From contig JAMPXO010000001.1 in NCBI GenBank assembly GCA_023701125.1, forward strand, positions 1-64,000: a stretch of 64,000 nucleotides of DNA, given 5' to 3'. The stretch is from Vicinamibacteria bacterium (GTDB lineage: Bacteria; Acidobacteriota; Vicinamibacteria; Fen-336). Every line of letters starts with the position of its first letter. Within the stretch, counting starts at the first letter, position 1. The position numbers were made by a program, and so were the translations under genes. Below are positions 1 through 64,000 of this stretch, piece by piece. The notes under the pieces were generated by a model. That model saw only the letters and a program-made list of their open reading frames with translations. It did not search any database and was not told the origin of the DNA.

Positions 1-410
1 GCCGGGGCGGCGGCAGGCCGGGGCGCGACCGCCGGGGCGGGGGCGGGGCGAGGCGCAGCGGCCGCGGGCGCTCCGGCCGGGCGCGCGGACGCGGCTTTGC
101 CGATCACCTGGGCGACCCGCGCGCGGTCGGCCGCGGAGCCCTGGATCTGCTCCAGCTTCTTCAGCACGACGATCGAGCGCGCCGCGTAGCCGCGCTCCGC
201 GAGGTCGCTGGCCATGTTCTTGAGGATGATCCCGGCCTCGCCCGTGCGGCCCGCGAGCACCAGGGCGTCGACCAGCTTCAGGCGCAGGGCGTCGTCCGTG
301 CGGCGGGACTGGAGTTGCTGCTTGTAGAGCTCGACGGCGCGCGCGTAGTCCTTCTGCGCGAGCGCGTCCTCGGGCGTGGCGGCCTTGGCCCCGAACAGTC
401 CGAACACCAT
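1..410 (-). CDS. TPR-containing protein, N-terminal part (runs off the window)
   Basis: The protein begins MVFGLFGAKAATPEDALAQK and reads open to the left edge, so only about 136 residues are visible. Residues 12-100 form two or three helical pairs of tetratricopeptide type (alanine and leucine at TPR spacing, DYARAVELYKQQL). After that comes an Ala/Pro-rich linker, so a second domain probably lies outside the window. There is no signal peptide, hence it is probably cytoplasmic and a protein-protein interaction scaffold. The ATG lies behind a purine-rich GGGGGAA stretch, and a TAAGGT hexamer sits 22-27 bases upstream. It is divergent from idi. The missing C-terminal domain decides the function. 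Confidence 0.7.
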   Translation of the reverse strand, partial: MVFGLFGAKAATPEDALAQKDYARAVELYKQQLQSRRTDDALRLKLVDALVLAGRTGEAGIILKNMASDLAERGYAARSIVVLKKLEQIQGSAADRARVAQVIGKAASARPAGAPAAAAPRPAPAPAVAPRPAAAP

Positions 411-432
411 TGTTTCCCCCGCGTGAGGCCGC

Positions 433-438
433 ACCTTA
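433..438 (-). promoter_or_regulatory. Putative -10 hexamer for the TPR gene
   Basis: TAAGGT on the minus strand predicts transcription from about base 426, giving a 16-base leader that contains the GGGGGAA ribosome-binding stretch before the ATG at 410. No convincing -35 is visible. Confidence 0.3.
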
Positions 439-472
439 CCCCTCGCCGGCAACGCCGTCGAGCCGACGCCCT

Positions 473-478
473 TATCAT
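473..478 (+). promoter_or_regulatory. Putative -10 hexamer of idi (leaderless)
   Basis: TATCAT ends six bases before the idi ATG, so the predicted +1 (base 485) is the A of the start codon itself. There is no Shine-Dalgarno sequence, which agrees with a leaderless message. Confidence 0.45.
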
Positions 479-484
479 CGAGGC

Positions 485-1009
485 ATGACGGTGACGGAGC
501 GCGTGGTGCTCGTCGACGAGAACGACGTGGCGGTCGGGACCGAGGAGAAGCTCGCCGCCCACGAGCGGGCGTTGCTGCACCGCGCGCTGTCGGTCTTCGT
601 GTTCGATCGCGCGGGCCGGCTGCTGATGCAGCGGCGGGCGCTCTCCAAGTACCACTCGGGCGGGCTGTGGACCAACACCTGCTGCTCGCACCCGCGCCCG
701 GGTGAAGCCGTGCTGGACGCCGCCCATCGCCGGCTGGTCGAGGAGATGGGCTTCGACTGCGCGCTCGAGCCGGCGTTCACCTTCCTCTACCACGCGCCGT
801 TCGCCGACGGCCTCACCGAGCACGAGCTCGACCACGTGCTGCTCGGCCGCTTCGACGGCGCGCCGGTCGCCAACCCGGACGAGGTCGCGGAGTGGGCCTG
901 GGTGCCACCCGCCGAGCTCGAGGCCGAGCTCGCCCGCAACCCCTCGCGCTACACCGCGTGGTTCCCGCTGGCCCTGACCGAGCTGCGGCGGCGGGGGCTG
1001 CTGGGCTGA
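485..1009 (+). CDS. idi: Isopentenyl-diphosphate delta-isomerase, type I
   Basis: This 174-residue enzyme interconverts isopentenyl and dimethylallyl diphosphate (EC 5.3.3.2), feeding isoprenoid and polyprenyl-lipid synthesis in the cytoplasm. It is a Nudix-fold protein of the length usual for type I enzymes. The hallmark TNTCCSHP is at residues 63-70, with the expected catalytic cysteine at 67. Metal-ligand positions His26, His32, His69 and the EHE at 112-114 match those of the E. coli enzyme. The Nudix-like EEMGF is at 86-90. The ATG at 485 is preferred to upstream codons because the family starts about here and because a -10 hexamer ends six bases upstream. It is divergent from the TPR gene. 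Confidence 0.93.
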   Translation: MTVTERVVLVDENDVAVGTEEKLAAHERALLHRALSVFVFDRAGRLLMQRRALSKYHSGGLWTNTCCSHPRPGEAVLDAAHRRLVEEMGFDCALEPAFTFLYHAPFADGLTEHELDHVLLGRFDGAPVANPDEVAEWAWVPPAELEAELARNPSRYTAWFPLALTELRRRGLLG

Positions 1010-1019
1010 GCGCGGGCGC

Positions 1020-2006
1020 TCAGGCGTCCAGCAGTCGCCCCACGCCTTTTTCGCGCGCCGCGTCCGCGACGAATGCGGCGACGGCCGCGTCCTGCACGCC
1101 GACACCCGTCAGGTCGGCGACCGTGATCTCGGCGTCGGACGTGCGACCCGGCCTGGTCCCCGCGGCCAGCTCGCCCAGCTCGGCCCACACCCGCTCGGGC
1201 GCGAGGACGCCCGCGGCTACCGCGTGGTGCAACTCGCCGAAGCGCAGGCACTGGTCGCGGCGGTCGACGACGACCTTGTCGGCGCGAGCCAGCACCGCGG
1301 CGTCCAGCTCGCGCTTGTCGGGGCCGTCGGCGCCGACCGCGGTGACGTGGGTCCCGGGCCTGAGCCAGTCGCCGCGCACCAGCGGCTCGCGCGACGGCGT
1401 CACGGTCACGACGAGGTCGCTGTCGACGACCGCTTCGCGCACCGTGGACACGGCCACGGCGGACACGCCGAAGCGCTCCCCCATCTCGCGGGCACAGGCT
1501 TCCGCGCGCTCGCGCGAGCGGCCCCAGACCCGGACCTGTCGCGGGCGCCGGACCTCGAGCAGCGCCTCGAGCTGATAACGAGCCTGGCCGCCGCAGCCCA
1601 CGAAGCCGACGGTATCGACCTGGGCCCGCGCCAGGTGGCGTGCGGCGAGCGCCCCCGCAGCGCCGGTGCGCAACTCGGTCAGGTAGCCGTTGTCGAGCAG
1701 GAGCGCGCAGGGCGCGCCAGTCTGCGCGTCGAACACCAGCACCAGGCCGCTGCCGACCGGCAGGCCGAGGCGTGGGTTGTCGTAGAAGCCGGCGGCGACC
1801 TTGATCGAGTAGTAGGGCGAGCCGTGCAGGTGGGCGCCCTTGACGTGGACCTCGCCGCGGCTCTGCGGCAGGTCGAGCTGGATCACGCCCGGCAGCGTCG
1901 CCCGGCCGCCCGCCAGCGCCGCGAACGCGTCGGCGACCGCGGCCAGCGCCTGCGTCGGCCCGATCAGGGCGCGGATCGAGGCCTCGTCGAGCACGCGGAC
2001 CGCCAT
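1020..2006 (-). CDS. Ornithine cyclodeaminase / mu-crystallin family dehydrogenase
   Basis: A 328-residue NAD(P)-dependent enzyme of the ornithine cyclodeaminase/mu-crystallin family, whose members act on alpha-amino or alpha-imino acids (ornithine to proline, alanine dehydrogenase, ketimine reductase). The substrate-side motif VKGAHLHGSPYYSIKVAAG is near residue 55. The Rossmann start is changed to VGFVGCGGQARYQLEAL (about residues 132-148). The conserved GADGPDKREL and DLTGVGVQDAAVA of the family follow. The particular substrate cannot be read from sequence. The ATG is preceded by GGAGGTG at good spacing, and TAGCAT at 2040-2045 fits a -10. It converges with idi, with 10 bases between the stops. 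Confidence 0.85.
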   Translation of the reverse strand: MAVRVLDEASIRALIGPTQALAAVADAFAALAGGRATLPGVIQLDLPQSRGEVHVKGAHLHGSPYYSIKVAAGFYDNPRLGLPVGSGLVLVFDAQTGAPCALLLDNGYLTELRTGAAGALAARHLARAQVDTVGFVGCGGQARYQLEALLEVRRPRQVRVWGRSRERAEACAREMGERFGVSAVAVSTVREAVVDSDLVVTVTPSREPLVRGDWLRPGTHVTAVGADGPDKRELDAAVLARADKVVVDRRDQCLRFGELHHAVAAGVLAPERVWAELGELAAGTRPGRTSDAEITVADLTGVGVQDAAVAAFVADAAREKGVGRLLDA

Positions 2007-2039
2007 CCCGGCACCTCCGATTCCCTGGCTGCGAAGGCG

Positions 2040-2057
2040 ATGCTACCCGGGTACGAT
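2040..2057. promoter_or_regulatory. Divergent -10 hexamers (2006 gene and DUF2277 gene)
   Basis: On the minus strand TAGCAT (2045-2040) predicts a start near 2033 and a 27-base leader with a ribosome-binding site. On the plus strand TACGAT (2052-2057) predicts a start at 2064, one base before the DUF2277 ATG. The two cores lie back to back six bases apart, so the two polymerases should compete. Confidence 0.4.
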
Positions 2058-2064
2058 CCCACCC

Positions 2065-2331
2065 ATGTGCCGCAACATCCGAACGCTGTTCAATTTCGAG
2101 CCGCCGGCCACGGAGCAGGAGGCGCGCGACGCCGCGCTCCAGTTCGTGCGCAAGATCGCCGGCACGACCAAGCCCTCGCGCGCCAACGAGGCCGCCTTCG
2201 ATCGCGCGGTCGCCGAGGTGACGACCTCGGTGCTCGGGCTGCTGGCGACGCTGCAGACGACGGCGCCGCCGCGCAACCGCGAAGAAGTGGCCGCGCAGGC
2301 GAAGGAGCGCAGCCGCCACCGTTTCGCCTGA
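2065..2331 (+). CDS. DUF2277 family protein
   Basis: An 88-residue protein beginning MCRNIRTLFNFEPPATEQE, the invariant opening of the DUF2277 family, followed by a helical region with the RKIAGTTKPSRAN segment. The family is small, cytoplasmic and of unknown function. It has the usual length of about 85-95 residues. The MCRNI start is diagnostic, so the ATG at 2065 is secure. No Shine-Dalgarno is present and the -10 predicts a leaderless message. Confidence 0.85.
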   Translation: MCRNIRTLFNFEPPATEQEARDAALQFVRKIAGTTKPSRANEAAFDRAVAEVTTSVLGLLATLQTTAPPRNREEVAAQAKERSRHRFA

Positions 2332-2383
2332 GCGGAGTCGGGAGAGGCCCCCGAGAACACGGGCCGCACTGGCACGCTGGGAG

Positions 2384-2389
2384 TAACAT
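2384..2389 (+). promoter_or_regulatory. Putative -10 hexamer of the 2401 gene
   Basis: TAACAT predicts transcription from about 2396, five bases before the GTG at 2401, which supports that start over later GTG or ATG codons. Confidence 0.35.
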
Positions 2390-2400
2390 TCACGGCCTCG

Positions 2401-3243
2401 GTGTTCCCCACAGCGTCGCCCCCAACGCCGGTCATCGCCGCAGCGGAGCCTGTGCCCGTCCCCGGTCGACGCCGCACCTGGCGGGCGACCGCGCTGGCCA
2501 TGTTCACGGCCACCTGCGCCGTGTTCGGCGCCGACTGGAGCGCGACCGGGACCCAGTTCCCGTTCGGCCCCTTCGAGGTGCGCCCGCACGCTTTCGGCCT
2601 GACTGTGGCGGCGCGCGGGTCGCTCGTCGGCGTCCGCGTGCAGCCCTGCTACGAGACGTTGGGCCTGGCCAGCGCCCCGCAGGAGACGGTCTCCGTGTGC
2701 GAACCGGGGGACTGGCCGAGCCGCGCGACGCCGTCGCGGTTGAGCGCGATCTGGACCACGCTCGACGGCGCCGCCGGACGCCCCCGGGCGGCCTGGAAGG
2801 CGGCGACAGGCCGGCCGTTCGAGCTCGTCGCGCGACCGGACGGGAACGCGATCCGTTTCGACAAGGTCGTGGGCGGCCTGGCCGCCGACGTCGTCCACTA
2901 CGCTCACGCGTTCGCCCTGAACGAGGCCCACGTCGTCCACGACGGCGACGGCGTCGCCTACACGCACCTCGACGACGCGACCCTGCTCGACCGCCTCGGC
3001 CTGCATCCCGACACCGACCCGGACCCGTGGCGCGGCTTGCCGGAGGAAACGCCCTACCTGGCCCTCCACGACACCCTGTCGGGGACGACGCTCTACCTGC
3101 TCCGGCAACCCGGGTCGCGGCTGCGCGTCGACCGGCGCCGGAACATGGTGTTGCGCCAGCAGCGGCTGGAGCCGGCGCTCGGCCGACCGCTCGAGATCGC
3201 GATCCGGCTCCACGCCGTGCTGCCGCCCGGGCTCGCGCCTTGA
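2401..3243 (+). CDS. Unknown protein with one N-terminal membrane helix
   Basis: A 280-residue protein with a short Pro-rich N-terminus, a basic patch (GRRRTWRAT) and one hydrophobic helix at about residues 28-45 (ALAMFTATCAVFGADW). A polar domain follows that is rich in aromatic and acidic residues, with repeated W(x)D-type turns and no motif I recognise. It would be anchored or exported with the bulk outside. The GTG start has no clear ribosome-binding site but follows a -10 hexamer by 11 bases. An ATG at 2500 would give a shorter, more signal-peptide-like N-terminus. The last base triplet overlaps the TTG start of the next gene (TTGA), so the two are probably translated together. Confidence 0.65.
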   Translation: MFPTASPPTPVIAAAEPVPVPGRRRTWRATALAMFTATCAVFGADWSATGTQFPFGPFEVRPHAFGLTVAARGSLVGVRVQPCYETLGLASAPQETVSVCEPGDWPSRATPSRLSAIWTTLDGAAGRPRAAWKAATGRPFELVARPDGNAIRFDKVVGGLAADVVHYAHAFALNEAHVVHDGDGVAYTHLDDATLLDRLGLHPDTDPDPWRGLPEETPYLALHDTLSGTTLYLLRQPGSRLRVDRRRNMVLRQQRLEPALGRPLEIAIRLHAVLPPGLAP

Positions 3244-5105
3244 TCGCGGCGCTGGCGGCCGCGGCGCTCTTCTACGGGCTCCCGCTCGGCGCCGGCGCCA
3301 CCCTGCTCAGGCTCGCGGGGGCGCACCGGCGGCTGCCGGACGCCTGGCTCGCCGGCACCCTGGCGCTGACGGCACTGCTGGCAGCGGTCAACCTCTCCGC
3401 CCCTCCGCTCGGGCTCGACGCCGGCACCCGCCACCTGCTGCTGCAGTGCGGCGCGCTCGCGCTGGCCCTGCCCGCCGTGGTCGAGGCCGTGCGCCGTCGC
3501 GCGGAGATCGCGGCCCGGGTCGACCTCCCGCTCGCCGCCGCGGCGCTCGGCCTGGCCGGCGTCGGCACGCTGATCTGGCGCGGCGACAGCCCATACCCCG
3601 CGCTCCTCAATTGGGACATGCTGGAGCACCTGGCGTTGTCCGAGCGGATGATGCGCGGCGACTTCCACCTTTCGCTGCGGGCCTACTCCGACACCTTCAC
3701 GCTCGACACCTACCTGCCCTTCTATCACGTGCTGCTCAGCCTGCCGCGGCTGCTGCTCGCGCCGCCCCCCGCGGGCTACGCGTGGAGTCTCGACACCGTC
3801 CATCACCTCGTCGGCATCGCCACCGCCGGCTGGGCGGCCCGCCACTTGTTCGGCTCGCGCGGCGCTTCAGCGTGGGCGATGGTGATCGCCGCGTTCACGT
3901 TCGAGTCGCACGTCGCCTACACGGCGCTGTTCCACATGCCACAGACACTGACCGCCGTGTTCTTCACCGCCGCCCTCGGCAGCCTCGCCGCAGCCGGCCC
4001 GGCGGGCCTGCCGACTCTCGTGCTGCTGCGCTGGGCGGCGTTCATCGCGCTCTCGCACTACTTCGTGGGAGCGCTGGCCGCCCCGCTGCTGCTGGCGCTG
4101 GGCCTGGCGGCGCGCGCCGAGCCGGCCGTGGCGCGGCGAGCCGCCCTGCTCGTGGCCGCCCTGGCCGCGGCCGGGCTCGCCGCGGCGCTGCTGGTGCGCC
4201 ACGTCGCCGGCATTTCGCTCGACCCGTTTCGCTCCGCCGAGAGCGCCCACTTCACGCTGCCGCTGCAGGCGAGCTGGCACCTGATCTGCCGCTCGTACGG
4301 CTATGCCCCGCTGCTGCTGTTGCCGCTCGGGGCGGCCACGTTGCGGCGCGGTTCCGCGCTCTCGCTGGCGGTGCTCGGGGCGACGGCGGCCAGCCTCGCC
4401 GCCGTGCTGTCGCCGTTTCCCTACGTGCTCAAGTTCGCCACGCTGTTCCACTTCCTGGGCGCCCTGGTGATGGCCGCCGGGCTGCGGCGGCTGGTCGCGG
4501 GGGCCGGTTGGCCCGGCGCCGCCGCCTGGCTGGCGGCGTGGATCACGATCTTCACGATCAACCAGGCCGCCGCCTTCAAGCGCGAACTCCACGACGGCAT
4601 CCACTCGCTGGTCAGCGCGGACGAGCGCGAGGCCGCGGAGGTCCTGCGCGTCCAGGTCGCGGACCCCAGCCGCACGCTGCTGGTCGGGGACCCCGCGACC
4701 CAGCACATCCTCGAGGGCCTGTCGGGAGTCGAGACCCAGGGCGGGACGTTCGCCAGCGCCCGGACGCGCCGCCTGGTGGACGAGATGTGGCCCGTCGCCG
4801 AGCCCGCCGACGCGGCCCGCAGCGCACTGGCGATCCGCGACAAGCTCGCCACCACCGCGACGGAACGGGTCGTCGTCGCACTCGGCGGCCGGTTCTTCGC
4901 CTGGCAGGCGGCGCCACCCGAGCTCAAGCGGGCGACCCACTTCAACGTCTGGCGCCCGCGCGATCTGAACGCCGCCGGCCGGCTCGAGGTCGAGCGCTGG
5001 TGCGCCTCGGGGCGCTTCCGGCGACTGTTCCAGAACGAGGGCGTCGCGCTGCTGGAGATCGTCGTGCAGCCGACCGAACGGGCAGGTGCTACGATTTCCC
5101 ACTGA
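3240..5105 (+). CDS. Polytopic membrane protein, GT-C glycosyltransferase-like
   Basis: A 621-residue protein with about eleven to thirteen hydrophobic helices over residues 1-450 and a soluble C-terminal region of about 150 residues (VQVADPSRTLLVGDPATQHILEG, then CASGRFRRLFQNEGVALLEI). The first large loop holds acidic residues next to aromatics (NWDMLEHLALSERMMRGDF), as in GT-C enzymes, which use a lipid-linked sugar and an acidic residue in the first external loop. The C-terminal pattern ending in FxNEGVALLEI is seen in such membrane proteins. The start is a TTG that overlaps the previous stop (TTGA), and an in-frame extension far upstream is not coding. Donor and acceptor are unknown. Confidence 0.7.
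   Translation: MIAALAAAALFYGLPLGAGATLLRLAGAHRRLPDAWLAGTLALTALLAAVNLSAPPLGLDAGTRHLLLQCGALALALPAVVEAVRRRAEIAARVDLPLAAAALGLAGVGTLIWRGDSPYPALLNWDMLEHLALSERMMRGDFHLSLRAYSDTFTLDTYLPFYHVLLSLPRLLLAPPPAGYAWSLDTVHHLVGIATAGWAARHLFGSRGASAWAMVIAAFTFESHVAYTALFHMPQTLTAVFFTAALGSLAAAGPAGLPTLVLLRWAAFIALSHYFVGALAAPLLLALGLAARAEPAVARRAALLVAALAAAGLAAALLVRHVAGISLDPFRSAESAHFTLPLQASWHLICRSYGYAPLLLLPLGAATLRRGSALSLAVLGATAASLAAVLSPFPYVLKFATLFHFLGALVMAAGLRRLVAGAGWPGAAAWLAAWITIFTINQAAAFKRELHDGIHSLVSADEREAAEVLRVQVADPSRTLLVGDPATQHILEGLSGVETQGGTFASARTRRLVDEMWPVAEPADAARSALAIRDKLATTATERVVVALGGRFFAWQAAPPELKRATHFNVWRPRDLNAAGRLEVERWCASGRFRRLFQNEGVALLEIVVQPTERAGATISH
5090..5095 (+). promoter_or_regulatory. Putative -10 hexamer of the 5124 gene
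   Basis: TACGAT lies inside the end of the previous gene. It predicts transcription from about 5102 and a 22-base leader carrying the CGAGGAG ribosome-binding site. Confidence 0.35.
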
Positions 5106-5123
5106 ACCTCCGAGGAGTCAGCA

Positions 5124-6485
5124 ATGAATCACTTGGGCCGCTGTGGCGCGTTCCTGTTCTGCGCTGTGCTCGTCGCGTCCGGGGTCGCCGCCCAGGCTCC
5201 CGAGGGCCCGGCCGAACGACTGAAGAAGGGCCAGGAGGCCCTCCAGCAGAACCGCTTCGACACCGCCCTCGAGCACTTCGAGCGGGTCCTGCAAGTGGAG
5301 CCGGACAACGCTGCGGCACTTTGCGGCAAGGGCCAGGCGCTGGCTCGCACCGGCCGCGGTCCCGAGGCGCGCGGTTACTACCAGCAGGCGCTGGCGGCGC
5401 AGCCCGACTTCCGCGCCGCCCGTGTCGGCCTGGCCTGGCTCGACCTGTGGAACGACACACCGCGCGCGCTCGAGGCGCTGCGCGACCTCCACGCGAGCGA
5501 GCCGGATGACGTGCAACTCGGCTACCTGGAGAAGGCCGCCCGCCGCCAGCTCGGGCCCCGGGCCTCGCTGGGCTTCGGCGCTGCCCAGGACAACCAGGAC
5601 CTCGGGCGGCAGGGGCTGCAGCTCGAGGCGGCCGGTGCGCTTCGCAACGGCAACCTGCTCGGCTTCAAGGCCACCCACGCGTCCGCCGAGTACGAGGGGG
5701 GTGTCGACGACGTGGCCGTGAACTCGTTCGAGGCCAGCTCCGTGATGGCCGCCGGGGCCGGCCGTCGGATCGACCTGCGCGCCGGCTTCGACCAGATCGA
5801 GAACGTGAACGGCGACACGCACTCGAAGCCGACCGGCGCCGCCAGGTTCCTGTTCGGCCTCGGCCGCAGGTTCGGCGGCTCGATCGGAGTGGATCACGAG
5901 AACCTGAACTACGGTCCGGTCCAGATCGAGGACGAGATCGAGGCCACCCGCTTCGCCGCCCGGTTCGAAGCCGAGTTCGGCCCCCAGTTGCTGTTCGACG
6001 TCGCCGGCGGCCACTGGGCCGTGACCAGCGAGAGCGGCGACGTCACCCGCAACGAGTTCGCCGCCGGCCTCGCCCGCCGCTTCCAGCTCACCCGCGGCAT
6101 GCCGCTGGTGGTGGGTTACAACTTCTCCTGGATGGACAACGACAAGGACCTGCGAAACGGGTTCTGGGCGCCCGCCAACTACACGCGGCACGCCGCCGCG
6201 GTCCGCACCGGCGCCTGGCTGCCCTCCGGGATCGGGTTCAACGTGTCGGCGGAGATGGGCTGGGCCACCTACGACGACCAGGGCGGGCGAGTCGTCGTGA
6301 CGACCACAAACCAGCCGGCGCTCTCGCTCTCCGCGCTGTTCAGCGTGCCGCTCGGCAAGGAGTCGGGGCTGCGGCTCGACCTGCTGGCCCAGCGCTCCGA
6401 CTCCGGCATCGGCTCGGTCTCGGGCTACGTCTCCAACAGCTTCGGCTTCAGGCTCGGCTGGCGGGGAACCCGTAGCGTCTACTGA
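5124..6485 (+). CDS. Exported TPR protein with C-terminal outer-membrane beta-barrel-like domain
   Basis: A 453-residue protein. A signal peptide spans residues 1-24 (cleavage after SGVAA, then QAPEG). Three TPR units follow over about 27-140 (AERLKKGQEALQQNRFDTAL and FERVLQVEPDNAAALCGKGQ are canonical). From about 150 to the end alternating hydrophobic/polar strands with aromatic caps are seen, and the C-terminal strand is GWRGTRSVY. This architecture resembles exporters such as PgaA or BcsC in miniature, with periplasmic TPRs guiding a polysaccharide to a pore, and fits the surrounding glycosyltransferases. The exact family is not certain. CGAGGAG precedes the ATG by seven bases. Its 3' end overlaps the opposing gene by 38 bases. 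Confidence 0.75.
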   Translation: MNHLGRCGAFLFCAVLVASGVAAQAPEGPAERLKKGQEALQQNRFDTALEHFERVLQVEPDNAAALCGKGQALARTGRGPEARGYYQQALAAQPDFRAARVGLAWLDLWNDTPRALEALRDLHASEPDDVQLGYLEKAARRQLGPRASLGFGAAQDNQDLGRQGLQLEAAGALRNGNLLGFKATHASAEYEGGVDDVAVNSFEASSVMAAGAGRRIDLRAGFDQIENVNGDTHSKPTGAARFLFGLGRRFGGSIGVDHENLNYGPVQIEDEIEATRFAARFEAEFGPQLLFDVAGGHWAVTSESGDVTRNEFAAGLARRFQLTRGMPLVVGYNFSWMDNDKDLRNGFWAPANYTRHAAAVRTGAWLPSGIGFNVSAEMGWATYDDQGGRVVVTTTNQPALSLSALFSVPLGKESGLRLDLLAQRSDSGIGSVSGYVSNSFGFRLGWRGTRSVY

Positions 6486-7938
6486 ACCGGGCGACCAGCG
6501 CGACGGGCCCCAGCAGCAGCAAGGCGTCGAACGCGGCGTTCATCAGGAAGAGCTGGCGGTTCGCCGTCCACGGCCCTTCGCCGAGCATGACGGTCCCGAA
6601 CTGGAGCACCGCCACCGCCGGCAGCAGCAGCAGCACCTCGGCGGCCCGCCGCATCGCGGGCGAGCCGTCAGCGCGGCGAGCGGCGGCCAGCAACCGCCAT
6701 GTGGCGAAGCCCAGCGCGCCCGCAAGAAACGTGAGGTTGGCCGGCAGCCGCTCGTGCCAGTGGGTCCAGAACGCGAACGCCTCGCTGTGGGCGAGCGGCG
6801 GCATCCCGGCCCCGGACGCGAAGTTGCCGATGTACCCGTAGCGCAGGAAGAAGGCCCGCGTCCCGCCCGTGCGCAGCATGCTCGCCAGGCGATCCGGGTG
6901 GGTCGCGTAGTAGAGCGCGATCTTGCCGAGGTTGACCTTCGGGAAATAGGTCGCATGGAACTCCGGGTCCTCGCGGGGCGAACGCGGATCGGCCCAGTAA
7001 TCGATGCCGATGTAGCGGGCGTACTCCTGGGGCAAGCCCAGTGCGGCGAGGTCCGCGAAGGGGTCGGGCGAGCTGTAGAGCAGCCCCGTGAAGACGGTCT
7101 GGTAGAGACCCGTCCGGCGCAAGTCGCGCGGCGGCGTCACGGAGTAGACGAGCGGCGCCAGCGCCAGCAGGGCGGCCACGCCCAGCGCCAGGGCGAAGCG
7201 GGCGCGGCGAGGAGCCGGCGTCGCCAAGCGCAGAGCCAGCATGGCCAGCGGCAGCACGAGGCCGAGGTTCTGCGCCTTGGCGGTGGCGAACAGCGCCGCG
7301 GAGAGCACGAAGGCGGCGATCCAACGCCCGGGCCGCGGCGCGATCGCCGCCTGCAGCCCGATGCCCAGGCACAGCGCCAGGAAGACGAGGCTGCCAGGCT
7401 CGCCGTAGAGGGAGTTGAACCACGCTGCGTAGCCAACGTCCGTGAACACGAACACGGTCGAGGCCAGCAGCACGACGTGGGCGGGAGGCGACAGCAGCCG
7501 GCCGGCCGCCGAAAACACCAGGCCCAGGCCCGCCAGCATGGCCGCGGCGTGCACGAGCCCCGCCGACGTGATGTCGAACGTGCCGCGCTTGGCCAGCACC
7601 GCGTTGACGCCGCGGGCGACGTGGAGCAGCAGCACCTCGGAGGCGACGTAGATGTCGTCGCGCTCCTGGCCCGTGCGGTTCACGTAGCGCGGCTCCACCA
7701 GATCGAAGTGGCGATTGAAGCCGGCGCGCCGCTGTTCGAACCCCCAGCCCCGGGGATACGCGAGACCCGCGGGAGCGAGGCTGCGATGGAAGTCGCCGGT
7801 GTCGGTCATGCCGACGATCGGCGGGACGAACAACTGGTAGCCGTAGATCGCGGCGGCGATCGCCAACGCCAGGAGCGTGCGTCGCCGAGCCCGGCTGGCG
7901 GGCTCGGCGGACGCGGAGGCCGTCGGGATCGCGAGCAT
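6448..7938 (-). CDS. Polytopic membrane protein, possible GT-C glycosyltransferase
   Basis: A 496-residue integral membrane protein with about ten to twelve helices. The first begins near residue 22 (LLALAIAAAIYGYQLFVPP). The first loop contains TDTGDFHRSLAPAG and an aromatic-rich stretch, again with acidic residues where GT-C enzymes keep their catalytic Asp/Glu. A second loop carries YVNRTGQERDDIYVASE. No cytoplasmic domain of size is present. It is probably a lipid-linked sugar transferase or related envelope protein; the family is not recognised with certainty. It is divergent from the GT4 gene and shares a symmetric promoter with it. Its stop lies 38 bases inside the end of the convergent beta-barrel gene. 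Confidence 0.68.
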   Translation of the reverse strand: MLAIPTASASAEPASRARRRTLLALAIAAAIYGYQLFVPPIVGMTDTGDFHRSLAPAGLAYPRGWGFEQRRAGFNRHFDLVEPRYVNRTGQERDDIYVASEVLLLHVARGVNAVLAKRGTFDITSAGLVHAAAMLAGLGLVFSAAGRLLSPPAHVVLLASTVFVFTDVGYAAWFNSLYGEPGSLVFLALCLGIGLQAAIAPRPGRWIAAFVLSAALFATAKAQNLGLVLPLAMLALRLATPAPRRARFALALGVAALLALAPLVYSVTPPRDLRRTGLYQTVFTGLLYSSPDPFADLAALGLPQEYARYIGIDYWADPRSPREDPEFHATYFPKVNLGKIALYYATHPDRLASMLRTGGTRAFFLRYGYIGNFASGAGMPPLAHSEAFAFWTHWHERLPANLTFLAGALGFATWRLLAAARRADGSPAMRRAAEVLLLLPAVAVLQFGTVMLGEGPWTANRQLFLMNAAFDALLLLGPVALVARFSRRYGFPASRA

Positions 7939-7963
7939 GGGAGAGTGCAGGCCGGAGCGCGGC

Positions 7964-7970
7964 TATAGTA
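7964..7970. promoter_or_regulatory. Symmetric -10 element serving both directions
   Basis: The sequence TATAGTA reads as TATAGT on the plus strand (7964-7969, predicted start about 7976) and TACTAT on the minus strand (7970-7965, predicted start about 7958). It therefore can serve the GT4 gene at 8012 and the membrane gene starting at 7938. An ATG at 7970 lies at the hexamer and so cannot be in the message. Confidence 0.45.
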
Positions 7971-8011
7971 TGCAACTCGCCCTCGGCCACGCAACGAGCG
8001 CTCTCTCCGCC

Positions 8012-9118
8012 ATGAACGTCGTCCTCGTCTCTCACTACCTGCTCCCCCACGCCGGCGGCATCGAGATCGTGGTCGAGGATCTGCGCGCAGCGCTGGTCGC
8101 CGCTGGCCACCGGGTGATCGTGATCGGCTCCGCGCCCGGGACGACCGGACCGCCGCAGCCGGGCCAGGTCGTGGTGCCGGCGTGGAACGGCCTCGAGCCG
8201 CTCGGCGTGCCCTACCCGATCTTCGCCCCGCTGGCGCTGGTCCGGGCGCTCGACTCCGCGCTCGCCGGCGCGGACGTCGTGCACGTCCACGGCATGCTGC
8301 AGTCGAGTTCCCTGCTGGCCGCGGTGATGGCGCGGCGGCGCGGCGTGCGGGTCGTGCTGACCGAGCACACGGGCCGCGTGCACCCGAGCCAGCCGCTGCT
8401 GCACGCCGTCGAGACCGCCGCCACCCAGATCCTGGGCCGCCTCTGCTGCCGGAACGCCGACGTGATCTCGGTCCTCAACACGCGGGTCGAGGCCGAGGTG
8501 CGGGCGCTGGCGCCCGGGCGCCCGATCCGCCTCCTCCGCAACGGCCTGGACGCGGAGCTGTTCCGGCCGGCGACGCCGGAGCGGCGGGCGGCCCTCCGCG
8601 AGCGCTGGGGGCTGAAGCAACCGACGGCGCTGTTCGTCGGCCGCCAGGTCGAGCGCAAGGGCTTCGCGCTCGCCGCAGCAGCGGCGCAGGGCGCCTTCGA
8701 CCTCGTTGCCTGCGGCCGGGAGGACGGCCTGCAGCGCCCCGCCGGCGTGCGCTGCCTCGGCCCGCTGCCACGCGAGCAGGTCGTCGAGCTGTACCAGGCC
8801 GCCGATCTGCTGCTGCTGCCCGCGCGCGGCGAGGGGTTCCCACTCGTGGTTCCCGAGGCGATGGCGTGCGGGTTGTGCGTGGTGGTCGGCGACGAGGTCG
8901 CGTTCCGCGACCACCTCAACCCGGACGTGGCGGCGTTCTGCGGCTTCGACGCCGGCTCGATCCGCGGGGTGGTGACGGGCCTGCTCCACGACGCGGCCCG
9001 CCGCGCCGCCCTGGCCGCCGCGGGCCGCGCCTACGCGCTGCAGCGATTCGAAGCCCGGGCGGCGCTCGACGGCTACCTCGCGCTCTACTCGGCGAGCCAC
9101 GCCGCCGGGCTGCGATAG
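8012..9118 (+). CDS. Glycosyltransferase family 4 (GT-B fold)
   Basis: A 368-residue retaining GT-B glycosyltransferase. The N-terminal acceptor domain opens VVLVSHYLLPHAGGIEIVVEDL, the classic GGIE/GG-x-E motif of GT4. VVHVHGML is at about 89-96. The C-terminal donor domain contains ALFVGRQVERKGF (about 207-219) and the donor-binding E-x7-E variant GEGFPLVVPEAMACGLCVV. It has the usual length. It probably adds a nucleotide-activated sugar to a lipid-linked glycan at the inner face of the membrane. The ATG at 8012 is chosen because the -10 at 7964-7969 excludes an in-frame ATG at 7970. Neighbouring rfbD and membrane proteins support a surface-glycan role. Confidence 0.87.
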   Translation: MNVVLVSHYLLPHAGGIEIVVEDLRAALVAAGHRVIVIGSAPGTTGPPQPGQVVVPAWNGLEPLGVPYPIFAPLALVRALDSALAGADVVHVHGMLQSSSLLAAVMARRRGVRVVLTEHTGRVHPSQPLLHAVETAATQILGRLCCRNADVISVLNTRVEAEVRALAPGRPIRLLRNGLDAELFRPATPERRAALRERWGLKQPTALFVGRQVERKGFALAAAAAQGAFDLVACGREDGLQRPAGVRCLGPLPREQVVELYQAADLLLLPARGEGFPLVVPEAMACGLCVVVGDEVAFRDHLNPDVAAFCGFDAGSIRGVVTGLLHDAARRAALAAAGRAYALQRFEARAALDGYLALYSASHAAGLR

Positions 9119-9160
9119 GGCCGCGCCCCGTCGCGCAGCACGGGGCCGCCGCCCCGCGGA

Positions 9161-10543
9161 TCAGTTGACGTAGCCGAGCGCGCGCAGCCGCTCCAGGCTC
9201 TCGCTCGGCGCCGGCGCCGCAAAGGGCCTGGCGGCGCCTCTCGCCAGCGCCCGCCGCATCCGTGCGCGGGCTTCGGCCACCAGCTCCGGCCGCGTCCCGG
9301 CCAGGTCCTGGCGCTCGCGCGGGTCCGCGCGAAGGTCGAACAACTGCGGCCCGAGGCCGGGCTGGCGGTACTCGATCAGCTTCAGTTGATCGTCGCGGTA
9401 GTACGAGACGGCACCCACGTAGTGGGACGCGCCGACCAGCGCCCGGCCCGCGCCGTCCCGGTCCGGCAGCGGAATGCTGTCGATGCCTGCGGGCACCGCG
9501 GCGCCGCCGAGGTGGAGCAGCGTGGCGTAGACGTCGAGGCTGCCGACCAGCGAGCGGACCCGGCCGCGCGGGAGTCCGCTCGGAAAGCGCAACACGAGCG
9601 GGACCCGCAGGATGGTGTCGTAGGGGTGGTCGTGCCAGACCTGCTGCCGTGGGTGCTCGCCGAATCCCTCGCCGTGGTCGGCCAGGACCACGAGCGCCGT
9701 GGTCGCCGCTCGCCCGCGTCGCTCGACTTCGCCCCACAGCGCGCCCAGCGCGGCGTCCGTCTGCTGCAACTCGCCGTCGTACTGGTCGACGAGTTGGCTC
9801 CACTGCGCGGGAGTGAGCACCACCCCGCCCTCGTTGACGTCGTCCTTGAACACGAATCCGGCGCCACGCTCGGCCGCCGTGAAGTCCTCGCGGGTGCCGG
9901 CGCCGGAAAGGTTCGCCGGCCGCGGCCAGCGCGCCACCCAGTCGCGGTGGGCCGGCTCGGGCAGGTACGGGGCGTGGGGATCGAGCCAGTGCACCAGCAC
10001 GAACGCCGGTCCGGACCGCGGCCGGGCCAGGAACTCCACGGCCCGCGCCACGAGTTCCGCACGTGGCGTCGGCACGAACTCGCGGAAGCCGCGGCGGAAG
10101 CCGGGCTCGTCGTAGATGCCCTGCTCGGTGTAGGCCGCCGTGTCGTAGCCGGCCGCCGCCAGCGCCGTCGCGAGCGTGGTGGCCTCGCGTGGCAGGTCGA
10201 GCACGACCGAGTCCGGGTCGAGCGAGACCCCGTGATGCTGCACGAACAGGCCCGTGAAGAGGCTGGCCATCGAGGGCACTGTCCATGGGGCAGGCGCAAT
10301 CGCGTTCTCGTACACGATCGACTCGGCCGCGATCCGCGCGAGGTGCGGCGTCGTGTTCCGGGCGTAGCCGTGGACCGTGGTGTGGTCGGCCCGCGCGGTG
10401 TCCCACACGACCAGGACGATGTCGGGCGCGGGCGCCAGCAGCGGTAGCACGAGGCGCGCCACGCCCACGAACACGGCGCCGGCCAGCACGCCGCAGATCG
10501 TCCGGCACCCCACTCGCCACAGCGGTCGCGTCGGCCCTGGCAC
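9161..10543 (-). CDS. Membrane-anchored sulfatase-superfamily hydrolase lacking the formylglycine motif
   Basis: A 460-residue protein. One N-terminal membrane helix (about residues 13-35) precedes an alkaline-phosphatase/sulfatase fold domain placed outside the cytoplasm. Metal-site motifs are VVWDTARADHTTVHGYARNT (about 43-62), LVHWLDPHAPY and VLADHGEGFGEH. Where sulfatases have C/S-x-P-S-R the protein has APWTVPSMASLFTG, so formylglycine cannot form and Thr is the likely nucleophile, as in phosphoethanolamine or lipoteichoic-acid transferases. The tail SLERLRALGYVN is a common end of this family in Acidobacteria and deltaproteobacteria. The GTG start at 10543 is a guess; GTG 10513 is the alternative. 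It follows rfbD by eight bases. Confidence 0.78.
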   Translation of the reverse strand: MPGPTRPLWRVGCRTICGVLAGAVFVGVARLVLPLLAPAPDIVLVVWDTARADHTTVHGYARNTTPHLARIAAESIVYENAIAPAPWTVPSMASLFTGLFVQHHGVSLDPDSVVLDLPREATTLATALAAAGYDTAAYTEQGIYDEPGFRRGFREFVPTPRAELVARAVEFLARPRSGPAFVLVHWLDPHAPYLPEPAHRDWVARWPRPANLSGAGTREDFTAAERGAGFVFKDDVNEGGVVLTPAQWSQLVDQYDGELQQTDAALGALWGEVERRGRAATTALVVLADHGEGFGEHPRQQVWHDHPYDTILRVPLVLRFPSGLPRGRVRSLVGSLDVYATLLHLGGAAVPAGIDSIPLPDRDGAGRALVGASHYVGAVSYYRDDQLKLIEYRQPGLGPQLFDLRADPRERQDLAGTRPELVAEARARMRRALARGAARPFAAPAPSESLERLRALGYVN

Positions 10544-10551
10544 GGAACGGA

Positions 10552-11415
10552 TCAGGACCGCCCCGTCCCGAGGTACTCCGCGAGCGCTTCCGCCCACGGC
10601 CGCAGCGGGGGCAGGCCCGTCGCCTCGTAGCGCTCCTTGGACAGGATGGCGTGACCCGGGCGGCGTGCCTTGCCGCCGAGGTCGCGGGCCCGCGCCTCGA
10701 TCACGGGCACGTCGACGCGCGCCACCCGCACCGTCTCCTGCGCGAACGCGTACCACGTGCACGAGCCCTGGTTGGTGACGTGGAACAGGCCACGCGCGCC
10801 CTTGGCGACCAGCTTGACGATCGCGTCGGCGAGGTCCGGCGCGTAGGTCGGCGAGCAGACCTGGTCGCTGACGACCTGCAACGGCTCGCCAGGGCTGCCG
10901 GCCGCAGCGCGGGCCAGGATGCGGTCGGGGAACGAGCCGCCCTTGGCGCGGCTGCCGCCGCGACCGAACAGCGCGCTGGTGCGCACGATCAGGTAGGGGC
11001 AGCCCGAGGCGGCCACCAGGTGCTCGCCGGCCAGCTTGGAGGCGCCGTAGACCGAGAGCGGGCGCGGGCAGTCGTGCTCGTCGTACGGCGCCTGCTGCGC
11101 GCCGTCGAAGACGAAGTCGGTCGAGACGTGCACGGTCAGCGCGGCCACGGCGCTGGCCGCCCGCGCCAGGTGCAGGGGTCCCAGCGCGTTGACGGCGAAG
11201 GCCGCCGCGCCCAGCGTCTCGGCGCCCTCGACGTCGTTCCAGGCCGAGGCGTTGACGACGATGTCGGGGCGCGCGCCGCGCACGACCCGCGCCACCGCCT
11301 CCGGGTCGGTCACGTCGAGTTCGGCGCTGCCGCCCGACCACACCACCTCGTTGCCGAGGCGCGCGCAGAGCGCACGGCCGAGCTGCCCGGTGGCGCCGGT
11401 GATCAGGTACCTCAT
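10552..11415 (-). CDS. rfbD: dTDP-4-dehydrorhamnose reductase
   Basis: A 287-residue extended SDR that makes dTDP-L-rhamnose from dTDP-4-dehydro-L-rhamnose with NAD(P)H (EC 1.1.1.133), the last step of rhamnose donor synthesis. The Rossmann motif GATGQLG is at 7-13. The catalytic set is Ser98/Thr99 in VHVSTDFVFDG plus Tyr123-x3-Lys127 (YGASK). The C-terminal SKERYEATGLPPLRPWAEAL is typical of RmlD. The ATG overlaps the upstream pterin dehydratase stop (ATGA), indicating coupled translation. The genes for RmlA, RmlB and RmlC are not in this window. It supplies rhamnose for the glycan made by the adjacent transferases. Confidence 0.9.
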   Translation of the reverse strand: MRYLITGATGQLGRALCARLGNEVVWSGGSAELDVTDPEAVARVVRGARPDIVVNASAWNDVEGAETLGAAAFAVNALGPLHLARAASAVAALTVHVSTDFVFDGAQQAPYDEHDCPRPLSVYGASKLAGEHLVAASGCPYLIVRTSALFGRGGSRAKGGSFPDRILARAAAGSPGEPLQVVSDQVCSPTYAPDLADAIVKLVAKGARGLFHVTNQGSCTWYAFAQETVRVARVDVPVIEARARDLGGKARRPGHAILSKERYEATGLPPLRPWAEALAEYLGTGRS

Positions 11416-11684
11416 GGGTCGATCCTCCTGGCGAGGCGGAAGTCGCGCTCCGTCAGGCCTCCGCTGTCGTGGCTCCAGAGCGTGAGCCGGACCTTGTCGT
11501 AGGCGACGTGGATGTCGGGATGGTGGTCGGCGGCCTCGGCCAGCGCGGCCACCCGGTTCACGAACGCGATCGCGTCCGCGAACGAGGCGAAGGTGTAGAG
11601 ACGAGTGATGCGGACGCCGTCGCGCTGCCAGCCCGGAAGCGCTGCGAGCTCACGATCGACCGTGCTGTCGTCGAGCAGCGGCAC
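11412..11684 (-). CDS. phhB: 4a-hydroxytetrahydrobiopterin dehydratase
   Basis: A 90-residue pterin-4a-carbinolamine dehydratase (PCD/DCoH, EC 4.2.1.96) that recycles the pterin cofactor of aromatic amino acid hydroxylases; some bacterial members act elsewhere in pterin metabolism. The family signature is seen as ADHHPDIHVAYDKVRLTLWS (His53, His54, Pro55), then HDSGGLTERD. Its length is standard. No phenylalanine hydroxylase gene is visible nearby, so the partner is unknown. The start is GTG with GGGAG eight bases ahead. It overlaps rfbD by four bases. Confidence 0.9.
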   Translation of the reverse strand: MPLLDDSTVDRELAALPGWQRDGVRITRLYTFASFADAIAFVNRVAALAEAADHHPDIHVAYDKVRLTLWSHDSGGLTERDFRLARRIDP

Positions 11685-11715
11685 TGGCGATCTCCCCGGG
11701 CGTGCGGCGCCCGAC

Positions 11716-13269
11716 TCACTCCTCCGGCGCGTCCACCTTGGCCGTGCCCGCCGTTTCCGCGGGCCGGCGGCGGCGGCGGCGGCGACGTCGCTTGCGCGGG
11801 GCCCCGCCTTCGGCAGACCCTTCGGCCGCTTCGGCCGCGTTCGGATCGGCGACGCCCGAGTCGGACGCCACGGCGACGGCGGCCGGCGTTTCAGGGGCCT
11901 CGGCTCCGTTGGCCGCGCCGCGGCGACGGCGGCCTCCGCGGCGGCGGCGGCGCGTCGAGCGCGGCGCCTCGGCGAGTTCCGCCTCGGCTTCGTCGAGCGG
12001 CTCGTCGCGGGCGAGGACGACTTCGCCCGGCGTCGCCGGCGCGAGGTCGAGCGAGCGCCAGTGCAGCGCCAGCTCGCGCCCTTCTTCGGCGCCGTGGATC
12101 TCCAGCCAGCGCAGCGCGTCTTCGAGGTAGGGCCGCCCCGCCAGCAGGTCGACGGCCGTGGGATCGCTGTGGACGGCGCGCAGCCGGGCCTGGGCCAGCA
12201 TCACGAGCCGCACCTGGTTGAGGTCGCGGCGGGCGAACGGCAGCGCCAGCGTCGCGGGCATCGTGGCCTCCGGCTCGGGCTCGGGCACGCCGAGCCGACG
12301 CGCCTCGGCGCCCGGGTCCGGCGGCTGCGGCCGGTGGGCCTCTTCGCGGCGGTGGTCGCGGGCGGGGGCCAGCACGGCCGCGCGCTTGAGCGAGACACCG
12401 AGCGGCACCAGCACGGTGCCGCCGAGCACGGCGGTCGACAGGTCGTCGGGCGCGGCCAGGCCCTCGTTGCGATAGGCGTCGAGGCGGTCGAGGCTGGCCC
12501 GCAGCTCGCCGCCCTTGCGGGAGAGCGCGGCGTCCGCCTCGGGCAGGATGTAGGCCAGCAGGCCGACCTCGTGCAGGTGCTCGAACGTCTTGCGAGCGGC
12601 GCCCTGGCGCAGGATCTTGTACAGCTCCTCGAGCACGCGGGCGGGGCTGCTCTTGAGGATCTCGGCGCGCAACGCGCGGATCGCCTCGACCGAGTCCGGG
12701 TCGATCGAGAACGACAGCCGCGTCGCCAGCGCGACGGCGCGCAGCATCCGCACCGGGTCCTCGCGGAAACGGACGCCCGGGTCGCCGATGGTGCGGATCG
12801 TGCGCGACTCCAGGTCGCGCAGGCCGTCGATGTAATCGATCACCGAGAACGTCGCGATGTCGTAAAACAGCGCGTTGACGGTGAAGTCGCGGCGGAACGC
12901 GTCCTCCTCCGGCGTGCCGAAGGTGTTGTCGCGCTTGATCAGCAGGTCCTCGCCCGCCTCGGGCTCGGCCAGCTTGCGGAAGGTCGAGACCTCGACCACC
13001 TTCTTGCCGAAGCGCACGTGGGCGAGGCGGAAGCGGCGGCCGACGATGAAGCAGTTGCGGAACAGCCGCTTGACCTGGTTCGGGTGAGCCGAGGTCGAGA
13101 TGTCGAAGTCCTTCGGCGTCCGCGCCAGCATCAGGTCGCGGACGCCTCCGCCCACCAGGTACCCGAGGTACCCGAAATTCTTGAGGCGATAAAGGACCTT
13201 CAGCGCATCCGGGTCGATGTTGCGGCGCGAGATCGGATGCTCAGAGCGGGGCAGAACGCGCGGGGCCAT
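11716..13269 (-). CDS. pcnB: Poly(A) polymerase I / tRNA nucleotidyltransferase family (PcnB-like)
   Basis: A 517-residue class II nucleotidyltransferase. The head domain has YLVGGGVRDLMLARTPKDFDI with the catalytic D-x-D pair, then RRDFTVNALFYD. RDPVRMLRAVALATRLSF-type motifs (here REDPVRMLRAVALATRLS) define the neck. The N-terminal ISRRNIDPDALKVLYRL is characteristic of PcnB (poly(A) polymerase) rather than CCA enzymes. The C-terminal 140 residues are Ala/Glu-rich and end in a long arginine run followed by PAETAGTAKVDAPEE, as basic tails of PcnB do for RNA binding. An upstream in-frame ATG at 13284 overlaps the TATAAT -10, so ATG 13269 (MAPRVLPRSEHPIS) is used. It probably heads a minus-strand unit through phhB, rfbD and the sulfatase-like gene. 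Confidence 0.85.
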   Translation of the reverse strand: MAPRVLPRSEHPISRRNIDPDALKVLYRLKNFGYLGYLVGGGVRDLMLARTPKDFDISTSAHPNQVKRLFRNCFIVGRRFRLAHVRFGKKVVEVSTFRKLAEPEAGEDLLIKRDNTFGTPEEDAFRRDFTVNALFYDIATFSVIDYIDGLRDLESRTIRTIGDPGVRFREDPVRMLRAVALATRLSFSIDPDSVEAIRALRAEILKSSPARVLEELYKILRQGAARKTFEHLHEVGLLAYILPEADAALSRKGGELRASLDRLDAYRNEGLAAPDDLSTAVLGGTVLVPLGVSLKRAAVLAPARDHRREEAHRPQPPDPGAEARRLGVPEPEPEATMPATLALPFARRDLNQVRLVMLAQARLRAVHSDPTAVDLLAGRPYLEDALRWLEIHGAEEGRELALHWRSLDLAPATPGEVVLARDEPLDEAEAELAEAPRSTRRRRRGGRRRRGAANGAEAPETPAAVAVASDSGVADPNAAEAAEGSAEGGAPRKRRRRRRRRRPAETAGTAKVDAPEE

Positions 13270-13282
13270 GCCTTTGGTGGGC

Positions 13283-13288
13283 ATTATA
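13283..13288 (-). promoter_or_regulatory. Consensus -10 TATAAT of pcnB
   Basis: A perfect TATAAT on the minus strand predicts a transcript start near 13276, seven bases before the ATG at 13269 and downstream of the alternative ATG at 13284. Confidence 0.5.
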
Positions 13289-13309
13289 GGGGCGCCGAGG
13301 CTCTGAGGC

Positions 13310-13315
13310 TAAACT
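13310..13315 (+). promoter_or_regulatory. Putative -10 of the acyltransferase gene
   Basis: TAAACT predicts a start near 13322, five bases before the ATG at 13327. It is divergent from the pcnB promoter, with 21 bases between the two hexamers. Confidence 0.4.
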
Positions 13316-13326
13316 GCCGTCCGTCA

Positions 13327-14364
13327 ATGAGTTCCAACCGCCTCCTGGCGATCGACTGGCTGCGTGGCGTGGCCGTGGTGCTGATGTTCCAGACCCACGC
13401 CTACGATTCGTGGCTCGCCCCGGAGGCGCGCGCGGGGGCGTTCTACACCTGGAGCCGGCTGCTCGGCGGCTACCCCGCGCCGCTGTTCCTGTTCCTGGCC
13501 GGCGTCAGCCTGGCACTGCTCGCCAGCGCTCGCCACCGCGCGGGGCGCGGGCCGCGCGCGATCCTGCACGAGCTGGCGACGCGCGCGCTCGAGGTCGCGG
13601 GCTACGCCGTCGTGTTCCGGCTGGCGATGTACGTCGCCGGCGGCTTTCGTTCGCCGGGCGACCTGCTGCGAGTCGACGTGCTGAACGTGATCGCCGTCGC
13701 GATGGCGCTCTGCGCGCCGCCGCTCGCTTGCGCCAGGCCTCGCCGTCGGGTCGTGGCCAGCCTCGGCCTGGCGCTGGTGCTGGCGTTGCTCACCCCGCTC
13801 GCGTGGGACGCCTGGCGGCCGTCGGGCTGGCCCGACGCGATCGTCGGCTACTGGAGCGGGCGAGTGCCGGGCGCGTTCTTCCCGATCTTCCCGTGGGCAG
13901 GCTTCACCGCGCTGGGGGCGGCCGTGGGCACGGCGCTGGCGGCCTTTCCCGGGCGCGAGAGCCGGGTCGCCGCCGCGAGCGCCGCCGCCGGGGCCGTGCT
14001 GATCCCGCTGGCGCTGGCCCTCGACCGGCTGCCGCAGGTCTACCCCGTGTACGACTTCTGGTGGACGAGCCCCAGCTACTTCCTGGTCAAGTGCGGCATC
14101 CTGCTGCTGGCCCTGGGCGGCGCTTTCGCGTGGGCGCCGTGGGCGAGCCCACCGTCTCCGCTGCGCCAGATGGGCCGCACCAGCCTGCCGCTGTACTGGG
14201 CCCACATCGAGATCGCCTACGGCGGCCTGGTGGCGCCGTCGCTGCGCAAGTCGCTCGACGTCTCGCAGGCGAGCGTCGCGCTGCTGGTGTTGTGCGTTGC
14301 CATGCTCGCGCTGTCGGTGTTGCGCGAGCGGGTCCACCTCCTGCGGGCCGCCTCAGCGCGCTGA
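13327..14364 (+). CDS. Polytopic membrane protein, DUF1624/HGSNAT-like acyltransferase
   Basis: A 345-residue integral membrane protein with about ten helices. It opens RLLAIDWLRGVAVVLMFQTHAYDSW: an R-x-x-x-D-x-x-R-G start with a His in the first helix end, the signature of the DUF1624/heparan-alpha-glucosaminide N-acetyltransferase-like and OpgC-like families. PAPLFLFLAGVSLALL marks the second helix. Helices such as FFPIFPWAGFTALGAAVG and the late PLRQMGRTSLPLYWAHIEI are typical. Such proteins move acyl groups across the membrane onto sugars. The substrate is unknown. The last 12 bases overlap the opposing methyltransferase gene. Confidence 0.8.
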   Translation: MSSNRLLAIDWLRGVAVVLMFQTHAYDSWLAPEARAGAFYTWSRLLGGYPAPLFLFLAGVSLALLASARHRAGRGPRAILHELATRALEVAGYAVVFRLAMYVAGGFRSPGDLLRVDVLNVIAVAMALCAPPLACARPRRRVVASLGLALVLALLTPLAWDAWRPSGWPDAIVGYWSGRVPGAFFPIFPWAGFTALGAAVGTALAAFPGRESRVAAASAAAGAVLIPLALALDRLPQVYPVYDFWWTSPSYFLVKCGILLLALGGAFAWAPWASPPSPLRQMGRTSLPLYWAHIEIAYGGLVAPSLRKSLDVSQASVALLVLCVAMLALSVLRERVHLLRAASAR

Positions 14365-15330
14365 GACCGGCGCGACCAGCACCCGCGCGCCGCGGCGAGC
14401 GGCGCGGAAGCGGGCGCCCGCGGGGAACAGTTCGCTGCGGCGGAACGGCGGCATCGGCCGCGCGGGATCGCGCTCGAACAGCCCGTCGCGCTCGACCAGC
14501 GCGCCCGTGAAGAGCAGTTCGCGCCACTTGAGCGCCGGCAGCGAGAAGCCGGCGTCTTCGTCTCGCACGTCCTCGAAGGCGTCGGCCGGGTTGGGCGCGG
14601 GCGGCGCGGGCCGCGCCGGGACGGGCGGCTCCGTCGCGGCCTCTCCCGCGTCCTCGCGCAGCCGCCGCGCCAGGTGATCGAGCAGGCGCAACTCGCGCGG
14701 CGCGAGGTCGACGCGGTGCAGCAGCCGCCGCCACGCGAGCAGCGCGCGCGCGCCGCGCGGGCCGCGCAGCCCCAGTCCGGCTCGCAGCCGGGCCAGCACT
14801 TCTTCCTTCTGCTCGTGGGTGGCGAGCACCGGCGCAGGTGGCGGGGCCATCGCCGCCTGCTGCGCGCGGAACACCTCGTAACAGGTGACCATCACCGCCT
14901 GGGCGAGGTTGAGCGAGGGCTGGGCCGGGTGCGACGGGATGTGGACCTGGCGACCGCAGGCGTCGAGCTCGTCGCCCGCGAGGCCGGAGGTCTCGGGGCC
15001 GAACACCAGCGCCGCGGTCGCCCCCGCCGGCAGCGCTGCGACCTCGGCAGCCATCTCGCGCACGTCGAGCGCGGGTCCCTCGGCCGGGCGGCCCGAGAGC
15101 GCAGCCACGTAAGCGGCGCCGCGCAGCGCTTCGCCCAGGTTCGTCACCTCACGCGCGGACTCCAGCACTTCGTGGGCGCGCCAGGCGCTGCGCCAGGCGT
15201 CGATCCGCCGCCAGTCGCCCGGCGCCACCAGCGTCAACTCGGCGAGCCCGGCGTTGCGCATCGCGCGTGCGACCGAGCCCACGTTGGTCGCGGTCTCGGG
15301 CCGCACCAGTACCAGTTGCACGGAGGTCAT
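14353..15330 (-). CDS. TrmH-family RNA 2'-O-methyltransferase (TrmJ-like) with C-terminal extension
   Basis: A 325-residue SPOUT methyltransferase using S-adenosylmethionine. Motif 1 is LVRPETATNVGSVARAMRNAGL (about 6-27), motif 2 is LVFGPETSGL (about 110-119) and motif 3 is IPSHPAQPSLNLAQAV (about 130-145). The HPAQPSLNLAQAV form and the order fit TrmJ/TrMet(Xm32), which methylates the ribose of tRNA position 32. The C-terminal third adds a helical zone typical of TrmJ and then about 80 residues (FSLPALKWRELLFTGALVER) I do not recognise. The ATG at 15330 is chosen because the family starts at this motif spacing. It converges with and overlaps the acyltransferase gene by 12 bases. Confidence 0.84.
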   Translation of the reverse strand: MTSVQLVLVRPETATNVGSVARAMRNAGLAELTLVAPGDWRRIDAWRSAWRAHEVLESAREVTNLGEALRGAAYVAALSGRPAEGPALDVREMAAEVAALPAGATAALVFGPETSGLAGDELDACGRQVHIPSHPAQPSLNLAQAVMVTCYEVFRAQQAAMAPPPAPVLATHEQKEEVLARLRAGLGLRGPRGARALLAWRRLLHRVDLAPRELRLLDHLARRLREDAGEAATEPPVPARPAPPAPNPADAFEDVRDEDAGFSLPALKWRELLFTGALVERDGLFERDPARPMPPFRRSELFPAGARFRAARRGARVLVAPVSAR

Positions 15331-15349
15331 CGCGGGAGCCCGACGCGAC

Positions 15350-15781
15350 TCAGCGGTGGAGGTGGCGACCGGAGAACTGGCGGGCCCGCGGCGGACGGCC
15401 GAGGTGCTCGAGCAGCACCGCGTCGACACGCGCCAGGTCGGCCTCCGCCAGCGCCACGAACTCGAGGCCGAGGCCCGGCGGCAGCGCGTGGGAGATGGTC
15501 GGGTTCGGGGCGCCGTGCTCGTGGGTCCAGGCGACGCGGCACGCGGCGCGCACGGGCAGATCGTTGCCGGGCAGCCAGAACTCCAGCGTCACTTCGGCTC
15601 CCAGCGCCAGCGGCTGCCCACGCTCGACGAACGCGCCGTGGCGAGCCAGGTCCATCAGCAGCACGGGCTCGGTCGATCCCTCGACGTGGAGCGTGCCGCG
15701 GCGGATGAAGGAGATGCGCAGCCGGCTCAGCGCTTCGACGTCGTGGCGCGTGGGACGCGGCACCGGCTTGGGCCTGGCCAT
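15350..15781 (-). CDS. PilZ-domain protein
   Basis: A 143-residue protein with a single PilZ-like domain over about residues 20-135: RLRISFIRRGTLHVEGSTEP, then DLARHGAFVERGQPLALGAEVTLEFWLP, ending with LGLEFVALAEADLARVDAVL. The classical c-di-GMP motif RxxxR...D/NxSxxG is only partly kept (RISFIRRG and DLARHGAF; Ser is replaced by Ala), so binding of c-di-GMP is doubtful. It is likely a cytoplasmic regulator of motility or envelope functions. The stop lies 19 bases before the methyltransferase start, so the two are probably one transcript. Confidence 0.8.
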   Translation of the reverse strand: MARPKPVPRPTRHDVEALSRLRISFIRRGTLHVEGSTEPVLLMDLARHGAFVERGQPLALGAEVTLEFWLPGNDLPVRAACRVAWTHEHGAPNPTISHALPPGLGLEFVALAEADLARVDAVLLEHLGRPPRARQFSGRHLHR

Positions 15782-15852
15782 GTTTCGGGGTTCCCCGGAC
15801 ACAACGTAGCACCGGCCTTCTTGAACGGTCAACGCCCGATCCTTCTCGGATC

Positions 15853-15858
15853 TAAGAT
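15853..15858 (+). promoter_or_regulatory. Putative -10 of the FHA-TIG gene
   Basis: TAAGAT predicts a start at about 15865 and a 38-base leader holding CAGGAGTT before the TTG start at 15903. Confidence 0.35.
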
Positions 15859-15902
15859 ACGTCCACGCGCCGTCGCTCGCCAGCGGTGCCAGGAGTTCCG
15901 CC

Positions 15903-18239
15903 TTGACCGAGACCACCGGATTGCCGCGCCTCGTCGTCCGCGGAGGCGCCGACGACGGCGCCGCGCTCGAGATCCCCGACGGCCAGGAGGCCTGGATCGG
16001 CAGTGGCCCGGACTGCACGCTGATCCTGTCCGAGCCGCGGGTCGCCCCACTGCACGCCCGGGTCAGCAGCGACCACTGGGGCGTGCGCTTGTTCGACGCC
16101 TCGGGCGGTGCGGGCACCTGGGTCAACGGCGACCCCGTGGGCGAAGGCCGGGCGCTGGAGACGGGCGACGTCGTCACCCTGGGCAAGCCTGGCGCCCCCG
16201 GCTCGGTGACGCTGGTGGCGAGCGTGCCCGAGCGCTCGGGCCTGTTCACCGACGACGCCGCCGAGGCGACGGCGCTCGACGACGACGGGGTGCCCATCGA
16301 CCAGTCCGAGATCGGCCAGCAGGCGCGCGCCCTGGCGGCATCCGGCGCCGTGGCCCCGGCCGCGGTCAAGGCGGCGCGGCGGCGCCCGGGCGGCGCCGCG
16401 CGAGCCGAGCTCTCCGAGGGCCCGGCGATCGAAGGCGACTCCGTTTCGGTGGCGGCGGAGACGCCGGCCGAGCGCAGCCAGAGCCTTCGGCCGCGCGGCC
16501 CGCGGCCGGCGGACAAGGAAGAAAAGAAGAAGGCGCTGCCGCGGCCGCTGCTGGTGGCGCTGGCCACGGCGTTGCTGGTCGGCGGTGGCGCGGCTGCCTG
16601 GATCGCGTCGCAGGGTCCGCCGCCGACCATCCTCGGCATCACGCCGCCGAAGGCGGAAGCCGGCCAGGACGTCTCGATCGCCGGCACCGGCTTCGCGGCC
16701 GGGGCGGTCGTCCGCTTCGACGGCCAGGAGGCCGAGATCGCCTCGGTCGAGCCGGAGCGGGTGATCGTCAAGGTGCCCCAGGCCTACGCGGGCAAGGGCG
16801 CGTCGCAGGTCCGCATCACCGTCGAGGTCGCCGGCGCGCGCTCCGCGACGGTGTTCCTGCGCGTCTTCGACGGCCCCCGGCTCGCCAAGCTCTCCCCCGA
16901 GGTCGCGATGCCGGGCGAAGAAGTCGTCGTCACGGGCGAGCGGCTCGAGGGCAAGGCCCACGAGGCGGTCGTGCGCGGCCTGCCCGCCGAGGTGCTCGAA
17001 GTGGCGGCGGGGCGCATCCGGCTGCGGGTGCCCGACGTGCCCGGCCCCCAGGGCCAACAGGTGCCGGTCTCGGTCAAGGCGGACGAGGACTGGTCGAACG
17101 CGCTCAAGCTGGTCCTCGGCCGGCTGCCGATCGTGATCGAGACGGTACCGCCCGGCGGCCAGGCCAACCAGGTGGTGACGCTGAACGGCTACGGCTTCGC
17201 GCCCGACCCGGCCGCCAACCGCGTCACCTTCGGCGGCCGGCCCGCGCTGGTGCTGCAGTCGACGCCCAACACGCTCACCGCGGTGGTGCCCGGCGGCGAC
17301 GCGGCCACCAGCCTGGCGCGGGCGGCCGTGGCGATCGAGGTCGGCGGCGTGCGCTCGGGCAACCCGCTCACCTTCGCGCTGTCGCGTCCATCGGGTGCCT
17401 TCTACCTGCCGCGCTTCTTCGCGGAGCCGGCGCCCGGCGCGCCCGGCCGCGCGATCGTCTCGTGCGAGGCCGGCCCGGTGCTGCTGCTCGCGGACGCCGC
17501 GGGAGGCGGGTCGGTCGCCCGTCGCGCGGTCGCGGTGGCCGAGGCGCTGAACGCCCACTTCGTGGCGGCGCGGCCGGGCAAGGTGGAACGCCGCGGTCCC
17601 GAGGTGCTGGTGGGCGGCAAGGTGCTGGTCGCTGCCACCGCGGTCGACGCCGCCGCCCACGACGGCGCGGTCGGCGCCGAGACGCTGGCCGCGCACTGGA
17701 CCGCGCTGCTCGCCGACCTGACCACCCTGTTCGCGCTCAAGGACCGCCCCACCCTGCTGCTCGAGCGCACCGCGCGCGCCGCGGTGCTCGACCAGTTGTG
17801 GAAGGAGGCGCGGCGGGTGGCGCCGGGCGCCGGCGTGCCGCCGCCGCTGGTCGCGGGGCTGGGGGCCAGTGGCTGGCGCGCGCTGCGCGAGCTGGCCCTC
17901 ACACCGGTGCCGGAGTCGGCTTCGTCGGGCGGGCTCGCCGTCGTCGGCGCCTGGCAGGGCGAGCTGCAGGCGCCGGGCCAGACGGCGCGGCCACTGCAGC
18001 TGCGGCTCGCCATGGCGGGCGGTCGGCTCGAGGGCTTCGTCACCGCTCGCGCGGGCAAGGTCACGGGCGATCTGCCGCTGCGCGACGTCGCGCTGCGCGG
18101 GCGGGCGGTCCGCTTCACGTTCGACTTCGGCGACGGCGCGCTCGCCTTCGAGGGCACGCTGGCCGGCGCCCGGCTGGCGGGCACGGTGCGCGACGAGTAC
18201 GGCGGCAGCGGGACGTTGACGCTGGCGCTTTCCGAGTAG
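15903..18239 (+). CDS. FHA-domain transmembrane protein with IPT/TIG repeats
   Basis: A 778-residue protein. Residues 8-105 form an FHA domain (phosphothreonine reader): EAWIGSGPDCTLILSEPRVAPLHARVS then GTWVNGDPVGEGRALETGDVV. A low-complexity linker leads to one membrane helix at about 217-238 (PLLVALATALLVGGGAAAWI). Outside follow three IPT/TIG immunoglobulin-like domains (ILGITPPKAEAGQDVSIAGTGF; LSPEVAMPGEEVVVTGERLEG; IETVPPGGQANQVVTLNGYGFAP) and a C-terminal alpha/beta region of unknown family (about 500-778). The topology suggests a sensor joining intracellular Thr phosphorylation to an external scaffold. The Ser/Thr kinase at 32.6-34.7 kb is a possible partner. The TTG start follows CAGGAG by eight bases. 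Confidence 0.8.
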   Translation: MTETTGLPRLVVRGGADDGAALEIPDGQEAWIGSGPDCTLILSEPRVAPLHARVSSDHWGVRLFDASGGAGTWVNGDPVGEGRALETGDVVTLGKPGAPGSVTLVASVPERSGLFTDDAAEATALDDDGVPIDQSEIGQQARALAASGAVAPAAVKAARRRPGGAARAELSEGPAIEGDSVSVAAETPAERSQSLRPRGPRPADKEEKKKALPRPLLVALATALLVGGGAAAWIASQGPPPTILGITPPKAEAGQDVSIAGTGFAAGAVVRFDGQEAEIASVEPERVIVKVPQAYAGKGASQVRITVEVAGARSATVFLRVFDGPRLAKLSPEVAMPGEEVVVTGERLEGKAHEAVVRGLPAEVLEVAAGRIRLRVPDVPGPQGQQVPVSVKADEDWSNALKLVLGRLPIVIETVPPGGQANQVVTLNGYGFAPDPAANRVTFGGRPALVLQSTPNTLTAVVPGGDAATSLARAAVAIEVGGVRSGNPLTFALSRPSGAFYLPRFFAEPAPGAPGRAIVSCEAGPVLLLADAAGGGSVARRAVAVAEALNAHFVAARPGKVERRGPEVLVGGKVLVAATAVDAAAHDGAVGAETLAAHWTALLADLTTLFALKDRPTLLLERTARAAVLDQLWKEARRVAPGAGVPPPLVAGLGASGWRALRELALTPVPESASSGGLAVVGAWQGELQAPGQTARPLQLRLAMAGGRLEGFVTARAGKVTGDLPLRDVALRGRAVRFTFDFGDGALAFEGTLAGARLAGTVRDEYGGSGTLTLALSE

Positions 18240-18262
18240 CCGGACACGAGGAGGGGGACACC

Positions 18263-19429
18263 ATGAAGCGCGTGCGCACGGGCCTCGAGCGCCTGCTCGA
18301 GCATCACCTGCCGGCGAAGGGCCTGCGGCTGGGCCTGATCGCCAACCCGACCTCCGTCACCGCGGACCTGGAGCACGCCGCGCTCGCGCTGCAGCGCGAG
18401 AAGCAGATCAAGCTGACCGCGCTGTTCGGGCCGGAGCACGGGATCTGGGCGGACGCCCAGGACCTGATCGAGGTCGAGGACTCGAAGGACGCGAAGACCG
18501 GGCTGCCGGTCTACTCGCTGTACGGCAAGACCCGGGTGCCGACCGCGGCCATGCTCGAGAAGGTCGACGCGCTGGTGTTCGACGTGCAGGACGTGGGCTC
18601 GCGCTACTACACGTTCATCTACACCATGCTGCACGCGATGGAGGCCTGCGCGGCCCACGGCAAGCGGCTGATCGTGCTGGACCGGCCCAACCCGCTGGGC
18701 GGCACGGGCGTGGACGGCAACGTGCTCGACCCCGGCTACTCGTCGTTCGTCGGCATGCACACGCTGGCCGCGCGCCACGGCATGACCGTCGGCGAGCTGG
18801 CCTTGATGTTCCGCGCCGAGCGCGCGCTGCACGCGGACCTCGCCGTCGTCGAGATGCGGGGCTGGAAGCGCGGCATGCACTGGGAGGACACCGGGCTGCC
18901 GTGGGTGCTGCCGTCGCCCAACATGCCCACGGTCGACACCGCTTTCGTCTACCCCGGCGGCTGCCTGATCGAGGGCACCAACCTGTCCGAGGGCCGCGGC
19001 ACCACTCGCCCGTTCGAGCTGGTCGGCGCTCCGTGGCTCGACCCGTGGAAGCTGGCGAAGGAGATGGAGCGCGAGAAGCTGCCGGGCGTCGCCTTCCGCC
19101 CGACGTACTTCACGCCCACCTTCCACAAGCACGCGGACAAGGCCTGCGCCGGCGTCCAGGTCCACGTCACCGACCGCGGCCGCTTCGACGCCTTCCTGTG
19201 CTACCTGCTGCTGATCCATCACGCCCGCCGCCAGGACCCGAAGCAGTTCGCGTGGCGGCAGCCGCCCTACGAGTACGAGTTCGTCAAGCTGCCGATCGAC
19301 ATCCTGTGCGGCACGGACGCGGTGCGGCTGGCGATCGAGAAGGGCGGGTCCCCGCGCAAGCTGGCCCGCGGCTTCGCGGCGGCGGCCAAGGCCTTCGCCC
19401 GCCGCCGCCGCAAGTACCTGCTGTACTGA
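18263..19429 (+). CDS. DUF1343 family, NamZ-like exo-beta-N-acetylmuramidase
   Basis: A 388-residue protein of the DUF1343 (YbbC) family. A Bacillus member, NamZ, removes N-acetylmuramic acid from the non-reducing end of peptidoglycan fragments, so a wall-recycling glycosidase is likely. Family blocks are GLRLGLIANPTSV (about 20-32), LTALFGPEHGIW (about 50-61), the DVQDVGSRYYTFIYTM segment, DRPNPLGG, SPNMPT and LIEGTNLSEGRGTTRPFE. Unlike NamZ it has no signal peptide, so either it acts inside the cell or it leaves by an unseen route. GGAGGGGG precedes the ATG by six bases. It follows the FHA-TIG gene by 23 bases and is probably co-transcribed. Confidence 0.88.
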   Translation: MKRVRTGLERLLEHHLPAKGLRLGLIANPTSVTADLEHAALALQREKQIKLTALFGPEHGIWADAQDLIEVEDSKDAKTGLPVYSLYGKTRVPTAAMLEKVDALVFDVQDVGSRYYTFIYTMLHAMEACAAHGKRLIVLDRPNPLGGTGVDGNVLDPGYSSFVGMHTLAARHGMTVGELALMFRAERALHADLAVVEMRGWKRGMHWEDTGLPWVLPSPNMPTVDTAFVYPGGCLIEGTNLSEGRGTTRPFELVGAPWLDPWKLAKEMEREKLPGVAFRPTYFTPTFHKHADKACAGVQVHVTDRGRFDAFLCYLLLIHHARRQDPKQFAWRQPPYEYEFVKLPIDILCGTDAVRLAIEKGGSPRKLARGFAAAAKAFARRRRKYLLY

Positions 19430-19444
19430 CGCGGACGCGCGGCG

Positions 19445-20386
19445 CTACGCCGCTTCGGGCTCCGCCGGCTTCGGGGCGGCCGCTGGCTGCGGGCTGCGGC
19501 CGCCCGTCGTGGCCAGCACGACTGCGATCACGATCAGTGCGCCGCCCCACAGCACGCCGCGGGTGAGCGGCTCGTCGAGGATCAGCCAGCCCAGCGCCAC
19601 CGCCACCACCGGGTTGACGTAGGCGTAGGTGCCGACGACGCTCGCCGGCATCACGGTCAGGCAGTAGGCGAAGGCGGTGAAGCCGATCAACGAGCCGGCG
19701 ACCACGAGGTAGAGCAGCCCGCCCCAGGCCGCCGGCGCCGCCGCCGCCAGCCGGCTCCAGTCCTCGCCCTTCAGCAACGATTCGAAGACCAGCGCCACGC
19801 CGCCGACCAGCATCTGCACCGCGGACGCGGAGACCAGCGGCAGCTTCTTCGGCACCCGCTTCACGTACAGCGAGCCCGCGCACCACGACAGCGCCGCCAC
19901 CTGCAGGGCCAGGATGCCGGGCCACTGCGCGGCGAAGTCGGCGCCGCCGGGCTCCGCCACCAGCGCCACGCCGACCAGGCCGATCACGATCCCGACCCAG
20001 GCCCGCGCGCTCCACGAGGCGCCGCGCGAGAGCAGGCCCTCCATCAGCGTCAGCCACAGCGGCACGGTGGCCACGACCAGGGCGGCGATGCCCGAGGGCA
20101 CGGTGCGCTCGGCCCACATCACGAGCCCGTTGCCGACGGCCAGCAGCAGCAGGCCGACCAGGCCGTAGTCCAGCCACTGGCGGCGATCGGGCCAGCCGTG
20201 GGCGCGGTCGAAATGGGTCGCCGCCAGCGCCATCAGCGTCCCCGCCAGCAGGAAGCGCACTGCGGCGGCGGCGAATGGCGGCATGTCGTGGACCACGATC
20301 CGGATCGCGAGGTAGGTCGAGCCCCACACCACGTAGATCGTGAACAGCGCCAGCCACGGCACGAACGACGACTGCGTCGGCTTCAC
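19445..20386 (-). CDS. EamA-family (DMT superfamily) transporter
   Basis: A 313-residue inner-membrane protein with ten helices in two EamA repeats (about residues 7-135 and 150-290). Recognisable family motifs are TIYVVWGSTYLAIRI at the first helix, ERTVPSGIAALVVATVPLWL in repeat one and YVNPVVAVALGWLILDEPL in repeat two. Family members export amino acids or small metabolites. The GTG start overlaps the stop of the upstream Lrp-family gene (GTGA), so the regulator probably controls this exporter in response to an amino acid. A C-terminal Pro/Ala-rich tail is unusual but short. Confidence 0.87.
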   Translation of the reverse strand: MKPTQSSFVPWLALFTIYVVWGSTYLAIRIVVHDMPPFAAAAVRFLLAGTLMALAATHFDRAHGWPDRRQWLDYGLVGLLLLAVGNGLVMWAERTVPSGIAALVVATVPLWLTLMEGLLSRGASWSARAWVGIVIGLVGVALVAEPGGADFAAQWPGILALQVAALSWCAGSLYVKRVPKKLPLVSASAVQMLVGGVALVFESLLKGEDWSRLAAAAPAAWGGLLYLVVAGSLIGFTAFAYCLTVMPASVVGTYAYVNPVVAVALGWLILDEPLTRGVLWGGALIVIAVVLATTGGRSPQPAAAPKPAEPEAA

Positions 20387-20913
20387 GGCTCCCCCTCCGC
20401 CCGCACGAGCGCCGGCTCGAGCGGACCGAGCCCCCCCTTTTCGACGACCGTCTCCAGCACGAACGACGTGCGCGAGGACTGCACCGCGCGGGTGGCGGCG
20501 AGCTGCGCGAGCAGGCGGTTGACGTCCGCGATCTCGCGGCACACGAGCTGCACCACGAAGCAGTCCTCGCCGCTGACCCGGTACACCGAGCGCACCAGCG
20601 GACTCTGGGCGAGCAGCTTGACCACGTCGCGCTCGCGGCCCGGGCCGGCGCTGCCGAGCATGGCCAGCCGGATCTGGGCGCGCACGCCGAGGCCCAGCGC
20701 CGCCGGGTCGACGTCAGCGCGATAGCCGCGGATCACCTTCCGGCGCTCGAGGTCCTTGATCCGCTCGGCCACCGCCTGGCGCGAGAGGCCGAGTTCCTTG
20801 GCGAGGTCGGCGCCGGAGCGCCGGCCGTCGGTCGACAGCGCCAGCAGCAGCGCGCGGTCGGTGGCGTCGAGCGACTTCCCCGCCCCCCGCGCTCCACCCC
20901 TGTCAGCCACCAC
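20383..20913 (-). CDS. Lrp/AsnC-family transcriptional regulator
   Basis: A 176-residue regulator. An AsnC-type helix-turn-helix lies at about 15-60 (LDATDRALLLALSTDGRRSG, then LGLSRQAVAERIKDLERRKVI) and a RAM ligand-binding domain at about 75-150 (VRSVYRVSGEDCFVVQLVC). Lrp-type proteins sense amino acids and usually repress or activate a neighbouring transporter, here the EamA gene overlapped by four bases. The extra 12 N-terminal residues and 20 C-terminal residues are longer than usual. Two adjacent GTG codons can start it; GGGGGAGGC stands just ahead. A 7-bp inverted repeat lies 13-36 bases upstream. Confidence 0.9.
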   Translation of the reverse strand: MVADRGGARGAGKSLDATDRALLLALSTDGRRSGADLAKELGLSRQAVAERIKDLERRKVIRGYRADVDPAALGLGVRAQIRLAMLGSAGPGRERDVVKLLAQSPLVRSVYRVSGEDCFVVQLVCREIADVNRLLAQLAATRAVQSSRTSFVLETVVEKGGLGPLEPALVRAEGEP

Positions 20914-20925
20914 GCCTCCCCCATC

Positions 20926-20949
20926 GACGAATGTCAGTCGAAATTCGTC
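20926..20949 (-). promoter_or_regulatory. Inverted repeat upstream of the Lrp-family gene (candidate operator)
   Basis: GACGAAT at 20926-20932 is the exact reverse complement of ATTCGTC at 20943-20949, with a 10-base spacer. The site is AT-rich against the 70% GC background and lies 13-36 bases before the GTG start, where an autoregulatory site would be expected. Confidence 0.5.
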
Positions 20950-21006
20950 TCGATATTGACATACGCAATCGGGGCGCCGAAGTTCCGGGGTGACGGCCCC
21001 GCAAGG

Positions 21007-21049
21007 AAAAACGGCGGGGACCCGGGCCCGAGGGCCAGGATCCCCGCCG
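21007..21049 (-). terminator. Intrinsic terminator of the TonB-dependent receptor gene
   Basis: Read on the minus strand, CGGCGGGGA and TCCCCGCCG form a 9-bp perfect GC stem around a 20-base loop that itself contains GGCCCT/GGGCC pairing, followed at once by five T. It lies 30 bases past the receptor stop. Confidence 0.85.
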
Positions 21050-21079
21050 CCGTGACGACGGTCTAGCTTCTTGCTGCGG

Positions 21080-24061
21080 CTAGAAGCTGACTCGCGCCCC
21101 GAGGAAGAAACGCCGCGGCGAGTTGAACGCGATCGGCTGGCCGAAGGCGATGCCGCCCGAGCCCGCCACCAGGTCCTGGTTGCGGGTCGAGCCCTGGCTG
21201 TCGAGCAGGTTGAACACGTCGACGAACAGCTCGCCCATCACGTTGCCGAAGCGGCGGTTGTACTCGACGCGGACGTCGAGCAGGCCGAACGACGGGTTGG
21301 TCAGGGTGCCGACCGTGTCGGGCGCGATCCAGCGGGTGTCGATCCCCGCGAACTCGAAGGTCTGGCTGGCATCGACGCGGATCGGCAGGTTGCGGCCCGA
21401 GGCCAGGAAGGTGCGGCTGGCCAGCGAACCGGAGTTCCAGCGGTAGAAGGCGCCGAGCTGGAGACCCATGTCGAACTGGTACGACGCGGCGATCTTGAAC
21501 AGGTGCTCGATCGAGCCCGGCTGCTTGCCGTACTGGTTGGGAGCGCGCGGGTCGAGGAACAGCACGTCGCCCTGGAAGTCCGCGTTCGAGTCGGAGTTGG
21601 AGTTGCCCTCGGCGTCGTTGAACGTGTACGACGCCAGCGCCTGCCAGCGGTCCTTGAAGCGGCGACGGATGGTCAGCTCGATACCCTGGTAGTCGCGCTT
21701 GCCACCCTCCAGCGTGCCGATGAAGAAGTTGGCCGCGCCCGGCAGGCCCGAGGCGTCGAAGCCGAAGTGGGTGTAGGGCAGGAACAGGCTGTCCGGGTGG
21801 TCGGTCGGGCCCGGGTAGTGGGCGGGGTCGCTGTAGAGGACGGGGTCGTAGTCCTCGAGGATGTTGCGGGTCCAGCGCTTGGTGAACAGCGCCTGCACGG
21901 CCAGGCTGTTGCCGAGGTCGATCTCGTAGGCGACCTGGATGTCGTCGGTGTACGGCGTCTTCGTCTCCGGCGCGAAGATCGCGTCGAGGCTGGCGCCGCC
22001 GCGCACGCGGTAGGTCACCCACTGGCCGTTCGCGAACACCTGCTCCTCGCGGGTGCGGCCGCTGTGGGAGCCGGCGAACTGGGTCATGTTGTTGCGGATC
22101 GGGTCGTAGTAGCGGCCGTAGAACGCCGACAGCTTCTGGCGGCCGTCGCCCTTCACGTCGTAGACGAGGCTGGCGCGCGGCGCGAGCGTCCAGTCGAAGG
22201 TGTAGATCTCCTCGCCCAGCGTGTTGAAGTGGCGGAAGCGCTCCGCGCGCACGCCGGCGTTGACCGACAGCCGGCCGAAGTTCGCGGTGTCCTGGGCGAA
22301 GAAGCTCAGGCCGTGCGAGCCCAGGTCCTGGGGACCGTCCGCCGACTGGAACGTGCGCGAGTAGTTGATCGCACCGTGCGGGTTGCCCGCGGTGCTGTTG
22401 AACACCAGCGCGGCGCCCAGCTCGGCCTGCGAGATGACACCGTCGCGGTTGGTGTCGTAGGCCGAGTAGAAGGCCGACCGGTTGGGCAGGCCGTTGATGG
22501 TGGCGATGAAGCCGTTGAAGTCGGAGGCGTTGGTCGGGTCGAACACCAGCCCGGTCAGCGAACCGGTGGCGACGCCCTGGGCCGTGATCCCCGACAGGCC
22601 GTTGGTCAGCGACGTGTAGCCCGACTTGGTGTCGCCGATCGTCAGCGCGTTGCGGAAGCTGGCGTTGTCGAGGAACTCGCCGCCGGCCTTGATCGTGTGC
22701 CGGCCCGTGTTCCACTGCAGCGCCGCGCGGTAGGTCTCGGTGTCGCGCTGGTCGATGTTGTCGCTGCCGAAGCCGCCCTTCTGCTCGTCGGCCAGGGTGC
22801 GGCTGTCGGTGCGGCGGAAGACGATGGTGTTCGCGGACTCGCGGATCACGGAGAAGGTCGAGACCTCGCCGTTGTGCTTGTTGTAGCCGAGGTCGAGCAC
22901 TGCCGAGCCGAGCAGCCGCGAGTAGTTGACGCTGTAGCGGTTGCCGCCCTGGGTCGTGCTGCGGTCGCGGGCGTTGGTGATGCTGCGCGAGCTGCTGCCC
23001 GTGATGTCCGTCGGGTCGCCCATCCAGGTGACGCTGAGCGTGTCCTTGTCCGTCGGCGCCCAGGTCAGCTTGGCGTAGGTCTGGTCCTGGCTGTTGGTGA
23101 CGGTGCGCAGCAACTGGTTGGTGTCGAGGCTGGTGACGTCGTCGTCGCGCTCGACGCGGCGGTAGCTCGCGAAGAACCACAGCCGGTCACGCACGATCGG
23201 GCCGCCGAGGGTCAGCGCCGTGTCGAAGGTGTTGAAGGCCGCGTTCGCCGAGTTCTCGTTCTCGCCGACCAGGCCGTCGTTCTGGAAGAAGTAGTTGGCG
23301 GAGCCGTGCCACGTGTTCGAGCCCGACTTGGTGATCACGTTCGAGAGCAGGCCGGGGGTGCCGACGAACTCGGCCGACAGGCCACCCGTGAGCACCTGCT
23401 GCTCCTGGATGATCTCGGTGTTGAGGTTGGCGCCGAACGTGCCGGTGACGGGGTCGGTCACGTTGATGCCGTCGAAGTAGTAGAAGTTGTCGGCCGAGCT
23501 GCCGATCGTGCCGCCGATGTCCGAGTAGTTGAGGCCGGACTTGGAGGCCGGGTTGCCGGAGTCGGACGGCATCACGCCCGGCACCAACTGCAGGTAGCTC
23601 TGGTAGGAGCGGCCGGTCGGCAGCGACTCGGTCAGCTCGAGGGTGATGTCCTGGCCGGTGACGGCGCTGGTGGTGTCGACCAGCGGCGACTCCGCCGTGA
23701 CGGTGATCTCCTCCGTCTGGCTGGAGAGCGCGAGCCCGACGCGCAGCGTCGTGGTCTGGCCGGAGCGGACCAGGACCTTCGGGTTCTTGACGGAGCTGAA
23801 ACCGGACAGCTCGGTGGTCACGGCGTAGGCGGCCGACGGCGCGAGGTTGACGAGCACGGCCTCGCCCCGTGCGTCCGTCACCGCCGTGCGCCGGGTCGTC
23901 ACGTCCGGCGCGGACGCCGTCACCAGCGCGCCCGGCAACCGGCTGCCGTCCGAGGCCTCCACGACCACGACCACGGTTCCCGTAGTCACGACTTGCGCCG
24001 TGGCCAGGGGCGCTGCCAACAGCAGGCCCAGGCACACGAGCGTCCACGCACGCTTCATCAT
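21080..24061 (-). CDS. TonB-dependent outer-membrane receptor with carboxypeptidase-regulatory-like domain
   Basis: A 993-residue protein. A signal peptide spans residues 1-23 (MMKRAWTLVCLGLLLAAPLA, cleaved near TAQ). A CarboxypepD_reg-like beta domain lies at about 26-110 (VVVVVEASDGSRLPGALVTA). A TonB plug lies at about 115-230 (TESLPTGRSYQSYLQLVPGV; YYFDGINVTDPVTG; VLTGGLSAEFVGTPGLLSNV). The beta-barrel extends to the C-terminus, which ends RRFFLGARVSF, an outer-membrane signature with terminal Phe. There is no clear TonB box at the very N-terminus. This architecture is expanded in Acidobacteriota and Bacteroidota for uptake of glycans, peptides or siderophores. The start follows AGGGAG. 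It is probably a single-gene unit with its own terminator; it would be energised by TonB such as that at 55988-56707. Confidence 0.92.
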   Translation of the reverse strand: MMKRAWTLVCLGLLLAAPLATAQVVTTGTVVVVVEASDGSRLPGALVTASAPDVTTRRTAVTDARGEAVLVNLAPSAAYAVTTELSGFSSVKNPKVLVRSGQTTTLRVGLALSSQTEEITVTAESPLVDTTSAVTGQDITLELTESLPTGRSYQSYLQLVPGVMPSDSGNPASKSGLNYSDIGGTIGSSADNFYYFDGINVTDPVTGTFGANLNTEIIQEQQVLTGGLSAEFVGTPGLLSNVITKSGSNTWHGSANYFFQNDGLVGENENSANAAFNTFDTALTLGGPIVRDRLWFFASYRRVERDDDVTSLDTNQLLRTVTNSQDQTYAKLTWAPTDKDTLSVTWMGDPTDITGSSSRSITNARDRSTTQGGNRYSVNYSRLLGSAVLDLGYNKHNGEVSTFSVIRESANTIVFRRTDSRTLADEQKGGFGSDNIDQRDTETYRAALQWNTGRHTIKAGGEFLDNASFRNALTIGDTKSGYTSLTNGLSGITAQGVATGSLTGLVFDPTNASDFNGFIATINGLPNRSAFYSAYDTNRDGVISQAELGAALVFNSTAGNPHGAINYSRTFQSADGPQDLGSHGLSFFAQDTANFGRLSVNAGVRAERFRHFNTLGEEIYTFDWTLAPRASLVYDVKGDGRQKLSAFYGRYYDPIRNNMTQFAGSHSGRTREEQVFANGQWVTYRVRGGASLDAIFAPETKTPYTDDIQVAYEIDLGNSLAVQALFTKRWTRNILEDYDPVLYSDPAHYPGPTDHPDSLFLPYTHFGFDASGLPGAANFFIGTLEGGKRDYQGIELTIRRRFKDRWQALASYTFNDAEGNSNSDSNADFQGDVLFLDPRAPNQYGKQPGSIEHLFKIAASYQFDMGLQLGAFYRWNSGSLASRTFLASGRNLPIRVDASQTFEFAGIDTRWIAPDTVGTLTNPSFGLLDVRVEYNRRFGNVMGELFVDVFNLLDSQGSTRNQDLVAGSGGIAFGQPIAFNSPRRFFLGARVSF

Positions 24062-24174
24062 TCGCGCACTCCCTAGAGAGAATTCGCCGCCGAGGCGACG
24101 GGGTTGACTGTGTGCAGCCGGACGTTGCAAGCGGCCTGCCCACGATCGGAGTGCGCCGAAAATTCAGAGGAAAC

Positions 24175-24193
24175 AACTCTAGTGAATAGAGTT
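24175..24193. promoter_or_regulatory. 7-bp inverted repeat AACTCTA-N5-TAGAGTT
   Basis: AACTCTA (24175-24181), five bases, then TAGAGTT (24187-24193): perfect dyad symmetry in an unusually AT-rich patch 114 bases before the receptor start. No T-run follows on either strand, so an operator is more likely than a terminator. Confidence 0.5.
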
Positions 24194-24227
24194 AATGCCT
24201 CTCGTTGCGCAAGATTTCTCCACCCCT

Positions 24228-24243
24228 GAGGTCGCATGACCTC
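24228..24243. repeat. Palindrome GAGGTC-GCAT-GACCTC
   Basis: Perfect 6-bp arms around a 4-base centre lie 40 bases after the apbC stop and 35 bases from the other dyad. It could be a second operator or an mRNA 3' hairpin; there is no U tract. Confidence 0.4.
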
Positions 24244-24282
24244 CAAAATGGTGGATTCCGCTACAGTCGGATTGGATTTCCG

Positions 24283-25356
24283 TCAGTCCGCCTGGACGAT
24301 CTTCAGCGGGATGCGCATCGCCTGGATGGCGACGCGCTGGGCGATGCGGCCGGCGATCTCGTCGAACGCCTTCGCCGCGGGCGCGTCCGGCGCCGCGATC
24401 ACGATCGGCCGGCCCTCGTCGCCGCCTTCGCGCACGCGGGTGTCGATCGGCACCTCGCCGAGGAAGTTGAGGTTCATGTCCTCGGCCATCTTGCGGCCGC
24501 CGCCGGTGCCGAAGATGTCCGTGCGCTCGTTGCAGTGGCCGCACAGGAAGTAGCTCATGTTCTCGACCACGCCCAGCACCGGGATGTTGAGCTGGCGGAA
24601 CATGCCCACGGCCTTGCGCACGTCGGAGACCGACACGCCCTGCGGCGTGGTCACCACCACCGCGCCCGCGACGGGCACGCTCTGCGACAGCGAAAGCGTC
24701 ACGTCGCCGGTGCCCGGCGGCAGGTCGACGATCAGGTAGTCGAGCTCGCCCCACGCCACGTCGCGCATGAACTGCTGCACGGCACCGTGCAGCATCGGCC
24801 CGCGCCAGATCACCGCCTGGTCGGGCGGCACCAGCATGCCGATCGAGATCGCCTTGATGCCGTGGGCCTCGGGCGGCAGCATCTTCTTGTCCTCGGTGAC
24901 CTCGGGCTGGGCGTCGATGCCGAGCATCTGCGGCAGGTTCGGCCCGTAGACGTCCGCGTCCATGATGCCGACGCGAGCGCCGCGCCGGGCGAGAGCGAGC
25001 GCCAGGTTGACCGAGGTGGTCGACTTGCCGACGCCGCCCTTGCCGGCACCGACCGCGACGATGTTGCGGATGCCGGGCACTTCCTGGCGGCCCATGCCGC
25101 CGCGGGCGCGGGTGTCGGCCGTCATCTTCGCGCGCGCCGCGGTCACCCCCGGCAGCCCGGCCACCAGCGTCTCCGCCTGGCTCTTGAGCTGGTCCTTGAC
25201 CGGGCAGGCCGGCGTCGTCAGCTCGATCGTGAAGTCGACTTCGCCGCCTTCGATCTTCACTTCTTTCACGAAGCCGAGCGTCACGATGTCCTTGTGCAGG
25301 TCGGGGTCCTGCACCTTGCGCAGCACGTCGAGCACCTGGTCCTGGGTCACGGTCAA
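24283..25356 (-). CDS. apbC: ApbC/Mrp-family iron-sulfur cluster carrier ATPase
   Basis: A 357-residue P-loop ATPase that binds and hands over [4Fe-4S] clusters in the cytoplasm. The MIP18/DUF59 domain is at about 5-80 (LRKVQDPDLHKDIVTLGFV; TPACPV at 48-53). The deviant Walker A GKGGVGKST is at 105-113, with IMDADVYGPNLP after it. IVDLPPGTGD is Walker B. The FLCGHCNE motif holds the CxxC pair for cluster binding between subunits. It has the usual full length. The first codon is TTG with GGAG ten bases ahead; a GTG two codons later is possible. It lies 36 bases after tlpA and is probably in the same transcript. Confidence 0.92.
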   Translation of the reverse strand: MTVTQDQVLDVLRKVQDPDLHKDIVTLGFVKEVKIEGGEVDFTIELTTPACPVKDQLKSQAETLVAGLPGVTAARAKMTADTRARGGMGRQEVPGIRNIVAVGAGKGGVGKSTTSVNLALALARRGARVGIMDADVYGPNLPQMLGIDAQPEVTEDKKMLPPEAHGIKAISIGMLVPPDQAVIWRGPMLHGAVQQFMRDVAWGELDYLIVDLPPGTGDVTLSLSQSVPVAGAVVVTTPQGVSVSDVRKAVGMFRQLNIPVLGVVENMSYFLCGHCNERTDIFGTGGGRKMAEDMNLNFLGEVPIDTRVREGGDEGRPIVIAAPDAPAAKAFDEIAGRIAQRVAIQAMRIPLKIVQAD

Positions 25357-25392
25357 GGGCGTTTGTCTCCGGGGAAAAAGGGATGAGGACGA

Positions 25393-25896
25393 TCAGCGCG
25401 CCGCCGTGGCGAGGGCCTCGTCCACGGTGCGTTGCAGGGTCGCGATCTTGTCCGGGCCGATGCCCAGCATCTTGCGCTTGATGGTGCCCTGCTGGTCGAT
25501 CACGAAGGTCGTCGGCAGGCCGTCGGTGGCGCCGAAGGCGAGGGCCGTCTCGTCGTCGCCGAGTGCCTGCGGCCACTCCACCTTCTCCTCGCGCAGGAAG
25601 GCCCGGATCTCCTCCAGTTCGCCGGAGTCGAGCACCACGCCGACCAGCTCGACGCCGCGCGCGCGGTTCTTCTGCCAGAACAGGCGGTAGTCGGGGATCT
25701 CCTGCAGGCAGGGCCCGCACCAGGTCGCCCAGAAGTCGAGCACGATCACCTTGCCGCGCAGCGAGGCCAGCGAGATCTGGCCGCCCGCGACGGCGGGCAG
25801 GTCGAAGGCGGGAGCGGGGCCGAGCGGACCGCCCCGCGGCGCCGAGCAGGCGCCCAGGGCGAGCGCGGCGAGCAGGAGAACGAGCCGGAGCGACAT
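25393..25896 (-). CDS. TlpA-like thiol-disulfide lipoprotein
   Basis: A 167-residue periplasmic thioredoxin-fold lipoprotein. The lipobox is LGAC with Cys17 as the lipidated residue. The AhpC/TSA-Redoxin domain is at about 28-160, and the redox pair is Cys60/Cys63 in FWATWCGPCLQE. The cis-Pro loop is DGLPTTFVID. TlpA/ResA proteins keep cysteines reduced outside the cytoplasm, for example for cytochrome c or metal-centre maturation. Its link with the Fe-S carrier gene suggests redox cofactor supply. The ATG has no ribosome-binding site and lies two bases after the predicted transcript start. Confidence 0.9.
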   Translation of the reverse strand: MSLRLVLLLAALALGACSAPRGGPLGPAPAFDLPAVAGGQISLASLRGKVIVLDFWATWCGPCLQEIPDYRLFWQKNRARGVELVGVVLDSGELEEIRAFLREEKVEWPQALGDDETALAFGATDGLPTTFVIDQQGTIKRKMLGIGPDKIATLQRTVDEALATAAR

Positions 25897-25904
25897 GGTC
25901 GTCG

Positions 25905-25910
25905 ATTATC
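25905..25910 (-). promoter_or_regulatory. Putative -10 of the tlpA-apbC unit
   Basis: GATAAT on the minus strand predicts a start at 25898, two bases before the ATG at 25896, giving an almost leaderless message. Confidence 0.4.
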
Positions 25911-25957
25911 GCACGTGGCCCTGCGCAGGCCCGTGCCGAGCCCGCGAGGCGCGCCGC

Positions 25958-25963
25958 TATACT
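25958..25963 (+). promoter_or_regulatory. Putative -10 of the histidine kinase operon
   Basis: TATACT predicts a start near 25970 and a 38-base leader with GGGGAAAGGG before the ATG at 26008. Confidence 0.4.
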
Positions 25964-26007
25964 CGCCGCACCACCTCGAACGAAAGAACGAACGGCAGGG
26001 GAAAGGG

Positions 26008-28755
26008 ATGCACGCGGACACGCCGCCTCCCGGCGACGCAGGGCTCTACCGGCGCGGCGCGCTGACCACGGTACTCAACCGCGGCCTGTCGCTGGCCCTC
26101 GGCTTCCTCGCCCTGTTCCTGCTGTGGCACAGCCCGCACACCCGACCCGAGCCGGCACTGGCCGTCGGCGTCGGCTACGCGGTGTTCGCGACCGGCGCCT
26201 TCCTCTGGCTGCGCAAGCACCCCCGCACGCGCTGGCTGAAGGTCGCCCACGACGCGGTCGACGCCCTGGCCATCGGCGCCGGTGCGTACTGCTCGGGCGG
26301 CCTGGAGAGCCCGATCTGGCTGCTGCTGTACCCCCACGTCGTCGCCGTCTCGATCCGCAAGGGCCTGGCCTACGCGCTGGCCTTCGGCGCCCTCGACGCG
26401 ACGCTGGTGGTGCTCCTGCTCCAGGCCGGCAACGACCACCCCGAGGGCGGCCTGCACGCCGTGGCGATCGTGTGGTGCGCGGTGATGGCCGGCTCCACCT
26501 CGTCCTACCTGCGCGACGTCCAGCGCCGCCTGCACAAGGCCAACGAGTCGCTGCAGGCGGCCAACGCCCGGCTCGGCCAGAGCGTCGACGAGCAGGGCCA
26601 GACGTTGCAGGCCCTGGGCAGCAGCGAGCAGCGCTACCGGCGGCTGCTGGAGCGGATCCAGGACGGCGTGCTGATCATCCAGGACGGCCGCGTCGTGTAC
26701 GCCAACGAGGTGTTCCAGGCGATGACGGGCCTCGACGGCGACAGCCTGGCCGGGCGCGAGTTCGGCGACCTGGTGCCGGCCGACGACCGGCCAGCGCTGG
26801 CCCAGCGCTACGGCGCGTGGGAGGCCAGCCAGGCGACGGCCGGCGGCTTCGAGGCGCGGCTGCTCGGCCCTTCCGGCGAACCGTTGCTGGTGCAGGTCAA
26901 GGCCGGCTCCGTCGAGTTCGAGGGCCGCCGCTCGGTGATCGCCACCATCCGCGACGTGACCCGCGAGCGGCGCATGGAGCAGGAGGTCAAGGCCCAGGCC
27001 GAGCGGCTGGCGGCGATCAACGAGGTGGCCAACGCCGTCAACCTGTCGCTGACGCTCGAGGACGTGTTCGCGGTGGCCGCCGAGGAGGCACGCCGGCTGG
27101 TGCCCTTCGACCGGCTCTCGATCGCGACCCCCGAGGAGTCCGGGACGGGCCTCGACGTGGCGATCTTCGGCGCCACCAACCGCCGCACGCTGTCGCGGGC
27201 ACCAGCCGCCGACGTGGCGTGGGCGCTGCTGCGGCCCGTCGCCTGGTGCGCCGGCGGCCCCGAGCCACAGCCCGCCCACCTCGACGAGCTGATGGCCTGC
27301 CCGGACACCCGCGCGATCGCCTCGGTGCCGCTGATCTCGAAGGGCCGGGTGATCGGCTGCCTGTGCGTGGGCCGCAACCGGCCCGAGGGCTTCTCGCGTT
27401 CCGACCTGGCCGTGCTGGAACTGCTCTCCCGCCACGTCGCGATCGCGCTCGACAACGCCCGCCTGCTCGACTCGGCGCGGCGCCGCACGCTGGAGTTCGA
27501 GTCGCTGCTCGAGGTCGGCAGCCAGGTGCTCGAGCGCAACGACCTGAAGGAGATCCTGCCGCTCGTCTGCCGCAGCGTGAACCAGTTGATGGCGACCCAC
27601 CATTGCCTGGTCCTGCTGCGCGACGGCGACCTGCTCCACGTGGCGGCCCAGGAGGGCCTGGAGCCGGAGGTCGTCGCCTCGTTCGAGGACATCCGCGTCG
27701 GCGAGAGCCTGTCGGGCTGGGTGCTGTCGAACGCCCGGCCGCTGGCGATCGAGGACATGCTGGCTGACCCGCGGCTGAAGTTCGCGGAGATGGTTCAGCG
27801 CTACGGCTATCGCTCGTTCCTGTGCGTGCCGATGCAGCGCCGCGGCGAGACGCTGGGCACGCTCGAGGTGGTGACCAAGGCGCCGCGCCAGTTCACCGCC
27901 GAGGAGCAGGAGCTGATGGCGGCCTTCGCGGCCGAGGCCGCGATCGCGATCGACAACGCGCGGCTGCTGGAGGAGGCGCGGCTGCACCTGGAGCAGGCGA
28001 CCGAGAACAACCGGCGGCTGCAGGAGTCGGACCGCCAGCGCCAGCAGTACCTGCGCAACGTCAGCCACGAGTTCCGCACGCCGCTGACGGTGATCAAGGG
28101 CTACGCCGAGTTCCTGCGCGACTCGGGGCCGGTGTCGGAGAAGGCGCAGGCCGACGCGATGCGGGTGATCGCCGAGAGCTGCGACCGGGTGATCGACATG
28201 GTCGACACCCTGATCGAGGTCAGCCGCATCGAGCAGGGCATGGCCGAGCAGACGCTGCAGATCCAGGAGCACGACCTCGCCGACCTCGTGCTCTCCGGCG
28301 TCGAGCCGCTGCGCTCCGCCGTCGAGAAGAAGGGCCTGGTGCTGGACGTGGCGATCGCCACGCCGGCGCCACGGGTGCGCGCGGACGGCGGGCTGCTCAC
28401 CCAGGTGGTGCGCAAGCTGGTGGACAATGCGGTGAAGTACACGGCCAGCGGCGGCCGGGTCCTGGTGCGGGGGCGCCTGGAGGGTGACGACGTGGTGGTC
28501 GAAGTCGAGGACTCGGGCGTGGGCATCGCCCCCGAGCACCTGCCGCGCATCTTCGACAAGTTCTACATGGCCGACGGCGGCATCAACCGCCGCGCCGGTG
28601 GAACAGGCGTGGGCCTCTACCTCGTGCGCGAGATCGTGCGGCTGCACGCCGGCCAGGTCTCGGTCGACAGCCGCCCCGGCGGTGGCAGCCTGTTCGTCGT
28701 GCGGCTGCCGCTCGGGCTGGCCCGGCCGCGGGTGGCGCAGGCGGCGTCGGCATGA
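26008..28755 (+). CDS. Membrane sensor histidine kinase with PAS and two GAF domains
   Basis: A 915-residue hybrid-input kinase. Five or six N-terminal helices lie at about residues 20-165 (the first is LALGFLALFLLWH) and form a membrane sensor of unknown ligand. They are followed by a coiled coil (about 170-210), a PAS domain at about 212-320 (LERIQDGVLIIQDGRVVYAN), GAF 1 at about 335-480 and GAF 2 at about 495-645. HisKA has phospho-acceptor His687 in NVSHEFRTPLTVIKGYAEFL. The HATPase domain has DNAVKY, EDSGVGIAPEHL and GGTGVGLYLV. There is no receiver domain and no response regulator gene nearby, so its partner is an orphan elsewhere. Its stop overlaps the next ATG (ATGA). Confidence 0.92.
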   Translation: MHADTPPPGDAGLYRRGALTTVLNRGLSLALGFLALFLLWHSPHTRPEPALAVGVGYAVFATGAFLWLRKHPRTRWLKVAHDAVDALAIGAGAYCSGGLESPIWLLLYPHVVAVSIRKGLAYALAFGALDATLVVLLLQAGNDHPEGGLHAVAIVWCAVMAGSTSSYLRDVQRRLHKANESLQAANARLGQSVDEQGQTLQALGSSEQRYRRLLERIQDGVLIIQDGRVVYANEVFQAMTGLDGDSLAGREFGDLVPADDRPALAQRYGAWEASQATAGGFEARLLGPSGEPLLVQVKAGSVEFEGRRSVIATIRDVTRERRMEQEVKAQAERLAAINEVANAVNLSLTLEDVFAVAAEEARRLVPFDRLSIATPEESGTGLDVAIFGATNRRTLSRAPAADVAWALLRPVAWCAGGPEPQPAHLDELMACPDTRAIASVPLISKGRVIGCLCVGRNRPEGFSRSDLAVLELLSRHVAIALDNARLLDSARRRTLEFESLLEVGSQVLERNDLKEILPLVCRSVNQLMATHHCLVLLRDGDLLHVAAQEGLEPEVVASFEDIRVGESLSGWVLSNARPLAIEDMLADPRLKFAEMVQRYGYRSFLCVPMQRRGETLGTLEVVTKAPRQFTAEEQELMAAFAAEAAIAIDNARLLEEARLHLEQATENNRRLQESDRQRQQYLRNVSHEFRTPLTVIKGYAEFLRDSGPVSEKAQADAMRVIAESCDRVIDMVDTLIEVSRIEQGMAEQTLQIQEHDLADLVLSGVEPLRSAVEKKGLVLDVAIATPAPRVRADGGLLTQVVRKLVDNAVKYTASGGRVLVRGRLEGDDVVVEVEDSGVGIAPEHLPRIFDKFYMADGGINRRAGGTGVGLYLVREIVRLHAGQVSVDSRPGGGSLFVVRLPLGLARPRVAQAASA

Positions 28756-31364
28756 GCCGCGGCCTGCCGTCGCGGCTCGCCGCCGCGTTGTTGTTGACCC
28801 TGCTCGCACCGTCGCCCGCGAGGCTGACGCTGCCCGCCGCGGCCCAGTCCACCCCGACCGGTCCCGAGCTGAGCGCGGCGCTCGCCGCCATCGAGGCCGC
28901 CTGGACGGCCCGCGACGCCGACGCCTGGGTCGCACTGTGGGACGCCCCCGACGCGGCCACCCGCGAGCGCGAGCAGTTCTTCGTCGGCTCCCACTTCAAC
29001 GCCGGCTCGACCAGCCTGCAGTTCGACCCGGCCCGGGCGCTGCCGGGCGGGGCCGTGCGCCTCGGCGCCCGGATCGTCACCATCAGCGAGCCACGGGGCC
29101 GGGTCGAGCAGTGGCTGCTGCGGCTGGAGCCGCGCCCGGGCGGCTGGCGGATCGTCGCCCGCGACCCCGGCGGCACCGTCGACGGCCTGCTCCATCTTTC
29201 GCTCGACCCGCACGGCTACCGCGCCGACGGCCTGCGCCTCGTGCTCGAGGACTTCGAGCTGGAGATGCGCGAGGGCACGCTCTACACCTCGCCGCAGGAG
29301 CTGGGGCCGACCGTGCTGGTGTTCGCCGGCGACGGCGTCGTCAGCGTGCGCCCGCGGCCGCCGGCCGAGCGCGAGCAGCTCCGCGCCTACTCCGGCGAAC
29401 CACAGATGGTGCGCAGGGTGAAGAACGTCTTCATGCGCCTGCACCCGGCCGACCTGCGCCGCGTGCTGCAGCCGACGCGGCTGGAGCCCGACGTCGCGGC
29501 GCCGCAGCGGCTGGCCGTGGCGCTGGCCTGGTACGAGCGCCACGTGGGCCGCACGTTCGTGCTCGACGCCGCGCTGCCCGGCGCGCCGTGGTGGCTGCTG
29601 CCCGGGCTGGGCGACGCGGTGGCGGTCTTCGACGGCCCGAAGGGGCCACTGACCTACGCGATCAACGCCAACGAGCCGGAGTCGATCAGCCTGTTCGACC
29701 GCGAGCGCCGGCGCCAGATCTGCCTCTACCCCGGCAGCGGCGGCACCCTCGACTACAGCGAGGACGAGGGTCGCCAGCTCGACATCCTGCACCACGACGT
29801 CGAGGCCCGCTTCGACCCCGCGTCCGGCACGATCGAGGCGACGGCGAAGGTGCGGATGAAGCTGCTGGCACCCAGCACGTCGCTGCGGCTGCGGCTGGAC
29901 GACTCGCTGGCCGTGCGCTCGGTCGAGTCCGACGCGGGCGGCCGCCACCTGTTCTTCCGCGTGCGCAACCAGAACGGGCTGCTCGTCTCGCTCGGCGGCA
30001 TCGCCGGCCAGACGGGCGAGCTCACGCTGACCGTGCGCTACGGTGGGCCGCTGGTGCCGGCCTCGATCGAGCGCGAGGCGCTCCAGCTCGGGCCGATACC
30101 GAGCGGGGCCAACAGCCTCGAGGACGAGGTCGTGATCGAGCCGGTCGCCGTCTACACCAACCGCACCCTCTGGCACCCGCAGGGCGGCGAGGACGACTAC
30201 GCCACGGGGCGCTTCGTGGTCTCGGCGCCGCGCGACCGCCAGGTGGTGATGGGCGGCCTGCGCGAGTCGCAGCGCGAGGTCGACGGCCGGCTGGTGACCA
30301 CCTTCCGCCAGGACCTGCCGGCGCGCTACTTCAGCCTCGCGGTCGGCCGCTTCGTCGACGTCGCCCGCCGCGACGCGGGCGGCACCACGCTCGAGGCGCA
30401 GGCCGTGCCGCGGGTGCGTCGTTCCGCGCAGCGCGCGCTCGACGACGCCGCGGCGATCGTCGACTTCTTCGCCCGCGAGTTCGGCCCCGCGCCGTACCCG
30501 CGGCTCGGGCTGGCCGTGATCGAGGGCTACACGCCGGGCGGCCACAGCCCGCCGGGCCTGGTGCTGCTGCAGGAGCGGCCGTTGCTGATGCGCAATCCGC
30601 TCCCGGACGACCCCGCCAACTTCTCGGACGTGCCCGGTTTCTTCCTCGCCCACGAGCTGGCCCACCAGTGGTGGGGTCACGGCGTCGCCGGCCGCAACTA
30701 CCGCGAGCGCTGGATCTCGGAGGGCCTCGCCCAGTACGCGGCGGCGCTGTGGGTCCGCCACTCGCTGGGCGAGGCGACCTTCCGCGCGGTGATGGGGCGG
30801 ATGGGCCGCTGGGCGCTCAGGCACACGGAGCGCGGCCCGATCTCGCTCGGCCACCGCCTCGGCCACGTCCAGGAGGACGCCCGTATCTATCGGGCAATCG
30901 TCTACGACAAGGGAGCACTGGTGCTGCACACGCTGCGCGGCCTGGTCGGCGACGACGCGTTCCGCGCGGCGCTACAGTCGTTGCAGCGCGAGCGCCGCTT
31001 CCAGAAGATCGGCACCCCCGACCTGCGCCGGGCGTTGGAGGCGGCGTCCGGCCAGGAACTGGGCGCGTGGTTCGACGCCTTTGTCGACGGCACGACGATC
31101 CCGAGCCTGTCCTGGCGGTTCCACGGGCCGTCGGGCCAGACCGGGGCCCGGATCGAGATCGCCACCCGCGACCTGCCCGGCGACGTGCCGGTGCGGGTGA
31201 CGTGGAATGGCGCCGCGGGCGATGGCGAGCAGGTCGTGATGCTGCCGCGCGAGGGCGGTAGCCTGGAGCTGCCGCTGACGGAGACGCCGCGCCGGATCGA
31301 CGTCAACGCGGACTGGGGCGTGCTGGCCGACGCCCGGAAACGCTCGGGCCGGCTACTGCGCTGA
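28752..31364 (+). CDS. Secreted M1-family (gluzincin) metallopeptidase-like protein
   Basis: An 870-residue protein with a signal peptide at about 1-32 (cleavage near AAAQS). Residues 35-330 are an extension with no family I can name. An aminopeptidase-N-like beta domain runs from about 335 to 560. The catalytic domain has FFLAHELAHQWWGHGV with zinc ligands His634, His638 and Glu657 (RERWISEGLAQY). The usual GAMEN exopeptidase motif is replaced by YTPGGHSPPGL, so it may not be a true aminopeptidase. The C-terminal part is helical with a final beta domain. It is translationally coupled to the histidine kinase by ATGA, an unusual pairing that may link the sensor to peptide processing. Confidence 0.85.
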   Translation: MSRGLPSRLAAALLLTLLAPSPARLTLPAAAQSTPTGPELSAALAAIEAAWTARDADAWVALWDAPDAATREREQFFVGSHFNAGSTSLQFDPARALPGGAVRLGARIVTISEPRGRVEQWLLRLEPRPGGWRIVARDPGGTVDGLLHLSLDPHGYRADGLRLVLEDFELEMREGTLYTSPQELGPTVLVFAGDGVVSVRPRPPAEREQLRAYSGEPQMVRRVKNVFMRLHPADLRRVLQPTRLEPDVAAPQRLAVALAWYERHVGRTFVLDAALPGAPWWLLPGLGDAVAVFDGPKGPLTYAINANEPESISLFDRERRRQICLYPGSGGTLDYSEDEGRQLDILHHDVEARFDPASGTIEATAKVRMKLLAPSTSLRLRLDDSLAVRSVESDAGGRHLFFRVRNQNGLLVSLGGIAGQTGELTLTVRYGGPLVPASIEREALQLGPIPSGANSLEDEVVIEPVAVYTNRTLWHPQGGEDDYATGRFVVSAPRDRQVVMGGLRESQREVDGRLVTTFRQDLPARYFSLAVGRFVDVARRDAGGTTLEAQAVPRVRRSAQRALDDAAAIVDFFAREFGPAPYPRLGLAVIEGYTPGGHSPPGLVLLQERPLLMRNPLPDDPANFSDVPGFFLAHELAHQWWGHGVAGRNYRERWISEGLAQYAAALWVRHSLGEATFRAVMGRMGRWALRHTERGPISLGHRLGHVQEDARIYRAIVYDKGALVLHTLRGLVGDDAFRAALQSLQRERRFQKIGTPDLRRALEAASGQELGAWFDAFVDGTTIPSLSWRFHGPSGQTGARIEIATRDLPGDVPVRVTWNGAAGDGEQVVMLPREGGSLELPLTETPRRIDVNADWGVLADARKRSGRLLR

Positions 31365-31370
31365 GCCCGG

Positions 31371-31437
31371 CGCTGGAACCCGGGGGTTTGGGGGCCCCAT
31401 CGGACCAGCGACGGGCTCCGCCCGTCGCTGGAACCCG
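31371..31437. repeat. REP-like hairpin element between convergent genes
   Basis: GCGACGGG (31408-31415) and CCCGTCGC (31421-31428) form a perfect 8-bp stem with a CTCCG loop. The 12-base sequence CGCTGGAACCCG occurs as a direct repeat at 31371-31382 and 31426-31437, flanking the hairpin and a G/C-tract. It sits in the 79-base gap between two convergent stops. The form suggests an interspersed repeat that could also act as a two-way terminator. Confidence 0.55.
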
Positions 31438-31443
31438 ATAGTC

Positions 31444-31986
31444 CTAGCGGTAGCCGCTCTGGCGGCCGGCGTTTTCCAGGTCTTCGACCCGCTGCCGGGC
31501 CTGCGTGAGCTGCGTCTTCGCCTGCTCGAGGGCGGCGATCCGATTCGCGCGCGAGGCGGAGTGGACGTTCTGGGTGGTGTCGCCGACCGCGGCCTCGAGC
31601 TGGCTGACCTGGGCCTCGTACTTCGCGACGTCGTCGCGCGCCTTCTGGATGTCCTCGCGCCACTTCTGCTGGGACTCGTCGCGCACCTGCTCCTCGGTCT
31701 TCTCGGGAGTGGCACCCGGCGCTGCGCCCGGGGCCGCGCCGACCGCCGGGCTGGCCGCGGGGGCGGGCTCGCCGGGAGCGCCCTGCGGCGCCGAGAACGT
31801 GCCACCTGCCGGCTTGGCGAGCTCTTCTTCGGTGATCGTGCGGGTCGGCTGGTCGGCGGCCCTGGCGGCCGCCTTGCGGCGCTTCTTCTCCTGCTTGGCG
31901 ATCTCCGCCAGGCTCGGCTCCTGGCCGAGGCCGGCGGGCGCCACCAGCGCCACCACCAGGGCGGCGATCAGGTTGCGTGAGGTCAT
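31444..31986 (-). CDS. Exported coiled-coil protein with EPSLAEIAKQEKKRRKA signature (copy 2)
   Basis: A 180-residue protein. A signal peptide spans residues 1-21 (MTSRNLIAALVVALVAPAGL). The mature N-terminus is EPSLAEIAKQEKKRRKAAAR, then QPTRTITEEELA, shared almost word for word with the upstream paralogue. An Ala/Pro-rich linker and a C-terminal coiled coil of about 75 residues follow (heptads, high Lys/Glu/Gln). The short EPSLAEIA motif recurs in exported proteins of Acidobacteria; its role is unknown. The ATG at 31986 is chosen for the AGGAGGAG ahead of it. It starts 11 bases after the paralogue's stop, so the pair is one operon. Confidence 0.72.
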   Translation of the reverse strand: MTSRNLIAALVVALVAPAGLGQEPSLAEIAKQEKKRRKAAARAADQPTRTITEEELAKPAGGTFSAPQGAPGEPAPAASPAVGAAPGAAPGATPEKTEEQVRDESQQKWREDIQKARDDVAKYEAQVSQLEAAVGDTTQNVHSASRANRIAALEQAKTQLTQARQRVEDLENAGRQSGYR

Positions 31987-31997
31987 CGCTCCTCCTC

Positions 31998-32534
31998 TCA
32001 CCGCGAGACCGGGACGCCGGCGCGGCGGGCCTGCTCTTCGAGCTCGGAGATGCGCGCCTCGCAGGCCGCGAGCTCGGCGGTGCCGTCGTCGACCAGCTTG
32101 AGCAGGGCCGTGCGTCGACCGCCCATCGTCTGGTTGGAGAGGTCGTTGAGCTCGAGCTGGGCGTCGTCCATCATCTTCCGCACCTTCGCCATCCGCTCCT
32201 TCTGCTCGTCGATCTTCTTCTGGATCTCGACGCGCTTCTCGTCGCGCAACTGGTCGTCGGTCTTCTCGGGCGACGCGCCCGGGCTGGCTCCGGGAGTGGC
32301 GGTCCCGGGCTCGGCCGGAGCGTCGACCACAGGGTTGGCGGTCGTGCCCGGGGCGGCCTTCAGCTCCGCCTCGGTGATCGTGCGGGTCGGCTGCTCGGCG
32401 GCCTTGGCGGCGGCCTTGCGGCGCTTCTTCTCCTGCTTGGCGATCTCCGCCAGGCTCGGCTCCTGGAATGCAGCGGCAGTGCCCGCGCCGAAGATCAGCG
32501 CGAGAAGGGCGACGGCGACGCGGCTGGGCTTCAT
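31998..32534 (-). CDS. Exported coiled-coil protein with EPSLAEIAKQEKKRRKA signature (copy 1)
   Basis: A 178-residue protein. A signal peptide spans residues 1-22 (MKPSRVAVALLALIFGAGTA). The block QEPSLAEIAKQEKKRRKAAA and QPTRTITEAEL match the next gene downstream. A Pro/Ala/Thr-rich linker and a coiled coil at about 95-170 follow (KRVEIQKKIDEQKERMAKVR). Linker and coiled coil differ from the paralogue while the head is nearly identical, as expected for tandem duplication followed by selection on the head. The ATG is the predicted transcript start, so the message is leaderless, while the paralogue after it has a strong ribosome-binding site. Confidence 0.72.
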   Translation of the reverse strand: MKPSRVAVALLALIFGAGTAAAFQEPSLAEIAKQEKKRRKAAAKAAEQPTRTITEAELKAAPGTTANPVVDAPAEPGTATPGASPGASPEKTDDQLRDEKRVEIQKKIDEQKERMAKVRKMMDDAQLELNDLSNQTMGGRRTALLKLVDDGTAELAACEARISELEEQARRAGVPVSR

Positions 32535-32540
32535 GAAAAA

Positions 32541-32546
32541 AGTATA
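32541..32546 (-). promoter_or_regulatory. -10 TATACT giving a leaderless start
   Basis: TATACT on the minus strand ends six bases before the ATG at 32534, so the predicted +1 is the A of that codon. A T-run lies between the two. Confidence 0.5.
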
Positions 32547-32565
32547 GCCCCCCTGCCCTCGTCGA

Positions 32566-32596
32566 GGCCCCGCCTCAGTTGGCGGGGCCTTTTCTT
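32566..32596 (+). terminator. Intrinsic-terminator-like hairpin facing against the local genes
   Basis: GGCCCCGCC and GGCGGGGCC form a perfect 9-bp stem with a 6-base loop, followed by TTTTCTT on the plus strand only. Both neighbouring genes are on the minus strand, so it could stop antisense transcripts running in from the left; on the minus strand it is a stem without a U tract, just past the kinase gene. Confidence 0.6.
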
Positions 32597-32633
32597 GTGG
32601 TTGGGGACACAGGGGAGTGCGGGGAACGGGCGC

Positions 32634-34664
<2,031 letters not shown>

Positions 34665-34688
34665 GTTTCTCTGCGGGATCCGCCGGCG

Positions 34689-34694
34689 ATTCTA
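34689..34694 (-). promoter_or_regulatory. Putative -10 of the Ser/Thr kinase gene
   Basis: TAGAAT on the minus strand predicts a start at about 34682 and an 18-base leader. A weaker TAACCT at 34699-34704 faces the sigma gene on the other strand. Confidence 0.4.
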
Positions 34695-34725
34695 CGGCTA
34701 ACCTCGACCCAGCGGCGAACGTCCC

Positions 34726-35319
34726 ATGGAACGGATGGAAGGGCCCGATGACGCGGAACTGTCCCGGGCGCGCGCAGGCGACGCGGAAGCGTTCCGCCGC
34801 CTGGTCGAGCGCCACGCCCGGGGTGTGTTCCGGCTCGCCTTCCGGATGCTCGGCAACGAGCAGGACGCGGAGGACGTGGTGCAGGAGACGTTCCTGAAGG
34901 CGTGGTCGCGGCTCCACCAGTTCGAGGCCCGCTCGAGTTTCGGCGCCTGGCTGCGGCGGATCGCCGCCAACTGCGCCTACGACACGCTGCGGCGGCGCAA
35001 GCGCACGCCGCTCGCTGCCGGGCCGTGGACGGACGACGAAGGCGGCGAGATCGACCCGTTGCAGGAGTTGCCGAGCCCGACCCCCTCGGCCGATCGCGAG
35101 CTGTGGGGCGCGCAGTTGCGGGCCCGGCTGGGCGCCGCCCTGCACGCCTTGTCGCCGCTGGAGCGGGCCGCCTTCACGCTGCGTCACCTCGAGGAGCGGC
35201 CGATCGCCGAGATCGCGCGCGCCCTCGGCTGCGACGACAACAACGCCAAGCAGAGCGTGTTCCGCGCGGTGCGCAAGTTGCGGCGGGCGCTCTCTCCGGC
35301 CTTCCCGGTGACGCCATGA
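34726..35319 (+). CDS. ECF-type RNA polymerase sigma factor
   Basis: A 197-residue sigma-70 family factor. Region 2 is at about 15-85 (FRRLVERHARGVFRLAFRML, NEQDAEDVVQETFLKAWSRL, then FGAWLRRIAANCAYDTLRRR). Region 4 is at about 130-185 (ALSPLERAAFTLRHLEERPI, AEIARALGCDDNNAKQSVFR). It directs polymerase to an extracytoplasmic-stress or envelope regulon. Its stop overlaps the next gene's ATG (ATGA), the classic sigma/anti-sigma arrangement. It starts about 60 bases from the divergent kinase gene. Confidence 0.93.
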   Translation: MERMEGPDDAELSRARAGDAEAFRRLVERHARGVFRLAFRMLGNEQDAEDVVQETFLKAWSRLHQFEARSSFGAWLRRIAANCAYDTLRRRKRTPLAAGPWTDDEGGEIDPLQELPSPTPSADRELWGAQLRARLGAALHALSPLERAAFTLRHLEERPIAEIARALGCDDNNAKQSVFRAVRKLRRALSPAFPVTP

Positions 35320-36050
35320 ACCACCCGAACGACGACGCGCTGCTGGTGGCCATGTGGGACGAGCCCGGCGCAGACGCGGAGCGGGCCCACCTGGCGGGCT
35401 GTGCGACCTGTCGGGAGCGGGTCGCTGCCCTGCGCGCCGTGCTCGACGCCGCCGGCGAGGACGTGCCCGAGCGCGGCCCCGACTACGGGGCGCAGGTCTG
35501 GGCCCGGCTCGCGCCGCAACTGCCGGCCCGACCCGTGCCCGTTCCCGCCCCGCCCCGTCGGCTGGTCTCGTTCCACCGTTTCGCCTCGTTCGGCGCGCTG
35601 GCCGCCAGCCTGCTCGCCGCCTTCCTGATTGGCCGCCACACGGCTCCCCTGCCACCGCCCGTGCCAGTGGTCGAAACGCAGGTGCGCGAGCGGGTGCTGC
35701 TGGTCGCAGTCGGCGACCACCTCGAGCGCTCGCGGGTGCTGCTGGTGGAGTGGATGAACGAGGCCGAGGGCGGCGCGCCGCACGGCGCGGAGGAGCTGCT
35801 ACGCACCAACCGGCTGTACCGGGCGAGCGCTGAGCGCGGCGGCGACGCCGACGTCGCGGACGTGCTGCTGGAGCTGGAGCGCACGCTGCTGGAGATCGCG
35901 CGAGCGCCCGAGTTCGGCCCGGCGGAGCGCGCGGAACTGCAGGCCCGGATCGAGCGCCGCGGCACGTTGTTCAAGGTCCGGGTGCTGGGCGAGCAGGTCC
36001 GCCAGCGCCAGGCCCGCCCGGCCGTCGAAGCGCCGGTGCAGGAGAGCTGA
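35316..36050 (+). CDS. Anti-sigma factor with HxxxCxxC zinc-binding motif
   Basis: A 244-residue protein. The N-terminal anti-sigma domain carries AHLAGCATCRERV (about 24-36), the H-x3-C-x2-C zinc motif of ZAS anti-sigma factors. One membrane helix lies at about 88-105 (FGALAASLLAAFLIGR). The external C-terminal domain of about 130 residues is helical and charged, and of no known family. It should hold the preceding ECF factor at the membrane until a signal is sensed outside. It overlaps the sigma gene by four bases and the HEAT-repeat gene by one base (TGATG), so all three are stoichiometrically coupled. Confidence 0.88.
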   Translation: MNHPNDDALLVAMWDEPGADAERAHLAGCATCRERVAALRAVLDAAGEDVPERGPDYGAQVWARLAPQLPARPVPVPAPPRRLVSFHRFASFGALAASLLAAFLIGRHTAPLPPPVPVVETQVRERVLLVAVGDHLERSRVLLVEWMNEAEGGAPHGAEELLRTNRLYRASAERGGDADVADVLLELERTLLEIARAPEFGPAERAELQARIERRGTLFKVRVLGEQVRQRQARPAVEAPVQES

Positions 36051-37255
36051 TGATGATGAACCGACGAACCGTCCGCCTGGTCTTGCTGCTCGGCCTCGGC
36101 CTGGCCGTTCCCGCCGGCGCAGAGGAGACTCCTGCGGAGAAGCAGGCCGCGCACTACGACGAGGGCACGGCCGCCCTCGACGAGCGCCGCTACGCCCGCG
36201 CGGTGGAGGCCTTCGCCGCCGCGGCTCGCCTCGCTGGGCCGCGCCAGGACGGGGCGCTGTACTGGAAGGCGTGGGCGCTCTCGCGCCAGGGCCAGCCCAG
36301 CGAGGCGCTGCAGGCGCTGGCCGAGCTGCAGCGCGCCCACCCGCAGAGCCGCTGGATCGGCGACGCGCGGGCGCTGGAGGTCGAGATCCGCGGCCAGGCG
36401 GGCGCCGCGACGCGGCCCGAGAGCGAAGACGACGAGGACCTGAAGCTGCTGGCGCTCAACTCGCTGATCGACGCCGACCCGGCCACCGCGCTGCCGCTGC
36501 TGCGCAAGCTGCTGACGGGCAAGAGCTCGCCGCAGATGCGCGAGCGCGCGCTGTTCGTGCTCTCCCAGCAGCAGGCGCCGGAAGCCCGCGCGCTGCTGCG
36601 CGAGATCGCCGGCGGCCGCGCCAACCCCGACCTGCAGCGCGACGCGATCCGCTTCCTGGCCCTGCACGCGGGCCGCAAGGACGCGGGCGCCGAGCTGGCG
36701 GCGATCTACGCCCAGTCGCGCGACCCCGAGGTCCGGGAGGCCGTGCTCCAGGGCTTCATGCTGGCCGGCCAGCGCGCCCCACTGTTGGAGCTGGCACGCA
36801 AGGAACCGGACCCCGAGCTGCGCGGCATCGCGGTCCGCCAGCTCGGCCTGATGGGCGCCCACGCGGAGCTGCAGGCGCTGTACCGCAGCGAGACCGTGGT
36901 CGCGGTCCGCGAGGAGATCCTGCAGGCGTTCGGCATCGGCGGCGCCGTCGACCCGCTCCTGGAGGTGGCGCGGTCCGAGACGGACCCGACCCTGCGCGCG
37001 GCGGCGATCCGCGCCCTGGGCCTCGCCGGCCGCCGCGCGGGCGCGCTGCTGGAGACGCTCTACGCGAGCGAGCGCGACGCGGAGGTCAAGACGGAGGTGC
37101 TGCGCGCGCTGATGATCCAGCAGAACGACAAGGCGCTGATTGCCATCGCCCGCGCCGAGAAGGACCCGGAGCTGCGCCAGGAAGCGGTGCGCACGCTGGG
37201 CCTGCTGCGCACCCCCGCGGCGAGGGCCTACCTGCTGGAACTGCTCGAGAAGTAG
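36050..37255 (+). CDS. Exported TPR/HEAT-repeat protein of the sigma operon
   Basis: A 401-residue protein. A signal peptide spans about 1-25 (cleaved after PAGA, before EETP). A TPR-like pair is at about 28-110, followed by roughly nine HEAT/PBS-lyase-like repeats from 125 to 398, each with the RxxAxRALGLxG or VRxxALxxF pattern (for example LRAAAIRALGLAGRRAGALL, ELRQEAVRTLGLLRTPAARA). It is probably a periplasmic scaffold. Because it is in the sigma/anti-sigma operon it may interact with the external anti-sigma domain or be an autoregulated output. Three ATG codons in a row make the exact start uncertain by up to two residues. Confidence 0.82.
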   Translation: MMMNRRTVRLVLLLGLGLAVPAGAEETPAEKQAAHYDEGTAALDERRYARAVEAFAAAARLAGPRQDGALYWKAWALSRQGQPSEALQALAELQRAHPQSRWIGDARALEVEIRGQAGAATRPESEDDEDLKLLALNSLIDADPATALPLLRKLLTGKSSPQMRERALFVLSQQQAPEARALLREIAGGRANPDLQRDAIRFLALHAGRKDAGAELAAIYAQSRDPEVREAVLQGFMLAGQRAPLLELARKEPDPELRGIAVRQLGLMGAHAELQALYRSETVVAVREEILQAFGIGGAVDPLLEVARSETDPTLRAAAIRALGLAGRRAGALLETLYASERDAEVKTEVLRALMIQQNDKALIAIARAEKDPELRQEAVRTLGLLRTPAARAYLLELLEK

Positions 37256-37277
37256 GGGCGCCCGTCGTCGTGTGGAT

Positions 37278-37655
37278 TCAGCCTCGGATCGGTTTGGGGT
37301 GGCCCTGGTCGTCGACGGCGACCAGCACGACTTCGGCTTCGGTGACCTTGACCTTTTCGCCGGACCCCGCGCCCCAGCGCTCCGCTTCGACGCTGACCTT
37401 GACCGTGACCGACGTGCGGCCGATGCGCAGGGTCTCCGTGTAGAGGCTGACGATGTCGCCGAGGAACACCGGCTCGTGGAACTCGACCTCGCGCATCGCC
37501 TTGGTGACGTAGCGCAGCGGCGCCACCTTGCGGGCCTCGACGGCGGAGGCGAGGTCGATGTGGGACAGGATCACGCCGCCGAAGATGGTGCCGTAGGCGT
37601 TGGTGTCCTTCGGCAGCAGCAGCACCTTGATCGCCGGGACGCGTTCGTCCGCCAT
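37278..37655 (-). CDS. Acyl-CoA thioesterase, hotdog fold (YciA/BFIT-like)
   Basis: A 125-residue single hotdog-fold thioesterase. The conserved helix start is PKDTNAYGTIFGGVILSHID, where N-x-x-G-x-x-F/I-G-G marks YciA-type enzymes. Later strands include AMREVEFHEPVFLGDIVSLY. It hydrolyses acyl-CoA (chain length unknown) in the cytoplasm. It has the usual length. GGAGGCGAGG precedes the ATG. It lies 26 bases after the M28 peptidase gene at the end of a nine-gene minus-strand run. Confidence 0.88.
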   Translation of the reverse strand: MADERVPAIKVLLLPKDTNAYGTIFGGVILSHIDLASAVEARKVAPLRYVTKAMREVEFHEPVFLGDIVSLYTETLRIGRTSVTVKVSVEAERWGAGSGEKVKVTEAEVVLVAVDDQGHPKPIRG

Positions 37656-37681
37656 TCCTCGCCTCCTGCCCTCGCGACGGC

Positions 37682-39319
37682 CTATTTCGCGGCTGCCGGG
37701 GTCGCCGTGGCCGCCGGAGCCGCTGGCTGCGCCGGCGGGTCCTTCGGCATCGGCTTGCGCGGCAGTCGCTCCGGCCGGTTCGCCGCCTGCCAGACGAAGC
37801 CCGCCATCACCGCCGCCGCCTGCTTGAGGTCCGCCTCCTGCAGGCGGTCGTACTCGTCGAGGTTGCGGTGGTGCATGCGGCTCTCGTACTCCACTTCGTC
37901 CTGGATGAACTGGAAGCCGGGCACGCCGACGTCGTCGAACGCCACGTGGTCGGTGGACCCGGTGTCGCGCAGCGTGACGGCGGTCGCGCCGAGGTCGTGG
38001 TAGGGCTCGAGCCAGCGCTCGAACAGCTTCGCCGCGGCCACGTTCTGCTGCGCGTAGATGCCGCGGATCTTGCCGCCGCCGTTGTCGAAGTTGAAGTAGG
38101 CGGAGACGAGCGCGTGCTCCGGCAGCACCGTCAGCGGGCCGGTCGGCCGCTGCATCCACGGCGGCGTGTCGCTCGGCGGCGCCGGCGGGCGGCTGGCGAG
38201 GTGCTTCGAGACGTACGCGCGCGCGCCGAGCAGGCCCTGCTCCTCGCCGCTCCACAGCGCGACCCGGATCGTGCGCTTCGGGGTCAGGCCGAGCGACTTG
38301 AGGATGCGCACCGCCTCCATCGCGACCGCGACGCCGGCGGCGTTGTCGGCTGCGCCGGTGCCCGCGTGCCACGAGTCGATGTGGCCGCCGAGCATCACCA
38401 CCTCGCCGCGCTTGTCGGAGCCGGGCAGGTCGGCGAGCACGTTGGTCGGCATCGTCTCGGGCGCGGTGAACTTGACCTTGACGTCGACCTCGACCTCGAC
38501 CTCGCGGCCGGCCTGGGCGAGGCGGGCGAGGCGGTTCCACTGCTCGGCGCGGACGTGCAGCCACGGCACGCCCGGGTCGCCCTTCTCGCGCGGGCGGCCG
38601 CCCGTGGTCGAGACCTGGCCGGCGGTGCCGGCCGGCTCGAGCACCGCGAGCACCTTCTCGGCGACCAGGAACGCCGCGATCTTGTTGCGCAGCGCGAAGC
38701 GGCGCATGAACTGGGCGCGGCGCGCCGGGTCGATCGCGCGGCGGCCGGCGGTGTCGAACGCCTCCAGCTCGTCGAGTTCCTGCTCCGTGTAGCGGTCGAG
38801 GGTCGGCTTGTCGCCGAGCGGGATCGGCACCACCTCGCCCATCAGCAGCACCTTGCCGGCGAGCTTGCCCTTCTGGGCGGTCATGTCCTCTTCGCTCTCG
38901 ATCTTGGCGACGACCGCGAGCCCGCGCAGCGGGCCGTCCGTGCCGGGCGCCCACGCCCGCGGCACCACGGTCAGCGGCGCCGCCCACGGCTTGGTCTGGT
39001 GGGCCGCGGCACGCTCCATCGACCAGCCCTCGCCAAACGGGCCCCAGGGCTCGAGCTGGGCGTTGACCAGGCCCCACGAGGCCAGCTTCTCCTTCGCCCA
39101 GGCGTTGGCTCTCTCCGCTTCTGGCGAAGCGGTCAGCCGCGGGCCGAAGCCATCGGTCAGCTCGCGGGCGAGGTCCATCACCTGCGATCGCGCGAACGCC
39201 TCCTGGCGGATGCGGGTCGCGATCTCGAGGTCGACCGCCTCTTCGGCGGCGGCGAGCGGCGCGGCCGTCGCCAGTTGCAGCACGGCGGCCAGGGCGACGA
39301 GGCGGCGGGCGGTGTTCAT
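37682..39319 (-). CDS. Secreted M28-family zinc peptidase with PA-like insert
   Basis: A 545-residue protein. A signal peptide spans 1-25 (MNTARRLVALAAVLQLATAA, cleavage near AAA-EE). A protease-associated-like region lies at about 125-260. The M28 catalytic core begins GGHIDSWHAGTGAADNAAGV (zinc ligands His and Asp), then RTIRVALWSGEEQGLLGARA with the catalytic and ligand Glu pair, DTGSTDHVAFDDVGVPGFQF, and a final zinc His in YESRMHHRNLDEYDRL. It is probably a broad aminopeptidase or carboxypeptidase in the periplasm. The C-terminus is Pro/Ala-rich. It follows the metallo-beta-lactamase gene by 22 bases. Confidence 0.9.
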   Translation of the reverse strand: MNTARRLVALAAVLQLATAAPLAAAEEAVDLEIATRIRQEAFARSQVMDLARELTDGFGPRLTASPEAERANAWAKEKLASWGLVNAQLEPWGPFGEGWSMERAAAHQTKPWAAPLTVVPRAWAPGTDGPLRGLAVVAKIESEEDMTAQKGKLAGKVLLMGEVVPIPLGDKPTLDRYTEQELDELEAFDTAGRRAIDPARRAQFMRRFALRNKIAAFLVAEKVLAVLEPAGTAGQVSTTGGRPREKGDPGVPWLHVRAEQWNRLARLAQAGREVEVEVDVKVKFTAPETMPTNVLADLPGSDKRGEVVMLGGHIDSWHAGTGAADNAAGVAVAMEAVRILKSLGLTPKRTIRVALWSGEEQGLLGARAYVSKHLASRPPAPPSDTPPWMQRPTGPLTVLPEHALVSAYFNFDNGGGKIRGIYAQQNVAAAKLFERWLEPYHDLGATAVTLRDTGSTDHVAFDDVGVPGFQFIQDEVEYESRMHHRNLDEYDRLQEADLKQAAAVMAGFVWQAANRPERLPRKPMPKDPPAQPAAPAATATPAAAK

Positions 39320-39341
39320 CGTCTCTCCGTATCGGGAAGCG

Positions 39342-39983
39342 TCAGAAGTCCTGCAGGAACGGGTTGCGGCGGCGCTCGCGGCCGATCGTCGTCTCCGGCC
39401 CGTGGCCGGTGATGACCCGCGTGCGGTCGTCGAGGGTGAGCAGGCGGTCGCGGATCGACGCCAGCTCCTGATCGAAGTCGCCGCCGGGCAGGTCGGTGCG
39501 GCCGACGCTGCCGGCGAACAGGGTGTCGCCCGCGATCAGCAGCGGCTCGGCGCCCGCGAAGTGGAAGCACAGGCTGCCCGGCGTGTGACCGGGCGTGTGC
39601 AGCGTCTCGGCCGCGACGGCGCCGGCCTTGACGACGTCGCCGTGCTCGAGGTGCTCGTCGACGGTCGCCCGCTCGGGCGCCGCCAGCATGCCGCCCAGCC
39701 ACGACGCCTGCACGTCGAGCATCTCGTAGAGCGGGACGTCGCCGCGGTGCAGCATCAGCTTGGCACCGGTCGCGTCCTTCAGCGCCACGATGCCGCCGAC
39801 GTGGTCGATGTGGGTGTGGGTGATCAGGATCGCCGTGCAGCGCAGGCCGTGGCGGCGCAGCACCGCCTGCACCCGCGCGGGCTCGTCGCCGGGGTCGATC
39901 ACCAGCGCCTCGCCGGAAGCGGGGTCCGCGATCACGGCGCAGTTGCACTGCAGCAGCCCGACGGGAAAGGTCTCGACCAGCAT
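39342..39983 (-). CDS. Metallo-beta-lactamase-fold hydrolase, glyoxalase II-like
   Basis: A 213-residue binuclear metallohydrolase. It has the THTHIDHVGG metal motif at about 56-65 (H-x-H-x-D-H), HTPGHTPGSLCF (next His ligand), AGDTLFAGSVGRTDLPGG (bridging Asp) and VITGHGPETT (last His). The pattern is that of the glyoxalase II-like subgroup (YcbL/GloB2 type). It lacks the C-terminal substrate domain of classical glyoxalase II. It is probably a cytoplasmic thioester hydrolase. It begins 13 bases after the PAP2 gene stop. Confidence 0.9.
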   Translation of the reverse strand: MLVETFPVGLLQCNCAVIADPASGEALVIDPGDEPARVQAVLRRHGLRCTAILITHTHIDHVGGIVALKDATGAKLMLHRGDVPLYEMLDVQASWLGGMLAAPERATVDEHLEHGDVVKAGAVAAETLHTPGHTPGSLCFHFAGAEPLLIAGDTLFAGSVGRTDLPGGDFDQELASIRDRLLTLDDRTRVITGHGPETTIGRERRRNPFLQDF

Positions 39984-39992
39984 CGAGATCGA

Positions 39993-39998
39993 ATCCTA
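39993..39998 (-). promoter_or_regulatory. Putative internal -10 for the metallo-hydrolase gene
   Basis: TAGGAT on the minus strand, overlapping the PAP2 stop codon, predicts a start at 39986, three bases before the ATG at 39983. Confidence 0.35.
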
Positions 39999-40835
39999 CG
40001 CGAGTCGGAGTCTGCGCAGCGCGAGCAGCGTGAGCGCCCCCGCCAGCAACCCGGCCAGCGCGTCGACGAGGTAGTGGAAACCGCCGTAGACGGTGCCGAA
40101 CGTCAGCAGCGTCGAGAGCACGCCGAGCCCGACGCCGAGCGGGCGCGACTCGCGGAAGGCGGCGACGCTCGCGACCAGCGACGCGGCGACGTGCGACGAG
40201 GGGAACGCGGTGCCCCACGCCGAGCCGCCCTCCAGCAGGCGATGGGTCAGTTGCGCGAGTGCCGTCTCGGCCGCGGGCCCCGACACCGGCGGCAGCACGT
40301 AGCGTGGGCCGGCGACGGGCAGCAGCAGGAAGACGACGTAGCAGGCGTAGAACGCCGCCATCACCGCGGTTACCACGCGGCGCGCGCCGGCGCGGTTGCC
40401 CTGCGCCCAGGGCCCCAGCGGCGCCGCGGCCAGAATCAGGTAGTAGGAGAGATAGCCGCCGTGGAGCAGCGTCGACAGCCACGGCCACGGCGCCGCCGCC
40501 ATCCAGGTGCGCGAGGGCTGGCCGCCGAACAACGCCGCCTCCCACGCCTGTGCCTCGAGGTCGAACGACAGGCCATGGACGCGGTTGAGCGCGCCGACCT
40601 GCTGATAGAGGGCGAACAGCGCCAGCAGCGGGTAGAAGTCACCGCAGAACGCAGCCGCACCGCCGCGCCTCCGCAGCCACGGCGCGAGGCCGGCGACCGC
40701 GGCCAGCGCCAGCGCCGCCAGCAGTTGCAGCGCCGCGTCCGCACCGGTCACGCCCTTCCACGGCAGGGCGCCGGCGACGAACAGCGCGTAGGCGATGCTC
40801 AGCCGGTCGAGGGGCGCGAGGCCGTTCACAACCAT
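39996..40835 (-). CDS. PAP2-superfamily membrane protein, AUR1/inositolphosphotransferase-like
   Basis: A 279-residue integral membrane protein with six or seven helices. Phosphatase motifs are placed late, as in the PAP2_3/AUR1-like subgroup: VAGPRYVLPP, TAFPSSHVAASLVAS (PSxH core) and VYGGFHYLVDALAGLLAG (G-x3-Y-x2-D). AUR1-type enzymes move a phospho-head group onto ceramide or diacylglycerol, while others are lipid phosphatases. The ATG (40835) overlaps the upstream SDR stop by ten bases; a GTG two codons later is an alternative start. Its coupling to the SDR and GNAT genes is the basis for the sphingolipid hypothesis. Confidence 0.82.
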   Translation of the reverse strand: MVVNGLAPLDRLSIAYALFVAGALPWKGVTGADAALQLLAALALAAVAGLAPWLRRRGGAAAFCGDFYPLLALFALYQQVGALNRVHGLSFDLEAQAWEAALFGGQPSRTWMAAAPWPWLSTLLHGGYLSYYLILAAAPLGPWAQGNRAGARRVVTAVMAAFYACYVVFLLLPVAGPRYVLPPVSGPAAETALAQLTHRLLEGGSAWGTAFPSSHVAASLVASVAAFRESRPLGVGLGVLSTLLTFGTVYGGFHYLVDALAGLLAGALTLLALRRLRLA

Positions 40836-41794
40836 CCGGCCTCCCGATAGGCGGCGGCCGTCTGCTGCAGACCCGCCTCGAGCGAGGTCGCCGCCCGCCA
40901 GCCCGCATCGCGGGCGAGCGCTTCCGACGAGCAGGTCCACGCCGGCGCCAGCAGCTCGGGCGCCTTCTCCGGCGACAGCACGCTCGGCAGGCCGGTCAGT
41001 CGCGACCAGGCCCCCGCGACCGCGAGCACGCCGCGCACGACGGGCGCCGGCAGCGGCAGCAGCCGCGGCTCGCGACCCACGGCGCGACCGATCGCGGCGA
41101 TCAGCTCGCGCTGGCGGACGACCTCGGGCCCGGCCGCGTGGTAGGTGCCGCCGAGCGCCGCCGTCGCGACGGCCGCGCGCAGCAGCGCCTCGGCGAGATC
41201 CGGCGCGTAGACGAGCGAGAGCTGCTGTGAGCCGTCGCCGAGCAGCGGCGCCAGGCCCGTGCGGGCGAGCCGGAACAGGCGCAGGAACTCGCGGTCGCCC
41301 GGACCGTACACGGCGGGCGGGCGCACGATCACGAACGGGACCCCGGACTCGCGCACCGCGTCTTCGCCGGCTCGCTTGCTCTCGCCGTAGGGCGTGACCG
41401 GGCGCGGCGGACCGCTCTCGCCGATCGACTCGCCCGGCCGCGACGGACCGGTCACCGCCAGCGACGAGACGTGGACGAGGCGCCCGACCTGCGCCAGCGC
41501 CGCGGCGCGGGCGACGGCCGCCGCGCCATCGGCATTGACCGCGAAGAACTCCGCGCGCGAGGGCGCGGCCACGGCGCCGGCGACGTGGAACACGACGTCG
41601 GCGCCTGCGACCAGCCGGCGCAGCGCGTCCGCATCCGCGAGCGCGCCTGCGACCAGCGTGCAGCCGAGCCCCGACAGGGCCGCGCCGCGGGCCGGATCTC
41701 GCACCAGTGCCGCCACCGCGTGCCCGTCGCGGCGCAGCGCCCGAGCGAGGTGGTGGCCGACGAAGCCGCTGCCGCCCGTCAGCGCGACTCTCAC
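40826..41794 (-). CDS. Extended SDR, NAD-dependent epimerase/dehydratase family
   Basis: A 322-residue NAD(P)-dependent enzyme. The Rossmann start is VALTGGSGFVGHHLARAL (3-20) and the active site VSSLAVTG with YGESKRAGED (Tyr-x3-Lys). VRPPAVYGPGDREF follows the catalytic motif. The C-terminus PEKAPELLAPAWTCSSEALA, DAGWRAATSLEAGL, ending GWL is the type seen in dihydroflavonol-reductase/3-beta-HSD-like SDRs and in bacterial ceramide reductase candidates. The GTG start overlaps the GNAT gene stop (GTGA), so the two proteins are made together. The substrate is not determined; ketone reduction on a lipid is the favoured idea. Confidence 0.82.
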   Translation of the reverse strand: MRVALTGGSGFVGHHLARALRRDGHAVAALVRDPARGAALSGLGCTLVAGALADADALRRLVAGADVVFHVAGAVAAPSRAEFFAVNADGAAAVARAAALAQVGRLVHVSSLAVTGPSRPGESIGESGPPRPVTPYGESKRAGEDAVRESGVPFVIVRPPAVYGPGDREFLRLFRLARTGLAPLLGDGSQQLSLVYAPDLAEALLRAAVATAALGGTYHAAGPEVVRQRELIAAIGRAVGREPRLLPLPAPVVRGVLAVAGAWSRLTGLPSVLSPEKAPELLAPAWTCSSEALARDAGWRAATSLEAGLQQTAAAYREAGWL

Positions 41795-42918
41795 CCGCGG
41801 CCGATCGCCTTCTCGTACACGCGGTAGGTCTTGTACGGCTCGAAGCCCATCCGCACCAGCGCGTTGCGCATCAGGGGGTTGTCCTCGAGCACCCAGCCGG
41901 CCTCCGCCCAGCGCACGCCGCGGGCGCGGCCGTTCTCCCAGATCCGCGCGTAGAGCAGCGCGTCGAGGCCGCGGCGGTGCCACTCGGGCAGGGCGCCGAG
42001 GATGATCACCCGCACGCGGTCGATGCGGCGCGCCGCCCACAACACCTTGAGGATGCCGGGGAACAGCCGGCCCGACGGGTTCTTGCGCAGCGCCACGTTG
42101 AGGTCGGGCAGCGCGACCGCGACACCGACCGTCTGGCCGTCGACCTCCGCGAACAGCGCGAGGGCCGGGTCGACCACGGGCAGCAGCTGCTTCGCGAGGT
42201 GCTCCATCTCGCGGTCCGTGAACGGCACGAAGCCCCAGTTGTGCTCCCAGGCCGCGTTGTAGACCTGCTTGACGCGCGCCAGCTCGGCCGCGATCCGCTT
42301 CTTGTCGAGCGAGCGCACGCGCACGCCGTAGCGCTCCTGGACCCGGCGCGCGCCGGCGATCAGCCGCTCCGGCACGCCGTGCTCCCAGGTCTGATAGGCG
42401 TACAGGTCGCGAGCCCGGGCCAGGCCGTGGGCTTCGAGCAGGCCGGCGTAGCGCGGCGGGTTGTGCGGCATCATCAACGCGGCCGGGGTCTCGAAGCCCT
42501 CGACCAGCAGGCCCGCCTCGTCGTTCATCGACGGGCTGACCGGGCCGCGCATCGCGTCGCAGCCGCGGTCGCGCAGCCAGCCCTCGGCAGCCTGCAGCAG
42601 CGCCGCAGCGGCCTCGGCGTCGTCCTCGCACTCGAAGAAGCCGAAGAAGCCGACGCGGTCGGCGTGGACCTCGTTGTGGCGGCGGTTGACGATGGCGCCG
42701 ACGCGGCCGACCACGCGCCGCCCGCGGCGGGCCAGGAACAGCTCCAGGTCCGCGTGCTCGTAGAACGGGTTGCGTCGCGGGTCGACCAGGTCGCGCGCGT
42801 CGCGGCGCAGCATCGGCGCCCAGCCCGGGTCGCCGTCGTACAGGCGATACGGCAGCGCCACGAACTCCCGGCGCTCCGCCGGGCGGCGGACCGAGCCGAC
42901 GAGGAGTGCCTGGCTCAG
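41791..42918 (-). CDS. GNAT-fold acyltransferase-like protein (bacterial ceramide-synthase-like candidate)
   Basis: A protein of about 375 residues with the two-part GNAT-like family pattern FVALPYRLYDGDPGWAPMLR at the N-terminus, FLARRGRRVVGRVGAIVNRR, DAMRGPVSPSMNDEAGLLVE in the middle, and a second GNAT half ending AGWVLEDNPLMRNALVRMGF. Such proteins are often labelled N-acetyltransferase; related GNAT-fold proteins act as ceramide synthase in Caulobacter-type bacteria (known family), which here is inference. No ATG, GTG or TTG lies in frame near the expected N-terminus. A CTG at 42918 that overlaps the upstream stop (CTGA) fits best. GTG 42861 would remove the conserved FxALP motif. Confidence 0.72.
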   Translation of the reverse strand: MSQALLVGSVRRPAERREFVALPYRLYDGDPGWAPMLRRDARDLVDPRRNPFYEHADLELFLARRGRRVVGRVGAIVNRRHNEVHADRVGFFGFFECEDDAEAAAALLQAAEGWLRDRGCDAMRGPVSPSMNDEAGLLVEGFETPAALMMPHNPPRYAGLLEAHGLARARDLYAYQTWEHGVPERLIAGARRVQERYGVRVRSLDKKRIAAELARVKQVYNAAWEHNWGFVPFTDREMEHLAKQLLPVVDPALALFAEVDGQTVGVAVALPDLNVALRKNPSGRLFPGILKVLWAARRIDRVRVIILGALPEWHRRGLDALLYARIWENGRARGVRWAEAGWVLEDNPLMRNALVRMGFEPYKTYRVYEKAIGRG

Positions 42919-43658
42919 AGCCGGCCGAGCACGGCCAGCGCCGACAGCCGCAGGTAGGCGAGCGACGTGCGCACCGTGCGCATCTTGCTCTTGCCGGCGC
43001 GGCGCGTGCCGTCGAGGCGCATCGGCACCTCGGAGATGCGCAGGCCGAGGCGCGCCGCGCGGTACAGGATCTCGACCATGCACTCGAAGCCTTCGGAGCG
43101 CAGGATGCCGGCGCCGTAGCGCCGCTCCAGCGCGCGCAGGGCGCTGACCCGGTACACGCGGTAGAACGACGACAGCGTGGCCAGCCCGGACAGGCCGAGC
43201 GTCTTCTTCATCAGGCCGTTGGCGAGGTGCGACAGGCCGACCCGGTGCCACGCGGTGCCGGCGATGCCGCCGCCGTAGAGGTAGCACGAGGCGAGCACGA
43301 CGTCGTCGCCGTCGGCCCACGCCCGCTCCAGCATTCGCGCCAGCACGGCCGGGTCGCTGGTGCGGTCGCCCTCCAGCGTCGCCACCAGGTCGGTCGCCGC
43401 CGCGGTCTTCAGCACGTGCAGGAAGCCGGTGCGGAACGCGGCGCCGGGGCCGAGGTTGCGGCCGTGGCGCAGCACCTCGACCGGCGAGTCGGGCCGCGAC
43501 GCGGCCAGCGCCTTCTCCGGCCCCGCGTCGGTGGAGCCGTCGTCGACGATCACGATGCGGTGGGCGGCGGCCGAGGGCAGCAGGCGCTCGCGGATCCCCT
43601 CGAGCAACCCGTCGACGTTGGGCTCCTCGTTCAGGATCGGGACGACGACGTGGATCAC
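42915..43658 (-). CDS. Glycosyltransferase family 2, dolichyl-phosphate mannose synthase-like
   Basis: A 247-residue GT-A enzyme. It has VVVPILNEEPNVDGLLEGIR (4-23), IVIVDDGSTDAGPEKAL (35-51, nucleotide-binding DD) and the metal-site TLEGDRTSDP, followed by MLERAWADGDDVVLASCYLY and FECMVEILYRAARLGLRISE, then VPMRLDGTRRAGKSKM, all typical of DPM1-like transferases. There is no membrane anchor. It would transfer a sugar from a nucleotide donor to polyprenyl phosphate, making the lipid-linked donor that GT-C proteins such as the one at 44664-46619 use. The GTG start is four bases after the epimerase stop. Confidence 0.9.
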   Translation of the reverse strand: MIHVVVPILNEEPNVDGLLEGIRERLLPSAAAHRIVIVDDGSTDAGPEKALAASRPDSPVEVLRHGRNLGPGAAFRTGFLHVLKTAAATDLVATLEGDRTSDPAVLARMLERAWADGDDVVLASCYLYGGGIAGTAWHRVGLSHLANGLMKKTLGLSGLATLSSFYRVYRVSALRALERRYGAGILRSEGFECMVEILYRAARLGLRISEVPMRLDGTRRAGKSKMRTVRTSLAYLRLSALAVLGRL

Positions 43659-43662
43659 GGGG

Positions 43663-44643
43663 TCAGGGCAGCGTGCCGGCCCGGCGCATCGCTTCGCGCT
43701 GCCACTCGATCGTGCGCGGCAGGCCCTCCTCGAGCGGCACCGCCGGCCGGAAACCGAGCACCTGCTCGCACAGCGTCTGCTCGGGGATGCGGCGCTGCAC
43801 GTCTTCGTAGCGGCCGAACGTGGCGAGCGGCACCAGCCTGACCCGCGGCTCGTCGTCGCGGACCAGCCGCCACACGAGGCGGGCCAGGTCGAGGATCGTG
43901 ATCTCGCGGGAATTGCCGAGGTTCAGCATGCGGCCGTCCGCGTCCTTCGTGTCGACGGCGCGGACGAAGCCCTCGACCATGTCGTCGACGTAGGTGAAGC
44001 TGCGGGTCTGGGCGCCGGTGCCGTGGACCTCCAGCTCCTCGCCGCGCAGCGCCTGGCCGATGAACACCGACTGCGGGCCGCCCCACCAGGTCACGTTCTG
44101 GCGCGGCCCGTAACCGCCGAACAGGCGCAACGCCACGCCCTCCAGGCCGTGCCGCTCGCGGAACGCGAACAGCGCCTGCTCCTCGAACATCTTGGAGATC
44201 GCGTAGCTCCAGCGTCGGACGTGCGGCGAGCCGATCACCGACACGCTCTCCTCGGAGAACGGCACGTCCGGGTTGCGGCCGTAGCAGTCGGAGGTGGAGG
44301 CCAGCACCACCCGCCGCACGCCGTTGCGGACCGCCGCCCGCAGCACCTCCAGCCCGCCTTCGCCGTTGGTGACCAGGGTGTCGAGCGCGTCGCCGTAGCG
44401 CGGGATCTTGCCCGCGGCGAGGTGGATCACGACCTCCGCGCCCGCGAACGCCGTGTCGAGGTCGGCCGGCACCAGGATGTTGCCCTCGACGAAACGGTGG
44501 CGCGCCAGGTCCAGGCCCTCGAGGTTGTCGAGGCTGCCGTGGGAGAGGTCGTCGAGCAGGGCGAGTTCGTCGCCGCGCGCGGCGAGCCGGCGCACGAGGT
44601 TGGAGCCGACGAAGCCGGCCGCGCCGGTGATCGCGATCTTCAT
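43663..44643 (-). CDS. NAD-dependent nucleotide-sugar epimerase/dehydratase (SDR)
   Basis: A 326-residue extended SDR. It has GAAGFVGSNLVRRL (7-20), HLAAGKIPRYGDALDT, a catalytic STSDCYGRNPDVPFSEE block and YAISKMFEEQALFAFRERHG, where the Tyr-x3-Lys is YAISK. VALRLFGGYGPRQN follows, with YVDDMVEGFVRAVD near the end. It resembles UDP-glucose 4-epimerase and decarboxylase-type enzymes, but the substrate cannot be fixed. It probably supplies the sugar for the next GT2 gene. A -10 hexamer TAGAAT lies just ahead of its ATG, so it can also be transcribed by itself. Confidence 0.88.
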   Translation of the reverse strand: MKIAITGAAGFVGSNLVRRLAARGDELALLDDLSHGSLDNLEGLDLARHRFVEGNILVPADLDTAFAGAEVVIHLAAGKIPRYGDALDTLVTNGEGGLEVLRAAVRNGVRRVVLASTSDCYGRNPDVPFSEESVSVIGSPHVRRWSYAISKMFEEQALFAFRERHGLEGVALRLFGGYGPRQNVTWWGGPQSVFIGQALRGEELEVHGTGAQTRSFTYVDDMVEGFVRAVDTKDADGRMLNLGNSREITILDLARLVWRLVRDDEPRVRLVPLATFGRYEDVQRRIPEQTLCEQVLGFRPAVPLEEGLPRTIEWQREAMRRAGTLP

Positions 44644-44655
44644 GGAGGCGCGCGG

Positions 44656-44661
44656 ATTCTA
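44656..44661 (-). promoter_or_regulatory. Putative -10 of the epimerase gene
   Basis: TAGAAT on the minus strand predicts a start at 44649, six bases before the ATG at 44643, within the 20-base gap after the GT-C-like gene. Confidence 0.4.
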
Positions 44662-44663
44662 CG

Positions 44664-46619
44664 TCAGAGCCGGAGGCTGTTCGCGTGATGCAGGAAGTCG
44701 CGCCACTGCAGCCACAGCAGGCCTGCCAGCACGGCGGCCTGCAGCAGGCGCCGCGCCACCCGCGGCGGCACGGCGGCAAGCCCGCCCGCGATCAGCAGCG
44801 CCAGCGCCGGCGCGACGAACAGGTCCTCCTTGCCCCAGCGCAGCAGGCGCGGGAACAGGAACGGCTCCTTCAGCGCCATCACCAGCGCCCACGCCAGCGC
44901 CCAGGCGGCCAGGTACGGCCGCGCCGAGGCGCGGGCGCTCTTCAGGGCGAACGGCAGGGCCACCGCGGCGAGCAGGAACGGCGCCCACAGGCCGAGCGCC
45001 CACTGCCGCATCACCTGTCGCGACTCGTTGTTGAAGATGAAGAAGGTCCGGCCCGGGAACAGGTCGGGCTCGGCCTCGACGCCACGCGCGCCGCCGATCA
45101 GGCCCGGCACGTAGTGGCCGTAGAACAGCCCCAGGCCCAGCGCGCCGCCCAGCACCAGCGCGGCCACCGCGCCCGTCTTCTGCGTCCGGTCCAGGCCTCG
45201 GGCGTCGACTGCCAGCAGCAACAGCAGCGCGGCCCCGAACAAGGCGTACATCACGGCCAGGCTGGAGTAGCCCGTGACCGCCACGCCCAGCGCGAGTGCG
45301 GCGCCTGTCGCGACCCGGCGGTCGCCGAGGTCCTCGGCGCGCCGCATCAGGTAGAGCAGCGCCGCCGAGCCCAGCGCCATGCCGAACACCGCCGGCGCGT
45401 GGTGGCGGCCGAAGTGGTGCCAGGAGGAGAGGTCGAGCGCCAGCAGCGCGGCGGCCAGCAGCCCGGCTTCGCGCGAGAAGGCCCACGCCGCGACGAGGTA
45501 GAGCAGCGGCGCCAGCAGCATGACCGCGGCGGCGTTGATCGCGGGCATCGCCCAGTACAGGTCGAGCCCGGCCCGGTGCGCCGCGAACCACGCCACGTAG
45601 GGCAGCGGCGAGTACGGGATCAGGACCCCCGCACCGAGCGCGTCGGTCGCCTGGCCGATGTCCTGCGAGGCCGTCGGCAACTGCGACGAGTAGCGCATCA
45701 GCGCGTCGTACTCGAAGGGGACGGTCGCGAAGTCGAGGGTGCGGCGGACGTGGATGTCGAGGTCGGGCGGCGCGTGGTCGGGGAAGAAGGCGACGCTGCC
45801 GTGCAGCGCCACGCCGGCTGCCACCAGCAACGCCATCCGGCCGCGATCCACGACCTCGCCGCGACCGGCGATCATCACGCGCGCCAGCGCGCCGGCCAGC
45901 AGCGCGACCGGTCCCAGCCGTGGCAGCGCCACGGCCAGCGCGAGCGGCGCCGTGGCCGCCAGTCCCACGGTCGCGGCGCCGGTCACCGCCGCGGCCAGCA
46001 GCGCGAGGCCCGGCCTCGACCCGGTCAGCGCGGCGAACGCGAACACCACGAGCGGCGCCAGGAACACCGCGGCGACCGCCGCGTTCGACAGCCGGAAACG
46101 CTCCGCCTCCAGTTCGATGCGGTCGACCATCACCTTGGGGTCGGCGGCCTCGTAGCTGCGCACGAGCGGGGCCGCCTGCAAGGTGAAGGGCAGCCGCGTC
46201 CCGCGGGCGTCGGCGGCGGGCGGCGTGAACGACATCTCGTGGAGCTTGAAGGCGCCGCGGTTGATCGCGACCTCGGCCACGCTGCGGCCGTCCACGACCA
46301 CGTCGATCAGCGTCCGCACGTTGGAGCTGGCTCGCCAGCGCAGGCGCAGCGGGCCCTCCGCGACCAGCGGCAGGGCCAGCGCGCCGGTCGGCGGGGCGTG
46401 GCGGTAGTAGAAGGGGTTGATGCCGTCCGGCACCTCTTCTTCGCGGAAGCGGCCACGGGTGCCGCGCGTCCACTCGCCCTCGGCCAGCGCGCGGTCGAAG
46501 CCGCCGATCTCCAGCACCAGCGCGGCCGGCGGCGCCTGGCGGGCGGCGAAGGCGGCGACCGCGGAGCCGGCGAGGGCGAGCAGCAGCGCGGTGCGGCGGG
46601 AAAGGTCGGGACGGGGCAT
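44664..46619 (-). CDS. Large polytopic membrane protein, GT-C glycosyltransferase-like
   Basis: A 651-residue protein. An N-terminal membrane helix at about 9-27 is followed by a beta-rich external domain of about 150 residues (LEIGGFDRALAEGEWTRGTR). Then come about twelve membrane helices from residue 180 on. A long first loop in the helical part is acidic and aromatic (FFPDHAPPDLDIHVRRTLDF), as GT-C enzymes show near their catalytic carboxylate. LFPGRTFFIFNNESRQVMRQ is in a late loop. It is probably a membrane sugar transferase acting on a polyprenyl-phosphate sugar such as the GT2 product. The start ATG is the first of the open frame; no strong ribosome-binding site is visible. Confidence 0.72.
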   Translation of the reverse strand: MPRPDLSRRTALLLALAGSAVAAFAARQAPPAALVLEIGGFDRALAEGEWTRGTRGRFREEEVPDGINPFYYRHAPPTGALALPLVAEGPLRLRWRASSNVRTLIDVVVDGRSVAEVAINRGAFKLHEMSFTPPAADARGTRLPFTLQAAPLVRSYEAADPKVMVDRIELEAERFRLSNAAVAAVFLAPLVVFAFAALTGSRPGLALLAAAVTGAATVGLAATAPLALAVALPRLGPVALLAGALARVMIAGRGEVVDRGRMALLVAAGVALHGSVAFFPDHAPPDLDIHVRRTLDFATVPFEYDALMRYSSQLPTASQDIGQATDALGAGVLIPYSPLPYVAWFAAHRAGLDLYWAMPAINAAAVMLLAPLLYLVAAWAFSREAGLLAAALLALDLSSWHHFGRHHAPAVFGMALGSAALLYLMRRAEDLGDRRVATGAALALGVAVTGYSSLAVMYALFGAALLLLLAVDARGLDRTQKTGAVAALVLGGALGLGLFYGHYVPGLIGGARGVEAEPDLFPGRTFFIFNNESRQVMRQWALGLWAPFLLAAVALPFALKSARASARPYLAAWALAWALVMALKEPFLFPRLLRWGKEDLFVAPALALLIAGGLAAVPPRVARRLLQAAVLAGLLWLQWRDFLHHANSLRL

Positions 46620-46715
46620 CGGCGTAGCCGGCGAGGCTCACACGCACCCCGCACGCGGGTCAAGCCGCCGGGTGCTCCCGGCGATTTCCCCTTTTGTGGG
46701 CCAGAATGCTTCTGT

Positions 46716-46721
46716 TACAGT
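46716..46721 (+). promoter_or_regulatory. Putative -10 of the RRM gene with a 92-base leader
   Basis: TACAGT predicts a start near 46728, leaving a leader of about 92 bases before the proposed start at 46820. Long leaders are common for RRM proteins that respond to cold. Confidence 0.35.
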
Positions 46722-46819
46722 CCTGATCGATTCTCCGGCTGCCGCCCGCCGGGGTTGTCGAGGCCGGCCGCGAGCGCGGCCCACGGGCGGCACTGATCAA
46801 GTTTTTTGGAGAACCGGTC

Positions 46820-47422
46820 ATTTCGAACAAGGTGTTCGTCGGCAACCTGAGCTTCGACGTCACGCGCGAAGAGCTGATCGAGGCGATGGCCGGCGCGGGC
46901 AAGGTCGTGGATGCCAAGATCCCGACCGACCGCGAGACGGGCCGCCCGCGCGGTTTCGCATTCGTCGAATTCGAGACGGACGAGATGGCCGCCAAGTCCA
47001 TCTCGCTGCTGAACGGCCGCGACCTCAAGGGCCGGGCGCTCCGCATCAACGAGGCCGAGAACCGGCCGCCGCGACCCGCAGGGGAGCGACCGTCCTTTGG
47101 CGGCCCGCGTCCCGGTGGCGGGGGTGGCGGTGGCGGGTTCGGCGGGCCACGTCCCGGGGGTGGCGGTGGCGGCGGCTTCGGTGGGCCGCGCCCCGGGGGT
47201 TTCGGCGGCGGCGGTGGCGGCGGCTCGCGATTCGGCGCGCCTCCCGCGCCCGAGTACACGCCGGGCCCGAGCAAGCGCATGCGCGATCGCACGACTGATC
47301 GCGACTTCAGCAAGCCCAACAAGAAGCGCGAGGGCAACCCCCGCCCGGAAGAGCCGCCGAAGGAAGTGCCGTCGGCCAAGAAGTACAAGCGGCTGGAAGA
47401 CTTCGACGACTACGACGAATAG
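46820..47422 (+). CDS. RRM RNA-binding protein with Gly-rich tail, probable ATT start
   Basis: About 200 residues. A single RNA recognition motif spans the first 82 residues: RNP2 is VFVGNL and RNP1 is RGFAFVEF, with SFDVTREELIEAM and LNGRDLKGRALRINEA around them. A Gly/Pro/Arg-rich segment with three GGPRPGG units and a basic/acidic tail ending EDFDDYDE follow. Bacterial homologues start M-S/N-NK-V/L-F-V-GNLSF. Here SNKVFVGNLSF is preceded by an in-frame ATT at 46820, eight bases after TTGGAG. The only standard start, GTG 46832, would delete residues before RNP2 and sits 20 bases from the ribosome-binding site. It binds single-stranded RNA, as a chaperone or cold-response factor. Confidence 0.85.
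   Translation: MSNKVFVGNLSFDVTREELIEAMAGAGKVVDAKIPTDRETGRPRGFAFVEFETDEMAAKSISLLNGRDLKGRALRINEAENRPPRPAGERPSFGGPRPGGGGGGGGFGGPRPGGGGGGGFGGPRPGGFGGGGGGGSRFGAPPAPEYTPGPSKRMRDRTTDRDFSKPNKKREGNPRPEEPPKEVPSAKKYKRLEDFDDYDE
47096..47230 (+). repeat. Gly-rich coding repeat GGPRPGG in the RRM protein
   Basis: Three GGCCCGCGTCCCGG-like units encode GGPRPGG separated by runs of five to eight Gly codons. Such slippage-prone tracts vary in copy number between strains. Confidence 0.75.
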
Positions 47423-47436
47423 GAGGTAGGGGGGGG

Positions 47437-47442
47437 TACGAT
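47437..47442 (+). promoter_or_regulatory. Putative -10 giving a leaderless start for the 47450 gene
   Basis: TACGAT predicts a transcript start at 47449, one base before the GTG at 47450. It lies in the 27-base gap after the RRM gene, next to an AGGAGG that would serve read-through transcripts. Confidence 0.4.
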
Positions 47443-47449
47443 CTCCGTC

Positions 47450-49102
47450 GTGATCCTCCCTCTCCTGCTGGCCTTCGCGGCGCTGCCTCCGCGGCCGTTC
47501 ACCGAGGAGCGCCAACTGCTGGACCGTCGCCTGGCTGCGCTGTCCCGTGCGCTGCCCGACGGTCCCACGGGCCAGGCCGACGCCGCCCACGCCCGCGATC
47601 TGCTGCTGGCGGCGGGGCTGACCGCCGCCGACGCGGTCGCGCGGCCGCCGCGCGAGGCTGGCGCCACCGGCGAGGTGCTGGTCGACGTCACGGCGCTCGG
47701 CCTGTACGTCGAGGTCGACCGCTTCTTCCGCCAGGCCCTGCTCTCGCCGCGGCTCGTCGACGTCGTCTCGTTGACGTTGCAGGCGACCCCCGACGAGCGG
47801 GTCAAGCTCGACGCGGTGCTCGCGTTCCCGTACCGGCCGGCGAAGGCGCCGCTGCCAGCGCCGCCCGGGGACATGCGCGCGCGCGTGACCGGCGTGCCGC
47901 GGGCCACCGCCGACCAGTACCTGCGCGACCAGGCGCTGGTGCTGGCCAAGGCGGAGCAGGCGGCGACGCTGCGTCGTGCCCGGCGCAACCCGCGGCTGTT
48001 CCTCGCCGAGCTCGCCGCGATCGTCCGCGACCGCCCCGTGACGCTCACGTTCGCGCAGGTGGCCGACGACTTCGTCGTGCGCGGCCTCGCGGCCGGGCTC
48101 GGGCCCGTGATCGGTCTCGAGCGCCGCTTCGAGCGCGGCTTCTTTCGCATGAACCAGTTCATGGCGGTGCGCGAGGGTGCCTGCCAGCGCTTCGAGGCGC
48201 GCGGGCGGGCGCCGATCGCGGGCCCCGACGCCGACCTGCCGCTGCCCGCCGAAGACGCCTTCCGCCAGGACGAGGCGCCGTGCCGGCTCGAGCGCGACAG
48301 CGGCAGCCTCGGCAGCGCGAAAGCCCCGGCGGGCGGGAAGCCCGGCACCGGGCCGCTGACGCTGCGGCTGCGCGACGTCGACGCCGCCGACGTGTTCGGC
48401 GCCCTGCACGCGATCAGCGGCCAGGCCTTCGTGGTCGACGAGGCGGTCGCGGGCCACGTCAGCGTCGAGTTCCAGAAGGTTACGCTCGACGAAGCGCTGG
48501 CGGCGCTCGCGAAGCTGGGCCTCCACATCTCGCCGCCGGGCCCGATTCGCAGGGTCAGCGTGGGCAAGAGCGTCGCGGTGCCCGCCGCGGGCGGCGGTGG
48601 GGCGACCGGCAGCTTCGCGCTCAAGCGCGCGAACGTGCGCGACCTGCTGGCGTTGATGACCGATCTCGACGAGACGCTGGCCTCGCTCGGCCCCGACGGC
48701 GGCCTTGGCCGGGTCAGCGTGTTCGCGCGCGACGTCGCGCTGGGCGACCTGCGCCAGGCCGTGCTGGAGAGCGCGGGGCTGCGCGAGACGATCGAAGAAG
48801 GACGGCGGCTGCTGGCGCGCGAGGGCGAGGCGGCCGGCGCCGTGCCGGTCGCGGCCAGCGGCAGCCTGGCCCGGCTGGTGCCCGCGCCCCAGGACCTGTC
48901 GGTCGCGGAGATCGCGGTGGCGGGGCTGGGCGGCGCGGGCGGCACCTTCCTCGCGTTCGCCTACTCGCCGGCGGGCACGCTCCTCGTCTACCGCGCGGGC
49001 GACCTGCTGGCCGATGGCGCGGTGCGCGGTGTCGAGTCCACCGATGCCGTGCTCGACACCGAGGACGGCCCGCTGCGCATGCGCCTCAACCCGATGCGCT
49101 GA
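47450..49102 (+). CDS. Exported protein with secretin-type STN and PilP-like regions
   Basis: A 550-residue protein. A short signal-like N-terminus (MILPLLLAFAALPP) is followed by an unrecognised domain to about 280. At about 302-365 is an STN/secretin N0-like fold: LRLRDVDAADVFGALHAISG, then VSVEFQKVTLDEALAALAKL. A second, weaker one is at about 388-450 (FALKRANVRDLLALMTDLDE). The last 70 residues (EIAVAGLGGAGGTFLAFAYS, LVYRAGDLLADGAVRGVEST) look like PilP with its G-D-x-L-x-D-G-x-V pattern. In type IV pilus systems PilP binds the secretin PilQ. No other pilus gene is present here, so a role in a secretin accessory complex is inference. Confidence 0.65.
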   Translation: MILPLLLAFAALPPRPFTEERQLLDRRLAALSRALPDGPTGQADAAHARDLLLAAGLTAADAVARPPREAGATGEVLVDVTALGLYVEVDRFFRQALLSPRLVDVVSLTLQATPDERVKLDAVLAFPYRPAKAPLPAPPGDMRARVTGVPRATADQYLRDQALVLAKAEQAATLRRARRNPRLFLAELAAIVRDRPVTLTFAQVADDFVVRGLAAGLGPVIGLERRFERGFFRMNQFMAVREGACQRFEARGRAPIAGPDADLPLPAEDAFRQDEAPCRLERDSGSLGSAKAPAGGKPGTGPLTLRLRDVDAADVFGALHAISGQAFVVDEAVAGHVSVEFQKVTLDEALAALAKLGLHISPPGPIRRVSVGKSVAVPAAGGGGATGSFALKRANVRDLLALMTDLDETLASLGPDGGLGRVSVFARDVALGDLRQAVLESAGLRETIEEGRRLLAREGEAAGAVPVAASGSLARLVPAPQDLSVAEIAVAGLGGAGGTFLAFAYSPAGTLLVYRAGDLLADGAVRGVESTDAVLDTEDGPLRMRLNPMR

Positions 49103-49119
49103 GACCGAGACCGCACACG

Positions 49120-49153
49120 AAAAAAGGGGCTGGGCCATGCTGGCCGCAGCCCC
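49120..49153 (-). terminator. Strong intrinsic terminator for the minus-strand 49354-50754 unit
   Basis: On the minus strand GGGGCTG/CAGCCCC (7 bp) encloses GGCC/GGCC, followed by six T (49120-49125). It lies 200 bases after the peptidase stop, leaving a long 3' region. On the plus strand there is no T tract, so it does not serve the STN/PilP-like gene. Confidence 0.85.
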
Positions 49154-49353
49154 GAAGTGGCTCCTTGTCGCGAGCCGGCGCGCCTTCAAGGCGCGTCCTT
49201 CGTACCGCCAGGTCCGCCGACCTGTCCGAGCCTTGATGCGCCGGCCCGTCAGGCCTCGACTCTGTTCGGTGGAGTGTCTTCCATCTGTCCGACCTCCGCT
49301 TTCAAGATCGCTCCGCGAGCCGCTCGCGTCAAGCGAAATCGGAGCCCCGTGAG
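49154..49353 (-). ncRNA. Gene-free structured stretch, candidate 3'-UTR-derived RNA
   Basis: This 200-base stretch carries no credible gene. It holds a 6-bp perfect hairpin CAGGTC-CGCC-GACCTG (49209-49224), an 8-bp palindrome CGCGCCTT-C-AAGGCGCG (49179-49195) and an 8-base direct repeat CTGTCCGA (49222-49229, 49285-49292). It is closed on the minus strand by the terminator at 49120-49153. It could be an independent small RNA or a processed 3' end of the M24 peptidase mRNA; I do not recognise a known family. Confidence 0.3.
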
Positions 49354-50754
49354 CTAGCGCACGAGGTGGTATTTCTCCTGCCGGCCGAGCGCCCAGCGCA
49401 TGTGCCCGTCGTCGCCCAGCACCGCGTCCTCTTCCTGCGCGGAGCGGACGGCCTGGCCGCCCCACTCCGGCACCGGCGTGGTCGCCTGCAACTCGATCGA
49501 GAACCACGTCGAGGCGCGCAGCTTCACGTCGCCGCGGACCGGCACGCCTTCCTGGCGGTCCCACAGCCCGATCAGCGGGCCGGCGCCGTGGCCGTGGTCG
49601 CCGATCGGGTGGCTGTAGACCGTGCCCTCGATGCCCAGGGCCTTCATCGCCGCCAGCGCGTCGGCCAGCACCTCGTTGCCGGTGCGGCCCGGCCGCATCC
49701 GCTCCATCACGAGATCCTGCAGCCGGTTCGAGTGGCGCAGCGCGAGCTGGAGGCCGGCCGGCGCATCGGCCTCGCCGGGCTTCAGCACGTACCCGACGTG
49801 CTGCGTGTCAGTGGCCAGGCCCATCGCGTGGATGCCGAAGTCCGTGTGCAGGTGGTCGCCTGGCTGGATCACGATCGCTTCGCGCGCACCGATCGGGCTG
49901 TTCGCCCCGCGGCCCGCGCGCTGCACGCTGACGCTGGGCGGGAACCACTCGCCGTAGCCCATGTCGTTGACGCTCTGCCGCAGCCACCACACGACGTCGT
50001 CGGTGGTGGTCACGCCCGGCGTGATCACCTCGCGCGAGAACGCGCGCGCGATCAGCGCATGGACCGTGCGCTGCATCTGCTGCCACGTCGGCAGCATCTC
50101 CGGCAGCCGCGCCTCGATGTAGCGCAGCGGCAGCTCCTCCGCCCGCACCAGCTTGTCCTTCCACGGCCCCAGCGCCTGCTCGAGCTGCTCCTTCTCGCCC
50201 GCGGTCAGCCCGTCCGAGAACGCGTGGCCGTGCGACACGTCGATCGCGATGTTGCGCGGCTGGCGTTCCTCGACCAGCTTGCGCAGCAGCGCCCACTGGC
50301 CCTGGCCCCACAGCTCGCGGGCCTCCACCGCCGGGTCGCGGTACACCTCGTAGAGTCCGCCGTGGCTGCCGCCGCCCAGCGCCAGGCGCTCGACGCCCTG
50401 CACCTCGCCGCGGTCGAAGAAGACGAGGATCGTGCGCCGCCGCGCGGCCATGGTCGAGGGCGAGGCGAGCGAGAAGTAGACCGGGTCCTCGGCGTACTCG
50501 CGGTTGACGACCAGCCACATGTGGACGCCGTGCTCGCGCATCAGCCCCGGCAGCACGCGCTCGAGCCGCAGCTTCAGCCACTCCTGGCGGATGCGGTCCT
50601 GCTCGCGCAGCGGCGGCAGTTTCTCCGGCATCGCCGCCGGCGCGGCCGCGCGAGTCTCGGCCCTCGAGCTGGATCCGCCGAGGCCCGCGGTCGCCAGCAA
50701 CACGAAGACGATCGAAGCCGCACGGCGTCGAACGACGGCGGTGAACAGGCTCAC
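49354..50754 (-). CDS. Exported M24-family metallopeptidase (Xaa-Pro aminopeptidase-like)
   Basis: A 466-residue protein. A signal peptide spans about residues 1-30 (SIVFVLLATAGLGGSSSRAE). A creatinase-like N-terminal domain lies at about 60-220, and the pita-bread M24 domain follows. Metal-site parts seen are QPGDHLHTDFGIHAMGLATD (ligand Asp), the HPIGDHGHGAGP segment (His) and ASTWFSIELQATTPVPEW (Glu). The first ligand Asp, D-x-D in most relatives, is within DFGIH. It should cut proline-containing peptides outside the cytoplasm. The GTG start is set by AAGGAGG five bases ahead. A -10 TAGAAT at 50792-50787 drives it, divergent from the GT-C-like gene. Confidence 0.86.
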   Translation of the reverse strand: MSLFTAVVRRRAASIVFVLLATAGLGGSSSRAETRAAAPAAMPEKLPPLREQDRIRQEWLKLRLERVLPGLMREHGVHMWLVVNREYAEDPVYFSLASPSTMAARRRTILVFFDRGEVQGVERLALGGGSHGGLYEVYRDPAVEARELWGQGQWALLRKLVEERQPRNIAIDVSHGHAFSDGLTAGEKEQLEQALGPWKDKLVRAEELPLRYIEARLPEMLPTWQQMQRTVHALIARAFSREVITPGVTTTDDVVWWLRQSVNDMGYGEWFPPSVSVQRAGRGANSPIGAREAIVIQPGDHLHTDFGIHAMGLATDTQHVGYVLKPGEADAPAGLQLALRHSNRLQDLVMERMRPGRTGNEVLADALAAMKALGIEGTVYSHPIGDHGHGAGPLIGLWDRQEGVPVRGDVKLRASTWFSIELQATTPVPEWGGQAVRSAQEEDAVLGDDGHMRWALGRQEKYHLVR

Positions 50755-50786
50755 GGTTCCTCCTTGTTCGTTTCCCCGATCGCGGG

Positions 50787-50808
50787 ATTCTAGCGGCCCC
50801 ACTACAAT
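50787..50808. promoter_or_regulatory. Divergent -10 hexamers between the M24 and GT-C-like genes
   Basis: TAGAAT on the minus strand (50792-50787; start about 50780) and TACAAT on the plus strand (50803-50808; start about 50815, four bases before the GTG at 50819) lie only ten bases apart, so their -35 zones overlap. Confidence 0.45.
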
Positions 50809-50818
50809 CGCCCCCCAC

Positions 50819-52300
50819 GTGCGACTTCCCCGGCTGTCGACCGCCCTGTGCCTGCTGCTGGTGATGGTGTGCGCCTGGCTGGCCGGACGCCGCGCGATCG
50901 CCGATTCCCACCTGCTGCCCGCCTGGCCGGACGAGTGCATCTACCTCGTGGGCGCCCGCAACCTCGCCGAGCGCGGCACGCTCGACACCCACTTCTACCT
51001 GACCCACTCGCTGCTGCGGCTGGGCCACCCCCACCGCGACGTGCACCTGCCGGGCTACATCGCGGTGCTGGCCCCGGTCGTCAAGCTGCGCGGCGCGACG
51101 CCCGCGGCGGCGGCCGAGCTCAATCACGGCCTGTTCGTCGCCTCCGCGGCGGCGTTCTTCCTGGTCGCGCTGCGGTTGCTCGGCGAGCGCCCGCTGGCCA
51201 CCGCGGCGGCCCTGCTGTTCGTGGTGCTGCCGCCGCTGCCCGCGTATCTCGCGGTCGCCTACGCGGAGCCGCTGGTGGCGTTCGGGATGTTGCTGCCACT
51301 GGCCATCGCCGCGACCGCTCCCACCCGGATGGCTGCCGCAGTGGTCGCCGGCCTGCTGTTCGGGGCAGCACTCGGCGTGCGCGAGACGCTGCTGCTGGCG
51401 CTGCCGCTCCACCTCGTGCTGTTCGAGCGTCGCCCGCTGCTGCGCGGCTTCCTGCCGGCGGCCGCGGCCGGCGCGCTGCTGCTGGTCGCCCCGTTCGCGG
51501 GTCGCCGCGCGATCCATCCCAACGCGCTGTTCCCGAGCGTGCTGACCGATGCGCTGGCCACGGACTCGCCCGTGTCCGCGCTGGCCGCAGCGCTGTGGGG
51601 CAACGTGACCCGCAACCTCGCACTCGCCGCTCAGGCCCGCCCGTTCCAGGACGTCGAGGACCTGCTGCTGCTGTTCCTGGCAGTGCTGGCGCTGGGTGCC
51701 GTGCTCGGCGTGCGCTCGCTGCCCGCGGCCGGCCGCCGCGCGGGTCAGGCGACCCTCGCCTCGCTCGCGCTGCTGCTCGGGGCCGTGCTGGCCGTGTACG
51801 TGATCCGCGGTCGTGGTGGCGTGCTGGGCGGCGTGCGCGCGTTCCTGCCGTGGGCGCCGCTGCTGCTGGCGGTCGCCCTGGCGCCGCTGTTGCGGCTGCG
51901 CTCGCGGCTGGCCCAGGCGGCGATCGTGACCGTGATCGCGCTCGGCTGCGTCGAGCTGGACCGCCGCCAGATCTACTTCTTCAACCGCTACCGGGCCTCC
52001 GACCACGAGGACCAGGAGCGCTTCGCCCGCCTCCTGCAGCGCGAGACCGACGCGGCTCGCCCGCACCGCGTGCTGGCTCGCGCCTTTCTCTACGGCTACG
52101 AACGCTGGCCGGTCGAGGTGATCTGGCAGCTCCCGCGCGACGCGCGCGAGCTGCGCGAGCTGGAGCGCACGGTGGCCTTCGACGTGGTGGCGGTCCACAA
52201 CAAGAGCGCCGACCAGCGTCGACTGTTCGGCAACAACCCCAACTACCGGCGGCTGAATCGGCCCGACGCGGAGTACATCGTCTGGAGGCGGCTGCAGTAG
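50819..52300 (+). CDS. Polytopic membrane protein, GT-C (GT39/ArnT-like) glycosyltransferase candidate
   Basis: A 493-residue protein with about ten to twelve helices and a soluble tail of about 95 residues. The first helix (about 7-24) is followed by a loop with WPDECIYLVGARNLAERGTL; the D-E pair after the first helix is where GT39/ArnT-type enzymes hold their catalytic acid. HLPGYIAVLAPVVKLRG precedes the second helix group. The tail holds SDHEDQERFARLLQRETDAA and ends VWRRLQ. Sugar donor and acceptor are unknown. The GTG start is close to the promoter, and earlier codons of the frame are non-coding. Confidence 0.72.
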   Translation: MRLPRLSTALCLLLVMVCAWLAGRRAIADSHLLPAWPDECIYLVGARNLAERGTLDTHFYLTHSLLRLGHPHRDVHLPGYIAVLAPVVKLRGATPAAAAELNHGLFVASAAAFFLVALRLLGERPLATAAALLFVVLPPLPAYLAVAYAEPLVAFGMLLPLAIAATAPTRMAAAVVAGLLFGAALGVRETLLLALPLHLVLFERRPLLRGFLPAAAAGALLLVAPFAGRRAIHPNALFPSVLTDALATDSPVSALAAALWGNVTRNLALAAQARPFQDVEDLLLLFLAVLALGAVLGVRSLPAAGRRAGQATLASLALLLGAVLAVYVIRGRGGVLGGVRAFLPWAPLLLAVALAPLLRLRSRLAQAAIVTVIALGCVELDRRQIYFFNRYRASDHEDQERFARLLQRETDAARPHRVLARAFLYGYERWPVEVIWQLPRDARELRELERTVAFDVVAVHNKSADQRRLFGNNPNYRRLNRPDAEYIVWRRLQ

Positions 52301-52322
52301 GGGCCGCCCGGGCGCCCCCCGT

Positions 52323-53312
52323 TCAACGGGCCGGCGCCACGAAGTCCAGCGCGCCGCGCAGCTCGCGGTCCACGCCGGGCGGCAGCCCGTGACCGAGGCC
52401 CGGGTAGACCCGCAGCTCCACCGCACCGCCGGCGGCCCGCAGCGCCGCCTCCGCCGCGCGGTTGCTGGCGAAGCGCTCGTCGCGGTCGCCGATCAGCAGC
52501 GCGAAGCGCGGCAGCTTCGGCGCGGCCCGCGGCACCGGCGCCGTGCGCTCCTCGTACGAGCCTGCGATCAGCACGACGCCCGCGAACAGGTCGGGGCGGT
52601 TCAGCGCCAGGTCGAAGCCTGCGTTGCCGCCGCCGGAGTAGCCGACGACCACGATCTGCGCGGGGTCGATCGGCGCTCGCTCGCGGGCCTGCGCGATCGC
52701 GCGCTCGATCAGGTGGAACGCGTGCTCCGCGACGCCCCAGTCCCAGCCCGCGCCCAGCGGCGTCAGCCCCTGGGGCAGGACCAGCTGGGCGCCGCGCTCC
52801 CGGGCCAGCGATCGCAACAGCGGAGCGAACTGCGCCGCACTGCCGCCGGACGGGTGCAGTCCCACGATCAGGGGCAGCGGCCGCGTTGCTGTCGACGGCG
52901 CGTCGTGGTGGACGACCCGCGCCTTGCGCGCCGGCCCCTGCTCGAAGCGGCGCAACTGCTCGGCGGCGTTGGCCTCCACCCGGGCGATCACGTCCGCGAA
53001 GCCGGCCAGCTCCCGCACCGGGTCGAGCACCGCGGCCCGCGCCAGCGTGGCCCTGTAATAGAACCCGCGCTCGGCCGCCTGCTGCAAGGCGCCGAGTGCG
53101 TCCGCCGTGCGCCCGCGCGCCGCCCGCACCCGGGCCAGGTCGAACGCCGCCATCGCGTCGCCCGGGTCGCGCGCGACCATGGCCTCGGCGATCGTCTCCG
53201 CGCCAGCAAGGTCGCCCCGGCCGGCGGCGTCGCGCAGCTTCTGGCGCAGGTCCTCGCCGCGGGCGGCGCTCGCCAGCAGCGCCACCGCCAGCACGAGGCC
53301 CGCGCGTCTCAC
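52323..53312 (-). CDS. Exported TPR plus alpha/beta-hydrolase (esterase/phospholipase-like)
   Basis: A 329-residue protein. A signal peptide spans about 1-20 (RRAGLVLAVALLASAARGE). Short TPR-like helices lie at about 25-110 (AETIAEAMVARDPGDAMAAF). From about 120 to 329 is an alpha/beta hydrolase of the carboxylesterase/PHB-depolymerase type: PLIVGLHPSGGSAAQFAPLL (oxyanion region), nucleophile elbow VVGYSGGGNAG (Ser), LLIGDRDERFASNRA (Asp) and YPGLGHGLPPG (His). The whole triad is thus present. It is probably secreted to the periplasm. The GTG start overlaps the stop of the upstream membrane gene (GTGA), so the two are coupled. Confidence 0.85.
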   Translation of the reverse strand: MRRAGLVLAVALLASAARGEDLRQKLRDAAGRGDLAGAETIAEAMVARDPGDAMAAFDLARVRAARGRTADALGALQQAAERGFYYRATLARAAVLDPVRELAGFADVIARVEANAAEQLRRFEQGPARKARVVHHDAPSTATRPLPLIVGLHPSGGSAAQFAPLLRSLARERGAQLVLPQGLTPLGAGWDWGVAEHAFHLIERAIAQARERAPIDPAQIVVVGYSGGGNAGFDLALNRPDLFAGVVLIAGSYEERTAPVPRAAPKLPRFALLIGDRDERFASNRAAEAALRAAGGAVELRVYPGLGHGLPPGVDRELRGALDFVAPAR

Positions 53313-55039
53313 GGCTTGATCTCGTACACCGCGAGCGAACCGTACACGTGGACCCGGGTCAGCCCCGGCCGCGCCCTGCGCGAGGGCAGCACGACGAAGC
53401 GGGCGCCGTAGTGGCGGGCCAGCTCCGCGATCCGCTCGTCCGTGAGCCGCGGGTACTCGTCGCCGCCGAGCGACTGCATGCGCTCGCCCCAGTCCTTCAC
53501 GAACGCATCGTCGAAGTACTGCTGGGTGCCGTCCTTCCACTCGCCGACGATGCCGCGCTCGGAGAACACCCGGAAGCCGGCCTCGCGCGGCGGGGTCATG
53601 AACACCGCGTCCCTGGGCGTGTTGAGCCGCGCCCACTCCTGGACGTTGCGCCAGGCGCCTTCGCCCCAGCGCGGGGCCAGCGTGCCGTAGGTCCACGGCG
53701 TCAGCGCCAGCAGCGCCAGCGCGGCGGCCAGCCCGGCACACGCGCGCCGCCGGCGGGAGGACCCGAGTCCGAGGCCGACGGCGATCAGCAGAGCGAGCCC
53801 CGCGGCCCGCAGCGGCGTCGCGTTGAGGCAGCGACGCAGCAGCTCGGGCAGGAACTCGAACGACATGTCGCGGTCGCCCCAGCCGGTCACGCCGGCCAGC
53901 ACCAGCGCCGCAGCGACCCGCGCCCACGGCGCGGCCCCGCTGGTCACCAGCGCCTGGGCCACGACGGCCAGCGGCAGCGCCGGCTCGAGCCCGGGACTGA
54001 ACACCACGATGAACGTGAACACGGCGGCCGCGCGCTGGATGCCGTCGGCGCGCGCCCCCTGGACCACGCCGGTCGCGATCGTGCCGTACAGCAGCAGCAG
54101 CAGGAAGCGCCACGCGCGGTGCGGCTGCAGTTGCAGCACGGCCTTGACCGGCCACACCTCGGTGAACAGCGTGCCGAGCACGAAGAAGCCGGCGATCGCG
54201 CCGACGAAGACGCCGAGCTGGAGCCGGCGCTCGCGGTCGAGGCCGGACGCGGCGAGCATCGCCAGCGCCAGCAGCGCGGCCGCGTCGGGCAGGTCGCCGC
54301 CGAAGTGGCTGGGGAACGAGTGGTGGGCGGAGCGCTCGCGCAGCAGAAGGAACCACTCCTGCGTCATCGGCTGCGCTTTCGACAGCAGCGAGGCGGCCAG
54401 CGGCAGCAGCGGCAGCACGGCCGCGGCCAGCCGCTGCAGCGTCGCCCGGCGCCCCGCCTCGCGCGCCTCCAGCAGCACCACCAGCGTCAGCGGCACCAGC
54501 GCGTAGGCCGAGTAGAGCAGGTGGTTCCAGGCGCCGAGCGAGAGCACCAGCAGCGGCAGCAGGCGCCGGCCCTCGAGGAACCAGGCGATGGCCCAGATCG
54601 TGAGCGCCGACGCCAGGTGCGAGTGGCTGAAGGCGACGCGGTACAGCGCCTCGCCGGCGAGGCCGATCTTGACGGGGAACGCGAAGGCCGCGGCGATCCA
54701 GCCCGCGCTCTCGCCGCCGAAGTGGCGGCCGATGCGCCACGCGCCGGCCAGCGTGGCGGCGATCGACACGAGGTACAGCACGAAGAACGCGGGCGCGATC
54801 GCGTCGCGGTCGGGCAGCACGGCGGCCAGCGCCCTGTAGAACACGGTCGGGAAGCGCTCCGCGGTGGCGACCATGATGTCGCCCGGGTAGAGCGAGGCGT
54901 CCATGAACCGCTTCAGGATCGGGATCGTGATCCCGTGGTTGGAGTCGCCGAAGCGGTAGCCCGTGAGGGTCGTGCCCGCGAGGGCGGCCAGCCAGGCCAG
55001 CGTGGCTCCCTCCAGGACGCTGAATCTGCCCTTCTGCAC
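53309..55039 (-). CDS. Polytopic membrane protein of unknown family (GT-C-like)
   Basis: A 576-residue integral membrane protein with about eleven helices and a soluble C-terminus of about 100 residues. The first loop after helix one reads GYRFGDSNHGITIPILKRFM, with acidic and His residues, and continues LYPGDIMVATAERFPTVFYR. The pattern is that of the large DUF6798-like or GT-C-like bacterial membrane proteins; I cannot fix which. The C-terminal part (NTPRDAVFMTPPREAGFRVF; ARHYGARFVVLPSR) is a typical external cap. The start is set by TAGCCT at 55052-55047, which predicts transcription one base before the GTG at 55039. Confidence 0.7.
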   Translation of the reverse strand: MQKGRFSVLEGATLAWLAALAGTTLTGYRFGDSNHGITIPILKRFMDASLYPGDIMVATAERFPTVFYRALAAVLPDRDAIAPAFFVLYLVSIAATLAGAWRIGRHFGGESAGWIAAAFAFPVKIGLAGEALYRVAFSHSHLASALTIWAIAWFLEGRRLLPLLVLSLGAWNHLLYSAYALVPLTLVVLLEAREAGRRATLQRLAAAVLPLLPLAASLLSKAQPMTQEWFLLLRERSAHHSFPSHFGGDLPDAAALLALAMLAASGLDRERRLQLGVFVGAIAGFFVLGTLFTEVWPVKAVLQLQPHRAWRFLLLLLYGTIATGVVQGARADGIQRAAAVFTFIVVFSPGLEPALPLAVVAQALVTSGAAPWARVAAALVLAGVTGWGDRDMSFEFLPELLRRCLNATPLRAAGLALLIAVGLGLGSSRRRRACAGLAAALALLALTPWTYGTLAPRWGEGAWRNVQEWARLNTPRDAVFMTPPREAGFRVFSERGIVGEWKDGTQQYFDDAFVKDWGERMQSLGGDEYPRLTDERIAELARHYGARFVVLPSRRARPGLTRVHVYGSLAVYEIKP

Positions 55040-55046
55040 GCGCGCG

Positions 55047-55052
55047 AGGCTA
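55047..55052 (-). promoter_or_regulatory. Putative -10 giving a leaderless start for the 55039 gene
   Basis: TAGCCT on the minus strand predicts a start at 55040, one base before the GTG. No ribosome-binding site is present. Confidence 0.4.
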
Positions 55053-55073
55053 GCATGGGCCCCGAGGGCCCTG

Positions 55074-55637
55074 ATGATGTACCTCGCTCGCCTGGTCGCC
55101 GCCGGCACCTGGCTCGTCGCCGGCACGGCGTGCGCGGCCCGGTCGCACGTGGCGCACGAGCCCGCGGCTGCCGACGAACTCTCGCGCGAGGGACGCGCGA
55201 AGTACCGCGCCCTGCCGCCCCCCGCGACGAGCGGGGGCGTTGCCGAGGTCTCGGCGGCCACGCTCACGCCCGCCTACGCGAGTAGCGAGAACGCGCTGCC
55301 CGTGTTCCCGGACTTCGCGCTGCGCGCCGGCTGCGACGGCGGAGTCGTTCGCGCCCGGGTCTTCGTCGGCGCCGATGGCAACGTCACCGGCTCGGAAGAC
55401 CTGGCCGAGCCACAGCCGCCGGGCCGCTGCCCGGCGGCGCTCAGTGGAGCCGTTCACGCTGCGGTCAGCCACTGGCGCTTCGCCCCCACGTTCCGCGTGC
55501 GGCCACTGGAGCGCCCGCCGGCGGCCGACGGGCGGCCGAGACCCCCGGAGTGGGAACAGACGCCCGTCCCCGTGTTCCTCGACTTCGAGTTCACGTTCGA
55601 GGTCGTCGACGGGCAGCCCGCCGTACGCCTGCGCTGA
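55074..55637 (+). CDS. Exported TonB C-terminal-like protein
   Basis: A 187-residue protein. A signal peptide spans about 1-20 (MMYLARLVAAGTWLVAGTAC), and Cys20 may be lipidated although the -3 residue is not ideal. After a linker, the region at about 85-150 has the TonB C-terminal pattern: CDGGVVRARVFVGADGNVTG, then SGAVHAAVSHWRFAPTFR (compare the G-V-x-V-x-I-x-x-D-G and W-x-F-x-P blocks). It lacks an inner-membrane helix followed by a Pro-rich rod, so it is unlikely to transmit proton-motive force; such short relatives are of unknown role. Confidence 0.68.
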   Translation: MMYLARLVAAGTWLVAGTACAARSHVAHEPAAADELSREGRAKYRALPPPATSGGVAEVSAATLTPAYASSENALPVFPDFALRAGCDGGVVRARVFVGADGNVTGSEDLAEPQPPGRCPAALSGAVHAAVSHWRFAPTFRVRPLERPPAADGRPRPPEWEQTPVPVFLDFEFTFEVVDGQPAVRLR

Positions 55638-55665
55638 GCCCTCCACGTCGGCGCGAGGGATCTGC

Positions 55666-55671
55666 TACCGT
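55666..55671 (+). promoter_or_regulatory. Putative -10 giving a leaderless start for yhbY
   Basis: TACCGT predicts transcription from 55678, one base before the GTG at 55679. Confidence 0.35.
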
Positions 55672-55678
55672 TTCGGCC

Positions 55679-55969
55679 GTGAAGTTGAATGCGAAGCAGC
55701 GGCAGTACCTGAAGGGGCTCGCCCACAGCCTGGAGCCGGTCGTTCGCGTCGGCAAGGCGGGAGCCAGCGAGGCCGTCGTCGGCAAGACCCGCGAGAGCCT
55801 GAAGGCGCACGAGCTGATCAAGGTCCGGATCGACGCCGACAACCCGGAGCGCGGGGCGATGGCGGAGCAGTTGGCCAACGAGACGCGCGCCCAGCTCGTC
55901 AGCCAGATCGGCAAGCTGGCGATCCTCTATCGCGCGCGCGAAGAAGACCCGAAGATCACGCTGCCGTAG
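55679..55969 (+). CDS. yhbY: YhbY-type CRM-domain RNA-binding protein
   Basis: A 96-residue CRM-domain protein that binds pre-50S ribosomal particles in other bacteria. Diagnostic segments are LNAKQRQYLKGLAHSLEPVV (3-22), VRVGKAGASEAVV (the GxxG-like loop) and ELIKVRIDADNPERGAM, with the C-terminal IGKLAILYRAREEDPKITLP typical of the family. It has the usual length of about 97 residues. The GTG start gives the family-standard N-terminus (M-x-L-x-x-K-Q-R). It converges with the tonB gene with 18 bases between the stops. Confidence 0.93.
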   Translation: MKLNAKQRQYLKGLAHSLEPVVRVGKAGASEAVVGKTRESLKAHELIKVRIDADNPERGAMAEQLANETRAQLVSQIGKLAILYRAREEDPKITLP

Positions 55970-55987
55970 CGCCCGCGCCGCAGCGCA

Positions 55988-56707
55988 TCACGACACCTCG
56001 AAGCGCACCGTCACGGTCATCACGACGGGCACCGGCACGCCGCCGAGCAGGGTCGGCGCGTAGATCCACTGCCGCACGGCCGCCACGGCGGCCTCGTCGA
56101 GCAACGGTCGCCCGCGCAGCACCTGGACGTCGACGACGCGGCCGCGCGCGTCGATCACGCACTCCAGGATCACGAAGCCGTCGATGCGGGTGCGGCGGGC
56201 GGCCTCCGGGTACTGCGGCTCCACGTAGACGAGCCGCCGCGGCGGCGTCAGGCTGGAGACGCGGACCGGGGCGACGGCCGGCTCGGGCTCGGTCCCGGGG
56301 CCGACGGGCCCCGGCCCGGTCCCGAACCCCTCGCCGCCCGATGCGTCGCCCGGGACTCCCGCTCCGCCGATCGTGCATTCGGGGCACGCGGGTAGCTCGG
56401 CGACCTCGTCGCCGGGAGCGAGCGGGACCACCTCCGAGGGCAGCGGGATCGTCGGCGCCGCGGGCCGCGGGCGCATGGGCGTGGTCGGCGGTGCGGGCCG
56501 ACCGCCGCCACCGCCGGCGGGCAGGCGCACCACCGACACGGGCGGCGGTGGCGGGGACGGGACGGGCGGCAGCTCGGCGTCGCTCAGGAACGGCGCGCCC
56601 ACCAGCGCGGCGATCCCCGCGGCGTGGGCGACGCAGGAGACGAGCGCTGCGCCTCCGCGGCGCGGGGCGACGGACGTGGACGACGAGACGAAGAGCGAGT
56701 GCTGCAC
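55988..56707 (-). CDS. TonB-family energy transducer
   Basis: A 239-residue protein. One N-terminal membrane helix lies at about 20-42 (GGAALVSCVAHAAGIAALVG). A Pro-rich periplasmic spacer spans about 45-150 (repeats of Pro with Val/Gly). The C-terminal TonB domain is at about 160-239: PQYPEAARRTRIDGFVILEC (YP-x-x-A-x-x), GRVVDVQVLRGRPLLDEAAV and VRQWIYAPTLLGGVPVPVVM. It couples inner-membrane energy to receptors such as the one at 21080-24061. No exbB or exbD is found here. The GTG start has GAGGAGG four bases ahead. A 120-base gap with no gene separates it from the nucleotidyltransferase cassette. Confidence 0.9.
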   Translation of the reverse strand: MQHSLFVSSSTSVAPRRGGAALVSCVAHAAGIAALVGAPFLSDAELPPVPSPPPPPVSVVRLPAGGGGGRPAPPTTPMRPRPAAPTIPLPSEVVPLAPGDEVAELPACPECTIGGAGVPGDASGGEGFGTGPGPVGPGTEPEPAVAPVRVSSLTPPRRLVYVEPQYPEAARRTRIDGFVILECVIDARGRVVDVQVLRGRPLLDEAAVAAVRQWIYAPTLLGGVPVPVVMTVTVRFEVS

Positions 56708-56827
56708 GGGACCTCCTCGGGATCGGAAAGTCCCTGCCACGGCCGGCCGCCGCAGGTCGAGTGTGTTGGAAGCTTGGACACCGGTGCGACGCGCCGGTTC
56801 CCTCGAATGGAGCGGGGCGCGCCGAGG

Positions 56828-57376
56828 TCAGGAGGACCGGATCTCCTCGGCCTCCGCTCGCAGGCGAGGGTCGGCGAGGAACGCGTCGAGCCGCTCCGCG
56901 ATGCGCCGCCGCTGTGCTTCGCGGCGAGCCTCGGCCTCGCGCTCCGGGTGGAGCAGCACGAGCATCGCCACGTCCATCAGGTCCCGGGGGCCGGCCGCTC
57001 GCAGCTTGAGCGCGATCAGGCTCCCGAGATCGACGACTCGAATCGAGTCGGAGCCCAGTTCGAGCGTGATCGTCCGGTCCCAGGCCACCTCGACGAGCTG
57101 CGGGATGATGTCGAAGGGGACACCGCCGTCCCGTCCCTTCAGGCACGAGAAGTCGCCATCGAGGGGATCGCCTTGCTTGAGCGTGGTCTCGACGCCGGAC
57201 TCGGCGAGACGCCTCTGGACCTCGGGTAGCCCGATGCCGACGACGATATCGACGTCTCGCGTGGCTCGCACGTATCCGTGAGCGCCGACGGCGACGCCAC
57301 CGGCAAGCGCGCTCCGCGGGTCGCCCACAGCGGCGAGCAGCTTGCGCGCCAGGTCGAAGTAGGCCCTTTCGCTCAC
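56828..57376 (-). CDS. AbiEii/DUF6036-like nucleotidyltransferase
   Basis: A 182-residue protein with a minimal nucleotidyltransferase fold. GGVAVGAHGYVRATRDVDIVV (Gly26-Gly27 then Asp41-x-Asp43) is the class hallmark, a third acidic residue is in GGVPFDII, and VVDLGSLIALKLRAAGPRDL with DLMDVAMLVLL is the helical block seen in AbiEii and DUF6036 toxins and in MNT-type proteins. Such enzymes add nucleotides to tRNA or to partner proteins as toxin-antitoxin or phage-defence components. The GTG start overlaps the stop of a 53-codon gene (GTGA), the arrangement of a two-gene cassette. The protein is complete, with all catalytic positions kept. Confidence 0.8.
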   Translation of the reverse strand: MSERAYFDLARKLLAAVGDPRSALAGGVAVGAHGYVRATRDVDIVVGIGLPEVQRRLAESGVETTLKQGDPLDGDFSCLKGRDGGVPFDIIPQLVEVAWDRTITLELGSDSIRVVDLGSLIALKLRAAGPRDLMDVAMLVLLHPEREAEARREAQRRRIAERLDAFLADPRLRAEAEEIRSS

Positions 57377-57534
57377 GGCGACGGTCGGCGGCGCACGGCG
57401 TCGCGCAGGCGCAGCACGAACGCGCTCAGCGCGCCGACCTCGAGGACCCTCTGCACCATTTCTCGCCGCGCGGCCTCGGAGGGCCCGGTGTCGGGTGCCG
57501 GTGCGGGAACACGCGGCGCGCTGCTGGCCACCAT
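57373..57534 (-). CDS. 53-residue protein upstream of the nucleotidyltransferase (possible partner)
   Basis: The frame runs from ATG 57534 to TGA 57373-57375. The first part is Pro/Ala-rich (SSAPRVPAPAPD), followed by a helical second half (EAARREMVQRVLEVGALSAF, then RLRDAVRRRPSP), amphipathic and basic at the end. TAGACT ends seven bases before the ATG, so it should be transcribed and translated as a leaderless message. Its stop overlaps the nucleotidyltransferase start by four bases. No family is recognised. Short, charged, helical and stoichiometrically coupled are the features of small antitoxins, which is inference. Confidence 0.55.
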   Translation of the reverse strand: MVASSAPRVPAPAPDTGPSEAARREMVQRVLEVGALSAFVLRLRDAVRRRPSP

Positions 57535-57541
57535 GCGCCCA

Positions 57542-57547
57542 AGTCTA
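57542..57547 (-). promoter_or_regulatory. Putative -10 of the nucleotidyltransferase cassette
   Basis: TAGACT on the minus strand predicts a start at 57535, one base before the ATG at 57534. This is the only promoter candidate in the 103-base gap after the permease gene. Confidence 0.4.
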
Positions 57548-57637
57548 CGCCGCGGTCGGACGCCCTTCGCCTCGCGTTCGCATCCGGGGCCACGCTCCGT
57601 CGCCGAACCAGGCCTCCAACAAGGGGGCGCCGGTTCG

Positions 57638-58906
57638 CTACTCGTAGCGGAGCGCCTCGATCGGGTCCTGTTTCGCGGCCTTGATCGCGGGCCACAGCCC
57701 GAAGGTGATGCCGACCGCGGTCGACACCCCGAAGCCGAGGCCGACCGACCACGCCGGCGCCGCGGCCTCGAAGTCGAAGGCGACCCGCGCCAGCAGCGCG
57801 ACGCCGAGGCCGAAGCCGATGCCGAGCGCGCCGCCGACGCCCGTCAGCGTCACCGCCTCGAGCAGGAACTGCACCGCGATGTCGCGGCGAGTGGCGCCCA
57901 GCGCCTTGCGGATGCCGATCTCGCGGGTGCGCTGGGTGACGTTGACCAGCATGATGTTCATCACGCCGACGCCGCCGACCAGCAGCGCGATGCCGGCGAT
58001 CACCAGCATCGCCGCCGCCACGCCGCCGGTGATCTGCTGGAAGTTGCGCAGGTTGCCGACGCTCGTGAACAGCGCGAAGTCGTTCTCCTGGTTCGGCCGC
58101 AGCCCGCGCCGCGCGCGCAGGATCGCGGTGCCCTCCTCGATCAGCGCGTCGAAATCCTCGGGCCGCCGCGGCACCGTGGCGATGTGGATGGTGTCGCCGC
58201 CGCCGTTCTTGACCTGCGGGAACTGCTCGTCGAAAGAGGTGATCGGGATCGCGACCTGGTTGTCCTGGCTGCCGCCGAGGAAGCTGCCCTTGCGCTCGAA
58301 CACGCCGATCACGCGATAGGCGCGGCCGTCGACCGTGACGTCCTGGTCGATCGGGTCGCGGTGCGGGAACAGCGCGTCGACGACGTCGCCGCCGATCACC
58401 GCGACTCGCGCCGCGTGGCGCACGTCGGGCTCGCTGATGAAGCGGCCGTCCTGGACGAAGTGGCTGTTGGCGACGGGATAGTCCGGGACCGCGCCGAACA
58501 CCACGGGCTGGTTGGCCTCTTCGCGCCCCGCCTTCACCGGCGTCGCGCCGAACAGGTAGCGCTCGGGAGAGACGGCCCCCACGTAGCGCGAGAGGCGCTT
58601 GATCGCCTCGGCGTCGGCGATCGTCAGGTCGCGGCGGTTGCGCTGCTCCTCGGGGATCTCGTTGGGGCCGCCGAAGCGCGGCTCCCACTTCTGGAACTGC
58701 ACGAGGTGGGTGCCGAACGAGGTGAAGGCCTGGGTGATGCGGTTGTTGAAGCCGACCACGAAGCTCACCATCATGATCACGGTCGCGACGCCCGCCATCA
58801 CCCCGAGCAGGGTCAGGAACGTGCGCAGCTTCTGGGTCCGCATCGCGTCGAGCGCGAAGCCGACGTTCTCGCCGAGGTTGAGGTGGACCCGGCGCTTCGT
58901 CTTCAC
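57638..58906 (-). CDS. ABC-type permease, MacB/FtsX-like (second of a pair)
   Basis: A 422-residue permease with four membrane helices: one at about 24-50 (RTFLTLLGVMAGVATVIMMV) and three in the C-terminal FtsX block (MLVIAGIALLVGGVGVMNIM; EIGIRKALGATRRDIAVQFL; end AAKQDPIEALRYE). A large periplasmic MacB_PCD domain lies between. The RTREIGIRKALGA and DPIEALR motifs are the family signature. There is no ATPase domain, although MacB joins one to the permease. The GTG start overlaps the upstream permease stop (GTGA). It is a paralogue of that gene with moderate identity. Confidence 0.92.
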   Translation of the reverse strand: MKTKRRVHLNLGENVGFALDAMRTQKLRTFLTLLGVMAGVATVIMMVSFVVGFNNRITQAFTSFGTHLVQFQKWEPRFGGPNEIPEEQRNRRDLTIADAEAIKRLSRYVGAVSPERYLFGATPVKAGREEANQPVVFGAVPDYPVANSHFVQDGRFISEPDVRHAARVAVIGGDVVDALFPHRDPIDQDVTVDGRAYRVIGVFERKGSFLGGSQDNQVAIPITSFDEQFPQVKNGGGDTIHIATVPRRPEDFDALIEEGTAILRARRGLRPNQENDFALFTSVGNLRNFQQITGGVAAAMLVIAGIALLVGGVGVMNIMLVNVTQRTREIGIRKALGATRRDIAVQFLLEAVTLTGVGGALGIGFGLGVALLARVAFDFEAAAPAWSVGLGFGVSTAVGITFGLWPAIKAAKQDPIEALRYE

Positions 58907-60126
58907 GCCTCGCTCCGCAGCGCGTCGACGGGCGGCAGGTTGCTGGCCTGGCGCGCGGGCCAGTAGCCGGCGACAAGGCCGACCACCAGCGAGAGGGCGA
59001 GGCCCAGCGCCGCGATCGGCGGCGTGAGCTGGGCGGGGAACGACAGGCCGTTGCGCACGCCGAACGCGGCGACCGCGCCGAGGCCGACGCCGACCACCCC
59101 GCCGAGCAGCGACAGCAGCGAGGCCTCGAGCAGGAACTGGCGGCGGATGTCGCGCTTGCGCGCGCCCAGCGCCAGCCGCACGCCGATCTCGCGGGTGCGC
59201 TCGACGACCGCGACCAGCATGATGTTCATGATCACGATGCCGCCGACGCCGAGCGAGACGGACGCGATCAGCAGCGTCAGCAGGAACGTGGCCGCGGAGA
59301 TCTGCCGCCACAACTGCTGCAGGTTTTCGGCGGTGACGACGCCGAACGGGTCGGGAGCCCGGAACGACGTGTGGCGCAGCGCCCGCAGCACCGAGCGCGC
59401 CTCGTCGACGGAGGCGTCGAGCCCGGGCACGCCGCCGCGCGCCCGCAGCAGGATGCTGATCGAGTCGCGGCTCCCGAACTGACGGCGGTAGGCCTGGAAC
59501 GGCACGTAGACCTGGGCGTCGCGGTTCTCGCCCAGCGTGCGTCCCTGCTGGGCCAGCAACCCGATCACGCGGTACGGCCGGCCGCCGACCAGCACCTCGC
59601 GCCCGAGCGGATCGAGCTGCGGGAACAGCTCGTCCTTGATGTCCGAGCCGATCACGGCCACGGCCTGCGCGGTGTCGTCCTCGGCGTCGGTGAAGTAGCG
59701 GCCGGCGACGATGTCGAGCCGCACCAGCGGCCCGTACACCGCGCTGGTGCCGTGAACCTGGATGCCGCCGAGGCGGCGGTCGCGGTGCTTGACCGCGGTC
59801 TGCCCGCTGGCCTGCGCCGCGAGCGACTCGGAGCGGACGAGCAGCTCCTTCAGCTTCAGGTACTCGTCGTAGTCGAGGTCCTTGCGCTTGAGCGCGTCGA
59901 AGAACTCCTCGCGGCTCTGGATGATCCCGAACTTGGTCAGCACCCAGACGTCGGGGGCGAGCTGGATCACCCTGTCCTGCACGAAGGCGTTGAGGCCGGA
60001 GATCACGGCGATCACGCCGGTCAGCGTGCCGACGCCGATGATGATGCCGAGCAGGGTCAGGAAGCTGCGCAGGCGATGGGCCGAGATCGCCCGCAGCGAC
60101 TCGCGCAGCAGCTCCTGGAAGTTCAC
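58903..60126 (-). CDS. ABC-type permease, MacB/FtsX-like (first of a pair)
   Basis: A 407-residue permease with helix one at about 20-42 (RSFLTLLGIIIGVGTLTGVI), a periplasmic MacB_PCD domain at about 45-255 and three C-terminal helices with IVIMNIMLVAVVERTREIGV and RLALGARKRDIRRQFLLEAS. It ends ASNLPPVDALRSEA. It probably forms a heterodimer with the next permease; each is a half-transporter lacking ATPase. Together with the adaptor it resembles MacAB-type export of peptides, lipids or macrolides across both membranes. It follows the adaptor gene by 25 bases. Confidence 0.92.
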   Translation of the reverse strand: MNFQELLRESLRAISAHRLRSFLTLLGIIIGVGTLTGVIAVISGLNAFVQDRVIQLAPDVWVLTKFGIIQSREEFFDALKRKDLDYDEYLKLKELLVRSESLAAQASGQTAVKHRDRRLGGIQVHGTSAVYGPLVRLDIVAGRYFTDAEDDTAQAVAVIGSDIKDELFPQLDPLGREVLVGGRPYRVIGLLAQQGRTLGENRDAQVYVPFQAYRRQFGSRDSISILLRARGGVPGLDASVDEARSVLRALRHTSFRAPDPFGVVTAENLQQLWRQISAATFLLTLLIASVSLGVGGIVIMNIMLVAVVERTREIGVRLALGARKRDIRRQFLLEASLLSLLGGVVGVGLGAVAAFGVRNGLSFPAQLTPPIAALGLALSLVVGLVAGYWPARQASNLPPVDALRSEA

Positions 60127-60151
60127 CGCTCGTCTCGCCTCGCTCGCGGCC

Positions 60152-61381
60152 CTAGCCCTGGGGCGGCGCGTCGGGCCCCTTGGCTTTTTCTTCGACGACG
60201 GCGTCGCCGGGCTTGAGAGTGCGCAGCGACCGGAACGGCCCGGTCACGATCTGCTCGCCTTCCTTCAGCCCGTCGGTGACCTCGAGCGCCAGCTCGCCGA
60301 GCAGGCCGGTCTTGATCTCGCGGAAGGCGACCTTGCCCGCCTCCACCACGTAGACGCCCTCGACCTCGCGGCGCGGCCCGGACTGCTTGTCGCCCGGCTT
60401 CTTCTCCTCGTCGCGCAGCACCAGCGCCTGGATCGGCACGGTCAGCGCCCCGTCGCGGAAACCGGTCAGGATGTCCGACTGCACCGAGAGGCCCGGCTTG
60501 ATGCCCTCGGGCGGGTTCTGGATCTGGACCTTGACCAGGAACTTGATCGCCTCGTTCTGGCCGTTGCCGCCGGTCGTGCGCTGGATCGGGCTGCTGCCGA
60601 CCTCGGTCACGACCCCGTCGAACGTGCGGTTCGGGTAGGCGTCGATCCGCACCCGCGCCTCCTGGCCGAGCTTGACGCCGGGGATCGAGGTCTCGTCGAC
60701 CTCCAGCTCCGTCTCGACCACCGACATGTCGGAGATCTGCAGCAGCACCGTGCCCGGGCTGTTCTGGATGCCGATCACGGCGACCTCGCCCTCCTCCACC
60801 CGGCGGGCGGTGACGATGCCGTCCATCGGCGAGCGCACGGTGGTCTTGGACAGCAGGTCCTGCGCGCTCTCCAGCGAGGCCCCGGCCTGCTCGACGCGGC
60901 GCTCGGACGACTGCACCGCGGCCGCGGCCGTGGCCGCGGCGGTCTTCGCGCGCTCGTGGTCGGCGGCGGGGATGATGCCGCTGTCGAAGTTGCCCTGGGC
61001 GCGGCGCAGGTCGGCTTCGGCCTGGGCGAGGGTCGCTCGCGCCGAGTCGAGGTCGCGCATCAGCGCCAGCCGCGAGAACTCGTTGCTGCGAGCGACGGCA
61101 CGGGTGCTGACGGGGTCGATCTGGAGCAGGAACTGCCCCTTCTTGACCCGGTCGCCCTCCTCGACCGCGAGCGACACGACCTGGCCGGCGATCGTCGCCG
61201 AGATGTCGACCTTCTTCTGCGCCTGGACCTTGCCGTTCGCAGAAACCTTCGACTGCAGGTCCTCGCGGCCCACCTTGGCGAGCTGGACCTCCGTGGGCTT
61301 CGGCCCCCGGTTGCGGGCCATCAGCCCGCCCGCCCCGGCCAGCACGACGACGGCGATCACGGCGATGCGGCGGCGCTTCAT
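60152..61381 (-). CDS. Periplasmic adaptor (membrane fusion protein), MacA/HlyD-like
   Basis: A 409-residue protein. An N-terminal membrane anchor lies at about 4-22 (RIAVIAVVVLAGAGGLM). The barrel-sandwich half-motif is VSANGKVQAQKKVDISATIA and VSLAVEEGDRVKKGQFLLQI. A helical hairpin spans about 100-180 (ALMRDLDSARATLAQAEADL). The second lipoyl half is VRSPMDGIVTARRVEEGEVA and the beta-barrel begins VVETELEVDETSIPGVKLGQ. The last 80 residues form a membrane-proximal domain. It joins the permease pair to an outer-membrane channel; no TolC-like gene lies in the window. An ATG start without strong ribosome-binding site is used. Confidence 0.92.
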   Translation of the reverse strand: MKRRRIAVIAVVVLAGAGGLMARNRGPKPTEVQLAKVGREDLQSKVSANGKVQAQKKVDISATIAGQVVSLAVEEGDRVKKGQFLLQIDPVSTRAVARSNEFSRLALMRDLDSARATLAQAEADLRRAQGNFDSGIIPAADHERAKTAAATAAAAVQSSERRVEQAGASLESAQDLLSKTTVRSPMDGIVTARRVEEGEVAVIGIQNSPGTVLLQISDMSVVETELEVDETSIPGVKLGQEARVRIDAYPNRTFDGVVTEVGSSPIQRTTGGNGQNEAIKFLVKVQIQNPPEGIKPGLSVQSDILTGFRDGALTVPIQALVLRDEEKKPGDKQSGPRREVEGVYVVEAGKVAFREIKTGLLGELALEVTDGLKEGEQIVTGPFRSLRTLKPGDAVVEEKAKGPDAPPQG

Positions 61382-61505
61382 GATGGAGCCTCAGACCTCG
61401 CAGGCGCGCCCCGGCCTTCCAGGGGGTTGAACCGACCGGGCACTCAATTCCGTGTACGACCCCACGTCTCCCATTGTTCCGCTAACGTGCAGCCGCGCCA
61501 ACGCT

Positions 61506-62738
61506 TCAGCCGGAGAGCGCCGCCGCGAAGGCCGCGATGTGGGCGTCCGTGAGACCGTCCAGCTCGAACAGGCTGACACCCGCGGCGCCCGCACCCATCG
61601 CAAGGCGCACCGCCCGGCCGAGCGCGTCCGGCGGCAGGTCGGGCAGGTACAGCCCCGCGTGGAGCGGGAAGCGGTCGCCGACCTTCGCGAGGCCTTCGCG
61701 GGTCGCGGTCGCGATCCACTCGACCGGCTCCCGGTAGAAGCCGTGGTACGCCATCGGGAACACCGCGTCGAGCGGCCACTCGTCCCAGGCCTGGCGCACC
61801 AGCCGGCGCGCGATCGACGGCGTCGGGAACACCGCGGCCGTGACCGGCTTGCCCGCGGCCCGCACCGCGGCCGCGACTTCGCGCACGAGATCCGTCACCG
61901 CCTCCTCGCGGAAGCGGCGCCACTCCGCGTCGGCGGACGGGTCGCCGAGCTTCGCGGGATCGCGCCCGGTGCGGCCGCGGAACCCGTCGCGGCAGGCGTC
62001 GCAGTAGCAGAAGTCGAACGGCGCCAGTTCGTGGTCCTGGACCAGGCCGTACTTCGGCCACAGCGCGACCGGCAGGATCACGTCGCAGTGGCGGATGTAG
62101 TCGAGGTGGACGCCGTCGACGGCCGGGTCGCGGGCGATCTCGGCCATCTTGCCCGCGACGTAGGCCCGCACCTCGGGGCGGGTGGGACACAGCCACTGGT
62201 AGTAGCCGACGTACGGCGGGTGCTCCAGGCTGCTGCGGCCCTCGCGGCTGACGGTAAACCACTGCGGCCGGTTCTGCTTCACCCACGCGTCGCCGCTGCG
62301 GTTGAGCGCCCACGTCCAGCGCTGGAACGCGAGTCCCTCGCCACGGGCCGCGGCCGAGAGCGCGGCCGTGTCGCCGCCGCTCGCGAGCACGCCTTGCAGG
62401 CCGGCCGCGCGCAGCCGCGCGAACTGCCGACGCCACTCGTCGGGACTCCGCGCGGCGTCGCCGTGGACCCAGGCCCAGTGCCGGGGTGCGGGGGCGGAGC
62501 CGCCTCCGTTCGCGGCGCGAGCCCCCGCGGGACCGGCGATCCGGCTCGGCCGGTCGTCCGAACCCAATGGGGGTGCGGGGGCGGAGCCGCCTCCGTTCGC
62601 GGCGTGAGCCCCCGCGGGACCGGCGATCCGGCTCGGCCGGTCGTCGGAACCCAATGGGGCTGCGGGCAGGGCGGCAGCCCGCGCGCGCGCGGCCAGCGCC
62701 ATTGCGCCCACGCCCGCGACGAACTCGCGTCGCCTCAT
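61506..62738 (-). CDS. Tat-exported glycoside-hydrolase-like (family-10-like GHL) protein with tandem linker
   Basis: A 410-residue protein. The N-terminus MRRREFVAGVGAMALAARAR has the twin-arginine R-R-x-F pattern and a hydrophobic stretch. Residues 26-90 carry two tandem 29-residue units rich in Gly/Ala/Pro. From about 92 the domain is of the hypothetical glycosyl hydrolase (GHL10/DUF4015-like) type: WVHGDAARSPDEWRRQFARL, PAVDGVHLDYIRHCDVI with an acidic pair, FCYCDACRDGFRGRTG and DAVFPMAYHGFY. It is probably a barrel enzyme acting on an extracellular polymer. The ATG overlaps the upstream CBM9-like gene stop (ATGA). The 87-bp repeat is likely an inserted element. Confidence 0.8.
   Translation of the reverse strand: MRRREFVAGVGAMALAARARAAALPAAPLGSDDRPSRIAGPAGAHAANGGGSAPAPPLGSDDRPSRIAGPAGARAANGGGSAPAPRHWAWVHGDAARSPDEWRRQFARLRAAGLQGVLASGGDTAALSAAARGEGLAFQRWTWALNRSGDAWVKQNRPQWFTVSREGRSSLEHPPYVGYYQWLCPTRPEVRAYVAGKMAEIARDPAVDGVHLDYIRHCDVILPVALWPKYGLVQDHELAPFDFCYCDACRDGFRGRTGRDPAKLGDPSADAEWRRFREEAVTDLVREVAAAVRAAGKPVTAAVFPTPSIARRLVRQAWDEWPLDAVFPMAYHGFYREPVEWIATATREGLAKVGDRFPLHAGLYLPDLPPDALGRAVRLAMGAGAAGVSLFELDGLTDAHIAAFAAALSG
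62487..62660 (-). repeat. 87-bp in-frame tandem repeat, two full copies plus a remnant
   Basis: Two near-identical 87-base units (62487-62573 and 62574-62660) and the start of a third (62661 onward) are seen. Each unit codes for 29 residues with the core GSDDRPSRIAGPAGA. The two copies differ at only a few positions, so the duplication is recent. The unit contains the strings GGGGGCGGAGCC and CCAATGGGG. Confidence 0.9.
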
Positions 62739-63547
62739 TCGCGCCTGCCTGCGGCGCTCCGGAACACGACGACGCCCCACCGCTCGGGCAGGTGCATGTC
62801 GATCACGCCCTGCGCCGACCACACCCAGTTGGCCTCGGGCCCTGGCTTGCCGGTCGCCGGGTCGAGCACCTTGGCGTAGCCGCCGGCGCGGGGCTCGACG
62901 TGCCAGTCGACGCGCGAGAAGTTCACCTTCCAGCTCTCGCCGTCGCGTGGCACGCGGGTGGTCACCTCGGGCGTCGCCAGGTCGCGAAACGGGATCGCCA
63001 GCTCGACGCACCAGCCGCGGTCCCGGTCGCGCGGGTCGTTCGGCGTGCCGTCGAGCCACACGGCCGCGCGCAGCCCTGCCATGTCGAAGCCGTCGCGCGC
63101 CTTCCCGCCGTCGCGGTAGCGCACGGGCAGGAACAGGTCCCAGACCGTGCCGAGGGCGTTGATCTCCAGCTCGAAGTAGGTGCGGCCGTCGCCATCGGGG
63201 TCGAGGAACACCTCGAAGTCGTCGTCGTGGAAGATCACCGCGTCACGGCGCGTGATCGTCGCCCACAGGTCCGGCTCCGCGAGCTGCGCCGCGACGTACA
63301 GGGCGCTCTCGTCCCACGCCATCTTCACGCGCGTGCGAAGGCGCGGCGCGGGCCGCGACGGGCCCTCGATGTCGACGAAGTCCTCGCTCCACGCGGCGTC
63401 GGCCCAGGCCCCGTCGTCGAGGCGGCCGTCGATCACGGGCGGCTGGGCGGTCGCGTGGGCGACGTAACGCCGCGGCGCGGGCGCGTCGCCGGCAGCGACC
63501 AGCAGCGGCACCAGAGCGACGGCCACGGCGCGGGCCCAGGACCCCAT
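62735..63547 (-). CDS. Exported CBM9-like domain protein
   Basis: A 270-residue protein. A signal peptide spans 1-22 (MGSWARAVAVALVPLLVAAG). A carbohydrate-binding family-9-like fold (formerly DUF1083) lies at about 28-265: PPVIDGRLDDGAWADAAWSE (start motif), RTRVKMAWDESALYVAAQLA, DDDFEVFLDPDGDGRTYFEL and GGWC-type GWCVELAIPFRDL, ending with NFSRVD. Such domains bind glycans or act as sensors. Co-translation with the next gene (ATGA overlap) suggests that the two act on the same polysaccharide. Confidence 0.88.
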   Translation of the reverse strand: MGSWARAVAVALVPLLVAAGDAPAPRRYVAHATAQPPVIDGRLDDGAWADAAWSEDFVDIEGPSRPAPRLRTRVKMAWDESALYVAAQLAEPDLWATITRRDAVIFHDDDFEVFLDPDGDGRTYFELEINALGTVWDLFLPVRYRDGGKARDGFDMAGLRAAVWLDGTPNDPRDRDRGWCVELAIPFRDLATPEVTTRVPRDGESWKVNFSRVDWHVEPRAGGYAKVLDPATGKPGPEANWVWSAQGVIDMHLPERWGVVVFRSAAGRRE

Positions 63548-63579
63548 CGGCGCGAAGCCTACTCCACGCCCCGCAGGAC

Positions 63580-63585
63580 TAGAAT
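63580..63585 (+). promoter_or_regulatory. Putative -10 of the last gene
   Basis: TAGAAT predicts a transcript start at about 63592 and a 30-base leader with CGGGAG before the ATG at 63622. Confidence 0.35.
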
Positions 63586-63621
63586 CGCCAAAGACGGCAA
63601 CTCGCCGCCGGGAGCATTCCG

Positions 63622-64000
63622 ATGAACATGCTGCTGGCCGGCCTCGCGGCCCTCGTCGCGTTCGTCCTGTTCCTGCTGGGCGCTCTGTTCACGCTCGTGA
63701 GCAGTTCGAACGTCGTGATCGGGGCCTACCTCGCCGCGCTCGTGGCCGGCTGGCAGGGCGCCCGCTGGTGGCGCACGCGGCGCTGGGCGGGCTCCACGGA
63801 GGGTCCCGCGCTGCGTGCGCGGCGCTCCATGGTCTCGTTGTGTCTCGTCATGGCGGCGGCCCTGGGCGTCACGCTGGCCACGAACATGGTCATGATCCGC
63901 CCGCCGTCGCAGGCCGCGCTCGCCGGCTGGTTCCAGGGGCATCGCGCCGAGCTCGAGCGCATGCGCGAGCTGATCGAGAAGCGCCAGTCCGCGGGCCTCG
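63622..64000 (+). CDS. Membrane protein, N-terminal part (runs off the window)
   Basis: 126 residues are visible. Two N-terminal helices (about 4-25, LAGLAALVAFVLFLLGALFT; and about 30-46) precede a basic loop (WWRTRRW), a third helix at about 70-92 (SMVSLCLVMAAALGVTLATN), and a charged start of a soluble region (AELERMRELIEKRQSAGL). I do not recognise the family. The ATG has CGGGAG seven bases ahead. The right window edge cuts the gene. Confidence 0.7.
   Translation, partial: MNMLLAGLAALVAFVLFLLGALFTLVSSSNVVIGAYLAALVAGWQGARWWRTRRWAGSTEGPALRARRSMVSLCLVMAAALGVTLATNMVMIRPPSQAALAGWFQGHRAELERMRELIEKRQSAGL

Follow-up and report, generated by a model that had tools for sequence, protein, structure and literature searches.

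Known systems for ceramide synthesis

In Caulobacter, an N-acyltransferase, bCerS (CC_1154/CCNA_01212), and a dehydrogenase, CerR (CC_1164/CCNA_01222), are needed for dihydroceramide (PMC11324152, PMC11087976). The cerS gene, CC_1154, belongs to the region CC_1152-1165, where it adjoins lptF2/lptG2 (PMC11324152), and CerR is periplasmic (PMC11087976). In Bacteroides, inositol phosphoceramide is made with the AUR1-like BT1522, the PIP synthase BT1523, and BT1526, a myo-inositol-phosphate synthase (MIPS) (PMC9246714, PMC8791184). When sphingolipid producers are surveyed, genomes are usually tallied by the presence of spt, the gene for serine palmitoyltransferase (Spt) (e.g., PMC11334938).

The locus and its genes

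The window considered here is the whole 64,000-nucleotide stretch that was analysed (G000:C200:1-64000), from a 5.4-Mb draft genome that is 95.2% complete. The initial annotation had drawn attention to SDR, GNAT, and PAP2 genes in one run, and these are indeed all on the minus strand, with a 4-bp overlap between SDR and GNAT and a 10-bp overlap between SDR and PAP2. The span assigned to the run, 40826-43658, contains the first two genes, but it leaves out PAP2 and takes in a GT2 gene that lies outside the conserved module. The features are as follows.

39342..39983, minus strand: MBL-fold hydrolase, a neighbour of PAP2 that is conserved in the genus only
39996..40835, minus strand: PAP2, a membrane PAP2_3 protein, AUR1-like, predicted to be a ceramide phospho-headgroup transferase
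40826..41794, minus strand: SDR, an extended SDR assigned to the CerR family, with the glycine motif TGGSGFVG and YGESK
41791..42918, minus strand: GNAT, an N-acyltransferase with a predicted tandem GNAT fold, assigned to the bCerS family, with homologs in spt clusters
42915..43658, minus strand: GT2, DPM1-like, directly upstream of GNAT, where relatives carry spt
43663..44643, minus strand: NAD-dependent epimerase/dehydratase, upstream of GT2 (Pfam Epimerase, 154 bits)

The codon at the GNAT start (42918) is CTG and overlaps the GT2 stop as CTGA; the next usual start codon is a GTG at 42861. Read from 42918, the protein aligns with a sister-genome copy that begins at a GTG, and the CTG is therefore probably the true start.

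The Pfam matches are weak for GNAT and strong for the other two. GNAT scores 21.8 bits with Pfam GNAT, barely above the cut-off; SDR scores 131 bits with Epimerase, and PAP2 scores 59 bits with PAP2_3 (PF14378; E=5.8e-16). None of the three proteins reaches the cut-off of an NCBIfam family, GNAT and PAP2 matching no GNAT or PAP2 family in that collection, and the best scores for SDR are OleD (112 bits of 580 needed) and HpnA (109 of 368). A phmmer search of the PDB with GNAT gave nothing useful; its predicted structure is a tandem GNAT fold, with a best PDB match of E 6.4e-14, and both this fold and the size (~370 aa) are those expected of bCerS. Likewise, SDR has the glycine motif, the YxxxK motif, and the adjacent putative bCerS gene expected of CerR, and it is closer to the SDRs of spt operons than to the named families.

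Related operons that carry spt

When a genome collection was scanned with the GNAT alignment, 80 named loci were obtained, with an alpha-oxoamine synthase (AOS) gene nearby in 56 and both AOS and SDR genes in 51. The 16 best named relatives (L105-L120), of which 15 are titled Gemmatimonadetes or Gemmatimonadales (Gemmatimonadota) and one Bacterium HR33, all have Spt, GNAT, and SDR in one order and on one strand; PAP2 then comes as the fourth gene in every one of the 14 with a contig that reaches so far, the other two contigs ending first. The window SDR is the best reference for the SDR of all 16 operons (45-56% identity, versus 27% to the neighbouring epimerase), the window-type PAP2 is the best reference for the operon PAP2s (41-51% identity), and the gene overlaps are similar to those in the window. 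In a GNAT tree, a quick one with no bootstrap, the window copies fall inside the L105-L120 group (99% SH-aLRT), a position that suggests horizontal sharing. Beside two of these operons (L107:13113-19938, L113:12983-19833) is a convergent cluster of genes that by eye look like a CDP-alcohol transferase, a nucleotidyltransferase, a Gfo/Idh protein, and an aminotransferase; it resembles L041/L042 and may possibly hold headgroup genes.

Three genomes of another family in the same class (G028, G051, G056) have GNAT at 44-49% identity, beside or near SDR, with an AOS of the Spt clade a few genes away, as well as an acyl-AMP ligase and, in G056, ACP (both by eye). When plasmids were searched by tblastn, GNAT was found with an Spt-type gene in Sphingomonas parapaucimobilis, Roseomonas, E. 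coli (YghO), Streptomyces, Aureispira, and Rubrobacter, in the order AOS-GNAT-SDR in Streptomyces and Rubrobacter. The window GNAT is 35% identical, over 94%, to the GNAT near Spt of S. parapaucimobilis, whose Spt is, in the tree, near-identical to the solved S. paucimobilis SPT, and 38-42% identical to the GNATs of Roseomonas, Rubrobacter, and Streptomyces. In Roseomonas, GNAT is beside LptF/LptG, a nucleotidyltransferase, a CDP-alcohol transferase, a lipid kinase, Spt, and ACP. The E. coli yghO product is a bCerS-family GNAT, and its cluster (L047:5844-13623, NZ_MG591698.1) holds a fatty acyl-AMP ligase, a CerR-like SDR, ACP, an Spt-type AOS, and LptF/LptG genes.

Given the homology, the synteny with spt in relatives, and the phylogeny, GNAT and SDR are very probably members of the bCerS and CerR families, and the ceramide synthase and reductase kinds first proposed for them hold up. 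Taken together, these comparisons show that the window genes make up the bCerS-CerR-AUR1-like portion of a Gemmatimonadota-type spt-bCerS-cerR-PAP2 operon, without spt in this genus.

Conservation and boundaries of the module

The window genus is represented by two further genomes (the sister genomes G001 and G002, 85 and 92% complete), and in these GNAT, SDR, PAP2, MBL, and M28 are in the same order as in the window. A divergent RNA-binding-protein gene sits upstream of GNAT, and GT2, the epimerase, and a large membrane protein are all absent from between these two genes. Because both sisters lack GT2 and the epimerase at this place and have kept GNAT-SDR-PAP2, the former lie outside the module, and a link between them and it was rejected; by synteny, the conserved module is GNAT-SDR-PAP2. 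Furthermore, no GT2 ortholog was found in either sister genome at E<=1e-25, and thus the glycosylated product that had been envisaged for this run is not borne out. The MBL gene adjoins PAP2 in both sisters, but it does not follow PAP2 in the family relative G004 or in the Gemmatimonadota operons, and the hydrolase is probably outside the pathway. Since the order GNAT-SDR-PAP2 recurs in the sisters and, behind spt, in the 16 best named relatives, the run is beyond chance.

Purifying selection acts on each of the three genes. Between the window and its congeners, dN/dS is 0.26 for GNAT, 0.28-0.32 for SDR, and 0.28-0.31 for PAP2, and between the two congeners it is 0.09-0.14 across the three genes; over the genus as a whole, the range is 0.09-0.26 for GNAT and 0.14-0.32 for SDR. 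Residues that are invariant in the canonical operon are retained in all three proteins. PAP2 orthologs (at least 50%) are present in six of 14 family genomes, and the same six hold GNAT, in one case as a remnant; the other eight have neither. The chance of this co-occurrence is 1 in 3003 if the genomes are independent, which they are not, since three are from one genus. SDR is present in five of the six, the sixth genome being 68% complete, and adjoins PAP2 in G006 and G004. In G004 (G004:C14; L187:6283-6516), GNAT is cut to an in-frame remnant of 77 codons beside intact syntenic SDR and PAP2, either by a real deletion or by an assembly error.

The PAP2 protein and the headgroup

The suggestion that PAP2 is AUR1-like is sustained by its predicted fold, though at weak E values. 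The model is all-helical (pLDDT 87), and Foldseek places the AUR1-Kei1 complex first, AUR1 with ceramide second, SMSr third, and PAP2 phosphatases after these; the likeness to AUR1 is moderate, with a TM of ~0.5 (0.55) and E values of 0.02 and up. AUR1 and SMSr are ceramide-binding enzymes of the PAP2 superfamily. The motifs FPSSH and HYxxD are invariant across 11 sequences, and the protein thus combines a membrane fold with the His/His/Asp motifs of the AUR1 type. By sequence profile, the similarity to AUR1 is weak (E 0.077, with LpxE at E 0.028).

Instead of transferring a headgroup, PAP2 might be a lipid phosphatase, with a phosphorylated lipid, for example, as its substrate. LpxE and PgpB are indeed among its sequence and fold matches. 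However, the two best fold matches are to AUR1 and the third is to SMSr, the phosphatase motif KxxxxxxRP is absent on reading of the PAP2 sequence, and the operon is without a kinase gene; a phosphatase is therefore considered a serious but minority possibility.

As to the group that a transferase would move, the window genome encodes MIPS and a PIP-synthase-like CDP-alcohol transferase. Because this set is used with the AUR1-like BT1522 in Bacteroides, phosphoinositol is the likeliest guess for the headgroup. MIPS is, however, present class-wide and consequently lends no specific support, so that inositol is a guess, and a doubtful one.

An absent spt and a divergent synthase

Spt had been noted as missing from the window, and the absence extends further: no Spt-clade enzyme was found in the window genome (95% complete) or in its two congeners (85 and 92%), and spt is not adjacent to GNAT in any of the three. 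Absence from all three drafts by chance has a probability of ~6e-4 if they are independent. The initial annotation had named two findings that would together count against ceramide synthesis, namely, no spt anywhere in the genome and hits to unrelated SDR and GNAT families; the first is close to what is seen, and the second is not.

The window genome has two alpha-oxoamine synthases, a KBL on contig C158 and a divergent enzyme on contig C235 (the C235 AOS). In a careful AOS tree of 67 sequences, every GNAT-linked AOS groups with the two solved SPTs in a single clade; the C235-type AOS form a separate clade, sister to that of Spt, and the two clades together are split from KBL/BioF with 100/96 support. 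The best PDB match of the C235 AOS is an SPT (1.9e-88), although it is below the NCBIfam SPT cut-offs, with 363 of 640 bits (NF047600), 335 of 500 (NF047599), and 272 of 670 (NF047603). It retains the PLP lysine, the His/Asp/His residues, and the C-terminal arginine, and it differs from Spt by R142P, G274F, A332C, and W399A (alignment numbering). R142 and G274 are invariant in Spt and common to KBL and BioF. An identity as BioF was rejected, the score being 354 of 426 bits and the position outside the BioF branch. C235-type AOS, at 70-94% identity, are present in 14 of the 17 order genomes examined, with or without GNAT; because they are conserved also where GNAT, SDR, and PAP2 are missing, the C235 AOS would have another primary role.

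The divergent AOS is the first gene of an order-wide lipid cluster (L035:4421-9806, G000:C235) that also encodes an ADC-like decarboxylase, a YegS-type lipid kinase, a PlsC-type acyltransferase, a 311-aa protein, and the PIP-synthase-like CDP-alcohol transferase, and a similar cluster occurs in another family (L091). The window genome also has a GNAT paralog (28% identity) on contig C166 (L036:8976-15418, G000:C166), a distant member of the bCerS family. Its neighbours are a PEP-synthase-like protein, UbiA, a membrane protein, DUF3419 (BtaA-like), and an MMPL-like transporter, with a similar set in G013 (L188). This paralog was rejected as the real bCerS, given its very long branch and its UbiA, DUF3419, and transporter neighbours. 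In the family relative G006 (G006:C166; L086:5669-7885), an Spt-clade AOS, the only one seen in the family, is fused to an N-terminal region of ~360 aa that by eye looks acyltransferase-like and is cut by the contig end.

A proposed pathway and its alternatives

These results have led to a model that we regard as the best explanation of the whole and as somewhat favoured overall, in which a bCerS-CerR-AUR1-like module operates without spt. In this model, a long-chain base, or its 3-keto form, would most likely be supplied in trans by the C235 AOS; as judged from their families, GNAT would N-acylate this base, SDR would reduce the 3-keto group, and PAP2 would transfer a phospho-headgroup to the ceramide-like lipid. 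The product would be a long-chain base that has been reduced and N-acylated and that carries a phospho-headgroup, possibly inositol. Several observations count against such a pathway: the C235 AOS is outside the Spt clade, differs from Spt at the four residues given above, and is conserved also in genomes that lack the module; MIPS is class-wide; the likeness of PAP2 to AUR1 is weak by sequence and moderate by fold; and in G004 nothing more than a GNAT remnant accompanies SDR and PAP2. A broader and more tentative proposal is that ceramide-like lipids can be made without an Spt-clade enzyme; the order-wide C235-type AOS would then be long-chain-base synthases of a new class, supplying a bCerS-CerR-PAP2 module that was either acquired or retained in the absence of spt.

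Among the alternatives that concern the substrate, the strongest, though we think it rather unlikely, is that the operon has been repurposed, so that GNAT N-acylates some other amino-lipid, such as a non-serine product of the C235 synthase, and the lipid is ceramide-like rather than strictly a sphingolipid. The alteration of the C235 AOS at residues that are invariant in Spt and common to KBL/BioF would fit this idea, as would its place in a cluster with ADC-like, YegS-type kinase, PlsC, and PIP-synthase-like genes, and Spt-like enzymes that act on other amino acids have been hypothesised (PMC11334938). The canonical invariant residues of GNAT, SDR, and PAP2 speak against it. A further idea, which we consider improbable, is that long-chain bases are scavenged from other organisms and that the three genes form a salvage route. 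Purifying selection on downstream genes in a genus where no Spt-clade enzyme was found in three genomes would be accommodated in this way, but no linked uptake system is present, and scavenged sphinganine needs no 3-keto reductase, yet SDR is kept. That a normal spt is present but has been lost from the assemblies is less probable still: the genomes are drafts and the Spt-clade AOS of G006 lies at a contig end, but three separate misses would be needed, and the gene beside GNAT in both sisters is not spt. Finally, the idea that unrelated GNAT, SDR, and PAP2 proteins serve polyprenyl-phosphate glycolipid synthesis with GT2 and the epimerase, which are directly upstream on the same strand, is scarcely credible, being largely refuted by synteny, given the sister loci and the recurrence of the operon elsewhere with spt.

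Here an acylase, a reductase, and a probable headgroup enzyme are kept under selection, and no Spt-clade gene was found; thus, either spt-based surveys may miss producers or another enzyme may perform the entry step. In addition, the linked PAP2 is a candidate for the headgroup enzyme in sphingolipid operons of the Gemmatimonadota type, and the literature that we searched, with partial coverage, gave no description of the PAP2 in those operons.

Comparison with known systems

The likeness of the PAP2 protein to yeast AUR1, the IPC synthase (9ivc, 9vj4), is in the top fold matches and the His/His/Asp motifs, and at 18% identity, a TM of ~0.5, and an E of ~0.02 it is a likeness at the level of the fold only. 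By description, the window genome resembles Bacteroides thetaiotaomicron BT1522-1526 in having an AUR1-like enzyme together with PIP-synthase-like and MIPS genes; unlike in Bacteroides, these are scattered on separate contigs, and a PIP phosphatase was not identified among them. With Caulobacter crescentus, the window shares the same kinds of protein, a comparison made by description and through the synteny of Roseomonas, whose GNAT locus has the architecture of CC_1152-1165 and so provides a bridge to the window GNAT. In contrast to Caulobacter, the window is without linked spt, ACP, acyl-ACP synthetase, and LptF/LptG, and PAP2 replaces the Cpg headgroup genes. The Gemmatimonadota operon (L105-L120) differs in having spt, where the window genus has either GT2 (the window) or a divergent RNA-binding-protein gene (the sisters) upstream; nevertheless, it is this operon that the window resembles in gene order, in overlaps, and in having the nearest GNAT, SDR, and PAP2 sequences.
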